Part shown: positions 1 to 57,735 of the stretch, piece after piece
Layout of the letters: every line of letters starts with the position of its first letter
Numbering within the stretch: the stretch's first letter is position 1
Origin: Campylobacterales bacterium
Lineage (GTDB): Bacteria > Campylobacterota > Campylobacteria > Campylobacterales > Sulfurimonadaceae
Reading direction: 5' to 3'
Length of the DNA: 57,735 bases
Assembly: GCA_014859655.1 (NCBI GenBank)
Contig: JACUTT010000009.1
Location: forward strand, 1-57,735
Made by a program: the position numbers and the translations under genes
The notes under the pieces: model-generated
The model's input: only the letters and a program-made list of their open reading frames with translations
Told to the model about the DNA's origin: nothing
The model's database searches: none

Positions 1-547
1 AATACTTTTGTTTTTCGTTTATTAAATTTTGTAAAAGCTCGTTTTCTTGATGAGCTAGTTCTAGGTATTCTACTATCTTTTGCTGTTTGTCTAGGTTTAT
101 AAGCGGTATTTTGATTTCGTTCACATTCGTAACTGTTATCATGGGTATGGTTGTACCTGATAGCTCTGTTGAGAGTGCTTTTTTAACTGTGTTGCTATTT
201 AGATAATGAGCTATAAAATTCGCATCAAATCTATGATCTTGAAGTTTCATACGAACCATCAAAGATGGATAGATAAGATTTTCATACTCTTTGCCTATAT
301 ATACCGCAAAATTCGGTTCTCTGAGTCTTAAGAGAATGTCGCCTTGTTTTACTTGATAATCCTCTTTGATTTGCTTATTTGATATAAACTCATCCGCAAA
401 AGTATTATCGTAGACAGCATCTTCATTGAAAGACTTTAGAGAAACAACACTATAGTAAAATTTAAAAGGCTCACTTAAATCAGCTTTTTTTCTGCTGAGA
501 ACCAATCCAGTTTTTACTTCTGCTATGTCGCTTAGTTTTATTTTCAT
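1..547 (-). CDS. Type I restriction-modification specificity subunit (HsdS-like), 3' end outside window
   Basis: The frame is open from an ATG at 547 to the window edge, so the C-terminal part is missing. It starts MKIKLSDIAEVKTGL and ends with a helical stretch containing NLDKQQKIVEYLELA. This is the usual layout of an HsdS target-recognition domain followed by a conserved spacer helix: an early DIAEVxTG motif, QGDILLRLR in the middle, and IPLINLDKQQKI before the helix. In type I systems HsdS sets the DNA sequence recognised by the HsdMS methylase and HsdRMS nuclease. A good ribosome site (AAGGA) lies 9 bases upstream of the start. HsdM and HsdR would have to lie outside the window. An orphan methylase specificity protein or a BREX/Dnd-type accessory protein with the same fold cannot be excluded. 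Confidence 0.75.
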   Translation of the reverse strand, partial: MKIKLSDIAEVKTGLVLSRKKADLSEPFKFYYSVVSLKSFNEDAVYDNTFADEFISNKQIKEDYQVKQGDILLRLREPNFAVYIGKEYENLIYPSLMVRMKLQDHRFDANFIAHYLNSNTVKKALSTELSGTTIPMITVTNVNEIKIPLINLDKQQKIVEYLELAHQENELLQNLINEKQKY

Positions 548-569
548 TAAAACACATCCTTACATTAAG

Positions 570-588
570 TATTATTTATGAAATAATA
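570..588. promoter_or_regulatory. Perfect 8-bp palindrome upstream of the HsdS-like gene
   Basis: Two perfect 8-base arms (TATTATTT / AAATAATA) are separated by ATG and centred about 32 bases before the HsdS-like start on the minus strand. The position would suit an operator for a control protein, but it is A+T-rich and could be chance. The rest of 548-853 holds no convincing gene. A short reading at 735-826 on the plus strand becomes a 30-residue peptide only if one base is added. Confidence 0.3.
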
Positions 589-853
589 CATTAACTTTAG
601 GAGTGTAGCGAATGAAAACATAATTGTCAAGAGTTTTTTGTCGTATTTGTTTAATAATACATATTTTAATTGATAAACATAAATGTTTGTAATAATCATA
701 GAAACCATTAGAGCATATCGCAAAAATACTCTCTATGAACGAATCAAATGTCAAAAAAGTTATCTATGACTCAAAGATAAAGGAACTATAAAAGCTTCAA
801 ATCAGGATATTGAACTTGGAAAGTAAGATTCTGTCAGGTTGGCAGATTTGCCC

Positions 854-1077
854 CTAGCCTTGGTGCGACCCCTTCCAGCTTTGATGATACGCGTATGCTT
901 TTTTATCGAGCATCTTCATGCGTTCTTTGCCTTTGGGACGAGATGAACGCAGGGCTTTCATCTCGTCTAGAAACATGGATATATTAGAGAGAATCAGATC
1001 CATAATGAAAGTTCGGCTGCTATGATCTCGATATCGGAGGTAAAATCAAGAAGGCGTTCAAGCTTTTCATAGGCCAT
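854..1077 (-). pseudogene. Small unknown gene broken by a one-base frameshift
   Basis: An AAAGGAAAG ribosome site precedes an ATG at 1077. The first frame, beginning MAYEKLERLLDFTSDIEIIA, stops after 27 residues at 994. Another frame begins at 1003 inside the same codons (MDLILSNISMFLDEMKALRS) and runs, lysine-rich, to a stop at 854. The whole stretch is 224 bases. One added base before 1003 would make a single 74-residue acidic/basic helical protein with no cysteines. I do not recognise the family. It could be two coupled mini-genes, a sequencing error, or genuine decay next to the restriction gene. Confidence 0.4.
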
Positions 1078-1180
1078 ATCTTTCCTTTTATTTCGAGATG
1101 TCTTCAATGCTATCGCAACAGAGTGATGGTAGAATGCCTCACATAAAAAGCTTCAAAAAGAAGCATAAAGGTCAGGGCTT

Positions 1181-1909
1181 ATGTCAACGATTGGACTTAT
1201 CGGATGCGGCTGGCTGGGAAAACCCTTGGCCAAATCGCTCTCACGTGAGCATCAGGTCGAATGTTTTACCCGCAAAGCACAAGAAGAAAATGGCCTTGAG
1301 TATATTTTAAACCCCGAGTGTCACCACCCCTTTTGGGAAAAAGAGATATTTATCATTGCCATCTCCACCCGGGACAATTACCTCAGTACCCTTGAAGCAA
1401 TCGCGCAAAAATGCTCTGCGTCTGCGTCGCTTATCCTGATGAGTTCCACCTCGGTCTATAAGGAGTTTGAGTGCGAAGTCAACGAAGAGACACTTATCAC
1501 CCAAAAGAGCATCCAGGCGCAAGCCGAGGCACTGATGCTGGCACAAAGAGAAAAAGTGCTTATTCTGCGTCTTGGCGGTTTAATGGGGGAGGAGCGCATA
1601 TCGGGACGATGGAAGTCTGTTTCGCGTTTCACAGACGGGCCGGTCAACTATATCCATCAAGACGATGTAATCGCTATTGTACAGATGATGCTGAGAAAAA
1701 ATGTCAAAGAGGGCATCTATAATCTGGTCGCACCCAAGCACCCGCTGCGTTCGCAGGTATATCTCAATAACAGCAAAACCTTCGGATTTGAGCCGGGGAA
1801 GCTCGAGGGGACGAGCGTACGAATCGTCTCTTCAGCTAAACTTACAAACGAGCTGAAATATGCCTTTATCCATCCCGATCCTTTGGCGTTTTGGACGTCG
1901 AATTCATAG
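1181..1909 (+). CDS. NAD(P)-binding epimerase/dehydratase-like protein (extended SDR fold)
   Basis: The 242-residue protein opens with a Rossmann dinucleotide motif, IGCGWLG, at residues 7-13. The order of elements fits the YeeZ-like branch of NAD-dependent epimerases: a MSSTSVY segment near residue 90 where SDR proteins carry the active-site serine/threonine, and a NYIHQDDV segment near residue 160 typical of extended SDRs. The classical YxxxK pair is not evident. The substrate cannot be told from sequence. The gene heads a plus-strand run with the lipoprotein gene at 2006, about 100 bases downstream. The frame at 1098 that overlaps its start has no family features and was rejected. Confidence 0.75.
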   Translation: MSTIGLIGCGWLGKPLAKSLSREHQVECFTRKAQEENGLEYILNPECHHPFWEKEIFIIAISTRDNYLSTLEAIAQKCSASASLILMSSTSVYKEFECEVNEETLITQKSIQAQAEALMLAQREKVLILRLGGLMGEERISGRWKSVSRFTDGPVNYIHQDDVIAIVQMMLRKNVKEGIYNLVAPKHPLRSQVYLNNSKTFGFEPGKLEGTSVRIVSSAKLTNELKYAFIHPDPLAFWTSNS

Positions 1910-2005
1910 GCGCCATTAAACGACTCGACAACTGAAACGAAAAGTTTAAAGATGGCATTTGGTATAATCACTCCTCATATCTCGGGCCTGGCCCAAAGGA
2001 ATCTT

Positions 2006-2521
2006 ATGCCGCAACTGCTTCTTTTATCTCTGTTTATATTTCTCTTTTCCGCCTGCTCGACAACGACCTACAACAAGACAATAACCCAGGGAAAGATCGA
2101 AAATCCCGGCATCACCATCACCGCTGCCGACAAGAGCTTCACTCTGCAGGGAGAGTTTCACTCCCCTTTTCAAAGCTCGACCCGCTACAACTCGCTCGAG
2201 ATTCGCGACCATGAACTCCCCAAGGCCTACAAACTCGCCCTGCACCACGGCGCGCGGCATGTACGGATCAAGGTGCCTTCACACGAGAAGGAACTCTACG
2301 GCGTGCTGGCCCTGGACAAGGCAGACAAAGACGGCATAGGACCGGGCACGCAGTCGTACAAGATCATCATCCCCCAGCCCTACATAAATGCGGTCAGAGA
2401 GGGGAAAATCTCGGTCGTCTATGAGTACTATCATCTCAAAAACGATGGATTTCTTGACGTTGGCAACATCAAAGAGCGATCATGGATCTTGTGGCTGAGT
2501 GATCAGGATGTCTTTAAATGA
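2006..2521 (+). CDS. Predicted lipoprotein of unknown function
   Basis: I place the start at ATG 2006 because AAAGGA lies just upstream and the protein then begins with a clean lipoprotein signal, MPQLLLLSLFIFLFSAC, with the lipidated cysteine at residue 17. The longer frame from 1952 would put 18 hydrophilic residues before the signal. The mature part (about 155 residues) is polar with many beta-prone stretches and no recognisable domain. The last bases overlap the next gene (ATGA), so the two are probably co-translated. It likely sits in the outer membrane or on the periplasmic face of the inner membrane. Confidence 0.7.
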   Translation: MPQLLLLSLFIFLFSACSTTTYNKTITQGKIENPGITITAADKSFTLQGEFHSPFQSSTRYNSLEIRDHELPKAYKLALHHGARHVRIKVPSHEKELYGVLALDKADKDGIGPGTQSYKIIIPQPYINAVREGKISVVYEYYHLKNDGFLDVGNIKERSWILWLSDQDVFK

Positions 2522-3117
2522 GAAATGCTGCTATAGGTCTCTGCCTTGTGGCATCTCTAAGTGGCGATGAACTGCTGCTCGTCGCCACGCAGAGCACGCC
2601 GACAGAACTTGAGAGCCTCTACCAAAAATACACACAGCCGCTTCTGCTCAGTGACGGAAGGGTCTATATTCTCCCTCCGGGTTGCTTAGTACCGCGCTAC
2701 TTCGGCGGCGCGAGCGAAGGCGAACTCCTGCTTGCCAAAATGCCTGTTCACACCCGCGCTATAGCGGTGAGTCAGGAGGTGTTTGAGGCCAAAGACGAGA
2801 GGGAGATTTCCAAAAAAATAGCCTGTGAAAAATCCATTGCCCTTGTCGAGGGAAAGGTTGCCAAAGCCTTTTTGCAAGATAACGAGGGGCGTGCATTTGG
2901 CGGTGCTAGCGAGCGTGTGCTTGACTTCTCTTTTCAAAAAAAAGAGGCTGTAGCAGCTGTGGAGCTGATAGAAAAAAAGAATGTACCCTCTCAAGGCCCC
3001 AGTTGCCAGCTCCTGGAAGATGGCTCTAGCTATGTACTTGAGAATCTTAACGATGCCCGGTTCTATTCAAAAAAGGGGCTTGTGCCGGTCAATAACAGCC
3101 TCATAAAGTTCGAGTAA
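2518..3117 (+). CDS. Unknown protein, probably exported
   Basis: The 199-residue product starts at an ATG that overlaps the lipoprotein stop codon, a sign of translational coupling. The N-terminus (MRNAAIGLCLVASLSGDELL) is a short weak signal sequence. The body is rich in E, K and L, with paired GGAS segments at about residues 62 and 127 and scattered cysteines. I recognise no family. The neighbour suggests a shared envelope role. In the ancestral arrangement pfkA would start 11 bases after its stop; the copy of the pfkA start at 3128 marks that junction. Confidence 0.6.
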   Translation: MRNAAIGLCLVASLSGDELLLVATQSTPTELESLYQKYTQPLLLSDGRVYILPPGCLVPRYFGGASEGELLLAKMPVHTRAIAVSQEVFEAKDEREISKKIACEKSIALVEGKVAKAFLQDNEGRAFGGASERVLDFSFQKKEAVAAVELIEKKNVPSQGPSCQLLEDGSSYVLENLNDARFYSKKGLVPVNNSLIKFE

Positions 3118-3179
3118 AAGGAATATCATGAATAAAATAGCGATTCTTTGTTCGGGGGGTGATGATACCTCACGTCAAG

Positions 3180-3204
3180 AAAAGATGAGTCACCTCATCT
3201 TTTT
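3180..3204 (+). terminator. Terminator-like hairpin in repeat unit 1
   Basis: A 10-bp stem AAAAGATGAG/CTCATCTTTT with a TCAC loop ends in a run of T. Outside it a second 5-bp arm CTCAC/GTGAG extends the structure. It lies inside the aborted pfkA reading frame of unit 1, so it would stop transcription arriving from the upstream genes. Confidence 0.55.
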
Positions 3205-3329
3205 AGTGAGTAAAGTAGCTTGATGTAAGCATCACCCTGTTGCCAAAATGAAAACAGACTATTATCAAAGGAATATCATGAATAAAATAGCAATTCTTTG
3301 TTCGGGGGGTGATGATACCTCACGTCAAG

Positions 3330-3354
3330 AAAAGATGAGTCACCTCATCTTTTT
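3330..3354 (+). terminator. Terminator-like hairpin in repeat unit 2
   Basis: This is the exact copy, 150 bases on, of the hairpin in unit 1: 10-bp stem, TCAC loop, T run. If both work, pfkA would be insulated twice from upstream transcription and would need a promoter inside the 3360-3420 segment. Confidence 0.55.
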
Positions 3355-3427
3355 AGTGAGTAAAGTAGCTTGATGTAAGCATCACCCTGTTGCCAAAATG
3401 AAAACAGACTATTATCAAAGGAATATC

Positions 3428-4393
3428 ATGAATAAAATAGCAATTCTTTGTTCGGGGGGTGATGTATCCGGTATGAACCCCGCCATCAAGCGTTTTGTCG
3501 AGTACAGCTTTGAACAGGGTCTAAAACCCTACTTTGTCTACGGCGGATTTGACGGTCTTATCGACAATACGATCAAGGAGGCGGGCTATAGCGACGTCGC
3601 GGGAATCATCCACAGAGGCGGCACTAAGATCTACTCTGCGCGTTCAACGCGTTTCAAAGAGGAGAAGTTTCGTGCCATCGCGGCTAAAAACCTCAGAACA
3701 CTCGGCATAGACAAGCTCGTCGTGCTTGGCGGCGACGGCTCCTTTCACGGGATGGAGCTCTTTTTTAAAGAGCAGAACATCTCCTTTTGCGGTATTCCCT
3801 CGACCATCGACAACGACATTAACGGCACCCAGTACTGCCTGGGTGTCGACACCGCGCTCAACGTCATCAAGACAGCAACGGACAATATCCGCGATACCGC
3901 CTCCTCTTTCAAGCGCGCCTTTGTCATCGAGGTGATGGGAAGGGACTGCGGCTACCTTGCCCTAGTCTCTGCGCTGACTTCGGGCGCAGAGATGTGCCTT
4001 ATCCCTGAGATCCCCTACGATCTAGACACTATAAAAAAACGTTTTTTACGCGAGGTCAAAGAGGGGCGCAACTACTTTATCGCTGTGGTGGCGGAGGGCT
4101 TGAAAAACTCGCAGGAAATCGCGCAGTGGTTTGAAAAGGAGATCGGGTTTGAGTCGCGCGTGACGGTGCTGGGGCACATTCAGCGCGGCGGCAACCCAAC
4201 CGTGCGCGAACGGCTGATGGCCTACCAGTTCACCACCTACGCCATTGACGCGCTCTGCTCAGGCCAAAAGGACAGCGTCATCTGCTATAGCAACGGAGCT
4301 TTCGAATCCAAAAGCATTAAAGAGATCACCACGAAAAAGTATGAGATAGGCGAAGAGCTGCTCACACTGGGAAAACGTCTGCTACAGAAGTAA
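3428..4393 (+). CDS. pfkA: ATP-dependent 6-phosphofructokinase
   Basis: It phosphorylates fructose 6-phosphate to fructose 1,6-bisphosphate in the cytoplasm, the committed step of glycolysis. With the start at ATG 3428 (AAGGA five bases upstream) the protein has 321 residues, the usual PfkA length. Family motifs are in order: GGD at 10-12, the nucleotide loop GGDGS at 101-105, PSTIDND near 124-130 with the catalytic aspartate (P-G-T in many relatives, here P-S-T), MGRDCGYLA, and HIQRGG in the effector/substrate region. The longer frame from 3398 adds ten residues from the repeat and is unlikely. Two aborted copies of its 5' end with terminator-like hairpins precede it, so its expression may be unusual. 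Confidence 0.9.
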   Translation: MNKIAILCSGGDVSGMNPAIKRFVEYSFEQGLKPYFVYGGFDGLIDNTIKEAGYSDVAGIIHRGGTKIYSARSTRFKEEKFRAIAAKNLRTLGIDKLVVLGGDGSFHGMELFFKEQNISFCGIPSTIDNDINGTQYCLGVDTALNVIKTATDNIRDTASSFKRAFVIEVMGRDCGYLALVSALTSGAEMCLIPEIPYDLDTIKKRFLREVKEGRNYFIAVVAEGLKNSQEIAQWFEKEIGFESRVTVLGHIQRGGNPTVRERLMAYQFTTYAIDALCSGQKDSVICYSNGAFESKSIKEITTKKYEIGEELLTLGKRLLQK

Positions 4394-4429
4394 TAGATCC
4401 TGCTTGAAAATTTCGAAAGCTTACTGAAA

Positions 4430-4460
4430 GAGATATAAAAGTGCAGGCACGAGGCCTGCA
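4430..4460 (-). terminator. Intrinsic terminator of the cold-shock gene
   Basis: A perfect 7-bp stem (TGCAGGC/GCCTGCA, 5-base loop) lies 10 bases past the cold-shock stop codon on the minus strand. It is followed there by ACTTTTATAT. On the plus strand there is no T run, so it serves the minus-strand gene rather than pfkA. Confidence 0.6.
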
Positions 4461-4469
4461 AAAGAGGAG

Positions 4470-4688
4470 TTACAGTGGTGTAACGTTCTCAGCCTGAGGG
4501 CCTTTTTGACCTTCGCCTACTTCGTATGTTACTGCCTGACCTTCAGCCAAAGAGACACGGCCATGACCGCTGCTGTTGACCTGACGGAAGTGTACGAATA
4601 CATCCGGTCCGCCGTTGTTTTGTTGGATAAAGCCGTAGCCTTTTTCGTCATTGAACCATTTAACCGTTCCATTTAGCAATTCTGCCAT
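4470..4688 (-). CDS. Cold-shock domain protein (CspA family)
   Basis: A 72-residue single cold-shock domain binds single-stranded RNA or DNA and acts as an RNA chaperone. It carries both ribonucleoprotein motifs, KGYGFI near residue 17 and VFVHF near 30, after the usual [12 protein letters not shown] start. I choose ATG 4688, with AAAGG seven bases before it; the longer frame to 4784 adds 32 residues that would fall in the mRNA leader. The promoter-like TATAAT at 4818-4823 gives a leader of about 120 bases, as in cold-regulated csp genes. The gene stands alone between the hyp operon and a terminator. Confidence 0.95.
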
Positions 4689-4817
4689 TGTAGTACCTTT
4701 TATAGGAAAATGCACTTCGTTACAAAGTGGAATCAAACTAGCTGAGTCTTTCGGTCTTGCAGAGCTTACTCGTGGAATACCCAAAGATGAACTCGAGCCT
4801 CATCTTTCATCGAAATT

Positions 4818-4823
4818 ATTATA
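4818..4823 (-). promoter_or_regulatory. Extended -10 promoter of the cold-shock gene
   Basis: On the minus strand TGTTATAAT gives a perfect -10 hexamer with an upstream TG. A possible -35 (TTGCTA) sits a little too far away, as is common in Campylobacterota. The transcript would have a roughly 120-base untranslated leader. Confidence 0.5.
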
Positions 4824-4859
4824 ACACGTTTTATTTGATTTGTAGCAAGAACTTGTTTT

Positions 4860-5201
4860 TTACTCCATCTCCAGGCGCATCAGAAACATCTCTTCCCCGT
4901 CAACGGCCCTTACCTGTGTACTTTGGCACTGCTTGCACTGGTAACATATCTCACTCTGCTCTGAGTCCTCACCGCAGGCTTCACAGTGCAAAACCAGATT
5001 TTGAAGCTCCATCTGCAACAAAGCCTCCCGGCAGATGCCCCCCTCTTTGAAGGCGTCAAAGGCGCTTTGCAGCAGATAGGGCTCAACGCCGCTGAGCTTT
5101 CCTATCTTGAGTATAACCCGCGTGATCCGTGTCGCTTTGTACTCTTGGGCATGGCTCTCACACTGCTCCAAAAGAGCTTGGACGATGCTGTACTCATGCA
5201 T
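4860..5201 (-). CDS. hypA: Hydrogenase nickel incorporation protein HypA
   Basis: HypA delivers nickel, with HypB, to the large subunit of NiFe hydrogenases. The 113-residue protein begins MHEYS, where the N-terminal Met-His-Glu forms the nickel site. It carries a zinc motif of two CxxC pairs (CEAC near 73-76 and CKQC near 90-93). It is the last gene of the minus-strand hyp run; its start touches the hypE stop at 5201. In Campylobacterota HypA can also serve urease, but no urease genes are here. Confidence 0.95.
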   Translation of the reverse strand: MHEYSIVQALLEQCESHAQEYKATRITRVILKIGKLSGVEPYLLQSAFDAFKEGGICREALLQMELQNLVLHCEACGEDSEQSEICYQCKQCQSTQVRAVDGEEMFLMRLEME

Positions 5202-6199
5202 CAGCAGATCCTCGGCAGGAGTTCGCCCTTGGGTGGCTCCAGGTAACGGCTGCTGCCATGCGCGCTATGCAGGATCACCCTGCCCTCTTTTTTTCGTGTA
5301 ATGCGCCCTATAACGGCCGCATTTTTGCTCACCTCAACCCCTCTTAGACACTCAAGTGCCCGCTGAGCGTCTTTTGCCTTGACGGCGATAAGAAAGGTTC
5401 CCTCATTGGCAAAATCAAGCGCGTCAAAACCGAAAAGCTCGCATATCCCCTGCACCGCGTCGTCGATACAAATCGCAGATTCCTCAAGCTCCAGACAGAC
5501 AGCGCTTTGGCGTGCCCATTCGTTGCTCACTGCCGAGAGACCGCCGCGTGTCGCATCGCGCATTGCACTGACGGAAATGTCATAGCGTAACAGAGCCTCC
5601 ACCGCCGGCCAGAGGCTCGCGCAGTCGCTTTGGATATTGCCCCTCACCCCCAGGCCCTCACGCTGCATCAAGACAGCCGCCCCGTGGCGCCCGATATCTC
5701 CCGAAAGAATAAGCACATCTCCCTCATTAAGCCTGTTCGCCGAGATGCCCGGTTTTAGGATCCCTCCTATCCCCGAGGTGGTGATAAATATCTGGTCTGC
5801 CGAACCTCTGGGAACAACCTTGGTATCGCCGCAGACAATCTTCGCGCCGCTGACTTTTAGCTCCTGCGCCATCGAGACCACTATCTGCTCAAGCTTGGCA
5901 GTCTCGAAGCCCTCTTCTATGATAAAGCCGGCGCTGAGATAGAGCGGTTTCGCGCCCATCATGCTCAGGTCATTGACCGTCCCTGCTATAGCGAGCTTGC
6001 CGATGTTGCCGCCTGCAAAAAAGATGGGGCTGACGGTAAAGCAGTCGGTGCTAAAGGCGATGTTTTTCGCTACCGATAGTACTGCGGCATCTTCGGCCGC
6101 CAGAAGGATATCGTTGGCAAAATGGGCGTAGAACATCTCGCGGATCAGCCTATTAGTCTCTTCCCCGCCGCCGCCGTGGCTTAGCTGTATCTGGCTCAT
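5201..6199 (-). CDS. hypE: Carbamoyl dehydratase HypE
   Basis: HypE (332 residues) receives the carbamoyl group from HypF on its C-terminal cysteine and dehydrates it to a thiocyanate, the source of the cyanide ligands of the NiFe site. The protein starts with the LSHGGGG motif and ends in PRIC, the invariant modified tail. It belongs to the PurM/ThiL-like ATPase fold. It lies directly after hypD with no spacing and overlaps hypA by one base, so the cluster is one translation-coupled operon. Confidence 0.97.
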   Translation of the reverse strand: MSQIQLSHGGGGEETNRLIREMFYAHFANDILLAAEDAAVLSVAKNIAFSTDCFTVSPIFFAGGNIGKLAIAGTVNDLSMMGAKPLYLSAGFIIEEGFETAKLEQIVVSMAQELKVSGAKIVCGDTKVVPRGSADQIFITTSGIGGILKPGISANRLNEGDVLILSGDIGRHGAAVLMQREGLGVRGNIQSDCASLWPAVEALLRYDISVSAMRDATRGGLSAVSNEWARQSAVCLELEESAICIDDAVQGICELFGFDALDFANEGTFLIAVKAKDAQRALECLRGVEVSKNAAVIGRITRKKEGRVILHSAHGSSRYLEPPKGELLPRIC

Positions 6200-7321
6200 C
6201 TAGACCTGCGCATATCGGTAGTAGGCATTGCAGGAGCCCTCTGAACTGACCATGCAGCTTCCAAGAGGCTGGTTCGGTGTGCAGGCTGTGCCGAAGACCG
6301 AACACTCCTCTGGGTTCGCCAGACCCTTGAGTATCTTCGCGCAGATGCAGAGTTTGTGGTCATCGATTTCTTGGCTTGGAAGCTGTGAGGCAAAGATCTT
6401 TTCCGCATCGTAGCCTTCAAACTCTACTTTGAGTTCGAGCGCGCTGAAGGGGATATCCCCTACGCCCCGCCATCTGAAATTTTCTCTGGGCTTCATATAC
6501 TTTTCTATCATCTCCTGGGCCTTGAGGTTGCCCTCCATCGTGACGCAGCGCGAGTATTCGATCTCAAGCTCACAGCGCTGCTCGTTTTTTTGCCGGACGA
6601 TCATTGCAATGCTCTGCATCACATCCACAGGCTCAAACCCGCTCACCACAACGGGCGTGGCGTAGTTCTCGCAGATGCCCCGGTAGATCTTCGCGCCGCT
6701 GATGACGCTGACATGCGAAGGGGCGATAAAGGCATTTACCCTGGCCTCCCCGTCTTGCATGATCGCGTCCACTGCCGGCGGAACAAGGACGTGGTTAATG
6801 TGAAAGAGTAGATTCTTAATGCCTTTCTCCTGCGCCTGCTGCAGCAAGGCTGCCGTCATCGGGGTCGTCGTCTCGAAACCTATGGCAAAATAGACGACTG
6901 TTTTGTCCGGGTTTTGCAAGGCTATAGCAAGGGCGTCCATCGGCGAGTAAAGGGCCCGGACATCGCAGCCCTGCGCGCGCTCCTTCGCCAAAGTGCTTAG
7001 GGAGCCGGGGACATAGAGCATATCGCCCAGTGTCACCAGAATGAGATTCTTCATCCCAGAGAGGGCAATCGCCTGGTCGATGCGCTCTTTGGGCATGATG
7101 CAGACGGGGCAGCCGGGACCGTGAACAAACTCTATGCTCTGAGGAAGGAGCTGTTTCAGGCCGTACTTCATAATGGTATGGGTATGGCCGCCGCAGACCT
7201 CCATAATGCAGAGCGGTTCACAGAGTCTTTCGGCCTCTTTGGAGATCTGCTTCGAGAGGGCCTTTATCACCCCTGCATCTCGAAAACCTGCGTAGAGCTC
7301 TTTGAGTTCGAGTCTGCTCAT
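6200..7321 (-). CDS. hypD: Hydrogenase maturation iron-sulfur protein HypD
   Basis: HypD (373 residues) forms a complex with HypC and scaffolds the Fe(CN)2CO group. Conserved family motifs are present: CGGHTH near residue 43, GPGCPVC near 69, and FAIGFETTTP near 145. The C-terminus has a cysteine cluster (C after GSVFGTA, GSCMVSSEGSC) fitting the [4Fe-4S] site. The start ATG overlaps the hypC stop (ATGA type). No anomalies seen. Confidence 0.97.
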   Translation of the reverse strand: MSRLELKELYAGFRDAGVIKALSKQISKEAERLCEPLCIMEVCGGHTHTIMKYGLKQLLPQSIEFVHGPGCPVCIMPKERIDQAIALSGMKNLILVTLGDMLYVPGSLSTLAKERAQGCDVRALYSPMDALAIALQNPDKTVVYFAIGFETTTPMTAALLQQAQEKGIKNLLFHINHVLVPPAVDAIMQDGEARVNAFIAPSHVSVISGAKIYRGICENYATPVVVSGFEPVDVMQSIAMIVRQKNEQRCELEIEYSRCVTMEGNLKAQEMIEKYMKPRENFRWRGVGDIPFSALELKVEFEGYDAEKIFASQLPSQEIDDHKLCICAKILKGLANPEECSVFGTACTPNQPLGSCMVSSEGSCNAYYRYAQV

Positions 7322-7605
7322 TGCAGGGTCCGCTTTTCACAGGCGTCATCCGCCTCGATCAGCTCTCTGCGCTCTTCGTCTTGCATGGCCTCGAGCATCT
7401 CCCTGTACATTGTCAGACTCTCTTCCGCCGCCTCCTTGTCAATCTTGCTCATCGCGAAGCCGACATGGATCAGGATATAGTCGCCTGTCTCCAAAACTTC
7501 GGAAATCAGGTCAAGGCTCACCTCGCGCATAATGCCCATCGTCTCTACCGTGGCGATGTTCTGCGCGTCGATCGCGACGATCTTGGAGGGAATAGAGAGG
7601 CACAC
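7318..7605 (-). CDS. hypC: Hydrogenase assembly chaperone HypC/HybG family
   Basis: The first residues MCLSIPSKI include the essential cysteine 2, exposed after methionine removal, which binds the iron. At 95 residues it is slightly longer than the roughly 80-90 usual, with a charged helical tail (residues 65-95). It overlaps hypD by four bases and follows hypB by two bases. It partners HypD and the hydrogenase large subunit precursor. Confidence 0.95.
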   Translation of the reverse strand: MCLSIPSKIVAIDAQNIATVETMGIMREVSLDLISEVLETGDYILIHVGFAMSKIDKEAAEESLTMYREMLEAMQDEERRELIEADDACEKRTLQ

Positions 7606-7607
7606 GG

Positions 7608-8351
7608 CTAGCTCCTCATGCTTTTTTTGAACTTTATCCAGCTGATGACGTTTTGGATGCTCTGCTCATCTTTCGTGCTAAACGCGAGGATATCGACATT
7701 GGGTTTTATCCTTCTCGCCTGCGCTTTTTCATGGTCGATGTCGTACTCAAAATAGGGCAAAAGATCAGTCTTCGTGATAAGGATAAGATCGGCTTTTGCA
7801 AACATCACCGGGTACTTTTCAATCTTGTCGCTGCCCTCGGGAACGGAGACCAGAACGATGTTGAGATGCGCCCCGACATCATAGCTCGCTGGGCAGACGA
7901 GATTGCCGACATTTTCGATAAAGCAAACCTCAAGGTCGTCAAGAGGCATTTCGTGTAGTCCCTTGTGCACCATAAAGGCGTCCAGGTGGCAGGCACTTCC
8001 GGTCTGAATCTGAAAAGCGGGTATCCCCTTTGCACGGATGCGTTCCGCGTCAAGGCTCGTCTCAAGGTCGCCCTCAATGACGCCGAATGTAAAGGCGCCG
8101 GACTCGGCCATCTTCTCCAAAAGCGCGGTCTTCCCGCTTCCCGGAGCACTCATCAGGTTGATCGCCAGCACCTTGTGGGCATCAAAATGCGCCCGGTTGT
8201 GCCCGGCTTCATGCGCATTTTTGGCCAGGATCTTTGTAATCACCTCCACCGTCTTGGCGTCGTTTAACTGCGGGTTGCTGTGCAGCGCAGAGTGGCCTTC
8301 TTGGTGGGTATGGTCGTGGTCTTGAATACTGCAGCCGCAATCTTTACACAT
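7608..8351 (-). CDS. hypB: Hydrogenase nickel incorporation GTPase HypB
   Basis: HypB couples GTP hydrolysis to nickel transfer. The 247-residue protein has an N-terminal metal site CKDCGC at residues 2-7, a short histidine-bearing stretch (DHDHTHQEGH) rather than a long polyhistidine store, and the Walker A loop SAPGSGKT at 68-75. TKTD near 190 is the guanine-specificity motif. An AAAGGA ribosome site is five bases before ATG 8351. It sits between the nickel permease and hypC. Confidence 0.97.
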   Translation of the reverse strand: MCKDCGCSIQDHDHTHQEGHSALHSNPQLNDAKTVEVITKILAKNAHEAGHNRAHFDAHKVLAINLMSAPGSGKTALLEKMAESGAFTFGVIEGDLETSLDAERIRAKGIPAFQIQTGSACHLDAFMVHKGLHEMPLDDLEVCFIENVGNLVCPASYDVGAHLNIVLVSVPEGSDKIEKYPVMFAKADLILITKTDLLPYFEYDIDHEKAQARRIKPNVDILAFSTKDEQSIQNVISWIKFKKSMRS

Positions 8352-8377
8352 GGATATCCTTTAAATTTTTATAGATG

Positions 8378-9015
8378 CTACCAGAACATACTTCCGCCGA
8401 CGGCGATGGAGAGAACACCTGCCGTCGCAAAGACCCGGCGCACACTTTTGATCGAGCAAAGAAAATTGCGGTTGACGAAAAGAACAAGCAGTCCAAAGAG
8501 CGCAAAGACCGTGCTGACACCCAGAACAAAAAAGAGGATCATGGTCATCTCCACCATCTCTGAGTGCAGTACGCCAAGACTGACCAGCATCCCTCTGACC
8601 CCGCCGATGCCCATCAGAGCCGCAATACCAAAAACTGAGATCGGTGCCATCTTCTCGCTGTGGGCATGTTTTTCCCAAACCAGATGTAGATATGCTCGCT
8701 CTCTCCGTGTTGGTGCACACGCAGATGAATACACTCCGCCGCCACCAGATAGAGCAGATAGGCGCCCATACCGATGATGACCAGCGATGAGAGAAGATCG
8801 CCATACTCCAGGAGTGCGGGCGAAAGAACATAGGTCTGCAGCAGCTTCGCAAACACAAAGAGCGCTATACCATGCCCAAGCGCAAAGGCAGCAACGATCA
8901 GCAGGGCCCTCTTCCTCTCTTTTGCTATCGAAAAATCAGCAATGGCGACAAGATGGTCCGGCCCGAAGGCATGCAGCACCCCATACCAAAAGATAATATA
9001 AAATTCCATTCCCAT
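8378..9015 (-). pseudogene. Nickel/cobalt permease (NicO/RcnA-like), interrupted by a one-base deletion
   Basis: From ATG 9015 (AAAGG seven bases before) the frame encodes hydrophobic segments with HAFGPDHL and FALGHGIAL. These resemble the HX4DH nickel-binding signature of NiCoT/RcnA transporters. Near 8673 it passes into a frame with no partner; the remainder (FGIAALMGIGGVRG, then two more membrane helices ending GGSMFW at 8378) is in another frame. The stretch of 638 bases lacks one base. Adding one A to the five-A run at 8669-8673 joins the two halves into a 212-residue, about six-helix permease. Its place between hypF and hypB fits nickel supply to hydrogenase. Sequencing error, phase variation or true loss are possible. 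Confidence 0.75.
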
Positions 9016-9070
9016 CGCTAAACCTTTATTTCCTGCATTATAGAGGGTTTTTATAAAATCCAGTTTTAAC

Positions 9071-11323
9071 TTACTGGTTATGCAGGGCGAACCAGGCCTG
9101 TCCCAGAGAAATTCCCCCGTCGTTGATGGCTGTTTCATGCTGAAAATAGCAGGAGCGCTTCATCTGGGCGCATCTTTTCATGATCATCCGTACCAGGGTT
9201 TTGTTCTGAAAGACGCCGCCTGAAAAGAGCAGCGGAAGCTCAGGGTGTTTTCTAGAGACGTCTGAAATGATCTCGACGAGGGTATTAAAGAACATCGAGA
9301 TGATCTCTCCGGCCTCACTCAGGCAAAGGATCTCCCGCAGCATTGACGCGGTGTCGATCTGGCCGTCGTGCAGGTCAAAAGAGAAGGACTGTGTAATCTT
9401 CTCATCAACATAGGCTTCCATCTTCAGTCCGCTCTCGCCCTCAAAGCTTGAGACCTGAACAATGCCCGCAAGGCTGGCCACCGCATCAAAAAGCCGCCCC
9501 ATAGAGCTGCTATAGGGAGAGTTTATCCCTTTGTGCCAGGCTGTATGCAGAAGAGTCAGCTCCTCGTGTGAAAACTCTGCAACCGCTGCGAGATCCGAAA
9601 CGAGAAGTTCTTCCAGACTCAGCTCTTCAAAGAGCCATGAAAGCGCACTGCGGCGGGGCTCCTTGATCGCTTTTTCAGCGCCGATGAGGCGAAACGGACG
9701 CAGGCTGAACTGGCGCTCATACCCCCTCTCGTCGGCGATCATCACCTCCGAACCCCATATCGTGCCGTCATCTGCGTAGCCGCTGCCGTCGAAGGCAAAG
9801 CCCAGCACTTTTCCCCTAAGCCCCTGCTCCGCTTTGACGGCCAGGATATGCGCATAATGGTGCTGCACCCGGAGCAGAGCAAGGGCGGGATTGTCTTCTT
9901 TTTGCTTCTGTGCCCACCGGCTTGTATCGTACTCGGGGTGCATGTCGCAGACGATGATATCCGCTTTGAGATCATAAAACTTTTGTAAGTTCTCTATCGT
10001 GCGTTCAAAACAGTCGAAGGCCTCGACGGAGCCCAGGTCGCCAATATGTGGGGAGATGATGAGGGTATCCTCGAAGATAAGGGAGATCGTGCTTTTTTGC
10101 TGCGCGCCGAGGGCAAGAATCGTCTTTTTACTCTTGAAGGGAAGCTTTATGCTTTTGGGCGCAAACCCCCGGGCCATGCGTAAAAAGACGCTCTTTTCAT
10201 CCACTGTCTGCATGACGCTGTCATCACTGGCATTGACGATCTCGCGCTCATGCTCCAGCACAAGATCAACCATGTCTCCCAGCCTCTCTGTCACCGCCGC
10301 ACTTTGCGTCAGGATGGGCTCGTCTTTGCGGTTGGCACTGCTGGCCACGAGCGGTCTGCCGACCTTTTGCAACACGAGATGGTGTAGCGGCGTGTAGGGC
10401 AGAAAAACGCCGATGCGTTCTATCCCCGGGGAAATATGCCCGCTGAGCAGAAGATTTTCTTTCTTCTGTACGATGACGATGGGTTTCTCTTTTGAACAGA
10501 TAAGGGCCTCTTCGCCAGCCGTGATCTCTGCAAAATTGCGCAGGGAGTCTATATCTGCAAACATCACCGCGAAGGGCTTGGCTTCTCTTTGCTTTTTTTG
10601 TCGCAGCTGCAAAACGGCTTCGCTATTAGTCGCATCGCAGAGCAGATGAAAGCCGCCGAGGCCTTTGAGCGCAAGGATCTTTCCCTCCAGCAGAGCCATT
10701 GAAGCCATCTCTATCGCCTTGATGCCTTCGCACAAAAGCCCTCCGTCTCTACCGCACAGGCGCAGGCGCGGTCCGCACTCAAAACAGCTGATCGCCTCGG
10801 CATGAAAACGGCGATCTGACGGATTGGCATACTCTCTTTCGCAGGCTGCGCAGAGGGGAAAAAAACGCATACTTGTCTTTTCGCGGTCATAAGGAAGGCC
10901 CTGCATGATGCTATAGCGCGGTCCGCAGTCCGTGCAGTTGATAAAGGGGTAGTTATAGCGGCGGTTTGCGGGGTCTTGCATCTCGCTCAGGCAGGTTTCG
11001 CAGATGCCGATGTCAGCAGAGATAAGTGTTCTCTTTGTCTGATGACTCTGTGTTTTAGAAATGCTGAACGTCTCGTAGCCATGCCAGGCCGTGCTGCTTC
11101 TGCTGAGCGTGTCTATGCGCGACAGAGGCGGGAGTTCGGCCCGCATGGCCTCGACAAAGCACTCTATCTGTTCAGCCTCTCCCTCTAGCTGCAGCTGCAC
11201 GCCCGAGCCGGTGTTGCAGACGGAGCCTTTGAGTTCGTAGCGCTGGGCGAGCCGGTAGAGAAAGGGGCGAAACCCCACCCCCTGGACAAGACCGCTGATC
11301 TTCATCGTTTGACTAAGGCGCAA
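9071..11323 (-). CDS. hypF: Carbamoyltransferase HypF
   Basis: HypF makes carbamoyl-adenylate from carbamoyl phosphate and ATP and loads HypE. Domains appear in order: acylphosphatase (GLVQGVGFRPF near the start), two zinc-finger segments (CETC...CTDC and CAAC...CFEC), a YrdC-like domain, and a Kae1-like domain with HHYAH. I choose TTG 11323 because AAGGAG lies nine bases upstream and the likely -10 box at 11353-11358 leaves no room for the longer frame to 11362; ATG 11305 is the alternative. The product is about 750 residues, a normal length. It is the first gene of the hyp run. Confidence 0.95.
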   Translation of the reverse strand: MRLSQTMKISGLVQGVGFRPFLYRLAQRYELKGSVCNTGSGVQLQLEGEAEQIECFVEAMRAELPPLSRIDTLSRSSTAWHGYETFSISKTQSHQTKRTLISADIGICETCLSEMQDPANRRYNYPFINCTDCGPRYSIMQGLPYDREKTSMRFFPLCAACEREYANPSDRRFHAEAISCFECGPRLRLCGRDGGLLCEGIKAIEMASMALLEGKILALKGLGGFHLLCDATNSEAVLQLRQKKQREAKPFAVMFADIDSLRNFAEITAGEEALICSKEKPIVIVQKKENLLLSGHISPGIERIGVFLPYTPLHHLVLQKVGRPLVASSANRKDEPILTQSAAVTERLGDMVDLVLEHEREIVNASDDSVMQTVDEKSVFLRMARGFAPKSIKLPFKSKKTILALGAQQKSTISLIFEDTLIISPHIGDLGSVEAFDCFERTIENLQKFYDLKADIIVCDMHPEYDTSRWAQKQKEDNPALALLRVQHHYAHILAVKAEQGLRGKVLGFAFDGSGYADDGTIWGSEVMIADERGYERQFSLRPFRLIGAEKAIKEPRRSALSWLFEELSLEELLVSDLAAVAEFSHEELTLLHTAWHKGINSPYSSSMGRLFDAVASLAGIVQVSSFEGESGLKMEAYVDEKITQSFSFDLHDGQIDTASMLREILCLSEAGEIISMFFNTLVEIISDVSRKHPELPLLFSGGVFQNKTLVRMIMKRCAQMKRSCYFQHETAINDGGISLGQAWFALHNQ

Positions 11324-11352
11324 TACGGACTTCTCCTTTATAATTTTTAAGG

Positions 11353-11358
11353 AGTATA
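11353..11358 (-). promoter_or_regulatory. Probable extended -10 promoter of the hyp operon
   Basis: TGATATACT on the minus strand is a TG-extended -10 box about 30 bases before the TTG start of hypF. No convincing -35 or regulator site was recognised. Transcription would begin around 11346. Confidence 0.45.
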
Positions 11359-11379
11359 TCACAGGAAAATTTATTTTTG

Positions 11380-11414
11380 AAGAGAAAAGGGGAGCTTTGC
11401 TACCGCAAGGCTCC
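11380..11414 (-). terminator. Intrinsic terminator of purL
   Basis: A 10-bp stem (GGAGCCTTGC/GCAAAGCTCC with one mismatch, GGTA loop) lies 17 bases beyond the purL stop on the minus strand and is followed by CCTTTTCTCTT. It separates purL from the hyp operon downstream. Confidence 0.7.
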
Positions 11415-11430
11415 TTCTATAGCAGGAGGG

Positions 11431-13644
11431 CTAGATGTCTTGTTCGACCACTTTTTTGAAGGTGTCGAAGTAGAAGGCTTTCAGCTCAGAGAGTTCCATG
11501 CGCACGTCGTTGATGGCGACTGTTTTGCCGCCGACGGTTCCGATCTTCTCGAAGCTGATGCCATCGACCATAGACTCGAAAGCCTGGGCGTTTTCAGGCG
11601 ATACCTCAACGACAGCGCGGGAGAATGTCTCGGAGAAAATCTCGTTTGTGTTGGTGGTCATCATCTCCACCTGCGCGCCCAGTGAGCTTACCGCGGACAT
11701 CTTGGCGATCACCATGGCGAGTCCGCCTGAAGAGCAGTCTTTGGCCGAAGAGAGAAGCCCTTTTTTGTTGGCATTGATGACCGTGTTCCAGAGGCTGAGC
11801 TCTTTGTCATAGTCGATCTCGGGAAGTTTCCCCGCGACCTTTCCGTGAAGCTCTTTCATATACAAAGAGCCGCCGAACTCGCTTTTTGTTTCGCCCAGAA
11901 GATAGAGAAGATTCCCCTCTTTTTGAAATGAGCTCATCAAAACTTTGTTCTGGTCATCGTTGACGCCTACGGTTGCGATGGAGGGTGTCGGGAAGACGGA
12001 GACCCCATTTGTCTCATTGTAAAGCGATACGTTTCCGCCGATTACCGGTGTGGTAAGTGCCGTACACGCCTCTTTGATCCCCAGACAGCCTTGGGCAAAC
12101 TGCCACATCACTTCAGGGTTTTCAGGGTTCCCGTAGTTCAGACAGTCCGTAATCGCCAAAGGCTGCGCGCCGCTCATTGCAACGTTTCGACCCGACTCCA
12201 TAACCGCCGCCGCCGCGCCGCCTTTGGGGTCGATGTAGCAGTGGCGGACATTACAGTCCGAGCTCATCGCCAGGGCCTTGCCATTTTCTTTGACACGGAT
12301 GACCGAGGCGTCAAGGCTGCCCCCTTTTTTGATCGTGTTTGTCTGAACCATAGAGTCATACTGCTCGTAGATCCACGCCTTGTCGACGACTTCCATGGAG
12401 CAGATCAGCTTCTCGAAAGCCTCCTGGTTGGAAACCAAATCAAAATCGGTGATCTCGACCTTGTTCACCTCTTCAAGGTAGGCAGGCTTGCTCATCGGGC
12501 GGTTCAGACAGGGAGCCTCTTCACTGACCGGATCAACCGGTACGTCGGCACACTTCTCGCCGTTCCAGAAGAGTTCCATGTGGCCCGTATTGGTCACTTC
12601 CCCGATAACAGCGACGGAAAGGTCCCATTTCTCGAAGATATCGATGATCGCCTGCTCGGAGCCTTTTTTCGCACAGATCAGCATACGCTCCTGTGACTCA
12701 GAAAGCATAAAGTCATAGGGCGTCATGTTCTCTTCGCGCGCAGGAACCTGGTCAAGATGCATGATCATTCCCGAACCGGAGCGTCCCGCCATCTCGAAAG
12801 AGCTGGAGGTAAGACCCGCCGCGCCCATATCCTGGATACCCACGACATGATCCGTCTTAAAGAGCTCCAAACAGGCCTCAAGAAGAAGTTTTTCAGTGAA
12901 AGGATCGCCGACCTGAACCGTCGGACGGAGCGATTTTGACTCCTCGGTAAATGAGTCCGAACTCATGACCGCGCCGCCCAGACCATCGCGGCCTGTTTTG
13001 GAGCCGACGTACATTACCGGATTGCCGATGCCCTCTGCCTTGCCGTAGAAGATCTCATCGGATTTGGCGATGCCCAGATTGAAGGCGTTGACCAGGATGT
13101 TTCCGTTATAGCACTCGTCGAAACTTACCTCGCCGCCGATGGTCGGCACACCCATACAGTTGCCGTAGCCGCCGATGCCCTCGACGACGCCGCGAACAAG
13201 GTAGCGCTGGTGCGCCGATGTCGCATCGCTGTTGAGAATATTTCCGAATCGAAGGGAGTTAAGACTCGCCACCGGACGTGCGCCCATAGTGAAAACATCG
13301 CGCATAATCCCGCCAACACCCGTTGCAGCACCCTGATAAGGTTCGATAAACGAGGGGTGGTTGTGAGACTCCATCTTAAAGACCGCCGCATAGCCGTCGC
13401 CGATATCGATAACACCGGCATTTTCACCCGGTCCCTGGATAACCCATGGCGCTTTGGTCGGGAAACCGCTTAAATGGACTTTTGAAGACTTGTACGAACA
13501 GTGTTCTGACCACATCGCAGAGAAGATCCCAAGCTCGACCATGTTCGGCACACGGCCCAAGATGTTTAGTATGTTTTGGTACTCTTGCTCAGAGATCTTA
13601 TGTGATGAACACGCTTCTTCGATGTTTTCAATTTCGTAGCTCAC
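11431..13644 (-). CDS. purL: Phosphoribosylformylglycinamidine synthase subunit PurL
   Basis: PurL is the ATP-using synthetase subunit of the fourth step of purine synthesis (FGAR to FGAM). The 737-residue size is that of the small PurL that works with separate PurQ and PurS, neither of which is in the window. Conserved features include [12 protein letters not shown] near residue 45 and the SHNHPS...GAATGVGG region near 95-115. It is monocistronic as seen, ending at a clear terminator. A long antisense frame (12091-12696) was rejected as a shadow. Confidence 0.97.
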
Positions 13645-13795
13645 GAGGTTTCCTTGAATGAATTAATAGATGCGATTATAGTTAAAATGTGCTAAAAAAA
13701 GGTTTATAGAAATCTTTTCTTATTGAATTACAGATCCTGCCTCAAGAAACTTGTGATAATATTCATCATATCGAATACCACGTTCAGGGAAAATC

Positions 13796-14218
13796 ATGTT
13801 CAGCAAAACTGCCCAATACACCTTCAGATTTCTTATCTTTATGTCCAAAGATCCGGACCAGCTCTACTCGGCAAGCCACGTCCACGAAGAGACCAAGATA
13901 CCCTACAAATACCTGACCATGCTGATGACAAAACTGGCCAAATCTAAAATACTCAAAGTGACTCGCGGCCGCAACGGGGGCTTTACCTTAAACCACAGCC
14001 TCAGCGAGATCTCTCTTGCCGACATACTCGATGCGATTTCAGAGAACACCTGTTCACACTGCGCACTTGGGGACAAGAAGTGCGAGGAGTACAATCCCTG
14101 CCCCCTGCACGAGACCTATGCGCCACCGAAAAAAGCGCTCGAAGAGATGCTTGCTAACACAACGCTTGCCCTCCTTGATCCCAGCCTTCTTCTAGAAACT
14201 GAAAAGATAGCTATTTAA
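13796..14218 (+). CDS. Rrf2-family transcriptional regulator
   Basis: The 140-residue protein has the Rrf2 winged-helix start (MFSKTAQYTFRFLIFM), a recognition region (IPYKYLTMLMTKLAKSKIL) and the RGRNGGFTL wing. Four cysteines follow (CSHC near 97-100, then C at about 106 and 112), close to the three-cysteine pattern used by IscR/NsrR/RirA relatives to hold an iron-sulfur cluster. It probably senses iron, NO or redox state. It is monocistronic, convergent with greA, and the two genes overlap by eight bases at their 3' ends. Confidence 0.9.
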   Translation: MFSKTAQYTFRFLIFMSKDPDQLYSASHVHEETKIPYKYLTMLMTKLAKSKILKVTRGRNGGFTLNHSLSEISLADILDAISENTCSHCALGDKKCEEYNPCPLHETYAPPKKALEEMLANTTLALLDPSLLLETEKIAI

Positions 14219-14738
14219 AGCCGTAATCCTTGAGGGTACGGATCTTTTTTTTAAGTTCAAAGATCGGGATATACTCGATCTTTTCCACCTCATACTCTTT
14301 TTTGCCCTGCGGCAGGAGAATGCTGAGCTGATCGTCCAGACCTCTGCCCAGCATCATCCTGGCCAAAGGCGCATGCAAGGAGATAAGCCCCTGTTCAGGC
14401 TCGCTTTCGAGCACTCCGCATATGGTGTATCTCTCCTCTTCGTCGCTCTCAAGGTTGCGCAGGGTTACCGTAGAGCCGAAATGCACCTTGTCGCCGGAGA
14501 GCTTTGAGGGGTCTATGATCTGGCTTTTTTGGATGATGGTATTGAGGTAGAAGAGGCGCTTGTCGATGTGACGAAGCTTCTCTTTGGCCGCATGGTACTC
14601 GGCGTTCTCGCTTCTGTCTCCCTGGGCCGCTGCCTCTTGTTTTTCAATGTTTACCCGGGGTTTTTCGACATCTTTGAGGTACTTAAACTCTTCGATGAGC
14701 TTGTCGTAGCCTTCTTGTGTCATCGGTTCAATATTCAT
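14211..14738 (-). CDS. greA: Transcription elongation factor GreA
   Basis: GreA enters the RNA polymerase secondary channel and stimulates cleavage of backtracked RNA. The N-terminal coiled coil includes the conserved GDRSENAEYHAAKE with the acidic tip residues; the C-terminal FKBP-like half ends near residue 160. At 175 residues it is slightly longer than the usual 158-160, with extra residues at the C-terminus. The first bases of the gene and its leader are partly repeated 96 bases upstream (14817-14869). Confidence 0.95.
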   Translation of the reverse strand: MNIEPMTQEGYDKLIEEFKYLKDVEKPRVNIEKQEAAAQGDRSENAEYHAAKEKLRHIDKRLFYLNTIIQKSQIIDPSKLSGDKVHFGSTVTLRNLESDEEERYTICGVLESEPEQGLISLHAPLARMMLGRGLDDQLSILLPQGKKEYEVEKIEYIPIFELKKKIRTLKDYGFK

Positions 14739-14869
14739 GCTGAATCTCTCCCGGTGAGTCTATCTTATCTATTTTACTCATGAAAACATACCCCCGGTAT
14801 CTTTGTCCTGAGGTATCATCGGTTCAATATTCATGCTGAATCTCTCCCAATGAATCTGTTTTATCTATT
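14721..14869 (-). repeat. Direct repeat of the greA 5' end
   Basis: About 50 bases spanning the first codons of greA and its ribosome-site region (14721-14770) recur, with a few changes, at 14817-14867, 96 bases away. The upstream copy keeps the ATG and the first codons (MNIEPM) but then runs into unrelated text. This is the second gene in the window whose start has been tandemly copied. Confidence 0.75.
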
Positions 14870-14881
14870 TTTGTATCTTTG

Positions 14882-15208
14882 TTAATGGTTAAAACCCTTG
14901 ATATAGTAGGTGTTTTTGTTATCGACCTTGACGGTTTCGATCTTGTATTTTTCTGCCCAGCGAGCTATCTTTTCATGTGCTTCTGCCGAGAGTTCAGGGC
15001 TTGGGGCTTCGATTTTTATCTTAAAATAGTCTTCTGAATTTGACAGTGCGATGTAAGAGCCGTCTACTCTTAGCTGTTGATGCAAATCTACGATGTGTTT
15101 CTCTATCTTCTCAAATGATCGTGTGTTATCTACAATACGGCCAACCTGCTCTTTTAACGCCTCGTTGGGAGCATAATCGAGTTGTCGTAAAATCGCTTCA
15201 TTTATCAT
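14882..15208 (-). CDS. Conserved-looking small protein of unknown function
   Basis: The 108-residue protein starts at ATG 15208 (AAAGG eight bases before); a TTG six bases earlier is less likely. It has an N-terminal helical region with alternating acidic and basic residues and a C-terminal alpha/beta part ending KVDNKNTYYIKGFNH. No cysteine, signal or membrane segment is present, so it is probably cytoplasmic. I recognise no family. It lies upstream of greA on the same strand, separated by the greA leader repeat. Confidence 0.6.
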   Translation of the reverse strand: MINEAILRQLDYAPNEALKEQVGRIVDNTRSFEKIEKHIVDLHQQLRVDGSYIALSNSEDYFKIKIEAPSPELSAEAHEKIARWAEKYKIETVKVDNKNTYYIKGFNH

Positions 15209-15413
15209 AATCAAAACCTTTTTTTAAATTTATGAACCCTCATTTTAACAGATTTTTATATGAAAAAATTTAAACTTTTCTTCCACTACAAAGTTTAAAG
15301 CGCATAAATATTCCCTTAAGATTAAGCAATGATTCGCAGTTAAAGTTTTCTCTTACAGTTGCTTTGGCTACAATTTGCAAAATTTTACAAGCAGGCAGTC
15401 GCTAGGAGTTTAA

Positions 15414-16067
15414 ATGAAAAAAATAAACCTATTCAATGAGATCATTATCACCTCAAACACGGAGCTTTCCCAGGCACTCAGCTCCAACAAAACCTTTGGC
15501 ATCACCCTAAAAGGCGAGATCAAATACGCCCCCTTCGAGCCCTCGGACATCTTCATCTACCAAGGCAAGGTCGCGCCTCAGTCTGCCTCCGCGCTCTCTC
15601 TTCCCAAGTCTCAGAGCAAGCAGGAGCTTCTAGGCAAAAACTACCAGGTCCTTGAAGACGATGACCGCGTTCTCATCAAAGCCGGCGGCGCCTGGCAGGA
15701 CATCATCAACTACAATGTAAGAAACTGCCACTATGACGACACCACCGGCGACGGGGTCGCACAGTTTGGCGATGAAGAGCTGGAAGAGATGGGGTGGAAG
15801 GTGACCGATTTTGATGTCAGCTACAGAGTCCTTGTCGAACACCTCGAAGAAAAAGCAGATGTCACCCTTGTCTGCATAGAGAGTCTTGAGCCCTCTTACC
15901 AATTCAGCGGCATGGGCTATTTCAACGATATGGCCTTGGCGCGAAAGGTGATGTTCGAGTATTGCCAGGAAACCATAAAAGAGAAGATTTCCAACAACCC
16001 TGACTACGCCAAAGAGACGCTAGACGACGAGCAGCTCGAAACAGCAGAGTTTTTTAACGTTCTTTAA
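15414..16067 (+). CDS. Unknown cytoplasmic protein
   Basis: The 217-residue protein is acidic, without signal or membrane segments, and starts after a clean TAGGAG ribosome site. Notable text: YQVLEDDDRVLIKAGGAWQD near the middle, a glycine/aspartate-rich DDTTGDGVAQFGDEELEEM stretch, and an acidic C-terminus. I do not recognise the family. It stands alone between divergent genes and is followed by insertion-sequence remnants. Its G+C and codon use look like the surrounding core genes rather than like a recent import. Confidence 0.6.
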   Translation: MKKINLFNEIIITSNTELSQALSSNKTFGITLKGEIKYAPFEPSDIFIYQGKVAPQSASALSLPKSQSKQELLGKNYQVLEDDDRVLIKAGGAWQDIINYNVRNCHYDDTTGDGVAQFGDEELEEMGWKVTDFDVSYRVLVEHLEEKADVTLVCIESLEPSYQFSGMGYFNDMALARKVMFEYCQETIKEKISNNPDYAKETLDDEQLETAEFFNVL

Positions 16068-16129
16068 AGCCTCAGAGATGCTATTAACCGGCGAAGAGAG
16101 TGCCGGGTAAAGAGCCTTGTATTTATCTA

Positions 16130-16172
16130 AGGGCACCCCTAAAAAAACCCCAACTGCCTTCAGAGGTGCCCT
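16130..16172. mobile_element. Deleted copy of the GGGCACC dispersed element
   Basis: The stretch reads AGGGCACCCCTAAAAAAACC, then the same CCAACTGCCTTCAG loop as the intact palindrome at 26305-26358, then directly AGGTGCCCT. The right arm has lost its TTGGGGTTTTT part. The 16068-16451 interval otherwise holds a CCGGC/GCCGG hairpin near 16089 and the transposase tail listed next. Confidence 0.65.
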
Positions 16173-16312
16173 GTATGTTTTTCAAATTATTTGAGCCGCG
16201 GAATGCATTCTCTTTTGGAGAGCTAGAACGAGCCAAAATAGGGAAGAAAAAAGTTTACACTTGTCACCTTTAATTTCTAAACAAAGTATTTAATTCTGAC
16301 GAATTCGCATCA

Positions 16313-16390
16313 TTAACGAATACCCATTGCCAACACTTCAGCATCCAAACCTGTTAATTCGCTAAAAACTTCATAGGGTGTTTTAAACCC
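16313..16390 (-). mobile_element. 3' remnant of a transposase gene (IS30-like)
   Basis: On the minus strand the frame reads GFKTPYEVFSELTG and ends LAMGIR before a TAA at 16313. GxKTPxEVF close to the C-terminus is typical of IS30-family transposases (after NxRPRKxLG). Only the last 25 codons remain; the upstream sequence does not continue the family. The transposon end probably lies near 16250. A chance match is possible given the short length. Confidence 0.55.
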
Positions 16391-16451
16391 TATGATAATA
16401 CCTAAAAACAGACAGTGTGCAGAAGAAGCGTTACAGAAAAAAAAGAGGGAG

Positions 16452-16859
16452 TTACTGCTCTAGAAGCTTTTTGTTCGCGCGGATCCAGCGTTCGAGGATG
16501 ATCTTGGCCGCGAGGGAGTCGATGCGTCCGTCTTTTTTCTGCTTTATCACTCCCTTGATGGAGGCTTCTGCTTCCAGCGAGGAGTCGCTCTCATCTTGAA
16601 AATAAACAGGCCCGCTGAAGTCGACCAGATTCATAAAATGCGCAACACGGCGGCGCATCTCCTCTTCGCTGCTTCCGCCAAGAGGAATGCCGATGACGAC
16701 AGCCTCCGCGCCCCACTCCGTTATAACAGCTCTTACCGCCGCCGAGGCCTGATCTCTATTTTTGCGCTCTATGGCAGGAAGGGGCGTCACAAAGTTGACA
16801 TCAGCCGAATAGGCCAGACCGATGCGTTTGAGCCCCAGATCGATAGCAATGATCTTCAT
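16452..16859 (-). CDS. ruvX: Putative pre-16S rRNA nuclease YqgF (RuvX)
   Basis: The 135-residue RNase H-like protein begins MKIIAIDLGLKRIGLA, the catalytic first strand with its aspartate, and has VVIGIPLGG and a C-terminal DSLAAKIILERWI helix with the last catalytic aspartate. YqgF proteins process the 5' end of 16S rRNA. It starts one base from the mnmE stop, so it is co-translated with mnmE. Confidence 0.93.
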   Translation of the reverse strand: MKIIAIDLGLKRIGLAYSADVNFVTPLPAIERKNRDQASAAVRAVITEWGAEAVVIGIPLGGSSEEEMRRRVAHFMNLVDFSGPVYFQDESDSSLEAEASIKGVIKQKKDGRIDSLAAKIILERWIRANKKLLEQ

Positions 16860-18205
16860 TATTTGCCCAGACAGAAGCTGCCGAACATCTTGTCGAGCAT
16901 CTCGCCGTGTTCGTAGGGACGGGTGATCGAGGAGATCTCTTTGATCGCCATGTTCATATGGAAGGAGAAGATCTCCAGCTCCTGCTCTTGCAGAGGACTT
17001 TTCGCCTCTTCTATCTCGTTCAGGGCTTTTTTGACGGCATTGATCTGTCGCGCGGAGATCAGCATCATCTCGTCCGAGACGTTTTTTCCATCCATGATCT
17101 TTTCGAGTACTTTTATCAGCTCTCTGGCACTCTCTTTGCAGCTGAGTTCTATGGGTGCGTAGGCTTCTATCGCTTTGGCATCAAAGCTGCGCGGAAGATC
17201 CGTCTTGTTAAGTAGGCAGACGATGGCTTTTTCTTCTTTATACTGCTCTATTAACGCGACGATCTTGCTGTCCTCTTCGTCAAAAAGACGCGAACCGTCG
17301 AAGAGACAGACAACGATGTCGCTCTGCTCTATCGCTTCGATGCTGCGTTCGATGCCGATGCGCTCGATCTCGTCGTTGGCGTTTCGTATCCCTGCGGTGT
17401 CTACCATGCGGATCAGGTGTGTGCCTATCTTGACCTCTTCTTCGATCGTATCGCGGGTTGTGCCGGCGATCTCGGAGACGATGGCGCGTTTGTAGTTGAG
17501 TAGAACGTTTAGAAGCGAGCTTTTGCCTACATTGGGTTTGCCGATGATCGCGACCTTGAAGCCCTGCATCAGACCTGCGCGGCTCTGGCTGGCCTGCAGG
17601 GTGTCGCTCAGACGAAGACGCAAGCCCTCAAGGCGTGAGAGTATCTGGTCTATGAGGTCTTGGGGAAGGTCCTCTTCGGCGTAGTCGATCGTCACTTCCG
17701 AATAGGCCAGAATGTGCAAAAGCTCATCACGCACATCTTCGACATAGCCTTTCAGCTCGCCCTTCATCTGTTTGGCAAGGATCTTTGCCGCGTCTTCGCT
17801 TTTGGCTTCGATGAGCTGGGCAATCGCTTCGGCTTCGGTCAGGTCGATGCGCCCGTTCATAAAGGCCCGTTTTGAAAACTCGCCCGGCTGGGCCAGTCGT
17901 GCGCCGGCACTCACAACGGCATTAAGCACCTGCTCGGCGACGATCTTGCCGCCGTGGCACTGAAACTCAACGATATCTTCGGCCGTAAAACTATTGGGAC
18001 CTTTAAAATAGATGACAATCGCCTCGTCTATCAACTCATCACAGAGATTGTAGAGCGGAGTCAAGGTGGCATGGCGGGTTTTGAGATCGGGTTTTTTGCA
18101 GAGTCTTCGTGCTATAGGGAGGGCATCTTCGCCGCTAAGGCGAATGATGGAGATCGAACCGATACCGTATGCTGTCGCAACAGCTGCTATTGTATCGCTG
18201 TGCAT
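16859..18205 (-). CDS. mnmE: tRNA modification GTPase MnmE
   Basis: With MnmG it installs the carboxymethylaminomethyl group on wobble uridine of certain tRNAs. The 448-residue protein has the N-terminal folate-binding region (SIIRLSGEDAL), the G domain with GKPNVGKSS, GTTRDT, DTAG and NKTD in order, and the C-terminal cysteine motif CLGK (C[IL]GK in the family). It lies between jag and ruvX in a tight minus-strand operon. Confidence 0.97.
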   Translation of the reverse strand: MHSDTIAAVATAYGIGSISIIRLSGEDALPIARRLCKKPDLKTRHATLTPLYNLCDELIDEAIVIYFKGPNSFTAEDIVEFQCHGGKIVAEQVLNAVVSAGARLAQPGEFSKRAFMNGRIDLTEAEAIAQLIEAKSEDAAKILAKQMKGELKGYVEDVRDELLHILAYSEVTIDYAEEDLPQDLIDQILSRLEGLRLRLSDTLQASQSRAGLMQGFKVAIIGKPNVGKSSLLNVLLNYKRAIVSEIAGTTRDTIEEEVKIGTHLIRMVDTAGIRNANDEIERIGIERSIEAIEQSDIVVCLFDGSRLFDEEDSKIVALIEQYKEEKAIVCLLNKTDLPRSFDAKAIEAYAPIELSCKESARELIKVLEKIMDGKNVSDEMMLISARQINAVKKALNEIEEAKSPLQEQELEIFSFHMNMAIKEISSITRPYEHGEMLDKMFGSFCLGK

Positions 18206-18211
18206 CGTCTG

Positions 18212-19285
18212 CTAATAACTTTCGTTGTTAAAAGAGTTCACAATGATAAATTTTGCACCGTCACGCGTTGAGCGGATGGCAACATATTTGTCCGGATAGG
18301 CAGTGCGCAGTTCGCGCAGCGCGATCTGCACCAGAACACCGTCGAGTATCTTGGTCTGTGCCCGGCCATCACGGTCGATGTTGGCATAGACTGCTTCGAG
18401 GTACTTGCAGATCATCTCTTCCTGGTTTTTCAAGAACTCGGCGATCTCAAGGCGAAGCTGGAGTTGGTAAGTGGCATTGATCCAGTTGTAGAGCATGTAG
18501 GAGAGCGCCTTATAGCGGTAACCCTCTTTGCCGATCAGCAGCGCCGCGTCCTTGCCGGTAAACTCGATCAGGATAGTCTTCTCGTCATACTGGCAGACCT
18601 TGATCGCGTCGATATCAAAACAGATATTTTTGAAGAGCAGATCGACCTTCTCCTGTATCTCCGCGGCAACCTCGCTTGGCGTGCAGTTCTCTTCAAAACA
18701 ACTGTCGATCGCCTGTTTTGAACGTGCAGAAGAGCTGTAGGTGCTTACCAGCTGCTGGTGGATCTCGTCATGTGAGGCATCGCTGATCTCGGTCTCTTCT
18801 CCGATGTAGACCTCTTCATCCTCGTCGGCATAGATGTCCGAACCGTCATAATCGTCTTCTTCCTGATCCGTTACAAAAGATGCGGGCATAATGATATCGC
18901 TATGCGAAGCGTGTGCCCGCTTAACCTCTTTGAAGGATTGCTGCTTTGGCTTTTCGCTTCTTGAGACTTTTATCGGCTCGGCCTTTGTTCTTGGCTCGGC
19001 TTTGATCTGCGGAGTTGTCTTCGTCTGTTCAGATTTTGAAACCGGCTCCGCTTTGCTCAGAGGTTCGGCCTTGCGCTCGTGCTCGACTCTGGCCTTCGGC
19101 TCGGCTTTCACCGCCTCGACAACTTTACATGCGGCAACGATTATCGCCGGTTTTTTGAACATCCCGAAGAGTCCGCTTTTAGGGACCTGGATGACTTCTA
19201 TATTGAGTTGTGTGATAGAACATGACAATTTTTTAGCGGCCTGAGAGTAGGCCCCTTCTAATGTCTCAGCTTCTATTCTAACCAT
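18212..19285 (-). CDS. jag: RNA-binding protein Jag (SpoIIIJ-associated, KhpB)
   Basis: The 357-residue protein has the Jag_N domain (VRIEAETLEGAYSQA; SGLFGMFKKP near 38-47), a long charged linker of repeated KAEP/SKAEP and acidic clusters (about residues 75-180), a KH-like domain (IGKEGYRYKALSYML) and an R3H domain near the C-terminus. It follows yidC directly, as in many bacteria, and may act on membrane-protein mRNAs or cell-wall regulation. The low-complexity linker is the variable part. Confidence 0.93.
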   Translation of the reverse strand: MVRIEAETLEGAYSQAAKKLSCSITQLNIEVIQVPKSGLFGMFKKPAIIVAACKVVEAVKAEPKARVEHERKAEPLSKAEPVSKSEQTKTTPQIKAEPRTKAEPIKVSRSEKPKQQSFKEVKRAHASHSDIIMPASFVTDQEEDDYDGSDIYADEDEEVYIGEETEISDASHDEIHQQLVSTYSSSARSKQAIDSCFEENCTPSEVAAEIQEKVDLLFKNICFDIDAIKVCQYDEKTILIEFTGKDAALLIGKEGYRYKALSYMLYNWINATYQLQLRLEIAEFLKNQEEMICKYLEAVYANIDRDGRAQTKILDGVLVQIALRELRTAYPDKYVAIRSTRDGAKFIIVNSFNNESY

Positions 19286-19288
19286 AAT

Positions 19289-20878
19289 CTATTCCTCTTT
19301 AGCCTTCTTGTGGGCTTCGAATTTTTTATTAACTACAAATTGCTGTGCGATAGAAAAAATATTATTGACTGTCCAGTACAGAACAAGTCCTGCAGGGAAT
19401 GTTACAAAGAAAAATGTAAAGATAAGTGGTAAAAATTTAAATATCTTTTCTTGCAATGGATCGGTAAAATTGCTTGGCGTAATACGCTGCTGATAATACA
19501 TCGTCGCACCCATCAGGATAGGCAGGATAAAGTAAGGGTCCATATGCGCCAGATCCGTGATCCACAGTGCCCACTCGGCACCTTTTAGTTCTACAGCGTT
19601 TAATAATACCCTATAAATCGCAAAAAATACAGGGATTTGCAGCAGAAGCGGCAGACATCCGCCTAGAGGATTAGCCCCGTGCTTCTTGTAAAGCTCCATA
19701 ACTGCTGCATTCATACGCTGAGGATCACCCTTATACTTTGCCTGAAGCTCTTTTACTTTTGGTGACACCTCTTTGAGCTTTTGCATAGAGACCATCCCCT
19801 TGAAAGTCAGAGGAAAAAGCACCAGACGGATAATAATCGTCAGCAGGACAATCGCCCAGCCCCAGTTGCCCACGTAGTCGTGTAGGAACATCAGCAACTG
19901 GAAAAGAGGCGCTGCTGCGAAGGTGAACCAACCGTACTCGATCGCATTAACCAGGTCGGGATTGATCGCGTGCAGGATCTTATAATCTTTTGGTCCGATG
20001 TATCCGTTGAAAGCAAACTCTTTCATTCCGTCCATATAGACAACAGGATTGTTCTCGCGGTCCTTGTCAATCTTGACCGTGATGTCTTTGTCTATGCCGT
20101 AAAATATCGAGGCGAAATATTGTGAAAACGATGAGGCAAGATTGACATTGTTATAAGAGGTCAGTCCCTCGGCATCGCCGTCTTCTATAATCGTGATCAG
20201 GTGATCGCCGGTATCAACCATCGCCCCTTCCACCGTCATCATCTGTTTGTCCGAGAAGGTCGGGTGCATGCCCAGATAGACGAAATAGCGCATATCCTCG
20301 CTCAGGCTGATCTTCACGTCATAATGGCCGTCGCTGTAGAACTTAAGTTCTTTTGTCACGCTCAACTGAGAAAGTTTCTGCGTCAACACGACCGATACTG
20401 AACCTTCTGTTATGTTGGCCTCTTTGATGCTTGAGCTATAGGGAGTCTTTATCGCCTCGGCATTGAGTGCCTTGTCGGCAAAACGGATGTAAAGAGGTTT
20501 TGCCCCTGTTTCTGCCACCAGTTTTGCATTTCCCGTCTCTTCATCAAAAAACTTCTTCTCCAACATCTCTTTTTGAGAGATGCGCCCCAGCGTATCTATC
20601 GTCAAAATATAATTGGTACCGATCAAGGTTGTCAGGATCGCATCGTCCGCGGATGCTGTAGCTGCAGAGACACTCCCTACAGGCTCCGACTCCGAAGAAT
20701 TTGCGCCAAGTGAGGCCACATCTGTTGAACTCTGTTTCAGCGTGGCTGACTTGGCCGTAGTATTTTGGTCCGTTTCAAGCTCTTTTGGCGGAAATATGGC
20801 GGTATAGGCCATAAAAAAGACAAATGATACGGTAAATGCGAGTATTAATCTTTGATTTGAGGTCATTTTTTCTAACAC
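19289..20878 (-). CDS. yidC: Membrane protein insertase YidC
   Basis: The 529-residue protein has an N-terminal signal-anchor helix (residues 10-27), a periplasmic beta domain to about residue 320, and the conserved five-helix insertase core (WAIVLLTIIIRLVLFPLTFK with the hydrophilic-groove arginine, then GGCLPLLLQIPVFFAIYRVL). It inserts inner-membrane proteins with or without SecYEG. The C-terminus is lysine-rich, as needed for ribosome contact. It overlaps the yidD stop by seven bases. Confidence 0.97.
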   Translation of the reverse strand: MLEKMTSNQRLILAFTVSFVFFMAYTAIFPPKELETDQNTTAKSATLKQSSTDVASLGANSSESEPVGSVSAATASADDAILTTLIGTNYILTIDTLGRISQKEMLEKKFFDEETGNAKLVAETGAKPLYIRFADKALNAEAIKTPYSSSIKEANITEGSVSVVLTQKLSQLSVTKELKFYSDGHYDVKISLSEDMRYFVYLGMHPTFSDKQMMTVEGAMVDTGDHLITIIEDGDAEGLTSYNNVNLASSFSQYFASIFYGIDKDITVKIDKDRENNPVVYMDGMKEFAFNGYIGPKDYKILHAINPDLVNAIEYGWFTFAAAPLFQLLMFLHDYVGNWGWAIVLLTIIIRLVLFPLTFKGMVSMQKLKEVSPKVKELQAKYKGDPQRMNAAVMELYKKHGANPLGGCLPLLLQIPVFFAIYRVLLNAVELKGAEWALWITDLAHMDPYFILPILMGATMYYQQRITPSNFTDPLQEKIFKFLPLIFTFFFVTFPAGLVLYWTVNNIFSIAQQFVVNKKFEAHKKAKEE

Positions 20879-21204
20879 GATCTGCCTTTGGAGAAGTTTT
20901 TAATAATATAGTACTGTTTGTCCCCCTTAGGGACGAACCAATATTTAATAGGCGCTATTTTATCTTTTTTAATCTTACAACTTAGTTTGTTGGTCAAAGG
21001 ATAGTCAATTCCACCTTTAAAAAGCTGGTTGCAGCGCAGTATGCGTAAAAAAGATTGGGGGAATGCGATGTAGAGAGGATTGTTTTCGAATTGCCATCTG
21101 GCGTATTCAGAGCAGGAGGGGTAGTAGCGGCAAGAGCCGTACCCGATCAGTGTAAAAAATCTTTGATAAACCGTTAATAATTTAAGAAGAAGTTTTCGAA
21201 TCAC
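20872..21204 (-). CDS. yidD: Membrane protein insertion efficiency factor YidD
   Basis: The 110-residue protein has the YidD signature CRYYPSCSEYA near residue 25 and starts at GTG 21204. The gene overlaps rnpA by 23 bases upstream and yidC by seven bases downstream, the standard rpmH-rnpA-yidD-yidC order. At 110 residues it is longer than many YidD proteins (70-90) through a basic C-terminal tail of unknown role. Confidence 0.93.
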   Translation of the reverse strand: MIRKLLLKLLTVYQRFFTLIGYGSCRYYPSCSEYARWQFENNPLYIAFPQSFLRILRCNQLFKGGIDYPLTNKLSCKIKKDKIAPIKYWFVPKGDKQYYIIKNFSKGRSC

Positions 21205-21529
21205 TAATCAACCCGCCTACTCGCTTAAGGGCTTTTTCGATATCAGCCTTTAGCTCTTCATATGAAGTTTGCCTTATCGGCTCTTTTGCAACAAAGACAT
21301 ATGTACCACTGTTCAGTTGCGGAGAAAACTCCAGGAACAGGGCACGCAAACGGCGTTTTGCACGGTTTCTAAAAACCGCGTTGCCTACTTTTTTGCTGGC
21401 TGTAAAGCCTTTTTTGTACTCTCTATCTTTAAGATAAAAAAGTACTAAGGACTTGGCGTGCGCCGCCTTACCTTTTTTATAAACTAGCTGAAACTCTTTG
21501 GGGAGTTTCAGTCGTTCAAAACGGTCTAT
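21182..21529 (-). CDS. rnpA: Ribonuclease P protein component, no canonical start codon
   Basis: The minus-strand frame between rpmH and yidD reads [19 protein letters not shown], then the RnpA signature [16 protein letters not shown], and ends at 21182. This is the protein subunit of RNase P, which trims tRNA 5' ends. The frame opens after a TAA at 21542-21544 and contains no ATG, GTG or TTG before the signature. I place the start at an ATA at 21529, which overlaps the rpmH TAG in the manner of ATGA overlaps; the exact start is uncertain. The 115-residue length is normal. Confidence 0.85.
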
Positions 21530-21660
21530 ACAGTTAAGCTCTTACGCCCTTTTGCACGGCGTCTATTGATAATTCTACGACCATTTTTTGTAGCCATACG
21601 TGTACGGAAACCGTGTGTGCGTTTACGAGGTGTAGAATGGGGTTGATAAGTACGTTTCAT
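21526..21660 (-). CDS. rpmH: 50S ribosomal protein L34
   Basis: The 44-residue, very basic protein starts [18 protein letters not shown] and contains [18 protein letters not shown], the full L34 pattern. It is the first gene of the minus-strand rpmH-rnpA-yidD-yidC-jag-mnmE-ruvX operon. The ribosome site AGAAGGA lies nine bases before ATG 21660. Confidence 0.97.
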
Positions 21661-21727
21661 ATAAGCGTCCTTCTATAAGTTTTAATCGTGCAATATTAGT
21701 GAAATTTTACTTACAGCCTTCTTAGTA

Positions 21728-21733
21728 ATTATA
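21728..21733 (-). promoter_or_regulatory. -10 box of the rpmH operon
   Basis: A perfect TATAAT on the minus strand lies about 65 bases before rpmH, with a TTGCAA about 14 bases further upstream (short spacer). No other promoter-like element was seen between rpmH and yigZ. Confidence 0.5.
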
Positions 21734-21769
21734 AATTAACCCTACATTTGCAAAAACAGCCTCTGCCCT

Positions 21770-22348
21770 CTAAGCTTTTAGCACAAAAAGACGCTGGTTT
21801 TCAGAAAAAAATTCTTCCCATTGCGTCTTTTCTGCGCTTAGCGTAAATACCGCGCCCGTCTCGTCAAAAGTCTTGTTCTTTATCTTTATAGCACTCTGCT
21901 CAAGCTTGTACTCTATGATGCCTATATCACTGTAAAGAGCAGAAATCGTATACGTCTCCTCTTTGACATAGGGTAGGAACTCACTCTGCGAAATCACAAG
22001 ATTGCAAGCATCCGAGTAGGCTCTGACCAGACCGCCTGTGCCCAGCTTTGTCCCGCCGAAATAGCGTACGATAATCACAGCAGCGTTGATAAGCTCGTTT
22101 CCCGCCAAAACAGCAAGCGTCGGCTTGCCCGAAGTCCCCTTGGGTTCGCCGTCATCGGAGGAGTGTTCTACGATCTGATCGAATGCATTGATATAGCGCC
22201 AGGCTACAACAAAGTGGCGTGCCTTCGGGTGTTCTGTTTTGAGCTGTGCCAGCACCTCATTGTAGATATGATAAGGCACAAGATGGGCAATAAATTTTGA
22301 CTGTTTCACTTCCAAGGTCTGCACGGTATGTTCTGTCACAAATTTCAT
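21770..22348 (-). CDS. YigZ/IMPACT family protein
   Basis: The family is represented by E. coli YigZ and eukaryotic IMPACT, possibly ribosome-associated. Motifs: KQSKFIAHL near the start, then KARHFVVAWRY, SSDDGEPKGTSGKP, and RYFGGTKLGTGGL. I take ATG 22348 (MKFVTEHTVQ); the frame continues to 22444, but those residues would overlap the start of the divergent mutY. The two genes share a 42-base divergent promoter region. Confidence 0.88.
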   Translation of the reverse strand: MKFVTEHTVQTLEVKQSKFIAHLVPYHIYNEVLAQLKTEHPKARHFVVAWRYINAFDQIVEHSSDDGEPKGTSGKPTLAVLAGNELINAAVIIVRYFGGTKLGTGGLVRAYSDACNLVISQSEFLPYVKEETYTISALYSDIGIIEYKLEQSAIKIKNKTFDETGAVFTLSAEKTQWEEFFSENQRLFVLKA

Positions 22349-22390
22349 GATGAAAGTGTAACGCATTAAAAGTTTTGTTACACTTGCGGC

Positions 22391-23347
22391 ATGAAAAAAG
22401 CCTACAAACTCTTCTATAAATGGTATGAAAAAAATGGGCGCCATGATCTTCCCTGGCGTCTCAGTAGCGATCCCTACAGAATCTGGGTCAGCGAGATCAT
22501 GCTTCAGCAGACACAGGTGAAGACTGTTCTTGCGCGCTTCTATTTTCCTTTTTTAAAGGCCTTTCCCAGCTTAGAAACGCTGGCCAACGCAAGTGAAGAC
22601 GAGGTGCTTAAAATGTGGGAAGGGTTAGGCTACTACACCCGTGCGCGCAATCTCCATAAAAGCGCAAAGCTCTGCGCTTCGGTACTTCCGCAGAGTGTCC
22701 ATGAGCTGACAGCCCTTCCCGGGATAGGCAGAAGCACCGCGCATGCTATAGCCGCCTTTGCCTACAAAACGCCACTTCCCATTATGGACGCCAATGTAAA
22801 ACGGATACTCTGCAGGTTCTATGGACTCAAAAAGGCCGGCGAAAAGCTCCTTTGGGAAAAGGCTTATGATTTTTTTGATGCCGAGCACCCCTACGATTTC
22901 AACCAGGCGATAATGGATTTGGGTGCTAGTGTCTGCATGGCCAAGGCGGCTCTGTGTCACGAGTGCCCCTTTGCATCTTTGTGCATGGCAGTTGATGATC
23001 CGCTGGCCTATCCCCAAAAAAAAGTTAAAAAAAGCACACCCGTTCGCCGCAAACAGATCGTCATTCACCGGCATCAGGGAAGATTTGCTCTTAAACAGAG
23101 AGATACCCGCTTTTTAAACGGTCTTTGGGGATTTAGCGAATATGAACAGAGTGATGCGATCACCACAACGCAGAAGCTGGGCGAGATTGTCCAGGTCTAT
23201 TCGCATTTCAGACTCGAAGCCGAGGTCTATCTGCGCCAGGCCCATATAGAAGAGCATGAGTGGTTCACGCTTGAGGAGATAAATAAACTGGCCCTCTCAA
23301 GAGCTGACCACAAAGCACTCGCCTTGTTAGACATGTCCGAAAAATAG
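22391..23347 (+). CDS. mutY: A/G-specific adenine glycosylase MutY
   Basis: MutY removes adenine mispaired with 8-oxoguanine. The 318-residue protein has the N-terminal LPWR/EIMLQQTQV substrate region (catalytic Glu), the helix-hairpin-helix LPGIGRSTA near 110 with the aspartate of IMDANVKR, and the iron-sulfur motif C-x6-C-x2-C-x5-C at about 178-194. The C-terminal MutT-like domain is short but present (FRLEAEVYL). Its end overlaps the convergent outer-membrane gene by 21 bases. Confidence 0.95.
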   Translation: MKKAYKLFYKWYEKNGRHDLPWRLSSDPYRIWVSEIMLQQTQVKTVLARFYFPFLKAFPSLETLANASEDEVLKMWEGLGYYTRARNLHKSAKLCASVLPQSVHELTALPGIGRSTAHAIAAFAYKTPLPIMDANVKRILCRFYGLKKAGEKLLWEKAYDFFDAEHPYDFNQAIMDLGASVCMAKAALCHECPFASLCMAVDDPLAYPQKKVKKSTPVRRKQIVIHRHQGRFALKQRDTRFLNGLWGFSEYEQSDAITTTQKLGEIVQVYSHFRLEAEVYLRQAHIEEHEWFTLEEINKLALSRADHKALALLDMSEK

Positions 23348-24517
23348 GTCGATCTTGAAATAGATATTATAGTTGGGGCGGTAGTCGTGCTGCTCATGAT
23401 AGTTCACCCCCGGGCCTATCTCATAAAATAGCCAAGGCTTGAAGATGTTTTCCCTCCAGCCAATAGAGAAAAAATAGTTGAAGACCCTGTTTTCTTCTGC
23501 TATAACAGGCCCGGCAGGTGTAAGCCGTGTATGTTGATAATGCGTGCTCGCGTTAGAACCGAACGTGCTGCTAAGTCCCCGGCTTTTGCACGGGTTCCAG
23601 AACCACTGGACAAACCCGTCATAGCGCATCCCGTTCACTCCAGACTCTGTGCCCCGGTCAAACAAAAAACGCAATAAGGTATGTTCGCTTGTCGGGATGT
23701 CAAGATAGAGCTCCGTTATCTCGGAAAATTCATCTTTGAGCGAGTAGGTGAAGGTCTGCACCGGCTCAAAACGCCACTTTTCAAACTTTTTTTCATAACG
23801 ATAGCGTGCTCTTGCAAAAGGGTCTACACCTCTGAAGCCTATCGAGTATTTCGGCTTGATCGAGAACTTTTCTTTTGCGAAGATGTCAACTCCGATCGAG
23901 GGAGAGTTATCTTTGCCGGTTGCACTAATATTTTTTGCATTGTCATCATTAAAATCCTCGATAAAAAGTCTTAAACGCTTTTTACTGCGCCCTAGACCCA
24001 GACGCGCACGAACAGTAACTTCACTCGTATCTTCCTCAAGCGAATTGTATCTTTGCATAAAACTCACCCGGACATAAGACCTGTCTCTCTGTTCTAAGAG
24101 TTTTCGGGTAAGGAAGAACTCATCGATCTCTTTGTCCTCAAGAACCGCTTCGTTTTCAGATTGAAGCAGTTTTTCCACGCCCTGGCTCTTCTGGGCAGGT
24201 TCTTCTTGGCTAAGGTCACCATCCGTGGGTGATAAAATAGCAGAACTGTTTGTCTCTGAGATGATGATAACGCGTTTCTCCTGCAAGTGCGAAGAGTTCT
24301 CATCCTCGCCAAAATATTCATAAATACCCACGATCATACCATCTATGCTCACGCCCCACTCACGGACCTTGCCGTCAAAATAGCTGTGATAATCATCAAT
24401 ATAACTGCGTTCGGAATTTAGGCTTGCATTATCTTCCCGTGATGCATCGGCATAGAGGACAATAAGAAAGCACAAGAGAAAGAGAAGTTTCATAAATATA
24501 AAGTAACTCTTTTTCAT
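23327..24517 (-). CDS. Predicted outer-membrane beta-barrel protein, unknown function
   Basis: The 396-residue protein starts with a signal sequence (MKKSYFIFMKLLFLL..., cleavage near residue 25). Residues 30-140 are acidic and probably disordered. The rest alternates polar and aromatic residues in short strands (RYRYEKKFEKWRFEPVQTFTY; YNIYFKIDLFF at the end), as in outer-membrane barrels. I recognise no named porin family. It has no operon partner other than the decayed gene upstream. A second possible start is the internal ATG at 24493. Confidence 0.7.
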   Translation of the reverse strand: MKKSYFIFMKLLFLLCFLIVLYADASREDNASLNSERSYIDDYHSYFDGKVREWGVSIDGMIVGIYEYFGEDENSSHLQEKRVIIISETNSSAILSPTDGDLSQEEPAQKSQGVEKLLQSENEAVLEDKEIDEFFLTRKLLEQRDRSYVRVSFMQRYNSLEEDTSEVTVRARLGLGRSKKRLRLFIEDFNDDNAKNISATGKDNSPSIGVDIFAKEKFSIKPKYSIGFRGVDPFARARYRYEKKFEKWRFEPVQTFTYSLKDEFSEITELYLDIPTSEHTLLRFLFDRGTESGVNGMRYDGFVQWFWNPCKSRGLSSTFGSNASTHYQHTRLTPAGPVIAEENRVFNYFFSIGWRENIFKPWLFYEIGPGVNYHEQHDYRPNYNIYFKIDLFFGHV

Positions 24518-24574
24518 GTTATTTTTGCTTAATTACGCAATAAGCGTGCTTTTATACTCTTTGTCTCTTGAGAG

Positions 24575-25194
24575 TCAAGGCAGTTCATCTGAAACAAAAT
24601 ACACAAAATCGGCCGAACCGAGTCGTACAGTCGGGGAATTTTGAGGCAGAATCGCTGCAAAGGGCTTTGCTGAAAGACGGGTAAAGCGCATATTTGAACC
24701 CAATCCCAACTCCAAATGAAGCGCTCTTATAAAGACGATTAGCTTGTCTTTATCGCTTTTAAGAACCGTTCTACGCGCGCTCTGCATGCCCTTCTTCTTC
24801 TCCCAAGCGACCTGGCACGGTACATCCTTTTTAGGCAGTGCGCTTCGCTTTGACCCTCGAGCAGAGCATGGCAGTGCGAGAGAAAAGGCGCACGCATCTT
24901 CTGGTGCACGCTTACATTCAGATCAGGTTCCTGATAAAAACTTGTCTCTGAGGCATTCATCTCGGCCAGCTGTTGCAGTGAGATCTTTTTGCGCTCTTGC
25001 TTGCTTAGATTGATCCCGCACATCTCTCTCCTGAGCTCTTTAAGCGCCTAATGGATCGGTTTGAAGCTTGTGCACTCAAAACCGATATTTTTCTCCCAGG
25101 CTATCTGTTCAAGAAGGCTATGCTGAGAAATCTCACGGACTTCTCTCAAAAAGAACACAAGTTCTTTCTCTTTTTGGCCGATCCGATGACTTAA
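24575..25194 (-). pseudogene. Decayed gene: in-frame stop plus one-base frameshift
   Basis: On the minus strand an open frame with RIGQKEKELVFFLREV and EQIAWEKNIGFECTSF reaches a TAG at 25048-25050. The same frame continues from ATG 25023 (AGGAGAG just before) through KKISLQQLAEMNASETSF to about 24830, where reading passes to the next frame (PKKDVPCQVAWEKKK...) and ends at 24575. One A added to the AAAAA run near 24830 would restore it. The repeated WEK...C pattern suggests one roughly 200-residue protein with cysteines. No start codon is left upstream. I do not recognise the family. Confidence 0.55.
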
Positions 25195-25323
25195 TTATAG
25201 GGGCTGCGCACACGCATTTAAAAAAAAGGACGACACATACGAGGGCACAAAAGTGGTAGACTCTTGGCTTCATGAGATTCCTTGGGGAATAGTGTTATAA
25301 TCATAGTATGTTTCCATAAACTC

Positions 25324-25336
25324 TAGGGCACCTCTA
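25324..25336. mobile_element. Solitary end of the GGGCACC element
   Basis: TAGGGCACCTCTA matches the terminal 12-13 bases of the dispersed element but the rest is absent. It lies about 20 bases before the start of the gene at 25355. A 13-base match could be chance, though other copies are nearby. Confidence 0.35.
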
Positions 25337-25354
25337 TACATTTAGCAAAAAAGT

Positions 25355-25798
25355 ATGACTATGAAATTTTTATTCAATCTAAAACATTACCTCTATACAA
25401 GTCTGAGAGAGGTACTTGTTTACCATCACAACTCCCTGGAGTTTCGTGCCAAGACCTTTGCTCTGATCATCTCGGCAAATTCTTATCCTACGGAATGTGC
25501 CTACGATCTTGTGTATGAAGCGGGTATGCAGATCTACAAGGACAAGGAGAGAGCAAAGATGCTTCTTCTGACTACGCGTGAGTACGTCAACAAAGTCCAT
25601 AAAAAAAACGGGCTCTTTATTGACGATCTTGTTGAAGATATCCGCATCGAAGTGCGGCAGATTCCCCGGTTTGTCTCCAAGATTGATATTTCACTTTTGG
25701 AGCCTATCGTCGAATGCAGCGTGGATGAAGACACCTCGACGTATCAGATACGGATGCTTGATTTTCTGTCGGGATTAAAAGAGGAGAGATCAAAATGA
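25355..25798 (+). CDS. Unknown small alpha-helical protein
   Basis: The 147-residue protein is helical and charged, without signal or membrane helices; a second ATG six bases in is an alternative start, and neither has a strong ribosome site. Text such as REYVNKVHKKNGLFIDDLVEDIR and a mixed acidic tail look coding. It overlaps the lipoprotein gene at 25795 by four bases (ATGA), so the two are likely co-translated. No family recognised. Confidence 0.6.
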   Translation: MTMKFLFNLKHYLYTSLREVLVYHHNSLEFRAKTFALIISANSYPTECAYDLVYEAGMQIYKDKERAKMLLLTTREYVNKVHKKNGLFIDDLVEDIRIEVRQIPRFVSKIDISLLEPIVECSVDEDTSTYQIRMLDFLSGLKEERSK

Positions 25799-25938
25799 GA
25801 AACAATCTTAAGATAGTCGTTTTACTGGGAGCGAGCCTGCTTCTGCTAAGTGCTTGCGCAGAAGAGGCCGAGCCTTACCAGGAGGTAAACAGGAGCATTT
25901 CAGTTTCCCAGGAAAAAGGGCAGATCGATACGCACTGA
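25795..25938 (+). CDS. Very small predicted lipoprotein
   Basis: The 47-residue product begins MRNNLKIVVLLGASLLLLSAC, a good lipoprotein signal with the cysteine at residue 21; the mature peptide is only about 27 residues and acidic. The start codon overlaps the upstream stop. It ends 12 bases before the convergent rhodanese stop. The size is near the limit for a functional lipoprotein, so it may be a truncated remnant of a longer gene. Confidence 0.5.
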   Translation: MRNNLKIVVLLGASLLLLSACAEEAEPYQEVNRSISVSQEKGQIDTH

Positions 25939-25949
25939 TCTTTTGGAAC

Positions 25950-26288
25950 CTAAATTTTGTATGGTGCCAGTTCGTAACCTTCGCCCATGAGCTTCATCAC
26001 GCCGCCGGCGAGGTTTTTTACATTATAGCCCTGCTGCGCCATAAATCCCGCAACCTGGGCTGTACGCGCACCGGTACGACAGATCAGGCCGATTTCGACC
26101 TCTTTGCCACCTAGCTTCTCCATGGCACCCAAAAAAGCTTCTGCATCATAATTTCCCATCTCGTCAAAAAACATAATCGTATAAGACCCCGGAACAACGC
26201 CTGTCTGTTTCCACTCCATCGGTGTTCTGATATCGACGATCTTCATCTGTGAGTTTTCTAGCATCTCTTTATCCGGATAAACATTCAT
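25950..26288 (-). CDS. Rhodanese-domain sulfurtransferase
   Basis: The 112-residue single rhodanese domain has the active-site loop CRTGAR near residues 71-76, with the persulfide-forming cysteine first, and a VDIRTPMEW motif near residue 18. It has no signal peptide, so it acts in the cytoplasm, moving sulfane sulfur to an acceptor not identified here. The intact GGGCACC palindrome lies just upstream (26305-26358) between it and ttcA and may supply or block its transcription. Confidence 0.9.
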   Translation of the reverse strand: MNVYPDKEMLENSQMKIVDIRTPMEWKQTGVVPGSYTIMFFDEMGNYDAEAFLGAMEKLGGKEVEIGLICRTGARTAQVAGFMAQQGYNVKNLAGGVMKLMGEGYELAPYKI

Positions 26289-26304
26289 TGCTGGCCCTAA
26301 TTTT

Positions 26305-26358
26305 AGGGCACCTCTAAAAACCCCAGTTGCCTTCAGTTGGGGTTTTTAGAGGTGCCCT
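26305..26358. mobile_element. Perfect palindromic 54-bp element (MITE-like)
   Basis: Two perfect 21-base arms (26305-26325 and 26338-26358) carrying the core GGGCACCTCTAAAAACCCC flank a 12-base loop (GTTGCCTTCAGT). It sits in the rhodanese/ttcA gap. Other copies are at 16130-16172, 25324-25336, 31521-31541, 39467-39480 and 57457-57477. The size and perfect symmetry fit a non-coding mobile element, or an excised transposon whose two ends are joined; as RNA it would form a very strong hairpin. Confidence 0.75.
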
Positions 26359-26480
26359 TTAATAATTTGCCTGAATTATAACAAATTTAGAGATAAGGGT
26401 AAAACTCGCCCGATTTTTTAAGAAATCATTTACTTTTTACAAAAAAGGACAAGCCGAGGCGGACTACGAAGAAGGGGTTT

Positions 26481-27239
26481 CTACAAAGAAAAACGTTCGG
26501 GGTCAAAAAAACTTTCATCGGAGATATTGCCGAAAGAAGCATTGATAGAGACGAAGATGTCGGGGTATTTCTCCTCCATCTCAGCGAGCATCGTCTTCAT
26601 GGCTGCTCTGGCATGGGGCATTTTAACATCAAAACGCATCGCCGGACAGGCCTCGTCGCCGATTGCCTCAATATTGTTCTCTTGGGCAAAGGCTCTAAGC
26701 TGGCGCTCTCGCATCTGGATCAGCGGACGGATGACGATCAGGCCGTTGCCCGCTCTGTATTTTGGAGAAAGCGCGCGCATCTGGCCGTTGTAGATCATGT
26801 TCATAAAAAAACTCTCTGCCGCGTCATCAAGATGGTGGCCGAGGGCGATTTTATTGCACCCCTGCTCTGCCGCCACGCTATAGAGAGAGCCTCTTCTCAT
26901 GCGCGAAAAGAAGGAGCAGAAAGAGGAATTTTTGCGAATCTTCTCTTGGGCCGTATCGTAAATATTGGTGTCATGGACGATGTGCTTTATTCCGTGCTCT
27001 TCGCAGTGCCGGGAGAGATACTCGAAATTCTCGCCCATGCCATAAGCCACCGTCACCGCGACAAACTCAAAATCAAAAGGCGCGCGGCGCTGCTGCTCGC
27101 GCATGGAATGGATCAGCGTCAAAGAATCTTTTCCGCCGGAGAGGCCGACGAGTATCTTGTCTCCCTCTTCGATGAGTCCAAAGGCCGCATTGGTCTTGCC
27201 TAGCTGGCTCATAATCTTCTTGGATATTTTAATGGCCAA
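26481..27239 (-). CDS. ttcA: TtcA-family tRNA thiolation ATPase, atypical cysteine motif
   Basis: TtcA makes 2-thiocytidine in tRNA using an iron-sulfur cluster. The protein has the PP-loop SGGKDS, the HHLDD motif and the RRGSLY segment. In E. coli the last follows the cluster motif CxxC; here it reads FCSFFSRM, with phenylalanine in place of the second cysteine. A later cysteine (DEACP) is present. I take TTG 27239 (about 252 residues), because KISKKIMSQLGKTN aligns with the usual family start; GTG 27272 and ATG 27212 are alternatives. It overlaps the mtnN end by 11 bases. Confidence 0.8.
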   Translation of the reverse strand: MAIKISKKIMSQLGKTNAAFGLIEEGDKILVGLSGGKDSLTLIHSMREQQRRAPFDFEFVAVTVAYGMGENFEYLSRHCEEHGIKHIVHDTNIYDTAQEKIRKNSSFCSFFSRMRRGSLYSVAAEQGCNKIALGHHLDDAAESFFMNMIYNGQMRALSPKYRAGNGLIVIRPLIQMRERQLRAFAQENNIEAIGDEACPAMRFDVKMPHARAAMKTMLAEMEEKYPDIFVSINASFGNISDESFFDPERFSL

Positions 27240-27921
27240 TTTTTTCCACCATTTTGATAATAAAGTTCGCACTCTCCTGGGCAGAAGAGATCAAGAATGC
27301 ATCAAAGGAGAAGCTCGCGTCCATATCCGCAGCATCCGAGATCGAGCGCAAAATGAAGAAGGGCACACCCATCGCATCACAGACGCAGGCCACCGAAGCA
27401 CCCTCCATCTCCAGCGCGTCCGCATTGAAGGTCTCGCCGATCCATCTATTGCGTACAGGGTCCGCCACGAACTGGTCTCCTGTTGCGATAATACCTTCCA
27501 TCAGCTTTACACCCATCTCACTAGCGACCTCTTTTGCCATCGAGATAAGTGCCGCATCTGCTTCAATAAACTGCTTTCCTTCGGGAACATAGCCATAGGG
27601 ATGGCCAAAGGCCGTGATGTCCAGATCATGCTGGCAGAGTTTTGTCGCAGCGATAAGGTCGCCAATTTTCAGCTCCGGATTGATAGCACCCGCAACTCCC
27701 GAAAAGAGCAGAACCTCTGCGCCAAATTTTTGAAGCATTGTGCTTGCGGTCAAAGTGGAAAAAACCTTTCCTATCTTTGAATAGGCAATGACAAGGCTGT
27801 GCCCCTTGTAGCTGGCTTCATAATAGGTATTGCCGGCGTACTCGCTTGACGTATACTCGCCTACTCTTTCTAAAAGTGGCGCGATCTCTTCGGGCATAGC
27901 CCCCATAATTGCTATCTTCAT
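27229..27921 (-). CDS. mtnN: 5'-methylthioadenosine/S-adenosylhomocysteine nucleosidase
   Basis: The 230-residue phosphorylase-like protein starts MKIAIMGAMPEEI, has FSGVAGAINPELKIGDL and the DALEMEGASVA motif with its catalytic-site acidic residue, and RSISDAAD near 199. It cleaves MTA and SAH; in Campylobacterota the same enzyme also acts on 6-amino-6-deoxyfutalosine for menaquinone synthesis. It lies between ttcA and the nitrilase-like gene. Confidence 0.95.
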   Translation of the reverse strand: MKIAIMGAMPEEIAPLLERVGEYTSSEYAGNTYYEASYKGHSLVIAYSKIGKVFSTLTASTMLQKFGAEVLLFSGVAGAINPELKIGDLIAATKLCQHDLDITAFGHPYGYVPEGKQFIEADAALISMAKEVASEMGVKLMEGIIATGDQFVADPVRNRWIGETFNADALEMEGASVACVCDAMGVPFFILRSISDAADMDASFSFDAFLISSAQESANFIIKMVEKIGH

Positions 27922-27934
27922 TCTCTTCCTTTAG

Positions 27935-28693
27935 TTAGATGTCATTTTTGATGATCTGTTTTTGCGCAAAGTGAAGTCCTTTGTTGAGAACAAAACTCTC
28001 ACACTGTACTTCAAAGCCTTTGAGCTCGGCCTCTATCTCACCCGAGGGAGAAACAATCATCGAAGAGCCCCAAAAGCCGATGCCGTCTTCAAAACCGACG
28101 CGGTTGACAAAGACGACATAGCTTCCGCAAAGAAGTGCTGTCGTCTTTAAAATAGCCGTCCACTGCTCTTTTATCAACAGGCCCTCCTCCCTAAAGTCAC
28201 GTGCCGGCGAGTTGGCAAGCACGTAGATGATCTCGGGCTTTTCGAGCGCCAGCGCTGCAATGCTCTGTGCGCGCCAGAGGTCTTCGCAGACCACCATAGA
28301 ACTCTTGCCGTAAAGTGTGTCAAAAAAACCGATCTCTTCGCCTTTGAAATAGTAGCGCGCCTCTTCAAACATCCCGTAGTTGGGAAGGTGTACCTTGCGG
28401 TGGATATGCTTCAGTTCGCCCTTTGAAAAGTAGAGTGCGGCGTTGAAGATGCGGTGCTCTTCGCGCAAGGCGCATCCTAGAACGATATCGACACGCTGAC
28501 TTGGCGCAAGGAAGCAGGCCAGTTCGTCCAGGCTAAAGGCATCTTCATAGACCTTGTCCTGCAGAAGATAGCCGTTAAGGGAGAGTTCGGGAAAGACGAT
28601 GACATCCGCCGTGCATGCCTCTATCTCTTTGAGATGAAGTTCGACATTGTTTCGATTGAGTCGGGGCGATATTTGGGCTAAAGAAATTTTCAT
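27935..28693 (-). CDS. Carbon-nitrogen hydrolase (nitrilase superfamily)
   Basis: The 252-residue protein has the triad motifs of the family: Glu in VFPELSLNGY near 35, Lys in HIHRKVHLPNYG near 100, and Cys in SMVVCEDLW near 137. It resembles glutamine-amidase-type members related to the N-terminal domain of glutamine-dependent NAD synthetase, but no synthetase domain follows. The true substrate is unknown. It is 13 bases upstream of mtnN, so probably co-transcribed. Confidence 0.85.
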   Translation of the reverse strand: MKISLAQISPRLNRNNVELHLKEIEACTADVIVFPELSLNGYLLQDKVYEDAFSLDELACFLAPSQRVDIVLGCALREEHRIFNAALYFSKGELKHIHRKVHLPNYGMFEEARYYFKGEEIGFFDTLYGKSSMVVCEDLWRAQSIAALALEKPEIIYVLANSPARDFREEGLLIKEQWTAILKTTALLCGSYVVFVNRVGFEDGIGFWGSSMIVSPSGEIEAELKGFEVQCESFVLNKGLHFAQKQIIKNDI

Positions 28694-28783
28694 GCGCGGA
28701 CTTCTTTCATGTGCTCCAAGAGATCACAAAGATCCAAAAAGCCTGGATTTGATGACTGTTTTCTACGTGAGAACACTCTTTGA

Positions 28784-29719
28784 TTATGCCAGTTCGGCCA
28801 AAACTTTTTCAAGGCTCTGCATATCAAAGATATTGTAGGTCGTCATATCGGGATTGATGCGTTTGTTCATCCCTGAGAGCACCTTGCCGTTGCCAAACTC
28901 GATGGCGATGTCGACATCATTGGCAATCGCTTCAATGCTTTGCTTGTATTTTACCGGCTTGACCAGCTGCTCTGTCAAAAGATCGATCGCCTCGGCTTTT
29001 GAGCTATAGGGTGCGGCAGAAACATTGGAGATGATTGGTGCGACAAAGCTCTCTTTGAGCATTTCTTGCATCTTCTCTCTCAGCGGCGCCTGTGCCGGTT
29101 CGAGGATAGGACAATGAGAGGCCACCGACATATTTAGCAAAAGAGCGCGTTTGGCTCCGGCTTCTTTGAGAGGAGCTTCCATACCCTCAAGATCGGCTTT
29201 CATTCCGGCGATAACAAGCTGGCCGTTTTGGTTATAGTTGGCCGGCCATACTTTTTTGCCTTCTGCTAGCGCATCTGCGCAGAGTTTTTCTATGATTTCA
29301 TCATCCAGACCGAGTACGGCCATCATCGAAGCCGAGATCTCGTCACATGCACCCTGCATCAGTTTACCGCGCGCATTCACAAGCTCTACCGCATCAAGAT
29401 AATCAAGCGCACCCGCAGCCGAAACTGCTGAAAACTCGCCTAAAGAGTGACCAAGAAGAAGGGCCGGTTTGATGTCTGAGCGTTCACAAAAAAGTGCATG
29501 CGCCATCATACTCACAAGCAAGATCGCCGGCTGTGTGTTCTCTGTCTTGTTGATCTCTTCATTCTCTTCAAAAAGAAGCGAAGCGAAATCAATCCCCGTG
29601 CGTTCGCTCGCCTTGGCCAGCATCTCTTTTGCCAGCGCGGAGTTATCCACAAAACTTTTTCCCATACCGACAGTTTGGCTTCCCTGTCCCGGGAAGATAA
29701 AGGCTACTTTTTTACTCAT
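28784..29719 (-). CDS. fabD: Malonyl-CoA:ACP transacylase FabD
   Basis: FabD transfers malonyl groups to acyl carrier protein for fatty acid synthesis. Motifs: FPGQGSQTVGMG at the start, GHSLGEFSA near 90 with the active serine, and the conserved histidine in VASHCPIL. Its 311 residues are typical. Its start overlaps the upstream regulator stop by eight bases (29712-29719). Confidence 0.97.
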   Translation of the reverse strand: MSKKVAFIFPGQGSQTVGMGKSFVDNSALAKEMLAKASERTGIDFASLLFEENEEINKTENTQPAILLVSMMAHALFCERSDIKPALLLGHSLGEFSAVSAAGALDYLDAVELVNARGKLMQGACDEISASMMAVLGLDDEIIEKLCADALAEGKKVWPANYNQNGQLVIAGMKADLEGMEAPLKEAGAKRALLLNMSVASHCPILEPAQAPLREKMQEMLKESFVAPIISNVSAAPYSSKAEAIDLLTEQLVKPVKYKQSIEAIANDVDIAIEFGNGKVLSGMNKRINPDMTTYNIFDMQSLEKVLAELA

Positions 29720-30473
29720 GTTTTAAATACTCCTTATTTTCAGCTATTTTTTTGCGCAGGGTATTTCGGTTAAGCCCCAGCTTGTCAGCAAGCTGCAGCT
29801 GAGTCTTAAACCTCTTCAAACCTGCATTGATCAGCGGAGCCTCATAGAGATAGAGGAAGTTTCTGTAATCGCTGTTGCCGCCCAGACGCGAGAGTAAAAA
29901 CCTTTCCATGATCTCCATCAGTTCTGTCTCATTGATGTCTTGCAGCTGAACCTGCATATAGACATAACGGCGGATCGCATGGGCATTATGGCTCAGATCG
30001 ATTCTGGACACATTAATCTGAATATCATTTTCAACGCCTAAGGCTCTTGTCGCTTCTTTCAAGAAATACTCTGCCAATACAGCCACATCTTCCATGCGCT
30101 CGCGCAAAGGCGGAAGGGAGACTTTGATAGCAAACAATTGCTCTATCACCTCCGTATTGAACACAGAGGTGGCCAGTGCCATAATGCGCACCGGATATTT
30201 GTCTAAAAGCAGTTGAAAGTTGTCAAAGTTTGGTATTTTATCAAAATTAGAGATAATGAGACTTGTGTTTGAACGCAAGGCATCTTCAAGTTCATCGTAC
30301 ACACTGGCATCAACAATAGGAGCATTAGGAAGAATATATTGGGCTAAGCTCTTTTTTCCGGTTCCGTTTTCGCCAAATATAAAGGCGTTGACAGGCAAGC
30401 CTTTAAGTAAGCTTGCCGTTTTCAGTGCTTCAAGTGAAGCCGCTGAACTTGCTAGAAAATTAGTGACAACCAC
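29712..30473 (-). CDS. Degenerate NtrC-like / Fis-type DNA-binding protein
   Basis: The protein has a P-loop-like FGENGTGKKSLA, a region resembling the AAA+ sigma-54 interaction domain (SLPPLRERMEDV), and a C-terminal Fis-like helix-turn-helix (QLQLADKLGLNRNTLRKKI). The ATPase core is shortened and I do not see a GAFTGA loop, so sigma-54 activation is doubtful. I take GTG 30473, which overlaps the slyD end; the longer frame to 30527 lies wholly inside slyD. It sits between slyD and fabD, where C. jejuni, as I recall, has no gene. Confidence 0.7.
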   Translation of the reverse strand: MVVTNFLASSAASLEALKTASLLKGLPVNAFIFGENGTGKKSLAQYILPNAPIVDASVYDELEDALRSNTSLIISNFDKIPNFDNFQLLLDKYPVRIMALATSVFNTEVIEQLFAIKVSLPPLRERMEDVAVLAEYFLKEATRALGVENDIQINVSRIDLSHNAHAIRRYVYMQVQLQDINETELMEIMERFLLSRLGGNSDYRNFLYLYEAPLINAGLKRFKTQLQLADKLGLNRNTLRKKIAENKEYLKHE

Positions 30474-30972
30474 AGCCTGTACCGCAGCTCCCACCACTTT
30501 CAGGCTGAGCATTTTCAGCTGGAACACCTGTCAGTATCTCCTCCGGAGTCGCTTCACGAACAACCGCGATAGAAACAGAGAACATCAAGTCTTGACCCGC
30601 CAATGGATGATTGTAGTCTATCATTACTAAATCTTCTTTGATCTCTTTGACTGTTACCTGCACAGTACCGCCATCTTCGCTTTGTCCATAAAGACTCATT
30701 CCTTCTTCAAGTTCGATACCTGCAAACTGCTCTCTTGGAACTTCTTGAAGCGCTTCATCGTTGTACTCGCCATACGCTTTTGCGGCAGGCACAAGTACAT
30801 CCGCTTTTTCGCCCATACTCATAGCACAGACCTGCTCTTCCAGTCCTGGGATGATCTGTTGTTTACCTGTCATAAATGTTAAAAGCTGACCACCGATATT
30901 ACTATCTACAACTTTATCTCCGCTGCGTACTTCATACTCAAGTGATACGATCTGATTATTTTCTATTGCCAT
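30460..30972 (-). CDS. slyD: FKBP-type peptidyl-prolyl isomerase SlyD
   Basis: The FKBP domain with an inserted flap (LVPAAKAYGEYNDEALQEV) is followed by a short metal-binding tail GGSCGTGCGCH. SlyD can bind nickel and help hydrogenase maturation by HypB, which fits the hyp operon in this genome. I take ATG 30972 (MAIENNQI); the longer frame adds twelve basic residues and lacks the family start. Confidence 0.93.
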   Translation of the reverse strand: MAIENNQIVSLEYEVRSGDKVVDSNIGGQLLTFMTGKQQIIPGLEEQVCAMSMGEKADVLVPAAKAYGEYNDEALQEVPREQFAGIELEEGMSLYGQSEDGGTVQVTVKEIKEDLVMIDYNHPLAGQDLMFSVSIAVVREATPEEILTGVPAENAQPESGGSCGTGCGCH

Positions 30973-31190
30973 AGTTATTTTCCTTCGTTTATGAGACCTA
31001 AGCATCATTTAATTTTGGGATTCTATCATAAGATGCTTTAAAATGGCTTACCTCATCTGATTGAAAAAGAGACTGAAGCTCTTTCTGTTGCTGTCAAAAA
31101 AGCAGTTTGATTAAAAACGCCACAGGGCGGACAAGGTACCATAAGTGACTCTGTTGCTTGAGTTCACCATCCGTCTGCTGTATACTCGCA

Positions 31191-31334
31191 TTACAATGAA
31201 ATCTCCACACGGTCAAAATAAAGAGTGCCTGAACCTGCGGCACTGCCTGAAAATATCTTTCTGTCTATCGCATAACCTTTTGCCTCATCGATCACATAAA
31301 AATAAGCCGAAGCATCTGCAAAAAAGGCCTGCAC
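31191..31334 (-). pseudogene. C-terminal remnant of an unknown gene
   Basis: In the 31009-31563 gap a minus-strand frame reads VQAFFADASAYFYVIDEAKG and ends GTLYFDRVEISL at 31191. It starts just after a stop codon, and the 47 residues look like the tail of a larger surface or beta-rich protein. I see nothing else in the gap except the GGGCACC end at 31521-31541. It may be chance coding-like text. Confidence 0.3.
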
Positions 31335-31520
31335 TTAAAGACCATCCTGGCCCTTTGTTGCGTTTACTACTTGAATTGGCGTTATTTAACAATATTAAAC
31401 AATTATTTCTATTTTCGCTCGCATACGTATAGTTTCTGCTTGGAAGTTTAAATCAACGGGGGAGTGTAAATGAGCGAAAGAGACACTGGCTTAGATCTGC
31501 CTGTCCTTTCTCTTTGCTAT

Positions 31521-31541
31521 AGGGCACCTCTAAAAACCCCA
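31521..31541. mobile_element. Single intact end of the GGGCACC element
   Basis: All 21 bases of one arm match the intact palindrome, followed by AGCAAGAAAAG instead of the loop. It lies immediately downstream of cpoB. A second, oppositely oriented end lies at 39467-39480; together they bracket the segment that separates pal/cpoB from tolB. Confidence 0.65.
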
Positions 31542-31563
31542 GCAAGAAAAGAAGAAAAACTTC

Positions 31564-32466
31564 TTATTTTAGAAATTTTTTCGCTTTTACGGCTTCAGGA
31601 GAGTCTGGGTACTTGGCTATCAAGGCCTGGAAAAACTGCTGGGCATGCTCTTCATCCTTGATTTTTTCAAAAGAGATCGCCGTATGCAGCATTAGGTTCG
31701 GCATATAATCTGCTTTCGAATAAAGCTCCGCGCTCTCTTTAAAATAAGCGATCGCGTTTTTATACTCGTTGAGCTGAAAGTAGCTTTCGCCGATGTAATA
31801 GTGTGCACGTGCAGGCTTATAATGCTTTGCTATCAGGTGCTCAAAGGCATCAATAGCATCGGCATACTTTTTCTTGCGGAAAAGCTCCTCAGCATCATTG
31901 TCGACCTGGGCATTGCTTCTGTTGTCAAAAGCATTGCTGCTGACCTTGCCAATGTTTTTAAGCTGTTTTGAGACCTCGGTCTTAAAACTGTTGATCTCTT
32001 TGGCCAGGACGTTGTACTCTTCTTTGCTGACATAGGTGCCGTTAATCCTGTCGATCAGTGAGCTCAGCTCTCCCATCACAGTTTTAAGTTTCTTAAAATC
32101 ATCGTCATAACTCGCAACAAGATCATCGATTTTTTGATTCATCTGAGCAGATGAATCTTTCATTTCATTGATATCGTTTTTTAAGCTCTGAAGCTCTTGC
32201 TTGTCGTTTCGGCTCTTCTCGTTCAGACCTTCGACGATACTTTTCATTCCGGAAACAGACTCTTCAATACTGCCGATTCGGTTTCTATTTTTACGGACAG
32301 TACCTTCAATATCGGTAATCTTCTCTTTTTGCTCGATGATGCGTTTTTCGGTTTTTGTTAAACCATAAGGAGAGGGACTGTCAAGGTCGCCCGCTCCAAA
32401 TGCAGATTTCTCTGCAAAAAGAGACAGGGGTAGAAGAAGAGCGCTAAGAAGTAAAAATTTTGTCAT
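31564..32466 (-). CDS. cpoB: Cell division coordinator CpoB-like Tol-Pal protein
   Basis: The protein (300 residues) has a signal peptide (MTKFLLLSALLLPLSLFAEK), a coiled coil from about 40 to 185, and C-terminal TPR repeats (AEELFRKKKYADAIDAFEHL; RAHYYIGESYFQLNEYKNAI). CpoB/YbgF is a periplasmic partner of Tol-Pal. It starts on the pal stop (32466), and pal-cpoB is the conserved 3' end of tol clusters. Confidence 0.9.
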   Translation of the reverse strand: MTKFLLLSALLLPLSLFAEKSAFGAGDLDSPSPYGLTKTEKRIIEQKEKITDIEGTVRKNRNRIGSIEESVSGMKSIVEGLNEKSRNDKQELQSLKNDINEMKDSSAQMNQKIDDLVASYDDDFKKLKTVMGELSSLIDRINGTYVSKEEYNVLAKEINSFKTEVSKQLKNIGKVSSNAFDNRSNAQVDNDAEELFRKKKYADAIDAFEHLIAKHYKPARAHYYIGESYFQLNEYKNAIAYFKESAELYSKADYMPNLMLHTAISFEKIKDEEHAQQFFQALIAKYPDSPEAVKAKKFLK

Positions 32467-33026
32467 TACGGAAGAAGTTTGAAGTCTACTCTACGGTTTT
32501 GAGCCCAGCACTCTCTCGTCTGCTCTGTACACACCGGGTTGCTCTCACCAAAACTTACCATAGTAATACGAGAAGCATCAACACCCTCAGCTACCAATGC
32601 ATCTTTTGTAGATTTTGCACGCTTAAGACCAAGTGCGTAGTTATACTCATCACTACCCCACTCATCACAGTTACCTTCAAGCTTTACGTTATAAGCCAAA
32701 GCAGCTGCCTTAGAAAGTGCCGCATTATTTTCAAGCTTGTTTTGCATATCTGCTCTGATCACAAACTTGTCAAAATCAAACTGAATACTTTCAAATTTAG
32801 ACTCTAATGTACTAAGTGTTTGTTCATTGCTATCAGCTGTTCCTGACTGCTCAATCCCTGAATCGTCAAGGCCACTTGTCTCACTTGGATCTTTTACATC
32901 AACTGTGCTTCCAGTACTTTGTGTTGCTTGTGAACCATCTGTCGCATCAATTGCCGGATCTTTTTGACTACATCCTGAGAACAGAAGTAAAGCAGCAATC
33001 GTACTAATTGCAAGAACATTTTTCAT
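32466..33026 (-). CDS. pal: Peptidoglycan-associated lipoprotein Pal
   Basis: The protein (186 residues) has a lipoprotein signal (MKNVLAISTIAALLLFSGC, Cys at 19), a serine/threonine/aspartate-rich linker (residues 20-75) and a C-terminal OmpA-like domain with NYALGLKRAKS. It anchors the outer membrane to peptidoglycan and pairs with TolB. The Tol genes tolQRAB are some 6.9 kb upstream at 39904-42891; in C. jejuni, as I recall, tolB and pal are adjacent. Confidence 0.95.
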   Translation of the reverse strand: MKNVLAISTIAALLLFSGCSQKDPAIDATDGSQATQSTGSTVDVKDPSETSGLDDSGIEQSGTADSNEQTLSTLESKFESIQFDFDKFVIRADMQNKLENNAALSKAAALAYNVKLEGNCDEWGSDEYNYALGLKRAKSTKDALVAEGVDASRITMVSFGESNPVCTEQTRECWAQNRRVDFKLLP

Positions 33027-33164
33027 TTTGTTTCCTTATAAGATAATTATCGATGATTCTAGCAGAGATAATCTTAAAGTATCGGCAAATGACTTTAATA
33101 ACCACTACTTTATAAGCAGATTTTGTGCAAATATAGACAAAGGGATGAAATTTCTGTCTTTTTA

Positions 33165-33458
33165 TTACAAAGAACCGCGATTTCGAAACTCTGCGATTTC
33201 TGACTCGACCATCTCGTTTATCATCATCTTATACAGATCGGTGATGAGATTTGGTGAGAGTCCCAAGGCCAGGGCTTTGTGGCGAACGCGTTCTAAAACA
33301 TCTTTTACCCGGGCATCCGCCTTAACCTCGGCAACACTTTGTTTGAACTTTACCGCCTGGTGGATGTAGGCGTTGCGTGCAGCAATAAGCTCTACGATCT
33401 TCTCGTCCAAAAGATCGATCTCGTGACGCACTGCTTCCAGGGAATTACATTCTTTCAT
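33165..33458 (-). CDS. Chorismate mutase (AroQ-type domain)
   Basis: The 97-residue helical protein has LDEKIVELIAARNAYIHQAV, the AroQ active-site helix with arginine and lysine, and a C-terminal helix ending in MVESEIAEF. It converts chorismate to prephenate for phenylalanine/tyrosine. A free-standing mutase is unusual where it is often fused to prephenate dehydratase; isochorismate-pyruvate lyase is an alternative. ATG 33458 has AAGGTG upstream. Confidence 0.8.
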   Translation of the reverse strand: MKECNSLEAVRHEIDLLDEKIVELIAARNAYIHQAVKFKQSVAEVKADARVKDVLERVRHKALALGLSPNLITDLYKMMINEMVESEIAEFRNRGSL

Positions 33459-33529
33459 TTTATCGCTCACCTTGTTTATTTATGGGGTGATTATATCAAA
33501 TAAACAGTTCACTCTGAGTATCATTTCAT

Positions 33530-35038
33530 ATGAAAATTATACTCAGCACCCTTAATGCCCGTTATACGCACAGCGCTATCGGACTGCGCTATCTTTATGC
33601 CAATATGCAAGAACTTCAAAACAGCACTTCTATACTGGAGTTCAGCATCAATGATGGCATCCAGTCTGTTGCCGAAAAGATCCTGGATGAGAAGCCAGAT
33701 ATCATCGGTCTGGGTGTGTATATCTGGAATGCTTCACAGACGTATGAACTGATCGAGATCCTCAAAAAAGTCTCTACAGAAACGACAATCGTCCTGGGCG
33801 GGCCTGAAGTCAGCTACCAGCCGTTTCGTGTTGATTTCTCAAAGGCGGACTACATTCTTCAAGGCGAGGGGGACACCTCATTTTATAAACTCTGTAAAAA
33901 GATCATCTCTCATGAAGCGCCCTCTGAACAGATTATTTCGCCAGTCATCGAAGACCTCTCTCGCATCATGCTACCTTACGCCTTTTACACCCAAAACGAC
34001 ATAGATAACCGCTATATCTATGTGGAAGCCTCCAGGGGGTGCCCCTTTATGTGCGAGTTTTGTCTCTCTTCTATAGATGAGAAGGTGCGCAACTTTGATC
34101 TGGACAGCCTCTTGTGCGAGTTTGAAGCACTGTGGCAAAAAGGTGCCAGAAACTTCAAGTTCGTCGACCGCACCTTTAACCTGAACATGAGGTTTGCCAA
34201 TGCGCTTCTTGACTTCTTTCTTTCCAAGGAGCCCCCTTATTTTGCCCATTTTGAAGTCATACCTGATCATTTTCCCGAAATTTTAAAGTCTAAGATCGCT
34301 CTTTTTCCTGAAGGAGCGCTCCAGCTGGAGATCGGCATCCAGACCCTCAACCCAGACATCGCAAACAATATCAACCGCCCGCTTAAGCTCGAGAAGATCA
34401 GAGAAAACATTGCTTTCATCGAACAGCAGACCAAGGCGCATGTTCACCTTGACCTTATCGTCGGTCTGCCCGGAGAGAGTATTGAGAGCTTTGGACGTAA
34501 CCTGAACGAGCTTGTGGCGCTAAGCTCTTCGGAGATTCAGATCGGTATCTTAAAAAAGCTCTCGGGGACAACGCTTGAACGCCACGACACCGTATTTGGG
34601 ATGCGCTATAGTGATCTGCCGCCCTACGACATATTATGCAATGATCTTTTGAGTTTCAAGCAGATCCAAAAGATGAAGCGTTTTTCGAGGTTCTGGGATC
34701 TGCTCTACAACAGCGGCAACTTCAAACACACAATTGCGCTCCTGTGGAAGGAGGAGAGTGTGTTTGACAGCTTCTATGCCTTTAGCGAATGGATCTACGC
34801 GCAGACGGATGCAACTTGGAAGATCTCTCTTGAACGGCTCTCTCTCTTGCTTTTTACCTATCTCACACAAGAAAAAAAACAAGAGGCTCAAGCAGTTTCT
34901 AAGCCTATGCTTAAGGATCTGATGACGCTTCAAGGACGGGTCGTCCCAAGTTTTTTACGCCCTTTTGCAGAAGAAAATATAAAGAACAAGAATAAAAGAG
35001 GCTCTTCGCTGAACAAGCGCCAGGCCCAACGCGCCTGA
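33530..35038 (+). CDS. B12-binding radical SAM protein
   Basis: The 502-residue protein has an N-terminal B12-binding domain (residues 1-140, ILSTLNARYTHSAIGLRYL), the radical SAM core with the CPFMCEFC cluster motif (C-x3-C-x2-C) near residues 172-179, and a C-terminal DUF4080-like region. Radical SAM/B12 proteins methylate unactivated carbons or make tetrapyrrole, antibiotic or tRNA changes; the substrate here is unknown. It is a lone plus-strand gene, divergent from chorismate mutase. Confidence 0.85.
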   Translation: MKIILSTLNARYTHSAIGLRYLYANMQELQNSTSILEFSINDGIQSVAEKILDEKPDIIGLGVYIWNASQTYELIEILKKVSTETTIVLGGPEVSYQPFRVDFSKADYILQGEGDTSFYKLCKKIISHEAPSEQIISPVIEDLSRIMLPYAFYTQNDIDNRYIYVEASRGCPFMCEFCLSSIDEKVRNFDLDSLLCEFEALWQKGARNFKFVDRTFNLNMRFANALLDFFLSKEPPYFAHFEVIPDHFPEILKSKIALFPEGALQLEIGIQTLNPDIANNINRPLKLEKIRENIAFIEQQTKAHVHLDLIVGLPGESIESFGRNLNELVALSSSEIQIGILKKLSGTTLERHDTVFGMRYSDLPPYDILCNDLLSFKQIQKMKRFSRFWDLLYNSGNFKHTIALLWKEESVFDSFYAFSEWIYAQTDATWKISLERLSLLLFTYLTQEKKQEAQAVSKPMLKDLMTLQGRVVPSFLRPFAEENIKNKNKRGSSLNKRQAQRA

Positions 35039-35148
35039 TCGCGCCTGTTTTATCTTTATTCAAGCAGTATTGCATCAATAGATATTGATATAGTGATATT
35101 TATGCTACAATTTCGCCTTCACCCTAACAACAGAGGAAAATACAGATC

Positions 35149-36408
35149 ATGGTTTTGGCAAGTTTGATTTTTATAGCGACGCTTACCTTTGTCATCTGGC
35201 AGCCAAGAGGCTTGCAAATAGGCACCTCGGCGATGATAGGCGCAGTGGCCGCCCTTGTTTTGGGGGTGGTCAGCTTTGGCGATGTCGTGATCGTAACACA
35301 GATAGTTTGGGATGCCACGCTTGCTTTTATAGGGATCATCATCCTCTCCATGGTGCTCGATGAGATCGGGTTTTTCGAGTGGTGTGCAATCAAAATGGCA
35401 AAACTCTCCTACGGAAACGGGCATCTGATGTTTGTCTATGCCCTGCTTCTGGGCTCTTTTGTCTCCGCCCTTTTTGCCAATGACGGGGCCGCGCTTATCC
35501 TCACTCCCATACTTCTGGCAAAGATGCGCATCCTGCAGCTCAACCTGAAGAGTATTTTGGCCTTTTTGCTCGCGGGCGGATTTATAAGCGATTCGGCTTC
35601 ACTCCCTTTTGTCTTCTCCAACCTAACCAATATCGTTACCGCGAACTATTTCAACATAGGGTTTTTGGAGTATCTGCAAAATATGTTCATTCCCTATCTC
35701 GTCAGCACCTTTGTTTCCATCGCAGTTCTCTGGATTGTTTTAAGAAAGGATATCCCGCGAAACGTAGACATTTCCCTCTTGAAAAACCCCGATGATGTAC
35801 TCAAAAACAAGACACTCTTTAAATTCAGCTGGCTGTTTTTGGCCCTGCTTTTAGCAGGCTACTTTATCGGAGACAGCTATGGCCTTCCTATAAGCGTCTT
35901 TGCCCTTGGCGGCGGGCTTCTCTTTTTGGCCATTGCCAGCTATGCGAAAAGCGCCAAAGTGTGGCTGACCCTAAAAATAGCTCCCTGGCAGGTGGTGTGG
36001 TTCAGCATAGGTCTTTACATCGTGGTGTACGGACTTAAAAATGCGGGGCTAACGGATTATCTTACACTTATCTTACACGATTTAAATGCACGCGGTGACT
36101 TTATTGCTATCATCGGAACAGGCTTCCTTTCCGCATTTTTAAGCGCAATCATGAACAACATGCCGACCATTATGATCATGGATATCGCGCTTGCCGATGT
36201 GCAGAACAGCGCCCTCGCCTATGCCAATATCATCGGATGCAACCTAGGACCAAAGATGACCCCTTTTGGGAGCCTTGCCACCCTGCTCTGGCTGCATGTA
36301 CTCTCGCAAAAAGGGATCAAGATAGGCTTTTGGGAGTACAGCAAGTTCGGGCTTATCGTTACCCCGCCTGTTTTGCTGGCGGTTCTTATTTCTCTCTATC
36401 TCTTTTAA
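35149..36408 (+). CDS. ArsB/NhaD-type transporter
   Basis: The 419-residue protein has about eleven membrane helices, with an early loop FFEWCAIKMAK, ANDGAALILTPILLAK and IMNNMPTIMIMDI, typical of the ArsB/CitM (IT) superfamily. Whether it expels arsenite or carries sodium or dicarboxylates cannot be told: there is no arsR, arsC or arsA in the window. It ends overlapping the convergent DTW gene by 23 bases. Confidence 0.85.
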   Translation: MVLASLIFIATLTFVIWQPRGLQIGTSAMIGAVAALVLGVVSFGDVVIVTQIVWDATLAFIGIIILSMVLDEIGFFEWCAIKMAKLSYGNGHLMFVYALLLGSFVSALFANDGAALILTPILLAKMRILQLNLKSILAFLLAGGFISDSASLPFVFSNLTNIVTANYFNIGFLEYLQNMFIPYLVSTFVSIAVLWIVLRKDIPRNVDISLLKNPDDVLKNKTLFKFSWLFLALLLAGYFIGDSYGLPISVFALGGGLLFLAIASYAKSAKVWLTLKIAPWQVVWFSIGLYIVVYGLKNAGLTDYLTLILHDLNARGDFIAIIGTGFLSAFLSAIMNNMPTIMIMDIALADVQNSALAYANIIGCNLGPKMTPFGSLATLLWLHVLSQKGIKIGFWEYSKFGLIVTPPVLLAVLISLYLF

Positions 36409-37078
36409 ACCTCGGTGCATTCGTATCTGCGCCGATGCACTCGAGCTGGTATGCCACCATCTCTCTGAAAGGGTTCAGAAATGAATCCAGCTCCTCCTGA
36501 ACTATCTTCTCATCACCGTTTTTGTTTAAAAGCTCCAGCACGCACAGGGTCGACTCTATCGTAGAGAGGCAGAGCTCTTTGGGCTGTTCTTTGATTTTAA
36601 ACTCCGAGCTTTTGCTGTGCTCAAAGCTCACCTTGGGCAGCTTTTGGAGATTTGTGCTCAATCGCAGCATCTTTTTTGAACAGGCCCAGGTCGCATCGAT
36701 CAAAAAAATAACATTTTGTTTTGCCTCGCTGTACAGACGGGTCTGGTTAAGAATCAGGCTCTCACTTGAAGGATAAAGCACATAGCAGGTGTTGTTCTGA
36801 TCGTTTATCAGTTCGTTGACTCGTCGATGGTCGCTGAAGTCGATCCCGACATGAAGCTCGGAATTTTCCAAAGAGAGGTGAGTGAAATGCCCTGTTCCGT
36901 TCTTGATCTTTCGAAACTCATGGTCATGCATCAAGAGCACAAATTTCGTCTTCGTATTTATGGTTGCAATGTGCCCGCACATGCAGCTACTCATCGGTCT
37001 ATAGCAGCGATAGCATGTAGCACGGGCACTCTGTGCGGACAGCTTATCGATGATTTTGCACCGTCGGCACGCTGACAT
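36386..37078 (-). CDS. DTW-domain protein (tRNA aminocarboxypropyltransferase-like)
   Basis: The protein has a zinc-type cysteine cluster (CYRC near 22-25 and SCMCG near 31-35) and the motif DATWACSKKML near residue 134. DTW/TapT proteins attach 3-amino-3-carboxypropyl groups to tRNA uridine. ATG 37078 is chosen; a longer frame reaches 37099. Its start overlaps the hemF end by 35 bases. Confidence 0.8.
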   Translation of the reverse strand: MSACRRCKIIDKLSAQSARATCYRCYRPMSSCMCGHIATINTKTKFVLLMHDHEFRKIKNGTGHFTHLSLENSELHVGIDFSDHRRVNELINDQNNTCYVLYPSSESLILNQTRLYSEAKQNVIFLIDATWACSKKMLRLSTNLQKLPKVSFEHSKSSEFKIKEQPKELCLSTIESTLCVLELLNKNGDEKIVQEELDSFLNPFREMVAYQLECIGADTNAPRFKRDREK

Positions 37079-38060
37079 AACCACTGGCCTGCAGCTCAAG
37101 TGCTTTGGGATGTTTTTTATAGTGTTCCCGTGTCACTTTGGCTAGGCAGACTTTTTGCGCATCATCTACCGCGCCGCTACTGTCCAGACATCCAAGTATC
37201 GCGTCTATCAAAAGATCCTGCGGCGCGCCTACCGTCTCTTTCCACGCGTGCAACAGTGCCGTATTGATGTGTGAAGGGACAGAGCCCATGATCCCCACAT
37301 CATTTTCGTCATGCACCAACAGACCCGAGGTGGTTCCTCTGTCCAGGCTCAGCACCTGAAAAAGGTAAAGCGTGTGGTAGGCCAGCTGTTCAGCCCGTTC
37401 TTCTTCTGAAACCGCCTGAGTCATCCTCTTTGAGATGATCTCTATGTAAGTGTCGATGACCCCTTCAATCAGGCGCTTAGCCATTTGCACATCATCTTTG
37501 GCCGTAAAGTTTTCCAGATAGAAATGCGAAACACCTCTGTTACGGCCCAAAGCCGGGATGTAAAAATATTTGTCTCCCTGAGCGGAAGCCTCTTCATAAA
37601 CCTCCGGCGCAAGCAATTGAAGCCTCTTTTCAAACAGCGCTTTGTCCTTGGCATAGAAGATGGAGGGGTTAAGATCCGCCATCATCCTCCAGTATCCCCT
37701 GCCCTCTTTCATCTCTGTCCAGCTGATATGCATATGGATTGAGGGAGCGTGGGGGTTGCGTGGATGGATGATCGTAGACAGAGCCGTCGCCGAGGAGAGC
37801 GCGCGGCTTTCGTCGCTCTCATACTGTACCTGAGAGACGTTTACCGAAGCGCGATCAAAAAGTTTATCGTCCCTGGCCACATATCGCACACCACCGCCAG
37901 ACTTCCCCTCTTCTCTAAACCACTCTATCGGCACAAAGGCTTTGTTCTCACCGAGCTCGCTAGAGAGCATCCCCAGGGCATCGGCAAAATATTTCTGAAG
38001 GTGGGACACTAAGGCATCGGCCTCTTGGGCACGTGCTGATTTGGCTTTTATTCTTTTCAT
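37044..38060 (-). CDS. hemF: Oxygen-dependent coproporphyrinogen III oxidase HemF
   Basis: HemF converts coproporphyrinogen III to protoporphyrinogen IX with oxygen. Family text: PIEWFREEGKSGGGVRYV near 45-62, HPRNPHAPSIHMHISW near 100-115 with the conserved histidines, and LDRGTTSGLLVH. The usual WWFGGG-type segment is changed to YWRMMADLNPS. Length about 338 residues after starting at ATG 38060. In anaerobic relatives this step is done by HemN; HemF supports oxygen use. Confidence 0.9.
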   Translation of the reverse strand: MKRIKAKSARAQEADALVSHLQKYFADALGMLSSELGENKAFVPIEWFREEGKSGGGVRYVARDDKLFDRASVNVSQVQYESDESRALSSATALSTIIHPRNPHAPSIHMHISWTEMKEGRGYWRMMADLNPSIFYAKDKALFEKRLQLLAPEVYEEASAQGDKYFYIPALGRNRGVSHFYLENFTAKDDVQMAKRLIEGVIDTYIEIISKRMTQAVSEEERAEQLAYHTLYLFQVLSLDRGTTSGLLVHDENDVGIMGSVPSHINTALLHAWKETVGAPQDLLIDAILGCLDSSGAVDDAQKVCLAKVTREHYKKHPKALELQASGYVSVPTVQNHR

Positions 38061-38127
38061 AAACAATCTTTTATTTAAATTTTAAAGGGGCAGAGAATCT
38101 AAACAAGAAGAGGATGCTCCACTCTTT

Positions 38128-39318
38128 TTAGACTTTAAAGGAATTTTGGATGCTTTTCAAGAGTATCAGCAGATTGCTCTGATACTCTTTGAAAAGTTCC
38201 GAATACGCCGATGTATTTTTCTTGGAGAGCGCATCAATAAAGTGGTCGACCACATAAATGAACTGCTTTGCACCAAGGTTTGAAGCGGTGCCTTTTAGGT
38301 CAATAAGAATGGATTGAACCTCTATGTAATCTTTTTGCACAAGAGCATCGCGAAGATTTTTTGCAGAGTCTCTGTAGCTTACGAAGAATTCTCTCAAAAG
38401 CCCTCTGTACATCTCTTCATCTCCGCCACAGATCTCCAGTCCCAGATCATAATCCAGACTTGCCAGCTCACTCACATCCAGAGCAATCTCAAGATCTTCT
38501 ATCTCTGGTCCTGAGCCTGCAGCTTCTTTTTCAGGCTCATTATAGTACATAGACATGACATCATACAGCATGTCCATCTTCAGCGGCTTTTCCAAGATCT
38601 CCTCCATGCCCGCTTCACGCATATGCCGGATGTCGTCTGATGCGGTATCACCGCTTAGGGCGACGACGGCGATATGGTCATACGCCGGGTTTTCTCTGAT
38701 TTTGCGCGTTGCCTCAAAACCATCGACACGAGGCATGTGTGCATCCATCAAAATAATATCAAAGACGCTGTCTTTTTCCAGAACATCAAGTACGACCTGT
38801 CCGTCATCTGCCATCACAACATCAATGCCCGATTCGTTCAGGATACTATTAAGAACCTTTTGGTTAATCAGGTTATCCTCTGCGATCAAAAGCCGCTGCC
38901 CGCTAAAGTCAGAAAAATCGGCCTTGCTTATTTTTTTCCCGTTTCTCATCGATTCACGTTTCTTTCGACTCATGCAAGAAGCATTTGCTGCAGGCTCTGT
39001 CCGGGTTTCTTCTTCCTTGACAAGCACAAACGGCCCGACCGAAGTTTCAAACTCTTGGGCTGCAGCTGAACTCTCTGATGACATAAAACCATTATCCATC
39101 TCTCCTGCGGCTATAGCAGAGTTTTCACGCTCTATCTCAGGTTCGGAGGTAATGATGTCGACAAGTTCACGGCGCGGACTTTTTTTAGACATTTTGGCCA
39201 CCGTCCATGCCGCCAAAATCATCACTGCAACACCTGCTGCAATATAAAACGTATCAATACCGGCGATAGTGTTTGGAACCATTTCATTGAGGAAACTAAA
39301 AATCTTGGAAAAATCCAT
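38128..39318 (-). CDS. Membrane-anchored response regulator with receiver and degenerate HPt domain
   Basis: The 396-residue protein has one membrane helix (about 24-42), a variable acidic linker, a receiver domain (LLIAEDN near 143; phosphoacceptor aspartate in LMDAHMPR near 190-197; lysine in EKPLK), and an HPt-like C-terminus. In the HPt motif the segment reads SILIDLKGTASNLG; the usual AHxLKG histidine is replaced by isoleucine, so phosphotransfer through this domain is unlikely. No histidine kinase gene is adjacent. Confidence 0.8.
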   Translation of the reverse strand: MDFSKIFSFLNEMVPNTIAGIDTFYIAAGVAVMILAAWTVAKMSKKSPRRELVDIITSEPEIERENSAIAAGEMDNGFMSSESSAAAQEFETSVGPFVLVKEEETRTEPAANASCMSRKKRESMRNGKKISKADFSDFSGQRLLIAEDNLINQKVLNSILNESGIDVVMADDGQVVLDVLEKDSVFDIILMDAHMPRVDGFEATRKIRENPAYDHIAVVALSGDTASDDIRHMREAGMEEILEKPLKMDMLYDVMSMYYNEPEKEAAGSGPEIEDLEIALDVSELASLDYDLGLEICGGDEEMYRGLLREFFVSYRDSAKNLRDALVQKDYIEVQSILIDLKGTASNLGAKQFIYVVDHFIDALSKKNTSAYSELFKEYQSNLLILLKSIQNSFKV

Positions 39319-39466
39319 ACAGGGTCCTAATTATAAAAAATTAATTTATAGTGTAGCCAAAAAAAGAAAAGAATCAATCAGAACATCAAAATATTGGAGT
39401 GATTTTTTCTATTGGCAATGGGGATTTCTATTCTGCACAAAAAGCTGACAGTAGCGCTGTTTTATC

Positions 39467-39480
39467 TTTAGAGGTGCCCT
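39467..39480. mobile_element. Single right end of the GGGCACC element
   Basis: TTTAGAGGTGCCCT is one end of the palindromic element in the orientation opposite to the copy at 31521-31541. It lies between the two receiver genes in a 187-base gap. Confidence 0.45.
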
Positions 39481-39505
39481 TTAGCGCCGCCGTATCACAT
39501 CTCTC

Positions 39506-39883
39506 TTAAAGGATAAGTCTAGTGATCTTTGAGAGGATATCTTTTTCGCGGACAGGCTTTGTAATGAAGTCGTTGGCGCCTTCATTCAAAGCTGTTGTTC
39601 GGATGGTCTCATCCGTTGTCAAGACAATAACAGGAATGCTCTTCAATCTATCATCAGCGCGTGTGACCTTTAAAAAATCGATACCGCCCATAATAGGCAT
39701 AATAATATCTAGCAGAATAATGTCAATACCCAGATCTTTTTTTAAGATCTCTAAGGCATCCATTCCGTTGACAGCTTCAACCACTTCTGAAATGTTTTCT
39801 ACTTTCATCAGCATTGATTTGATAAGTTTTCTGTTGATCATATCATCATCAACTGCCAATACACGTAAGGTTTTATTTCCCAT
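39506..39883 (-). CDS. Single-domain response regulator (CheY-like)
   Basis: A receiver domain alone, about 125 residues: acidic pocket AVDDD near residue 10, phosphoacceptor in ILLDIIMPIMGG near 53, and TKPV near 106. I take ATG 39883, which has AAGG five bases before it; the frame to 39910 overlaps tolB. It probably relays a signal from a kinase encoded elsewhere. Confidence 0.88.
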   Translation of the reverse strand: MGNKTLRVLAVDDDMINRKLIKSMLMKVENISEVVEAVNGMDALEILKKDLGIDIILLDIIMPIMGGIDFLKVTRADDRLKSIPVIVLTTDETIRTTALNEGANDFITKPVREKDILSKITRLIL

Positions 39884-39903
39884 ATTGCCTTCTCTCTCTC
39901 GAT

Positions 39904-41163
39904 TTACCAATCTATAGACTGTATCTTACCAATTTTTAGCGGGAATAGAAAGCTTTTGTTCTGTTTCAGTCTTATTATTCCTACTGAACTCTCCGCTTTG
40001 TAGTTCTTGACAAAAAGAATAGTATCTCCTTCGGCAGAAAAACGCGGAAATTCGTTGATGCCCGTAGCTGTCAGACGGCGAATAAAGTCGCTTCTCGTAC
40101 TGATCAGATGAAGATTGAAGGTATTGTGCGAAAACTCATGGGCACTTTCACGCGATTTGTAGACGATGTAGTTGTTATGTGCCGCCAGTGCTACATTACT
40201 TTTGCCATAGTAGACCATCTGCTGCACTCCACTCGAACCGATCTTTTTAGAAAAAATATTGGGATAGCCCAAACGGTTAGAGACAAAGGCAATTTCACTC
40301 TCATCATTTAAAAACTGTGCGCCGACATCTATTCCGCTATAGTCGGTAAGTTTTTGAAGTTTTCTAGAATCCCTCTCATACAGATAGATGTCAGGCTGTC
40401 CCTTTGGCGCCATTGTCACAAGTAGCCTTTTTCCGTCCCGGCTCACATCTGAGCAGACGATCATCCCATCACTTTGAAGGATCTTTTCGCTCTCGCCCGT
40501 GTGTCTGTCCATCTTGTACAATGTCGGTACGCTCGCGTCCAGAACCGAATAATAAAAACTACTCTGCTCTTTGTCTGCCCAGTGAGGAAAAACATTCAAG
40601 CCCCCTTTGACAATGACATGCTGATAGGTCAGCGTATAGTCAGAGATCACGATCTCACTCTCATTTGGACCGGTCAAGCGTGCGATCAGGACATATGATT
40701 TCATCCAATCAACCGGCTCAGCTCCGATAAATTCATTAATATCTGTCGCAAGATTGTGGACCAAAAAGACATACAGGCTCTCTTTTTTTATACGAAAACT
40801 TTTTGCACGCAACACCTTGGAATCGATGGCTGAAAGAAGTTTGTAGTCACAATTCAGGTTGCCGTTATTGTCTTCACGAAGGCGGTAGCGCAGCACATAA
40901 TCTCGTTTTGAATTGTCTGCAAGAACAGCACTCGCGTCAAAAGCGTTATTGCTGTACTTATCATAAACATTAAAGACAGAGAGCACATTCAAATCACCGG
41001 CCAATACTTTAAAAAACTTTTTTGAGAGTGTCTCTTTGTAATCTATCGAGGCATCCTCGATGGAGATAGAGGGCAATCTGTCTGCTTTTTTGATGACCTC
41101 AATGGTGGCATCTGCCGCAAAAATATTTATACTCAGCAAGAGGGTTAATACGATTTTATACAA
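39904..41163 (-). CDS. tolB: Tol-Pal system protein TolB
   Basis: TolB is a periplasmic beta-propeller that cycles with Pal. The 419-residue protein has a signal (MYKIVLTLLLSINIFA), an N-terminal domain to about residue 170 and WD40-like propeller repeats (YYGKSNVALAAHNNYIVYK; LYERDSRKLQKLTDYSG). Here tolB is followed by the receiver gene at 39883 rather than pal. Confidence 0.9.
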   Translation of the reverse strand: MYKIVLTLLLSINIFAADATIEVIKKADRLPSISIEDASIDYKETLSKKFFKVLAGDLNVLSVFNVYDKYSNNAFDASAVLADNSKRDYVLRYRLREDNNGNLNCDYKLLSAIDSKVLRAKSFRIKKESLYVFLVHNLATDINEFIGAEPVDWMKSYVLIARLTGPNESEIVISDYTLTYQHVIVKGGLNVFPHWADKEQSSFYYSVLDASVPTLYKMDRHTGESEKILQSDGMIVCSDVSRDGKRLLVTMAPKGQPDIYLYERDSRKLQKLTDYSGIDVGAQFLNDESEIAFVSNRLGYPNIFSKKIGSSGVQQMVYYGKSNVALAAHNNYIVYKSRESAHEFSHNTFNLHLISTRSDFIRRLTATGINEFPRFSAEGDTILFVKNYKAESSVGIIRLKQNKSFLFPLKIGKIQSIDW

Positions 41164-41166
41164 GGG

Positions 41167-41919
41167 TCATTCCTTCATAGTTAAAATTATGTCTAAGCTT
41201 ATCGGCTTATTATCCGGATGTGCCGGAAACTGGCGCAGTGCCTTCAAGCAGGTATCCACCGCTTCGTCAAAAAGTTCGTCGTGGGAGTATCTTATCACTC
41301 TAAAGGAAACCAAGGTGCCGTAGGCATCAATTTCAAGACGGACTTTTGCAACTTTTCCCACAGACTCAGCCGGCGGGAAAAACTTGGTATAGATCTCAGC
41401 GTGTATTTTAGCCAAATATTCGTCGACTACGCCAGAAGAATCTCCCACGACCCTGACCTGCTCCTTGGAAAGGCTCAGATTTTTCACCAAAGAGCTTGCC
41501 TGGCTGGATGCGGCTTTTTTTGTATCTTTCGTCTCGATGCGCTTTTGGATCTTTTTCAAAAACTTCTCATCCACTACAGGCTTGTCTGTCTTGCTTCTTT
41601 TGACGAGTTTTTTTGTCTCTACTTTGCCAAAGAGCGATGCCAGGTCTGTGTTTGGCTTAGCTGCAGGCGTCTCAACTGTCTCCAAAGTCTTTTCAGATTC
41701 TGTCTCTTTGGGAGGCTCTGACTTGTCTATTTTTACAGGAGGAGCGGTCGGAACCGTGTTGAGATTGACGGCAATGTAGTTTGAAGAGCTGAGCTGTATC
41801 TGCTTGATGCGGCTTTGCTGCATGATAAAGAGGACAAAAGCGAATCCAAACAGCAAGAAAAGAGAAAGAGAGAGCACGGCTCCCAGATAAAAATAGAAAT
41901 CATTGTTTCGTGAGAGCAA
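41167..41919 (-). CDS. tolA: TolA/TonB-family energy transducer
   Basis: The 250-residue protein has an N-terminal membrane helix (FYLYLGAVLSLSLFLLFGFAF-like, residues 8-30), a long charged proline/lysine spacer, and a small C-terminal TonB/TolA-type domain (VGKVAKVRLEIDAYGTLVSF). It is the TolA position in tolQ-tolR-tolA-tolB. Because the domain is TonB-like the annotation TonB is also possible. Confidence 0.85.
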   Translation of the reverse strand: MLSRNNDFYFYLGAVLSLSLFLLFGFAFVLFIMQQSRIKQIQLSSSNYIAVNLNTVPTAPPVKIDKSEPPKETESEKTLETVETPAAKPNTDLASLFGKVETKKLVKRSKTDKPVVDEKFLKKIQKRIETKDTKKAASSQASSLVKNLSLSKEQVRVVGDSSGVVDEYLAKIHAEIYTKFFPPAESVGKVAKVRLEIDAYGTLVSFRVIRYSHDELFDEAVDTCLKALRQFPAHPDNKPISLDIILTMKE

Positions 41920-41923
41920 GCGG

Positions 41924-42319
41924 CTATCCGTTGGTTGCTAAGGAGACTTCGCTGAAACCTGCACGTTTGATGGCAGACAGGATCATCATCACATCCCCAT
42001 ATCCCAATCGTTTATCTGCGGAGATCAGAACAGCCGACTTGGGGTCAAGTTTTTCCTGGGCATAGATGTAAAAATTGTCTTCAAATCCCTTAAACTGGAA
42101 TTTTTCGCCCTTGAGCATGATCTCTCTTTTTTCATTAATCACAATATTTACCGGAGGTTTTTTACTCAGTGCTTTTTGCGCTGAACCCTGAGGAAGCTTT
42201 ATGAGCTCTTCGTAAACGATTGTCGGAGCAATCACCATCAAAATAGCCAATAAAACCAACATCACGTCCACAAGGGGCGTGATGTTAAGTTCAGGGTTTT
42301 CATCCCATTCGTAATGCAC
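41924..42319 (-). CDS. tolR: TolR/ExbD-family membrane protein
   Basis: The 131-residue protein has one membrane helix (NITPLVDVMLVLLAILMVIA), with the aspartate of LVDV in the ion-channel position, and a periplasmic domain. It uses proton motive force with TolQ. It is in the tolQ-tolR-tolA order. Confidence 0.92.
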   Translation of the reverse strand: MHYEWDENPELNITPLVDVMLVLLAILMVIAPTIVYEELIKLPQGSAQKALSKKPPVNIVINEKREIMLKGEKFQFKGFEDNFYIYAQEKLDPKSAVLISADKRLGYGDVMMILSAIKRAGFSEVSLATNG

Positions 42320-42321
42320 GT

Positions 42322-42891
42322 TTATTCCTTGGACTTGGCCATCAGCGCATCACTTTGCATACGGATCAGACCCGATAGCTCGTATGCTTTGCGTTTAAGC
42401 AGCTGATGAAACGTGTAGGCAAAAATGGCAACAAAAATACCGCCGGCCGTTGCAATAAGCGCATCCGATACACCCGCTGCGATCAGGGACATCGAGGCAC
42501 TAGCCTGGCCGATATCTTTGAAAGTATCCAGTATAGAAACAACCGTGCCAAAGAGTCCGATGAACGGAGAGGTCGAAGCCACGACAGACAAGAGACTCAG
42601 GCCTCTTGTCGCATCCTTGGTTGCTGCATACTGACAAAGATCTAAAATCTCTTTACACAATGCTGCGCTGCGCTTCAAGAATGGATCGATGTAGGAAAAT
42701 GGGGATACTGAATTTGAACCCATTAAAAGTGACTCAAGCGACTCTTTTTCTTGAGAAACCCATGCCTGAAGGGAGAAGAAACGATAAACAAAGACCCAGG
42801 TGATTGCTATGAAATAGATAGAGAGCACACCCAGCACAACGAGTGTGACCGGATGTGAATCTGAAAGAAATATAGTAAGTGACTGTACCAT
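42322..42891 (-). CDS. tolQ: TolQ/ExbB-family membrane protein
   Basis: The 189-residue protein has three membrane helices, including the conserved segment ASTSPFIGLFGTVVSILDTF and the GVSDALIATAGG region. It forms the proton channel with TolR. Its start overlaps the atpC stop by one base, so the tol genes are joined to the ATP synthase operon, as in other Campylobacterota. Confidence 0.92.
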   Translation of the reverse strand: MVQSLTIFLSDSHPVTLVVLGVLSIYFIAITWVFVYRFFSLQAWVSQEKESLESLLMGSNSVSPFSYIDPFLKRSAALCKEILDLCQYAATKDATRGLSLLSVVASTSPFIGLFGTVVSILDTFKDIGQASASMSLIAAGVSDALIATAGGIFVAIFAYTFHQLLKRKAYELSGLIRMQSDALMAKSKE

Positions 42892-43283
42892 CAGATAAGC
42901 TGGTGTGCTGCCGACTCGATCTTGGCAGACACGGTTGCAATAGCCGCAGCATTGTCTGATGCGGAAGCAACAAGCTCTTTCGCGCTGGCAATTGCCTTCG
43001 CGATGTCACTTTCACTGTCACCGCGAATGGCAACAGCACCGTCAGCAAGGACAATAACCTTGTTTTCATCAACTTTGACATGTCCCCAGTTGATAACAAC
43101 AGATTCAGTCACTTTATCCTCTTTTACAAAATCAATGACACCCGCCTGAAGAAGCGTAGTCAATGATGCATGCTCAGGAAGCACACCAAATTCGCCCTCT
43201 TCTCCTGGAAGTGTGACCTCAGTCACGTTTCCCTTGAAGATGGCACCGCTTGGTGTAACGATCTCTAGTTGAAGAGTATTCAT
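42891..43283 (-). CDS. atpC: ATP synthase epsilon subunit
   Basis: The 130-residue protein has the epsilon beta domain (LQLEIVTPSGAIFKGNVTEV; GEEGEFGVLPEHASL) and a C-terminal helical hairpin (ASAKELVASASDNAA...). It is the last atp gene in this run, directly before tolQ. It couples the rotor shaft to catalysis and may inhibit ATPase activity. Confidence 0.95.
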   Translation of the reverse strand: MNTLQLEIVTPSGAIFKGNVTEVTLPGEEGEFGVLPEHASLTTLLQAGVIDFVKEDKVTESVVINWGHVKVDENKVIVLADGAVAIRGDSESDIAKAIASAKELVASASDNAAAIATVSAKIESAAHQLI

Positions 43284-43292
43284 CTGAATCCC

Positions 43293-45583
<2,291 letters not shown>

Positions 45584-45593
45584 TTACTGGTCC

Positions 45594-47111
45594 TTAGTTC
45601 GCAGAAAAAGTTGATTTAAACTCTTCCAATGCTTTTTTCATCAATGCGTCTGTCTCATCGTCGATTTTCTTCGAAGAACGAATGCTCTCAAAGATCTGCG
45701 GATAAGATGCCTCGATAAATGGATAAAGCTCTGATTCAAAACGAACAACATTTGAAGCGTCCATATCATCTAAGTAACCGCCGTTACCCGCAAAGATAAT
45801 GAGTGCTTGCTTCTCAGCTGAAAGCGGGGAGTAGGCAGGCTGCTTAAGCACCTCTACCATTCTCTGTCCACGCTCAAGCTGGTTGCGAGAAAGCTCATCA
45901 AGGTCAGATGCAAACTGGGCGAATGCCTGAAGTTCACGATACTGCGCAAGGTCAAGACGAAGTGTACCAGCCACTTGCTTGGTTGCTTTGATCTGGGCAG
46001 CCCCACCTACACGAGATACCGAAAGACCAACATTGATTGCCGGACGGATACCTGCGTTGAACAGGTCAGTCTCAAGGAAGATCTGACCGTCTGTAATAGA
46101 GATAACGTTTGTTGGGATATATGCCGCAACATCGCCTGCTTGTGTCTCAATGATCGGAAGTGCTGTCAATGAACCCGCACCTTTCTCATCATTAAGCTTA
46201 GCAGCACGCTCAAGTAGACGAGAGTGTAGATAGAAAACGTCTCCCGGGTATGCTTCACGGCCCGGAGGACGGCGAAGGATAAGTGACATTTCACGGTAGG
46301 CAACCGCATGCTTGGAAAGATCATCATAAACGATCAGACCGTGGCGCGCGCTATCACGGAAATATTCACCCATAGTCACACCCGTATACGGTGCAAGGAA
46401 CTGAAGTGCCGCAGCCTCAGAAGCAGTCGCAGAGACGATAATAGTGTAATCCATCGCTCCGTGATCTTCAAGTTTGCGAACGATCTGTGCTACAGTTGAC
46501 TGTTTCTGGCCAATCGCAACATAGATACAGACAACACCGTTACCTTTTTGGTTGATGATCGCATCAAGCGCAATCGTTGTCTTGCCTGTCTGACGGTCAC
46601 CGATGATAAGCTCACGTTGTCCACGTCCTATCGGAACCAGGGCGTCAATCGCCTTGATCCCTGTAGCCAATGGCTCATGTACCGATTTACGATCCATAAT
46701 ACCAGGAGCCTTCTCCTCGACGAAACGCGTTTCACTTGTCTCAATCGGGCCTTTGCCGTCTATAGGCTCACCCATTGCATTGACAACACGCCCAAGAAGC
46801 GCATCACCGACTGGAACACGTAGAAGTTTACCCAGGCGCTTTGCCGAAGTACCTTCACGAAGTCCCTCGCTTGAACCAAGAATAACAACACCTACTGCTG
46901 CCTCTTCCAAGTTCATTGCCAGTCCCTGAGTACCGTTCTCGAACTCAACCATTTCACCAGCCATTACATTTTTAAGGCCGTGTACTTTTGCAACGCCATC
47001 TGACAATGAGATGACCTTACCCGTTTCATTTATATCTACACTTAACTCAAAGTTATCAATACGTTCTTTGATAATTGAACTAATTTCGTCTGCTTGTATT
47101 TTCGCTACCAC
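45594..47111 (-). CDS. atpA: ATP synthase alpha subunit
   Basis: The 505-residue protein has the P-loop GDRQTGKTT near 169-177 and the regulatory site [20 protein letters not shown]. Its start follows the atpH stop by 20 bases. Core family length. Confidence 0.98.
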
Positions 47112-47131
47112 TATTTTTCTCCTTTCTAAGG

Positions 47132-47665
47132 TTAAATTGCTTTAAGAATATGATCGATTAACGAGGCGTTGATTCTCTGTTTAGAGAAGTTAATCTCTAC
47201 ACCAAGGTCTTCAACTTCAACTTTAATACCATCAAAATTTGTTTTGACAAACTCTAAAGTGATCTTCGCATTGACTCTTTTACCCAGTCCGCTGCTTAGG
47301 GCTTCGACTGTTTTGGCATCCATGTCCAAGTCACTAAAGATCTTTCCTGTATAAGCATTATTAACCACTGCAATCTCTTTCGAGATCTGATCTGCAATTT
47401 CAGGAATCAATTCAAGACGATTCTTCTCTGCGAGAAGTTTCAAAAAGTTATTGATCTTTTCACTTTTTGCTTTTTCAACGGCTGCCAACAGGATCTCTTC
47501 TTTCGCTGAAGAGGAGATCATCGGAGCAGAGATGAAGTCAACAAAACTCTCGTTTTCAAACTGAGATGAAAGGGCATCAAATATAGCCGATATAGAAGCT
47601 AGATTTTCTGCATTTTCACCCTCCAAAAGCGCTTTTACATAACGCTTTGCTACTAAAGCTGCCAT
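47132..47665 (-). CDS. atpH: ATP synthase delta subunit
   Basis: The 177-residue helical protein opens [16 protein letters not shown] and has the family region [20 protein letters not shown] near the middle. It links the F1 top to the stator. The start codon overlaps the atpF stop by one base. Confidence 0.9.
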
Positions 47666-48183
47666 TATGCCACCTTTTTCAAGATGATATCAGCAAAGGC
47701 TTCTTTGTCAAGACCTGCATTGTCCTGGCTTAGAGCTTCTGATAGCACTTCTTCTACAACAGTACGGACCATCTGGCGTTTTTCAAGCGAAATGATGTCG
47801 TTTTGCTGTTTCTCAAGATTGGATAAATCGAAGTCAAGCTGTGAAGCCATCTTCTCGTTAATAATCTTATTCTCTTTTTTACAGTTGCTCATAATCTCTT
47901 CGGCAAGTAGTTTTGCCTCTTCGATACTTGAGTTTGCTGCTTCTTTTGCTGCTTTTGTCTCTTTCAATCGGTTTTGAACCTTTTCGAGTTCATCCGCGAT
48001 ACCCTGAGTGCGTCCCGTAAAATATGCTTTTACATAATCCGCGATAAGGTAATAAACAATACCAGCAAAGATGAGGAAGTTGACCGTACGCTGAATTATA
48101 TCAGTTTCCGTCCCTGACGCTTCTGCATGCTCTGCCGCAAAGCTCACGCCTGCAAAAAAAGCCATTAAAAATATGTGTTTCAT
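47665..48183 (-). CDS. atpF: ATP synthase subunit b
   Basis: The 172-residue protein has a signal-like first segment (MKHIFLMAFFAGVSFA), a membrane helix (RTVNFLIFAGIVYYLIADYV) and a long charged coiled coil. It forms the stator with b'. In Campylobacterota the b genes occur as a pair before atpH; atpB and atpE are elsewhere. Confidence 0.9.
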   Translation of the reverse strand: MKHIFLMAFFAGVSFAAEHAEASGTETDIIQRTVNFLIFAGIVYYLIADYVKAYFTGRTQGIADELEKVQNRLKETKAAKEAANSSIEEAKLLAEEIMSNCKKENKIINEKMASQLDFDLSNLEKQQNDIISLEKRQMVRTVVEEVLSEALSQDNAGLDKEAFADIILKKVA

Positions 48184-48195
48184 ACGCTCAGATCC

Positions 48196-48618
48196 TTATA
48201 TCTTGCTAAATTTAGCTTTGATCGCCGTCTTAAAGAGTGGGACTTCTGACAATAAAGCATTGGTCAGACTCTCACGCTCTGTTGCAAGCGATGCGTTGAA
48301 AGCTGCAAATCTCTCTGCCAGCTCAGCTTTTTTAGCTTCAATTTTGCTCTCTGAAAGTTCTTTAGCCTCGTTCACAACCTTCTCTCTAAACGCCATAGCT
48401 TCCGCCTTGGCCTCAGAGATAATTTTCTCTGCCTGTGCATGCAAAGCCGCAATCTCGTCGCCATTATTTCCGACCTCTTCGAGGTCTTTTTTAATGTCGG
48501 CATCACGTTTTTGCATATACCCAAGCAAAGGGTTGTAAAGCCAAGAGTTCAGAAGTGCGATAAGGACCAAGAAAACGACTATCGTAATCAATAGTAGAAC
48601 CGGACTGATATCTAACAT
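48196..48618 (-). CDS. atpF': ATP synthase subunit b' (atpF')
   Basis: The protein (about 140 residues) begins with a membrane segment (MLDISPVLLLITIVVFLVLI) and continues as a coiled coil. I take ATG 48618, which has GGGAGG four bases before it; the longer frame adds four residues. It is the first gene of the atp operon in this window. Confidence 0.88.
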   Translation of the reverse strand: MLDISPVLLLITIVVFLVLIALLNSWLYNPLLGYMQKRDADIKKDLEEVGNNGDEIAALHAQAEKIISEAKAEAMAFREKVVNEAKELSESKIEAKKAELAERFAAFNASLATERESLTNALLSEVPLFKTAIKAKFSKI

Positions 48619-48693
48619 CTTACCTCCCAAGTTAAAACACCGCCAGAAATCAATGAAGAGATCCGGTGGCCAAAATACTTAAAATTTTGTGAG

Positions 48694-48699
48694 ATTATA
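48694..48699 (-). promoter_or_regulatory. -10 box of the atp operon
   Basis: A TATAAT on the minus strand lies about 75 bases before atpF'. No good -35 hexamer at 17 bases. The gap 48619-48737 separates it from parB. Confidence 0.45.
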
Positions 48700-48737
48700 C
48701 TGTGTGTTAATTGAAGGGTACTTAAAACCAGAAGGAT

Positions 48738-49592
48738 TTAAGAGAAGAATTTTACAAATGTTGAAATTTCATCATCGCTTGAGAATGAAAAGCTTAGTCT
48801 GTGCCCTTTAATCTCATAATTAATCAGCTGCTCATCCAGAACATCTTTCAAAATCTCCATGTTCAGCACTGTTTGCTTAGGTGCTTGGGCCTGACTTTTA
48901 TTGCCTGTCTCACCCTCTTTGAACTGCTTGACCATCTTTTCGATATCGCGCACGGAGAGCTTCTGTCCGATTATCGAATCGACCAGAATGTTCTGATCCT
49001 TGCTGGGCAGATTCACCATCACCTTGGCATGGCCTGCGGAGATCTGTTTTTCTATAATCGCTTTTTGCGCCTTTGGTGTGAGCTGAAGCAGGCGAAGCGT
49101 ATTGGTGATCTGTGAGCGGCTTTTATGGATGATGGCAGAGAGCTCGTCCTGCGTGATCTCGTGTATGGTGATCAGCTCTTCGTATGATTTTGCCAGCTCA
49201 ATCGCGTTAAGCTCTTCGCGCTGGATATTTTCAATTAGGGCCAGCTCGCGCATCTGCTCCGGCGTGGCAGAGACAACAACAGCCTTGATCGTCTTTGTTT
49301 TTGCCATTTTAGACGCGCGAAGACGGCGCTCACCCGCGATCAGGATATACTCGTCCATCTGCTCTGCTATAACAACGGGCTGAAGAAGTCCGTGCTGCTT
49401 GATCGAGTCGGCCAGCTCCTGAAGCGCTCTCTCGTCAAAATATTTGCGCGGCTGGTAAGGGTTGACTTTGATGTTAACAAGGGGTATCTCTAAGATAGAC
49501 TTTGAAGGAGAGATCTCATTATCGTATGCCTCTTCTATCTCACCCAGGAGTTCGCCAAGGCCTCGACCGAGGGCCTGTGTCTTAACCGCCAT
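48738..49592 (-). CDS. parB: Chromosome-partition protein ParB
   Basis: The roughly 284-residue protein has the ParB N-terminal motifs: NPYQPRKYFDERALQELADS, GLLQPVV, GERRLRA, and the helix-turn-helix IIHKSRSQITNTLRLLQL. It binds parS sites and CTP. I take ATG 49592 (CAGG upstream); the TTG two codons before overlaps the parA stop. No parS consensus was recognised in the window. Confidence 0.95.
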   Translation of the reverse strand: MAVKTQALGRGLGELLGEIEEAYDNEISPSKSILEIPLVNIKVNPYQPRKYFDERALQELADSIKQHGLLQPVVIAEQMDEYILIAGERRLRASKMAKTKTIKAVVVSATPEQMRELALIENIQREELNAIELAKSYEELITIHEITQDELSAIIHKSRSQITNTLRLLQLTPKAQKAIIEKQISAGHAKVMVNLPSKDQNILVDSIIGQKLSVRDIEKMVKQFKEGETGNKSQAQAPKQTVLNMEILKDVLDEQLINYEIKGHRLSFSFSSDDEISTFVKFFS

Positions 49593-49594
49593 AC

Positions 49595-50380
49595 TCAACC
49601 TGCCAATATAGCGTGGGCAAGATCTTGATAAGCAAGCGAGCCGCTGGATTTCACATCATACAAGATAGCCGGCTTGCCAAATGAAGGCGATTCCGCCAGT
49701 TTTACATTTCGGGGAATAACGATGTAATCTTCTCTGATGTCTTTAAAAAGTTTGCTTTCAAAATGCTGCGTCAGATCAGAGAAGACCTGCTTTGAAAGGT
49801 TGTTCTGCGCCGTGAACATTGTCGGCAAAAAGCCTTTTATCGACAGCTTCGGGTTGATCGTCTTGCGGATTAGTCGCACTGTGTTGAGCAGCTGCGCCAA
49901 ACCTTCCAGGGCAAAAAACTCGCACTGTATAGGAATAATGACTGAGTTTGCCGCCGAGAGCGCATTGATCGTCATCGGCCCCAGAGCCGGAGGCGAATCG
50001 ATGATAATATAATCATAATCTTTAAGAACCTTGTCAATCGCACGCTTTAAGATAAGTTCGCGTCCTTTTGAGTTTTTGGCATCATAGAACTCTTTTTCAA
50101 CACCGACCAGACCGATGTTTGAGGGTGCGAGAGAGAGTGTCGGCAGGCTTGTCTTCAAGATGATGTCATCGAGTTTTTTTGTGCCGATGAGAACATGATA
50201 GATGTTGTACTCATAGTCATTTCTGTGGTAGCCCAAAGAGGTTGTTGCATTCGCCTGGGGGTCAGCATCGATAAGAAGAACCTTCTTCTCTGCTACAGCC
50301 AAAGATGCTGCGAGATTGACGGCAGTCGTTGTTTTTCCGACCCCGCCCTTTTGATTTGCTATAGCGATTACTTCACTCAT
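49595..50380 (-). CDS. parA: Chromosome-partition ATPase ParA (Soj)
   Basis: The 261-residue Walker-type ATPase starts [20 protein letters not shown], the deviant Walker A motif, and has [12 protein letters not shown] and the [12 protein letters not shown] box. It works with ParB in chromosome segregation. The start overlaps the birA stop by four bases (ATGA). Confidence 0.96.
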
Positions 50381-51012
50381 CGTAAACTATATATCCTTTG
50401 TCCATCTATGTTCAAAGAGCCGTCAGCATTAAGTTCTGCGTTCTCTAATGAAATCTTGTTGTTTTCATAATGAATACTATGATTTTTACTTCTTGTAAAT
50501 TCTACCTCGTATTTACTAAAAATATGCTTCCATGATGGCCTATTTTTTATCTTTTTAAAAAATTCATTTAATAATTCTTTTTTATCTATTGCAATATCCA
50601 AGCAGGCAAAGCCTTCAGGCGATTTTTGACTATTTATCCCTATTCCACACACGAGGTCATTGCCCTTCAAAAAAGTTATCGTTCCGCCGATCTTTGCGCC
50701 ATTAAGGTAAAAATCGTTAGGCCATTTGAGCCAGAGTTCAGACCCGGCCTCGCTAAGCATCTCTTTTAAAAGATAGGAGAAGTAGATAGAACTGGACTCC
50801 AGAGGAAGGTCTGAGGGAAGCGCATCCCGGCTCAGCGCAAAAGAGAAGAAGAGATTTCCCTCCATCCCGATCCACGTGTTTCCCCGGCTTCCTATGCCCT
50901 GCGTCTGCCTGTGCGCTGCTATAGCAACCGGAGAGAGAAGCTCCTTGCTGTTAAGCTTCTCTTTTAGATAGCTCTGCGTCGAAGAGAGCTCGTCAAACCA
51001 GTATATCTGCAC
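50377..51012 (-). CDS. birA: Biotin-protein ligase BirA (catalytic domain only)
   Basis: The 211-residue protein has the ligase motif [26 protein letters not shown], and lacks the N-terminal helix-turn-helix, so it does not repress biotin synthesis. The C-terminal third is notably A+T-rich (50400-50620) compared with the G+C-richer N-terminal half. It overlaps fmt by 20 bases. Confidence 0.93.
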
Positions 51013-51904
51013 ACTGCAATCTTTTGCCGTTAAGGTAGGCCTGCACTGCCATCTCGTTTTTTGATGCCGGTTGAACGCTATAAAGACGCACAGCTCCTTT
51101 TTTGCAGCCGATAAGAGCGCTCTCTTTGGAGATTTCCAGGATCTCGCCGGATAGGTACTCTCCTTCTGTGGACTCCAGGCTCATCTTTTTGAGTTTGAGT
51201 CCGCTTCGCAGGTAGACACCCGGCCATGGCGTGTAGGCACGGTAGGTATTGTAAAGAGTTCTGGCATCATCAAAACTCACCAGCCCCTTCTCTTTCGTGA
51301 TCTTTGAGCAGTGGCTTGCCCGGGCATCATCCTGCTTTTGTGGCTTCAAGGATGTGAAGTTTTTCAGCACATCCGCGCTCAACTCTGCCGCCACATCGGT
51401 CAGAAGTTCAAAAAGTTCTTCGACCATCATCATCCCAGGAATCTCGACACGCGCTATTTTTAAAATATCTCCCGTATCAAGTCCTACGTCCATCAGCATG
51501 GCCGTAACGCCTGTCTCTTTGTCTCCGTTCAAGATCGCCTGCTGTATGGGGCTGGCACCTCTGTAGTGCGGGAGTATGGAGGCATGCAGGTTGATGCAGG
51601 GTGCAATGTCGAGAATGACTTTGGGAAGGATCTGTCCGTAGGCTGCCACCACAATAAAATCGGGCCGGAGAACTTTGATCTGCACATGGGTCTCTTCGCC
51701 GCGAAGGTTTTGCGGCTGATGCACCTCTATACCGTGTTCATGGGCAAGGCTTTTTACGGGAGGCGAAGTGAGGATTTTTTTTCTTCCGACGGGCTTGTCC
51801 GGCTGCGTAAAGACGCACAAAACATTGATCTCTTCGTCTTCAATCAGCGTCTGCAAGATCGACGAAGCATAATCGGGCGTACCCATATAAACGATATTTA
51901 TCAC
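50993..51904 (-). CDS. fmt: Methionyl-tRNA formyltransferase
   Basis: The protein has the formyltransferase text VYMGTPDYASSIL near the start, HASILPHYRGASPIQQAI near 110, and TGVTAMLMDVGLDTGDIL. I take GTG 51904 because AAGGA is six bases upstream and the preceding 18 residues are basic noise. It adds the formyl group to initiator tRNA. Confidence 0.95.
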   Translation of the reverse strand: MINIVYMGTPDYASSILQTLIEDEEINVLCVFTQPDKPVGRKKILTSPPVKSLAHEHGIEVHQPQNLRGEETHVQIKVLRPDFIVVAAYGQILPKVILDIAPCINLHASILPHYRGASPIQQAILNGDKETGVTAMLMDVGLDTGDILKIARVEIPGMMMVEELFELLTDVAAELSADVLKNFTSLKPQKQDDARASHCSKITKEKGLVSFDDARTLYNTYRAYTPWPGVYLRSGLKLKKMSLESTEGEYLSGEILEISKESALIGCKKGAVRLYSVQPASKNEMAVQAYLNGKRLQCADILV

Positions 51905-51935
51905 TATTTTCCTTTTTTGCCTGAGCAGTCTTGGT

Positions 51936-52709
51936 CTACGTGGCCGGCACCTCTGCACAGAAGAGTGTTCCGCCCTTGTGACTCTCTTGAAGCAGAAAGC
52001 TTTTCACATCGCTAAGATCAAAACCTGAACTCAGAAACATCATCTTCTCTCTTTTGAGCAAGAAATCCGCTGCCTTGAGTTTTGTCACAATACCGCCCGT
52101 GGCAAAAGAGTTGTTCGGCGTGACAACCGCGCTCAGTGCACTCTCTTCGATTTCGCAGACGATCTTTAAGACAGCCGCATCCTCAAAGGCATGCGGATCT
52201 TTGTCATAATAGGCATCGATATCAGACAAAATAACCAGCAGTTCGCACTCGAAATAGTGTGTGACATAGGCTGAGAGCTGATCATTGTCGCCAAAGACAA
52301 GCTCATCGATCGCCGTCGCATCGTTCTCGTTGATGATAGGCAAAACACCGTTGGCAAGAAGCGTCTCTATAGTGTCTTTGGCACTTTTAAGCTGTTCGGG
52401 CGACTTGAAATTTGAGGCGGTGACCAGTATCTGCGAGGTCAGCATGCCAAACTGTTCAAACTTCTTCTTGTAGCGGTTCATCAGCAGAGGCTGGCCGATC
52501 GCCGCCAAAGCCTGCTTGTTCGCAAGTATTTTCTTGTCAAGTTTAAGCTCGGTATAACCCGCCGCAACCGCCCCCGAAGAAACCAGGATCACCTCGTACT
52601 TTTTACGCAGCTCGGCGATGAGATCCACTAGGTTTTGCATACGTTCTCGTGCGATGCGATTGTGGTCAGTTAAAACAGCAGAGCCGACTTTAATCACAAT
52701 CCGTTTCAT
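51936..52709 (-). CDS. proB: Glutamate 5-kinase ProB (short form)
   Basis: The 257-residue protein starts [20 protein letters not shown], has [14 protein letters not shown] and INENDATA, and ends without the C-terminal PUA domain found in E. coli. It makes gamma-glutamyl phosphate for proline. It overlaps obg by four bases. Confidence 0.94.
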
Positions 52710-53800
52710 CTATGAAGGCGGACCAGTTCAAAGAGTGCATGCGAAAGCGCTTTTGTATTCTTGTTCGTCACCGAAGAGATAGGCGCCACGATAAAAGGAA
52801 GGGTGGTGTCATAAGCTCCGGTCACATCTGCCTCCTGCTCATAAAACGGCAGGTCATCATCAAACCCGTATCTGCTCTTTGCAGAGGCTTTTAAGCCGAG
52901 CATTTTAATAAAGGCCGCACTCTTCTCTTCTGCCTCTTCCGGACTCATCGCATCGCTTCGTGTCAGCGCAATCGCATACGAGCGCGTTGAGAGGACAGCT
53001 GAGAAGTTTTCCAGTTCGACTTTAAGCGTATCGTACTGATACTCCATATCGTGATATGAAGCGAGATCGATCATAAACAGAAGCGTCTTCGTACGCTCTA
53101 TATGCTGAAGAAACTGAAGCCCAAGCCCCTTCCCTTCCGAAGCGCCGCCAATGATACCCGGGATATCCGCCATGACAAAAGAGTCATAATCGCCGATATT
53201 GACCTGACCGAGTTTCGGTGTGAGCGTTGTAAACTCATAGTTTGCGATCTCTGGACGCGCATTGGAGATCGTTGAGATCAGGGTCGATTTTCCGACATTG
53301 GGAAAACCTACAAGACCGACATCTGCCATCAGTTTAAGATCAAGAATAACCTCTTTGCTCACACCCGGAAGGCCCGGCTGGGCATAGGTCGGCGCCTGGT
53401 TGGTAGAGGATTTAAAGTGGACATTTCCAAGACCGCCCTTTCCACCGTGCAGATACATGAATTCTTGGCCGTGCTCTGTCATATCGCAGACGATCTCGCC
53501 TGTCTCCTTGTCGATCACCTGAGTTCCCGGAGGCACGATGACATACAACACCTTCCCTGACTTGCCGGTACAGTTGTGAATCCCGCCGGGCTGACCGTTG
53601 TCCGCCTTAGCATGGTGGCGTCCGCGAAAATGCGAAAGCGTGTGAGTGTTGTTATCGCATTTGAAGCAGACATCCCCGCCTTTGCCGCCATCACCGCCCT
53701 CAGGACCGCCTTGTGTAACAAACTTTTCACGGCGGAACGAAGCGCACCCCGGCCCACCTTTTCCTGATGAGACAGTGATTTCGACGCGATCTATAAACAT
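52706..53800 (-). CDS. obg: Obg-family GTPase (ObgE/CgtA)
   Basis: The 364-residue protein has the glycine-rich OBG fold ([22 protein letters not shown]-type, residues 14-75), the G domain with GFPNVGKST near 166, DIPGIIGGA and the switch regions, and a short C-terminal tail. It acts in ribosome assembly and cell-cycle control. An unusual A+T-rich inverted repeat lies just upstream. Confidence 0.96.
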
Positions 53801-53847
53801 GGTTTTCCTTGTTAAAGTAGGAATTTAATCCTATATATTATGCATAA

Positions 53848-53896
53848 TTTTCAATATACGAATTCAATTCGAAATTATACTATTAAATATTGAAAA
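53848..53896. promoter_or_regulatory. Nested inverted repeats upstream of obg
   Basis: TTTTCAATAT (53848-53857) and ATATTGAAAA (53887-53896) form a perfect 10-base inverted repeat around a 29-base loop that itself contains the odd palindrome CGAATTCAATTCG. It lies about 50-95 bases before obg, between the rpmA terminator and the obg start, and may be an operator or a transcript structure. No family match is claimed. Confidence 0.35.
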
Positions 53897-53919
53897 TAGG
53901 ATTTAGTAAAATTGATTTG

Positions 53920-53950
53920 TTAGAAGAAGAGATCCCCGCCGAAGCGGAGA
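53920..53950 (-). terminator. Weak terminator-like hairpin after rpmA
   Basis: On the minus strand CCGC-TTCG-GCGG forms a short GC stem with a stable tetraloop, preceded by CTCTCT and followed by GGATCTCTTCTTC. It lies 7 bases beyond the rpmA stop and may reduce read-through into obg. Confidence 0.4.
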
Positions 53951-53956
53951 GAGTAA

Positions 53957-54211
53957 TTATGCAGGGATAATTGAAACTTGCTTACGCTTTTTGTCGTAAC
54001 GCTCAAATACAACGATACCGTCTACTAGTGCATATAGAGTATGGTCTTTGCCCATTCCCATGTTCTTACCCGGGTGGACTTTAGTTCCACGTTGACGAAT
54101 GATGATATTTCCTGCACGTACAGTTTGACCACCAAATTTCTTCACGCCTAAACGACGTCCAGCAGAATCTCTATTATTCTGTGTACTACCCTGACCTTTT
54201 TTGTGTGCCAT
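53957..54211 (-). CDS. rpmA: 50S ribosomal protein L27
   Basis: The 84-residue protein starts [20 protein letters not shown] and has [19 protein letters not shown], the L27 pattern. The N-terminal residues reach the peptidyl transferase centre. It is transcribed with rplU just upstream. Confidence 0.97.
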
Positions 54212-54240
54212 AATTGAGTCCTTTTAAGTTTAGTCGCTAA

Positions 54241-54549
54241 TTAAGCAGCGATTTTTGTGATACGAACACGGGTAAAGTCACGACGGAAACCGCGCTTGAC
54301 CTTAGAGTCTTTACGACGACGCTTTTTGAAAGTGATAACTTTTTTGTCACGACCTTCATTGATAACTTCTGCAGTGACAACAGCACCGTCAATGTACGGA
54401 GCACCAAATCTAAGCTCACCGTCATTGACAGCAAGTACTTCTTTGATTTCGATAGCTGTTTTAGGTTCTAAAGACATTTTGTCTAGAAGAAGGATGTCAC
54501 CCTCTTGAACCTTGTACTGTTTACCACCATTTTTGATAATTGCGTACAT
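54241..54549 (-). CDS. rplU: 50S ribosomal protein L21
   Basis: The 102-residue protein starts [18 protein letters not shown] and ends with the L21 basic C-terminus ([20 protein letters not shown]). Upstream is a 235-base leader with three hairpins, listed separately, that could control the rplU-rpmA unit. Confidence 0.97.
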
Positions 54550-54787
54550 TATATTTCCTTGGTTTTTATTAAGAGTTCTCTAAAAACGCTTAGTGTCAGC
54601 ACTAAACTCATCATCACAAAACTCTATAACATCCCAAAGGAGATTAAAAAAGCAACATTAGTGATAATCAGGCCCGCGCCAGTAAAGAGAGGGGGTTTCA
54701 CCCTCTCCGACACCAAGAGTCAAAAAGTACTCTTTTAGTCTTTGACAGGGCACTCGCGATGCCCTGAGTTAAAGTTCGCGAATTATA
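54550..54787 (-). promoter_or_regulatory. Structured leader of the rplU-rpmA operon
   Basis: A TATAAT on the minus strand at 54782-54787 would start a transcript with three hairpins before rplU: CAGGGCA/TGCCCTG (54746-54766), AAGAGT/ACTCTT (54715-54734) and GAGAGGG/CCCTCTC (54687-54707), the last followed by TTTACT. The final one looks like an attenuator. No gene lies in this interval; the frame at 54505-54738 on the other strand is a shadow. Autogenous control by L21 is known in other phyla; here it is inference. Confidence 0.45.
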
Positions 54788-54844
54788 CTTGAAATTGCTT
54801 TAAGTTTTCTTTAAATATGCTATAGCAGCCAAAAACGCATTGTT

Positions 54845-55216
54845 TTAGCAGACAGCGATCACTTCGATCTCCACAAGAGCATTCTTAGGCAGGGTCTTCG
54901 CCGCAACCAAAGAGCGTGCCGGCTTGTGCTCGCCGAAGGCCTCTGCGTAGATCGCGTTGACGGTGGCAAAATCATTGATATCCGCTACAAAGGCCAGGAC
55001 CTTCACCACCTTCTGCAAAGAGCTGCCTGATTCTTCGAGGACGGCTTTGAGATTTTCAAAGACCTGCTTCGTCTGAAGCACAACATCGTCCTCCACCATA
55101 GAGCCGTCCGGACGCAAAGCGATCTGACCCGAGGTGTAGACCATGCCGTTTACTTTTACCGCCTGAGAATAGGGCCCTATCGCCGCAGGGGCCTTGTCTG
55201 TTTTTACAAATTCCAT
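54845..55216 (-). CDS. ridA: RidA family deaminase
   Basis: The 123-residue protein has the RidA text APAAIGPYSQAVKV near the start, TSGQIAL, and the C-terminal region KPARSLVAAKTLPKNALVEIEV with the conserved arginine. It destroys reactive enamine/imine intermediates from PLP enzymes. I start at ATG 55216, which overlaps the upstream stop TGA. Confidence 0.95.
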   Translation of the reverse strand: MEFVKTDKAPAAIGPYSQAVKVNGMVYTSGQIALRPDGSMVEDDVVLQTKQVFENLKAVLEESGSSLQKVVKVLAFVADINDFATVNAIYAEAFGEHKPARSLVAAKTLPKNALVEIEVIAVC

Positions 55217-55629
55217 CAATATGTTTTCCTTCCGAGTTTATAGTCTACGTCATCCATAAAAGAGAGGTAGTCTTCCGCGTTCCAGTACCCCGTGACCCGT
55301 TTAATGATCGCCCTGCCCGTCTCATCCAAAAAATACGTTGTCGGCACGCCATTCGTTTCAAGCTCCGCAGGGTAGTCATCCACATCGCGTGTCACATGCA
55401 CAACGATGTAATCCCTGCTCAAACGCGCCACAACTTCTTCATCTTTCAAGGTCGTTGACTCGAGCTTTTTACACCAGCGGCAAGTTGGCGTCGTGATCAG
55501 CAGCAGCACATTTTTTTTCTGCAATTTTGCTTTTTCCATCGCCTCCGCGTAGCCCTGCGCCCACTCAAGCTCAGCGCCATAGAGTGAAAAAAGAGTCGCA
55601 AAAAGCAGTACAAAGGTCTTAATCATCAT
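55216..55629 (-). CDS. Exported thioredoxin-fold protein with CxxC
   Basis: The 137-residue protein has a signal peptide (MMIKTFVLLFATLFSLYGAE), the redox motif TCRWCKKLE near 49-57 and the cis-proline region GVPTTYFLD. It is close to the DUF255/thioredoxin-like SoxW group and acts in the periplasm. It overlaps ridA. Confidence 0.85.
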   Translation of the reverse strand: MMIKTFVLLFATLFSLYGAELEWAQGYAEAMEKAKLQKKNVLLLITTPTCRWCKKLESTTLKDEEVVARLSRDYIVVHVTRDVDDYPAELETNGVPTTYFLDETGRAIIKRVTGYWNAEDYLSFMDDVDYKLGRKTY

Positions 55630-55673
55630 CTCTCTTCTTTTTTATGTGGCTGGCATCTTAGCATACAGCAGCA

Positions 55674-56768
55674 CTAAAAACTATTTATCAGCTCCCTAAA
55701 GACCTCATACAATTTCTGCACCTCTTCTTTGGAAGTGCGCTCGTTAGGGGCATGGATAGTGTCGTTGCGTACACCGAACTCGACGACGTCCACCCCGCAA
55801 GGCGCGATAAAACGTGCGTCCGATGTCCCGCCTGCGGTGGAGTGTTTCGGCTTGACGCCCGTCACTTTTTCAACCGCCTTGTCCAGCGTCTGCACGATGC
55901 GGGTGTTCACCTCCGTCATGAACGGGTACGCCGACTGCTCAAGCGTGAGGGTGTAGTTCAATTCGCCAAAGTGCTGCTTCACGAAGGCCTTTATAGAACC
56001 CTGGTCCGTCTTGGTGGAGTTGCGCACGTTGAACATCATCTTCAGCTTGCCCGGGCTGACATTGGTTACCTCCATCCCGGATCGTATGTCGGTAATGACA
56101 AACTGGCTCGGGGAGAAAAATTCATCCCCATCGTCCAGATTGACTCCCGCGATGTGCTGCAGGACCTGAGCGACCTTGTGGATGGGGTTGATCGCTTTTT
56201 CGGGATAGGCCGCGTGGCCCTGCTTGCCGATCAGCTCGATGACGCCGTTGATGGAGCCGCGCCTGCCTACCTTCATTGCGTCGCCAAAGACTTTCTCACA
56301 GGTCGGTTCGGCGACGATACAGGCATCGGGAAGGAGGTTCTTCTCTTTGAGCACCTCCAATACCTTGACCGTGCCGTTTTTAGCCGGGCCCTCTTCGTCC
56401 GAGGTGAGCAGAAGCGAAAGCGTACCTTTGAACGCTGTGGTGTCATGCACCGCCTGGATAAAGGCAGAGAGGCCCGACTTCATATCCTGCGCGCCGCGTC
56501 CGTAGATGTAACCCTCTTTTTCCACGGCCTTATAGGGGTCGGTCTCCCAACCATCGCCGGCGGGAACGACATCGACATGCCCGGCAAAGCAGAGGTGCGG
56601 ACCCTCAGAAAACTTCTTGTAGATGAAAAGGTTCTGCACCTCCTCGCGGTTGATGAAGATCGGGGTATATCCCTCGAGATAGTCAGATATCCAGCCCAGA
56701 GCACCGCCGTCATCGGGTGTCTCTGAATTTCGCTCGATCATGCTTTTAAAGAGTGTTATAACGTCCAC
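55674..56768 (-). CDS. dapE: Succinyl-diaminopimelate desuccinylase DapE
   Basis: The 364-residue metallopeptidase-like enzyme has FAGHVDVVPAGDGW near 63, the SDEEGPAKNGT acidic pair near 124, and GGTSDARFI near 314. It provides diaminopimelate for lysine and peptidoglycan. A 324-residue antisense frame was rejected as a shadow. Confidence 0.95.
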   Translation of the reverse strand: MDVITLFKSMIERNSETPDDGGALGWISDYLEGYTPIFINREEVQNLFIYKKFSEGPHLCFAGHVDVVPAGDGWETDPYKAVEKEGYIYGRGAQDMKSGLSAFIQAVHDTTAFKGTLSLLLTSDEEGPAKNGTVKVLEVLKEKNLLPDACIVAEPTCEKVFGDAMKVGRRGSINGVIELIGKQGHAAYPEKAINPIHKVAQVLQHIAGVNLDDGDEFFSPSQFVITDIRSGMEVTNVSPGKLKMMFNVRNSTKTDQGSIKAFVKQHFGELNYTLTLEQSAYPFMTEVNTRIVQTLDKAVEKVTGVKPKHSTAGGTSDARFIAPCGVDVVEFGVRNDTIHAPNERTSKEEVQKLYEVFRELINSF

Positions 56769-56777
56769 TGCCGGCCC

Positions 56778-57143
56778 TTATTTTGTTGTGTTCTCGTAAA
56801 AGACATAAGAGGTAGAGTAGTCGCTTATTTCAAAATAAACCTTCTTCTCGCCTTCATCAACTTTGAGGTTAAAGTTCTCATCCATCACGCCGTATCCGTA
56901 GCGGTAAGCACGGTTTTGGGTGTCGCCTGTTTCCGAGCCTGTAGTGAGTTTGTCGACTTTGATGAACCGCTTGACAAGCTTCTCTCCCGCATAGACATCC
57001 AGGACGCCGTTTGTGCCGGTATAGTTTTGTATCGCACGGCCGAATTTGTTTTGGCTCTCCTGCGTACATCCGCTTAGCACAAGCAGAGCCGCCGAAATGA
57101 TCAATAGTTGTTTGATGCCGAGGGCATTTTTAATAGTGTGCAT
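56778..57143 (-). CDS. Predicted lipoprotein of unknown function
   Basis: The 121-residue protein has a signal (KQLLIISAALLVLSGC, Cys near 26). The mature part is about 95 residues, with glycine and lysine, KLVKRFIKVDKLTTGSE and a beta-rich C-terminus. No family recognised. It follows an AAGGA site and lies 9 bases from dapE, so may be in the same operon. Confidence 0.6.
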   Translation of the reverse strand: MHTIKNALGIKQLLIISAALLVLSGCTQESQNKFGRAIQNYTGTNGVLDVYAGEKLVKRFIKVDKLTTGSETGDTQNRAYRYGYGVMDENFNLKVDEGEKKVYFEISDYSTSYVFYENTTK

Positions 57144-57252
57144 CTTTTTCCTTTTAAATAGTGCACGATTATATCAAGAAAAGCTCAAGTCCAGGCTTAG
57201 CCCTTAAGTGCATTTCAAAATTAGATTATGCCGATCTCAGCCAAAATAAACT

Positions 57253-57425
57253 TCATTTCTGTAGAGACATTGAAAGGTTATATGTAAGTATTCCAAGTGC
57301 TTTGCCTTCTATCGACCACTCTTCTACGATTTTAACGCTTGTTGCTTTTTCTTTTTCTGACAAGGTGTGTGATTGACGGATGGCCTCTTTGATCTTTTTT
57401 ACTGTTCTATATTGTTATGGCTCAC
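57253..57425 (-). pseudogene. Small gene with good ribosome site, broken by one base
   Basis: On the minus strand AAAGGAGG precedes GTG 57425 (MSHNNIEQ then stop). The sequence after the stop continues in another frame as TVKKIKEAIRQSHTLSEKEK ... SIEGKALGILTYNLS and ends at 57253. One A added at GAACA (57403-57407) yields a 57-residue acidic/basic helical protein. The 173-base length is one short of a multiple of three. I do not recognise the family. Confidence 0.5.
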
Positions 57426-57456
57426 AACAGCCTCCTTTAAAATATTTTTTAACTTT

Positions 57457-57477
57457 AGGGCACCTCTAAAAACCCCA
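57457..57477. mobile_element. Single end of the GGGCACC element
   Basis: All 21 arm bases match the intact palindrome at 26305, followed by ACTGTCTTCAGAGG, which matches the loop with one change, then unrelated text. It opens a region of several hairpins that runs off the end of the window. Confidence 0.65.
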
Positions 57478-57735
57478 ACTGTCTTCAGAGGGAAAAAGAG
57501 AGATGAGATTGTGCAGAACTTTTCTTGCACCCCAAGGGTATTTGTCCCTTCGGTCGGGCAAATCATAGCCGTAGCTATGGTGATAGAAAATTGTGTGCAA
57601 GATTTCTCTTTTTTCTTCCTTCGGGCGATAGAGAGATGCCCACACTCTGCGTTGACCCTTCTTGCCTTAGCTATGGCTAAGGCTTCAAAGGGTCGCCTTG
57701 ATTGTGAACATCTCTCTATCGCTGAAGGCATTTGG
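57478..57735. repeat. Multi-hairpin region at the right edge
   Basis: Several inverted repeats are stacked here: TTTGTCCC...GGGCAAA near 57550, CATAGC...GCTATGG near 57567, and a large imperfect hairpin from about 57629 to 57729 whose outer arms share CCTTC and GATAGAGAGATG and whose inner part is GACCCTT...CCTTAGC TATG GCTAAGG...AAAGGGTC. No coding frame here looks genuine. A structured RNA or a palindromic mobile element cut by the window edge would explain it. Confidence 0.5.

Follow-up and report, generated by a model that had tools for sequence, protein, structure and literature searches.

The bcr1 repeat of Bacillus cereus is a short, folding repeat that is said to be mobile. In this it resembles the element described here, from which it is set apart, by its description, in host and in sequence. 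The Correia/NEMIS repeats of Neisseria are likewise short and mobile, with inverted ends, target duplications and a hairpin fold, according to PMC2229807. They differ from the present element in sequence, in length (approximately 107–155 bp), in having TA at their ends and in their hosts. PMC2229807 also presents the CIR repeats of Caulobacter as two long arms with a linker and a fold conserved between genera, as found here. They carry a GANTC motif and lack terminal inverted repeats, whereas the element studied here is closed by an inverted-repeat stem of approximately 30 bp.

The remaining comparison is with insertion sequences of the IS5 family that encode a transposase of the transpos_IS5_4 group (loci L044 and L089 in genome G032 and L090 in G031). 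These share the outer 15–18 bp of their ends with the element and have an AT-rich, 4-bp duplication like that of the element (TTAA in G032, TATA in G050). In contrast to them, the element has no transposase, is approximately 266–295 bp rather than 1270–1350 bp long, and has an interior whose sequence was not seen in the insertion sequence.

The window analysed here is a stretch of 57,735 nucleotides that makes up the whole of contig C23 in an assembly of 2,174,060 bases and 85 contigs. At its right edge, the sequence-only reading had noticed stacked inverted repeats and offered three options: a structured RNA, a larger palindromic element that begins at a GGGCACC end, and an integron-like array. 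The second of these held up, and the other two found no support. We place a probability of roughly 0.88 on the region being a copy of a non-autonomous MITE with ends of IS5-family type, probably mobilised in trans by an IS5 transposase. The features of this copy, all given on the forward strand, are as follows.

57454..57457, forward: left copy of the target-site duplication, TTTA; the same four bases stand beyond the right end, in contig C8
57458..57735, forward: MITE copy truncated where the contig stops (278 bp present, of 295)
57458..57490, forward: left terminal inverted repeat, GGGCACCTCTAAAAACCC-N9-TCAG..., the same end as in elements of other genera
57488..57618, forward: left hairpin arm (inverted repeat I2 plus inner pairs), helices 2–4 of the consensus structure
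57528..57560, forward: 33-bp hairpin-like insert starting CACCCCAAGGG, from comparison with L009, L017 and other genera
57615..57627, forward: small central hairpin, consensus CCTCCC-NNN-GGGC
57625..57722, forward: right hairpin arm with 47-nt arms (I1), consensus helices 6–10
57632..57641, forward: alternative internal right end, AGAGATGCCC, where the copies L003 and L004 end

The GGGCACC end begins at 57458, and the stacked inverted repeats are present: the fold of 57457–57735 reaches −120.5 kcal/mol, compared to −78.7 ± 5.4 in 200 dinucleotide shuffles, none of which folds as well (z −7.69). The arms, earlier put at roughly 40 bases, are 47 nt long in the inverted repeat 57625–57671/57676–57722, where they are 70% complementary and separated by a 4-nt loop. 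A further inverted repeat pairs 57488–57504 with 57602–57618, with 17-nt arms and 97 nt between them. The ends enclose two long arms, each palindromic, and a tiny hairpin at the centre; this 266-bp design is kept across genera via paired Watson-Crick changes. The 33-bp insert at 57528..57560 is missing from most related elements. This second small hairpin, beginning GCACCCCAAGGGYATTT..., lies inside element arms in the own genome (G000) and in G013 (window 57528–57560; loci L120 and L221). It was also seen in G012, outside a recognisable element (one copy read, L038), and the pattern occurs in 3 of 60 genomes.

Neither an rRNA nor an ordinary coding gene, named at the outset as what might explain the structure instead, turned up. 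The region 57457–57735 has 0 Rfam matches at gathering score, and the 110-aa ORF that crosses the element matches no Pfam family. A relaxed Rfam scan of 57300–57735 gave two sub-threshold matches to microRNA models only, which we read as chance hairpin matches. Small ORFs across such copies, like the one of 110 aa here, are not genes, and this is a warning for annotation. The element is described neither in Rfam nor in the literature searched.

The sequence beyond 57735, in which the sequence-only reading had sought its check, was obtained from contig C8. The final 55 bases of the window are the opening 55 bases of C8, the sole such start among the loci fetched, and C8 adds the 17 missing bases, after which the element ends and a matching TTTA follows. 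Owing to the 55-base overlap and the equal flanks, the join is very likely, though not proved. The joined copy is 295 bp long, with inverted ends GGGCACCTCTAAAAACYCC and TTTA on both sides.

This copy has the properties of a MITE. It is short (295 bp) and without its own transposase, has terminal inverted repeats and a target-site duplication (TTTA/TTTA in the window copy), and is one of many dispersed copies. Here, 65 matches to 57440–57735 were found in the own genome, and 18 of the 41 genomes searched with the DNA query, the own included, have matches. In addition, its ends are common to an autonomous element of IS5_4 type, which is carried by relatives of other families and survives as a relic in the own genome. 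The DDE transposase of an IS5-family insertion sequence is not encoded: the ORF has no Pfam match and a PF01609 (DDE_Tnp_1) profile search of the own genome gave 0 matches. At 295 bp and with a 4-bp duplication, the element is also not a 20–40 bp palindrome of REP/BIME type. Our verdict is that this is a new MITE family, ordinary in kind, in which conservation of the DNA fold is unusually strong and outlasts the sequence.

The ends and duplications suggest how it moved. An IS5-family transposase most likely recognised the outer 15–18 bp in trans, and insertion would have occurred at AT-rich sites resembling T-N-N-A, copying 4 bp of the target.

In the own genome, the repeat lies at 31 of the 170 contig termini (17 left and 14 right) and thus accounts for these contig breaks; 2 further matches are on contigs of unknown size. 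The window stops at 57735 because the assembly breaks at this dispersed repeat. The end pattern GGGCAYCTCTNWAAN occurs 109 times, compared to 0 for the reversed pattern. Full copies include L002 (294 bp, ATAT on both sides) and L009 (C69:9231-9495; 265 bp, TAAG on both sides). In L009, the interior of the left arm is inverted relative to other copies, with the TAAG duplication intact. Shorter copies measure 202 bp (TAAA), 195 bp (TATA) and 162 bp (TTTA), and minimal palindromes of 39–56 bp have little beyond the two ends. L003 and L004 both end at the internal AGAGATGCCC with ATAA on each side, which suggests that the left half is able to move by itself. The other copies and ends noted within the window are the following.

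26306..26357, forward: minimal copy, 52 bp, made of two ends set back to back and flanked on each side by TTTA
16131..16171, forward: minimal copy, 41 bp, unequal flanks
31522..31540, forward: solo end, preceded by TATA
39465..39479, reverse: solo end, preceded by TAAA
25326..25336, forward: solo short end, preceded by TCTA

Of the 61 genomes sampled from the family, 26 have the exact end pattern GGGCACCTCTANAAACCC, as do 12 of 18 genera, with 0 matches to the reversed pattern. A longer end pattern matched at least 91 stretches in named genomes and, among the matches listed, all but three are titled Campylobacterota. The titles among these listed matches are Sulfurimonas, Sulfuricurvum, Sulfurospirillum, ‘Arcobacter sp.’ NORP14 and Epsilonproteobacteria, together with MAGs of Sulfurimonadaceae, Helicobacteraceae and Campylobacterales. 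The exceptions among them are a Ruminococcus MAG (L191), an unclassified bacterium (L196) and a Bacteroidetes MAG with a solo end (L201). The first of these, from a gut Firmicute (JAKSQT010000022.1), has a mini palindrome of 51 bp in which these ends recur, flanked by TTAT on each side; unless this contig was misbinned, the end type therefore extends beyond Campylobacterota. A viral collection searched for the end pattern gave 0 matches.

The list of candidate element pairs comprised 63, some of which are plain chance pairs (e.g. L001 410, L005 999, L078 188). Of the 72 distinct full elements of 230–340 bp, 48 are 265 or 266 bp in length. Identical 4-bp flanks are found in 38 of the 70 full elements with readable flanks, compared to 8.5% by random pairing of flanks, and a perfect duplication is absent from the other 32. 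Three copies in G011 (L121–L123) have an extra palindrome of approximately 40 bp in the right arm.

The connection to an enzyme came from genome G032, which belongs to the same order and another family. It encodes a 343-aa transposase that matches NCBIfam transpos_IS5_4 (NF033581; E 1.5e-78) and the Pfam families DUF772 and DDE_Tnp_1, and that lies between GGGCACCTCTAAAAAC and GGGAACCTCTAAAAAC, with TTAA beyond each of these ends. A tblastn search of 60 genomes with this protein gave matches in 5: G032 itself, G031, G050 (fragments), G010 (a fragment) and the own genome, where the relic covers residues 1–103 with 3 in-frame TAG codons. Paired ends are present at G032, G031, G050 and the own relic, and a single end at G010; the IS5_4-type insertion sequence is intact in two relatives of other families. 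Among 30 loci from a broader profile search, properly flanking ends were found only at the transpos_IS5_4 group and at none of the other transposase groups, so that the ends are specific to this group. Neither the own genome nor G044, a closed genome in which such elements occur, yielded an intact transposase with these ends, and the IS5-enzyme link consequently rests on shared ends and not on co-occurrence. Element-rich genomes, G044 included, mostly lack the enzyme. The elements look orphaned here, or else the mover is absent from the assemblies.

Conservation of the fold was assessed using 40 candidate full elements that were left once three chance pairs had been dropped. Of these, 39 were aligned and L124 (331 bp, poor inner match) was excluded; L009 was included in the 39-row fold counts and excluded from the counts of strand symmetry and divergence. 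Mean column identity of the 39 is 52%. Fold prediction on this alignment gave 73 pairs, with two-sided changes in 52. When the alignment was folded for each strand separately (38 rows, without L009), 101 pairs were common to both strands, spanning the arms and the ends. With 39 rows, 92.2% of 3896 cells at these positions are paired, compared to 75.8% when shuffled, and two-sided changes are seen in 74 of the 101 pairs. Covariation is 0.429, against 0.143 for shuffles and at most 0.128 with partners slid; 0 of 500 shuffles were as high on any of five measures. Because these very sequences gave rise to the structure, it is favoured in the comparison with the slides, but this does not account for the double changes. 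The 9 variable bases within the ends agree at 81% between the two ends of one element and at 49% between elements (29 elements), and shared descent explains part of this.

The same pairs were used to ask which molecule carries the fold. The 3795 cells of the 101 both-strand pairs comprise 3421 Watson-Crick, 81 G.T (2.1%), 99 A.C (2.6%) and 194 other; 29 pairs lean to G.T, 27 to A.C and 45 tie. Pairs predicted on one strand only lean to the wobble of that strand (forward-only, 138 G.T and 3 A.C; reverse-only, 15 G.T and 80 A.C), which is a product of the folding rules. A set of 71 elements gave a similar picture (WC 90.4%, GT 2.5%, AC 3.0%). Since G.T and A.C are equally rare, the palindrome that is conserved seems to belong to the DNA and not to one RNA strand, and from these alignments we infer that the DNA palindrome is probably what is kept.

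Why it would be kept can be explained in two ways: a folded single strand or cruciform may aid mobility, or repair between the arms may restore them. In the second, the covariation is unselected, and template switching or arm-to-arm correction keeps the arms complementary. This rivals the account of the fold only and leaves the identity of the MITE as it is; we give it a serious chance that falls short of even. It is favoured by changes that nearly all replace one Watson-Crick pair by another and that affect the two strands equally, as correction of DNA would produce. Against it, compensation is slow, as only 11 of 151 differing pairs (7%) are doubly changed between copies less than 5% apart. 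This value rises to 15% at 5–10% divergence, to 40% at 10–15% and to approximately half at 15–45%. Also against it, close copies differ by 2.3% in paired columns and by 5.0% in unpaired ones, although correction could cause both of these effects.

The pattern reads as slow compensation at the DNA level, for which folded-DNA selection and arm-to-arm correction are both possible causes. That the folded DNA itself is selected, with mobility or host tolerance depending on a single-stranded or cruciform fold and the 266-bp design (a closed stem, the two arms and the central hairpin) kept across genera for that reason while roughly half of its letters change, is a tentative proposal to which we give about one chance in three. 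If true, a structure in DNA would be subject to compensatory selection over the long term, within a transposon of which the enzyme is expected to recognise the ends alone. With dozens of full copies that can be aligned at about half identity, the family offers a clean test of whether palindromes in bacteria are selected as folded DNA or as RNA.

A structured non-coding RNA gene, whose fold would act in the RNA, is improbable. The strong fold and strong covariation would suit it, and transcripts of known MITEs fold stably, according to PMC10969869. However, the region matches no described family at the Rfam gathering score, and copies have target duplications and lie at scattered sites. Selection on one RNA strand should favour G.U, and the conserved pairs have no preference for G.U over A.C, with the caveat that insertion in two orientations could expose both strands to RNA selection.

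The MITE reading is also preferred to that of an autonomous insertion sequence whose end runs off the contig. Such an end is indeed common to IS5_4-type insertion sequences, but the window copy stops 17 bases into C8 and two-ended copies in the own genome are at most 294 bp and without transposase, so this is very unlikely. The start of an integron-like cassette array is the least credible of all: imperfect palindromes that conserve fold rather than sequence resemble attC sites, but full copies here are single and scattered and not tandem attC cassettes, have transposon-like ends and 4-bp duplications (38 of the 70 scored), and the window element ends 17 bases into C8.

The own genome also has approximately 45 solo ends (e.g. 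window 25326, 31522 and 39465; L050–L052 and L227–L244). In their layout, TNNA precedes 10–20 bp of the element end, unrelated DNA comes next, and no right end lies within 400 bp. TNNAGGGCACCTCT occurs 113 times, compared to 0 for the reversed pattern. Solo ends were considered as excision footprints with repeated flanks, which failed for most of them. They were also considered as a host regulatory motif, which was weakened because, among 60 genomes, those without the full end pattern have few or no matches to the solo-type pattern TNNAGGGCACCTCTA. A 662-bp pair of ends (L068, contig C52) was considered as an autonomous copy and rejected, as it has a host-like ORF inside and its flanks differ. 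Finally, a solo end is surrounded by one and the same stretch on contigs C39 and C40 (L061 and L062), suggesting some redundancy of the assembly.
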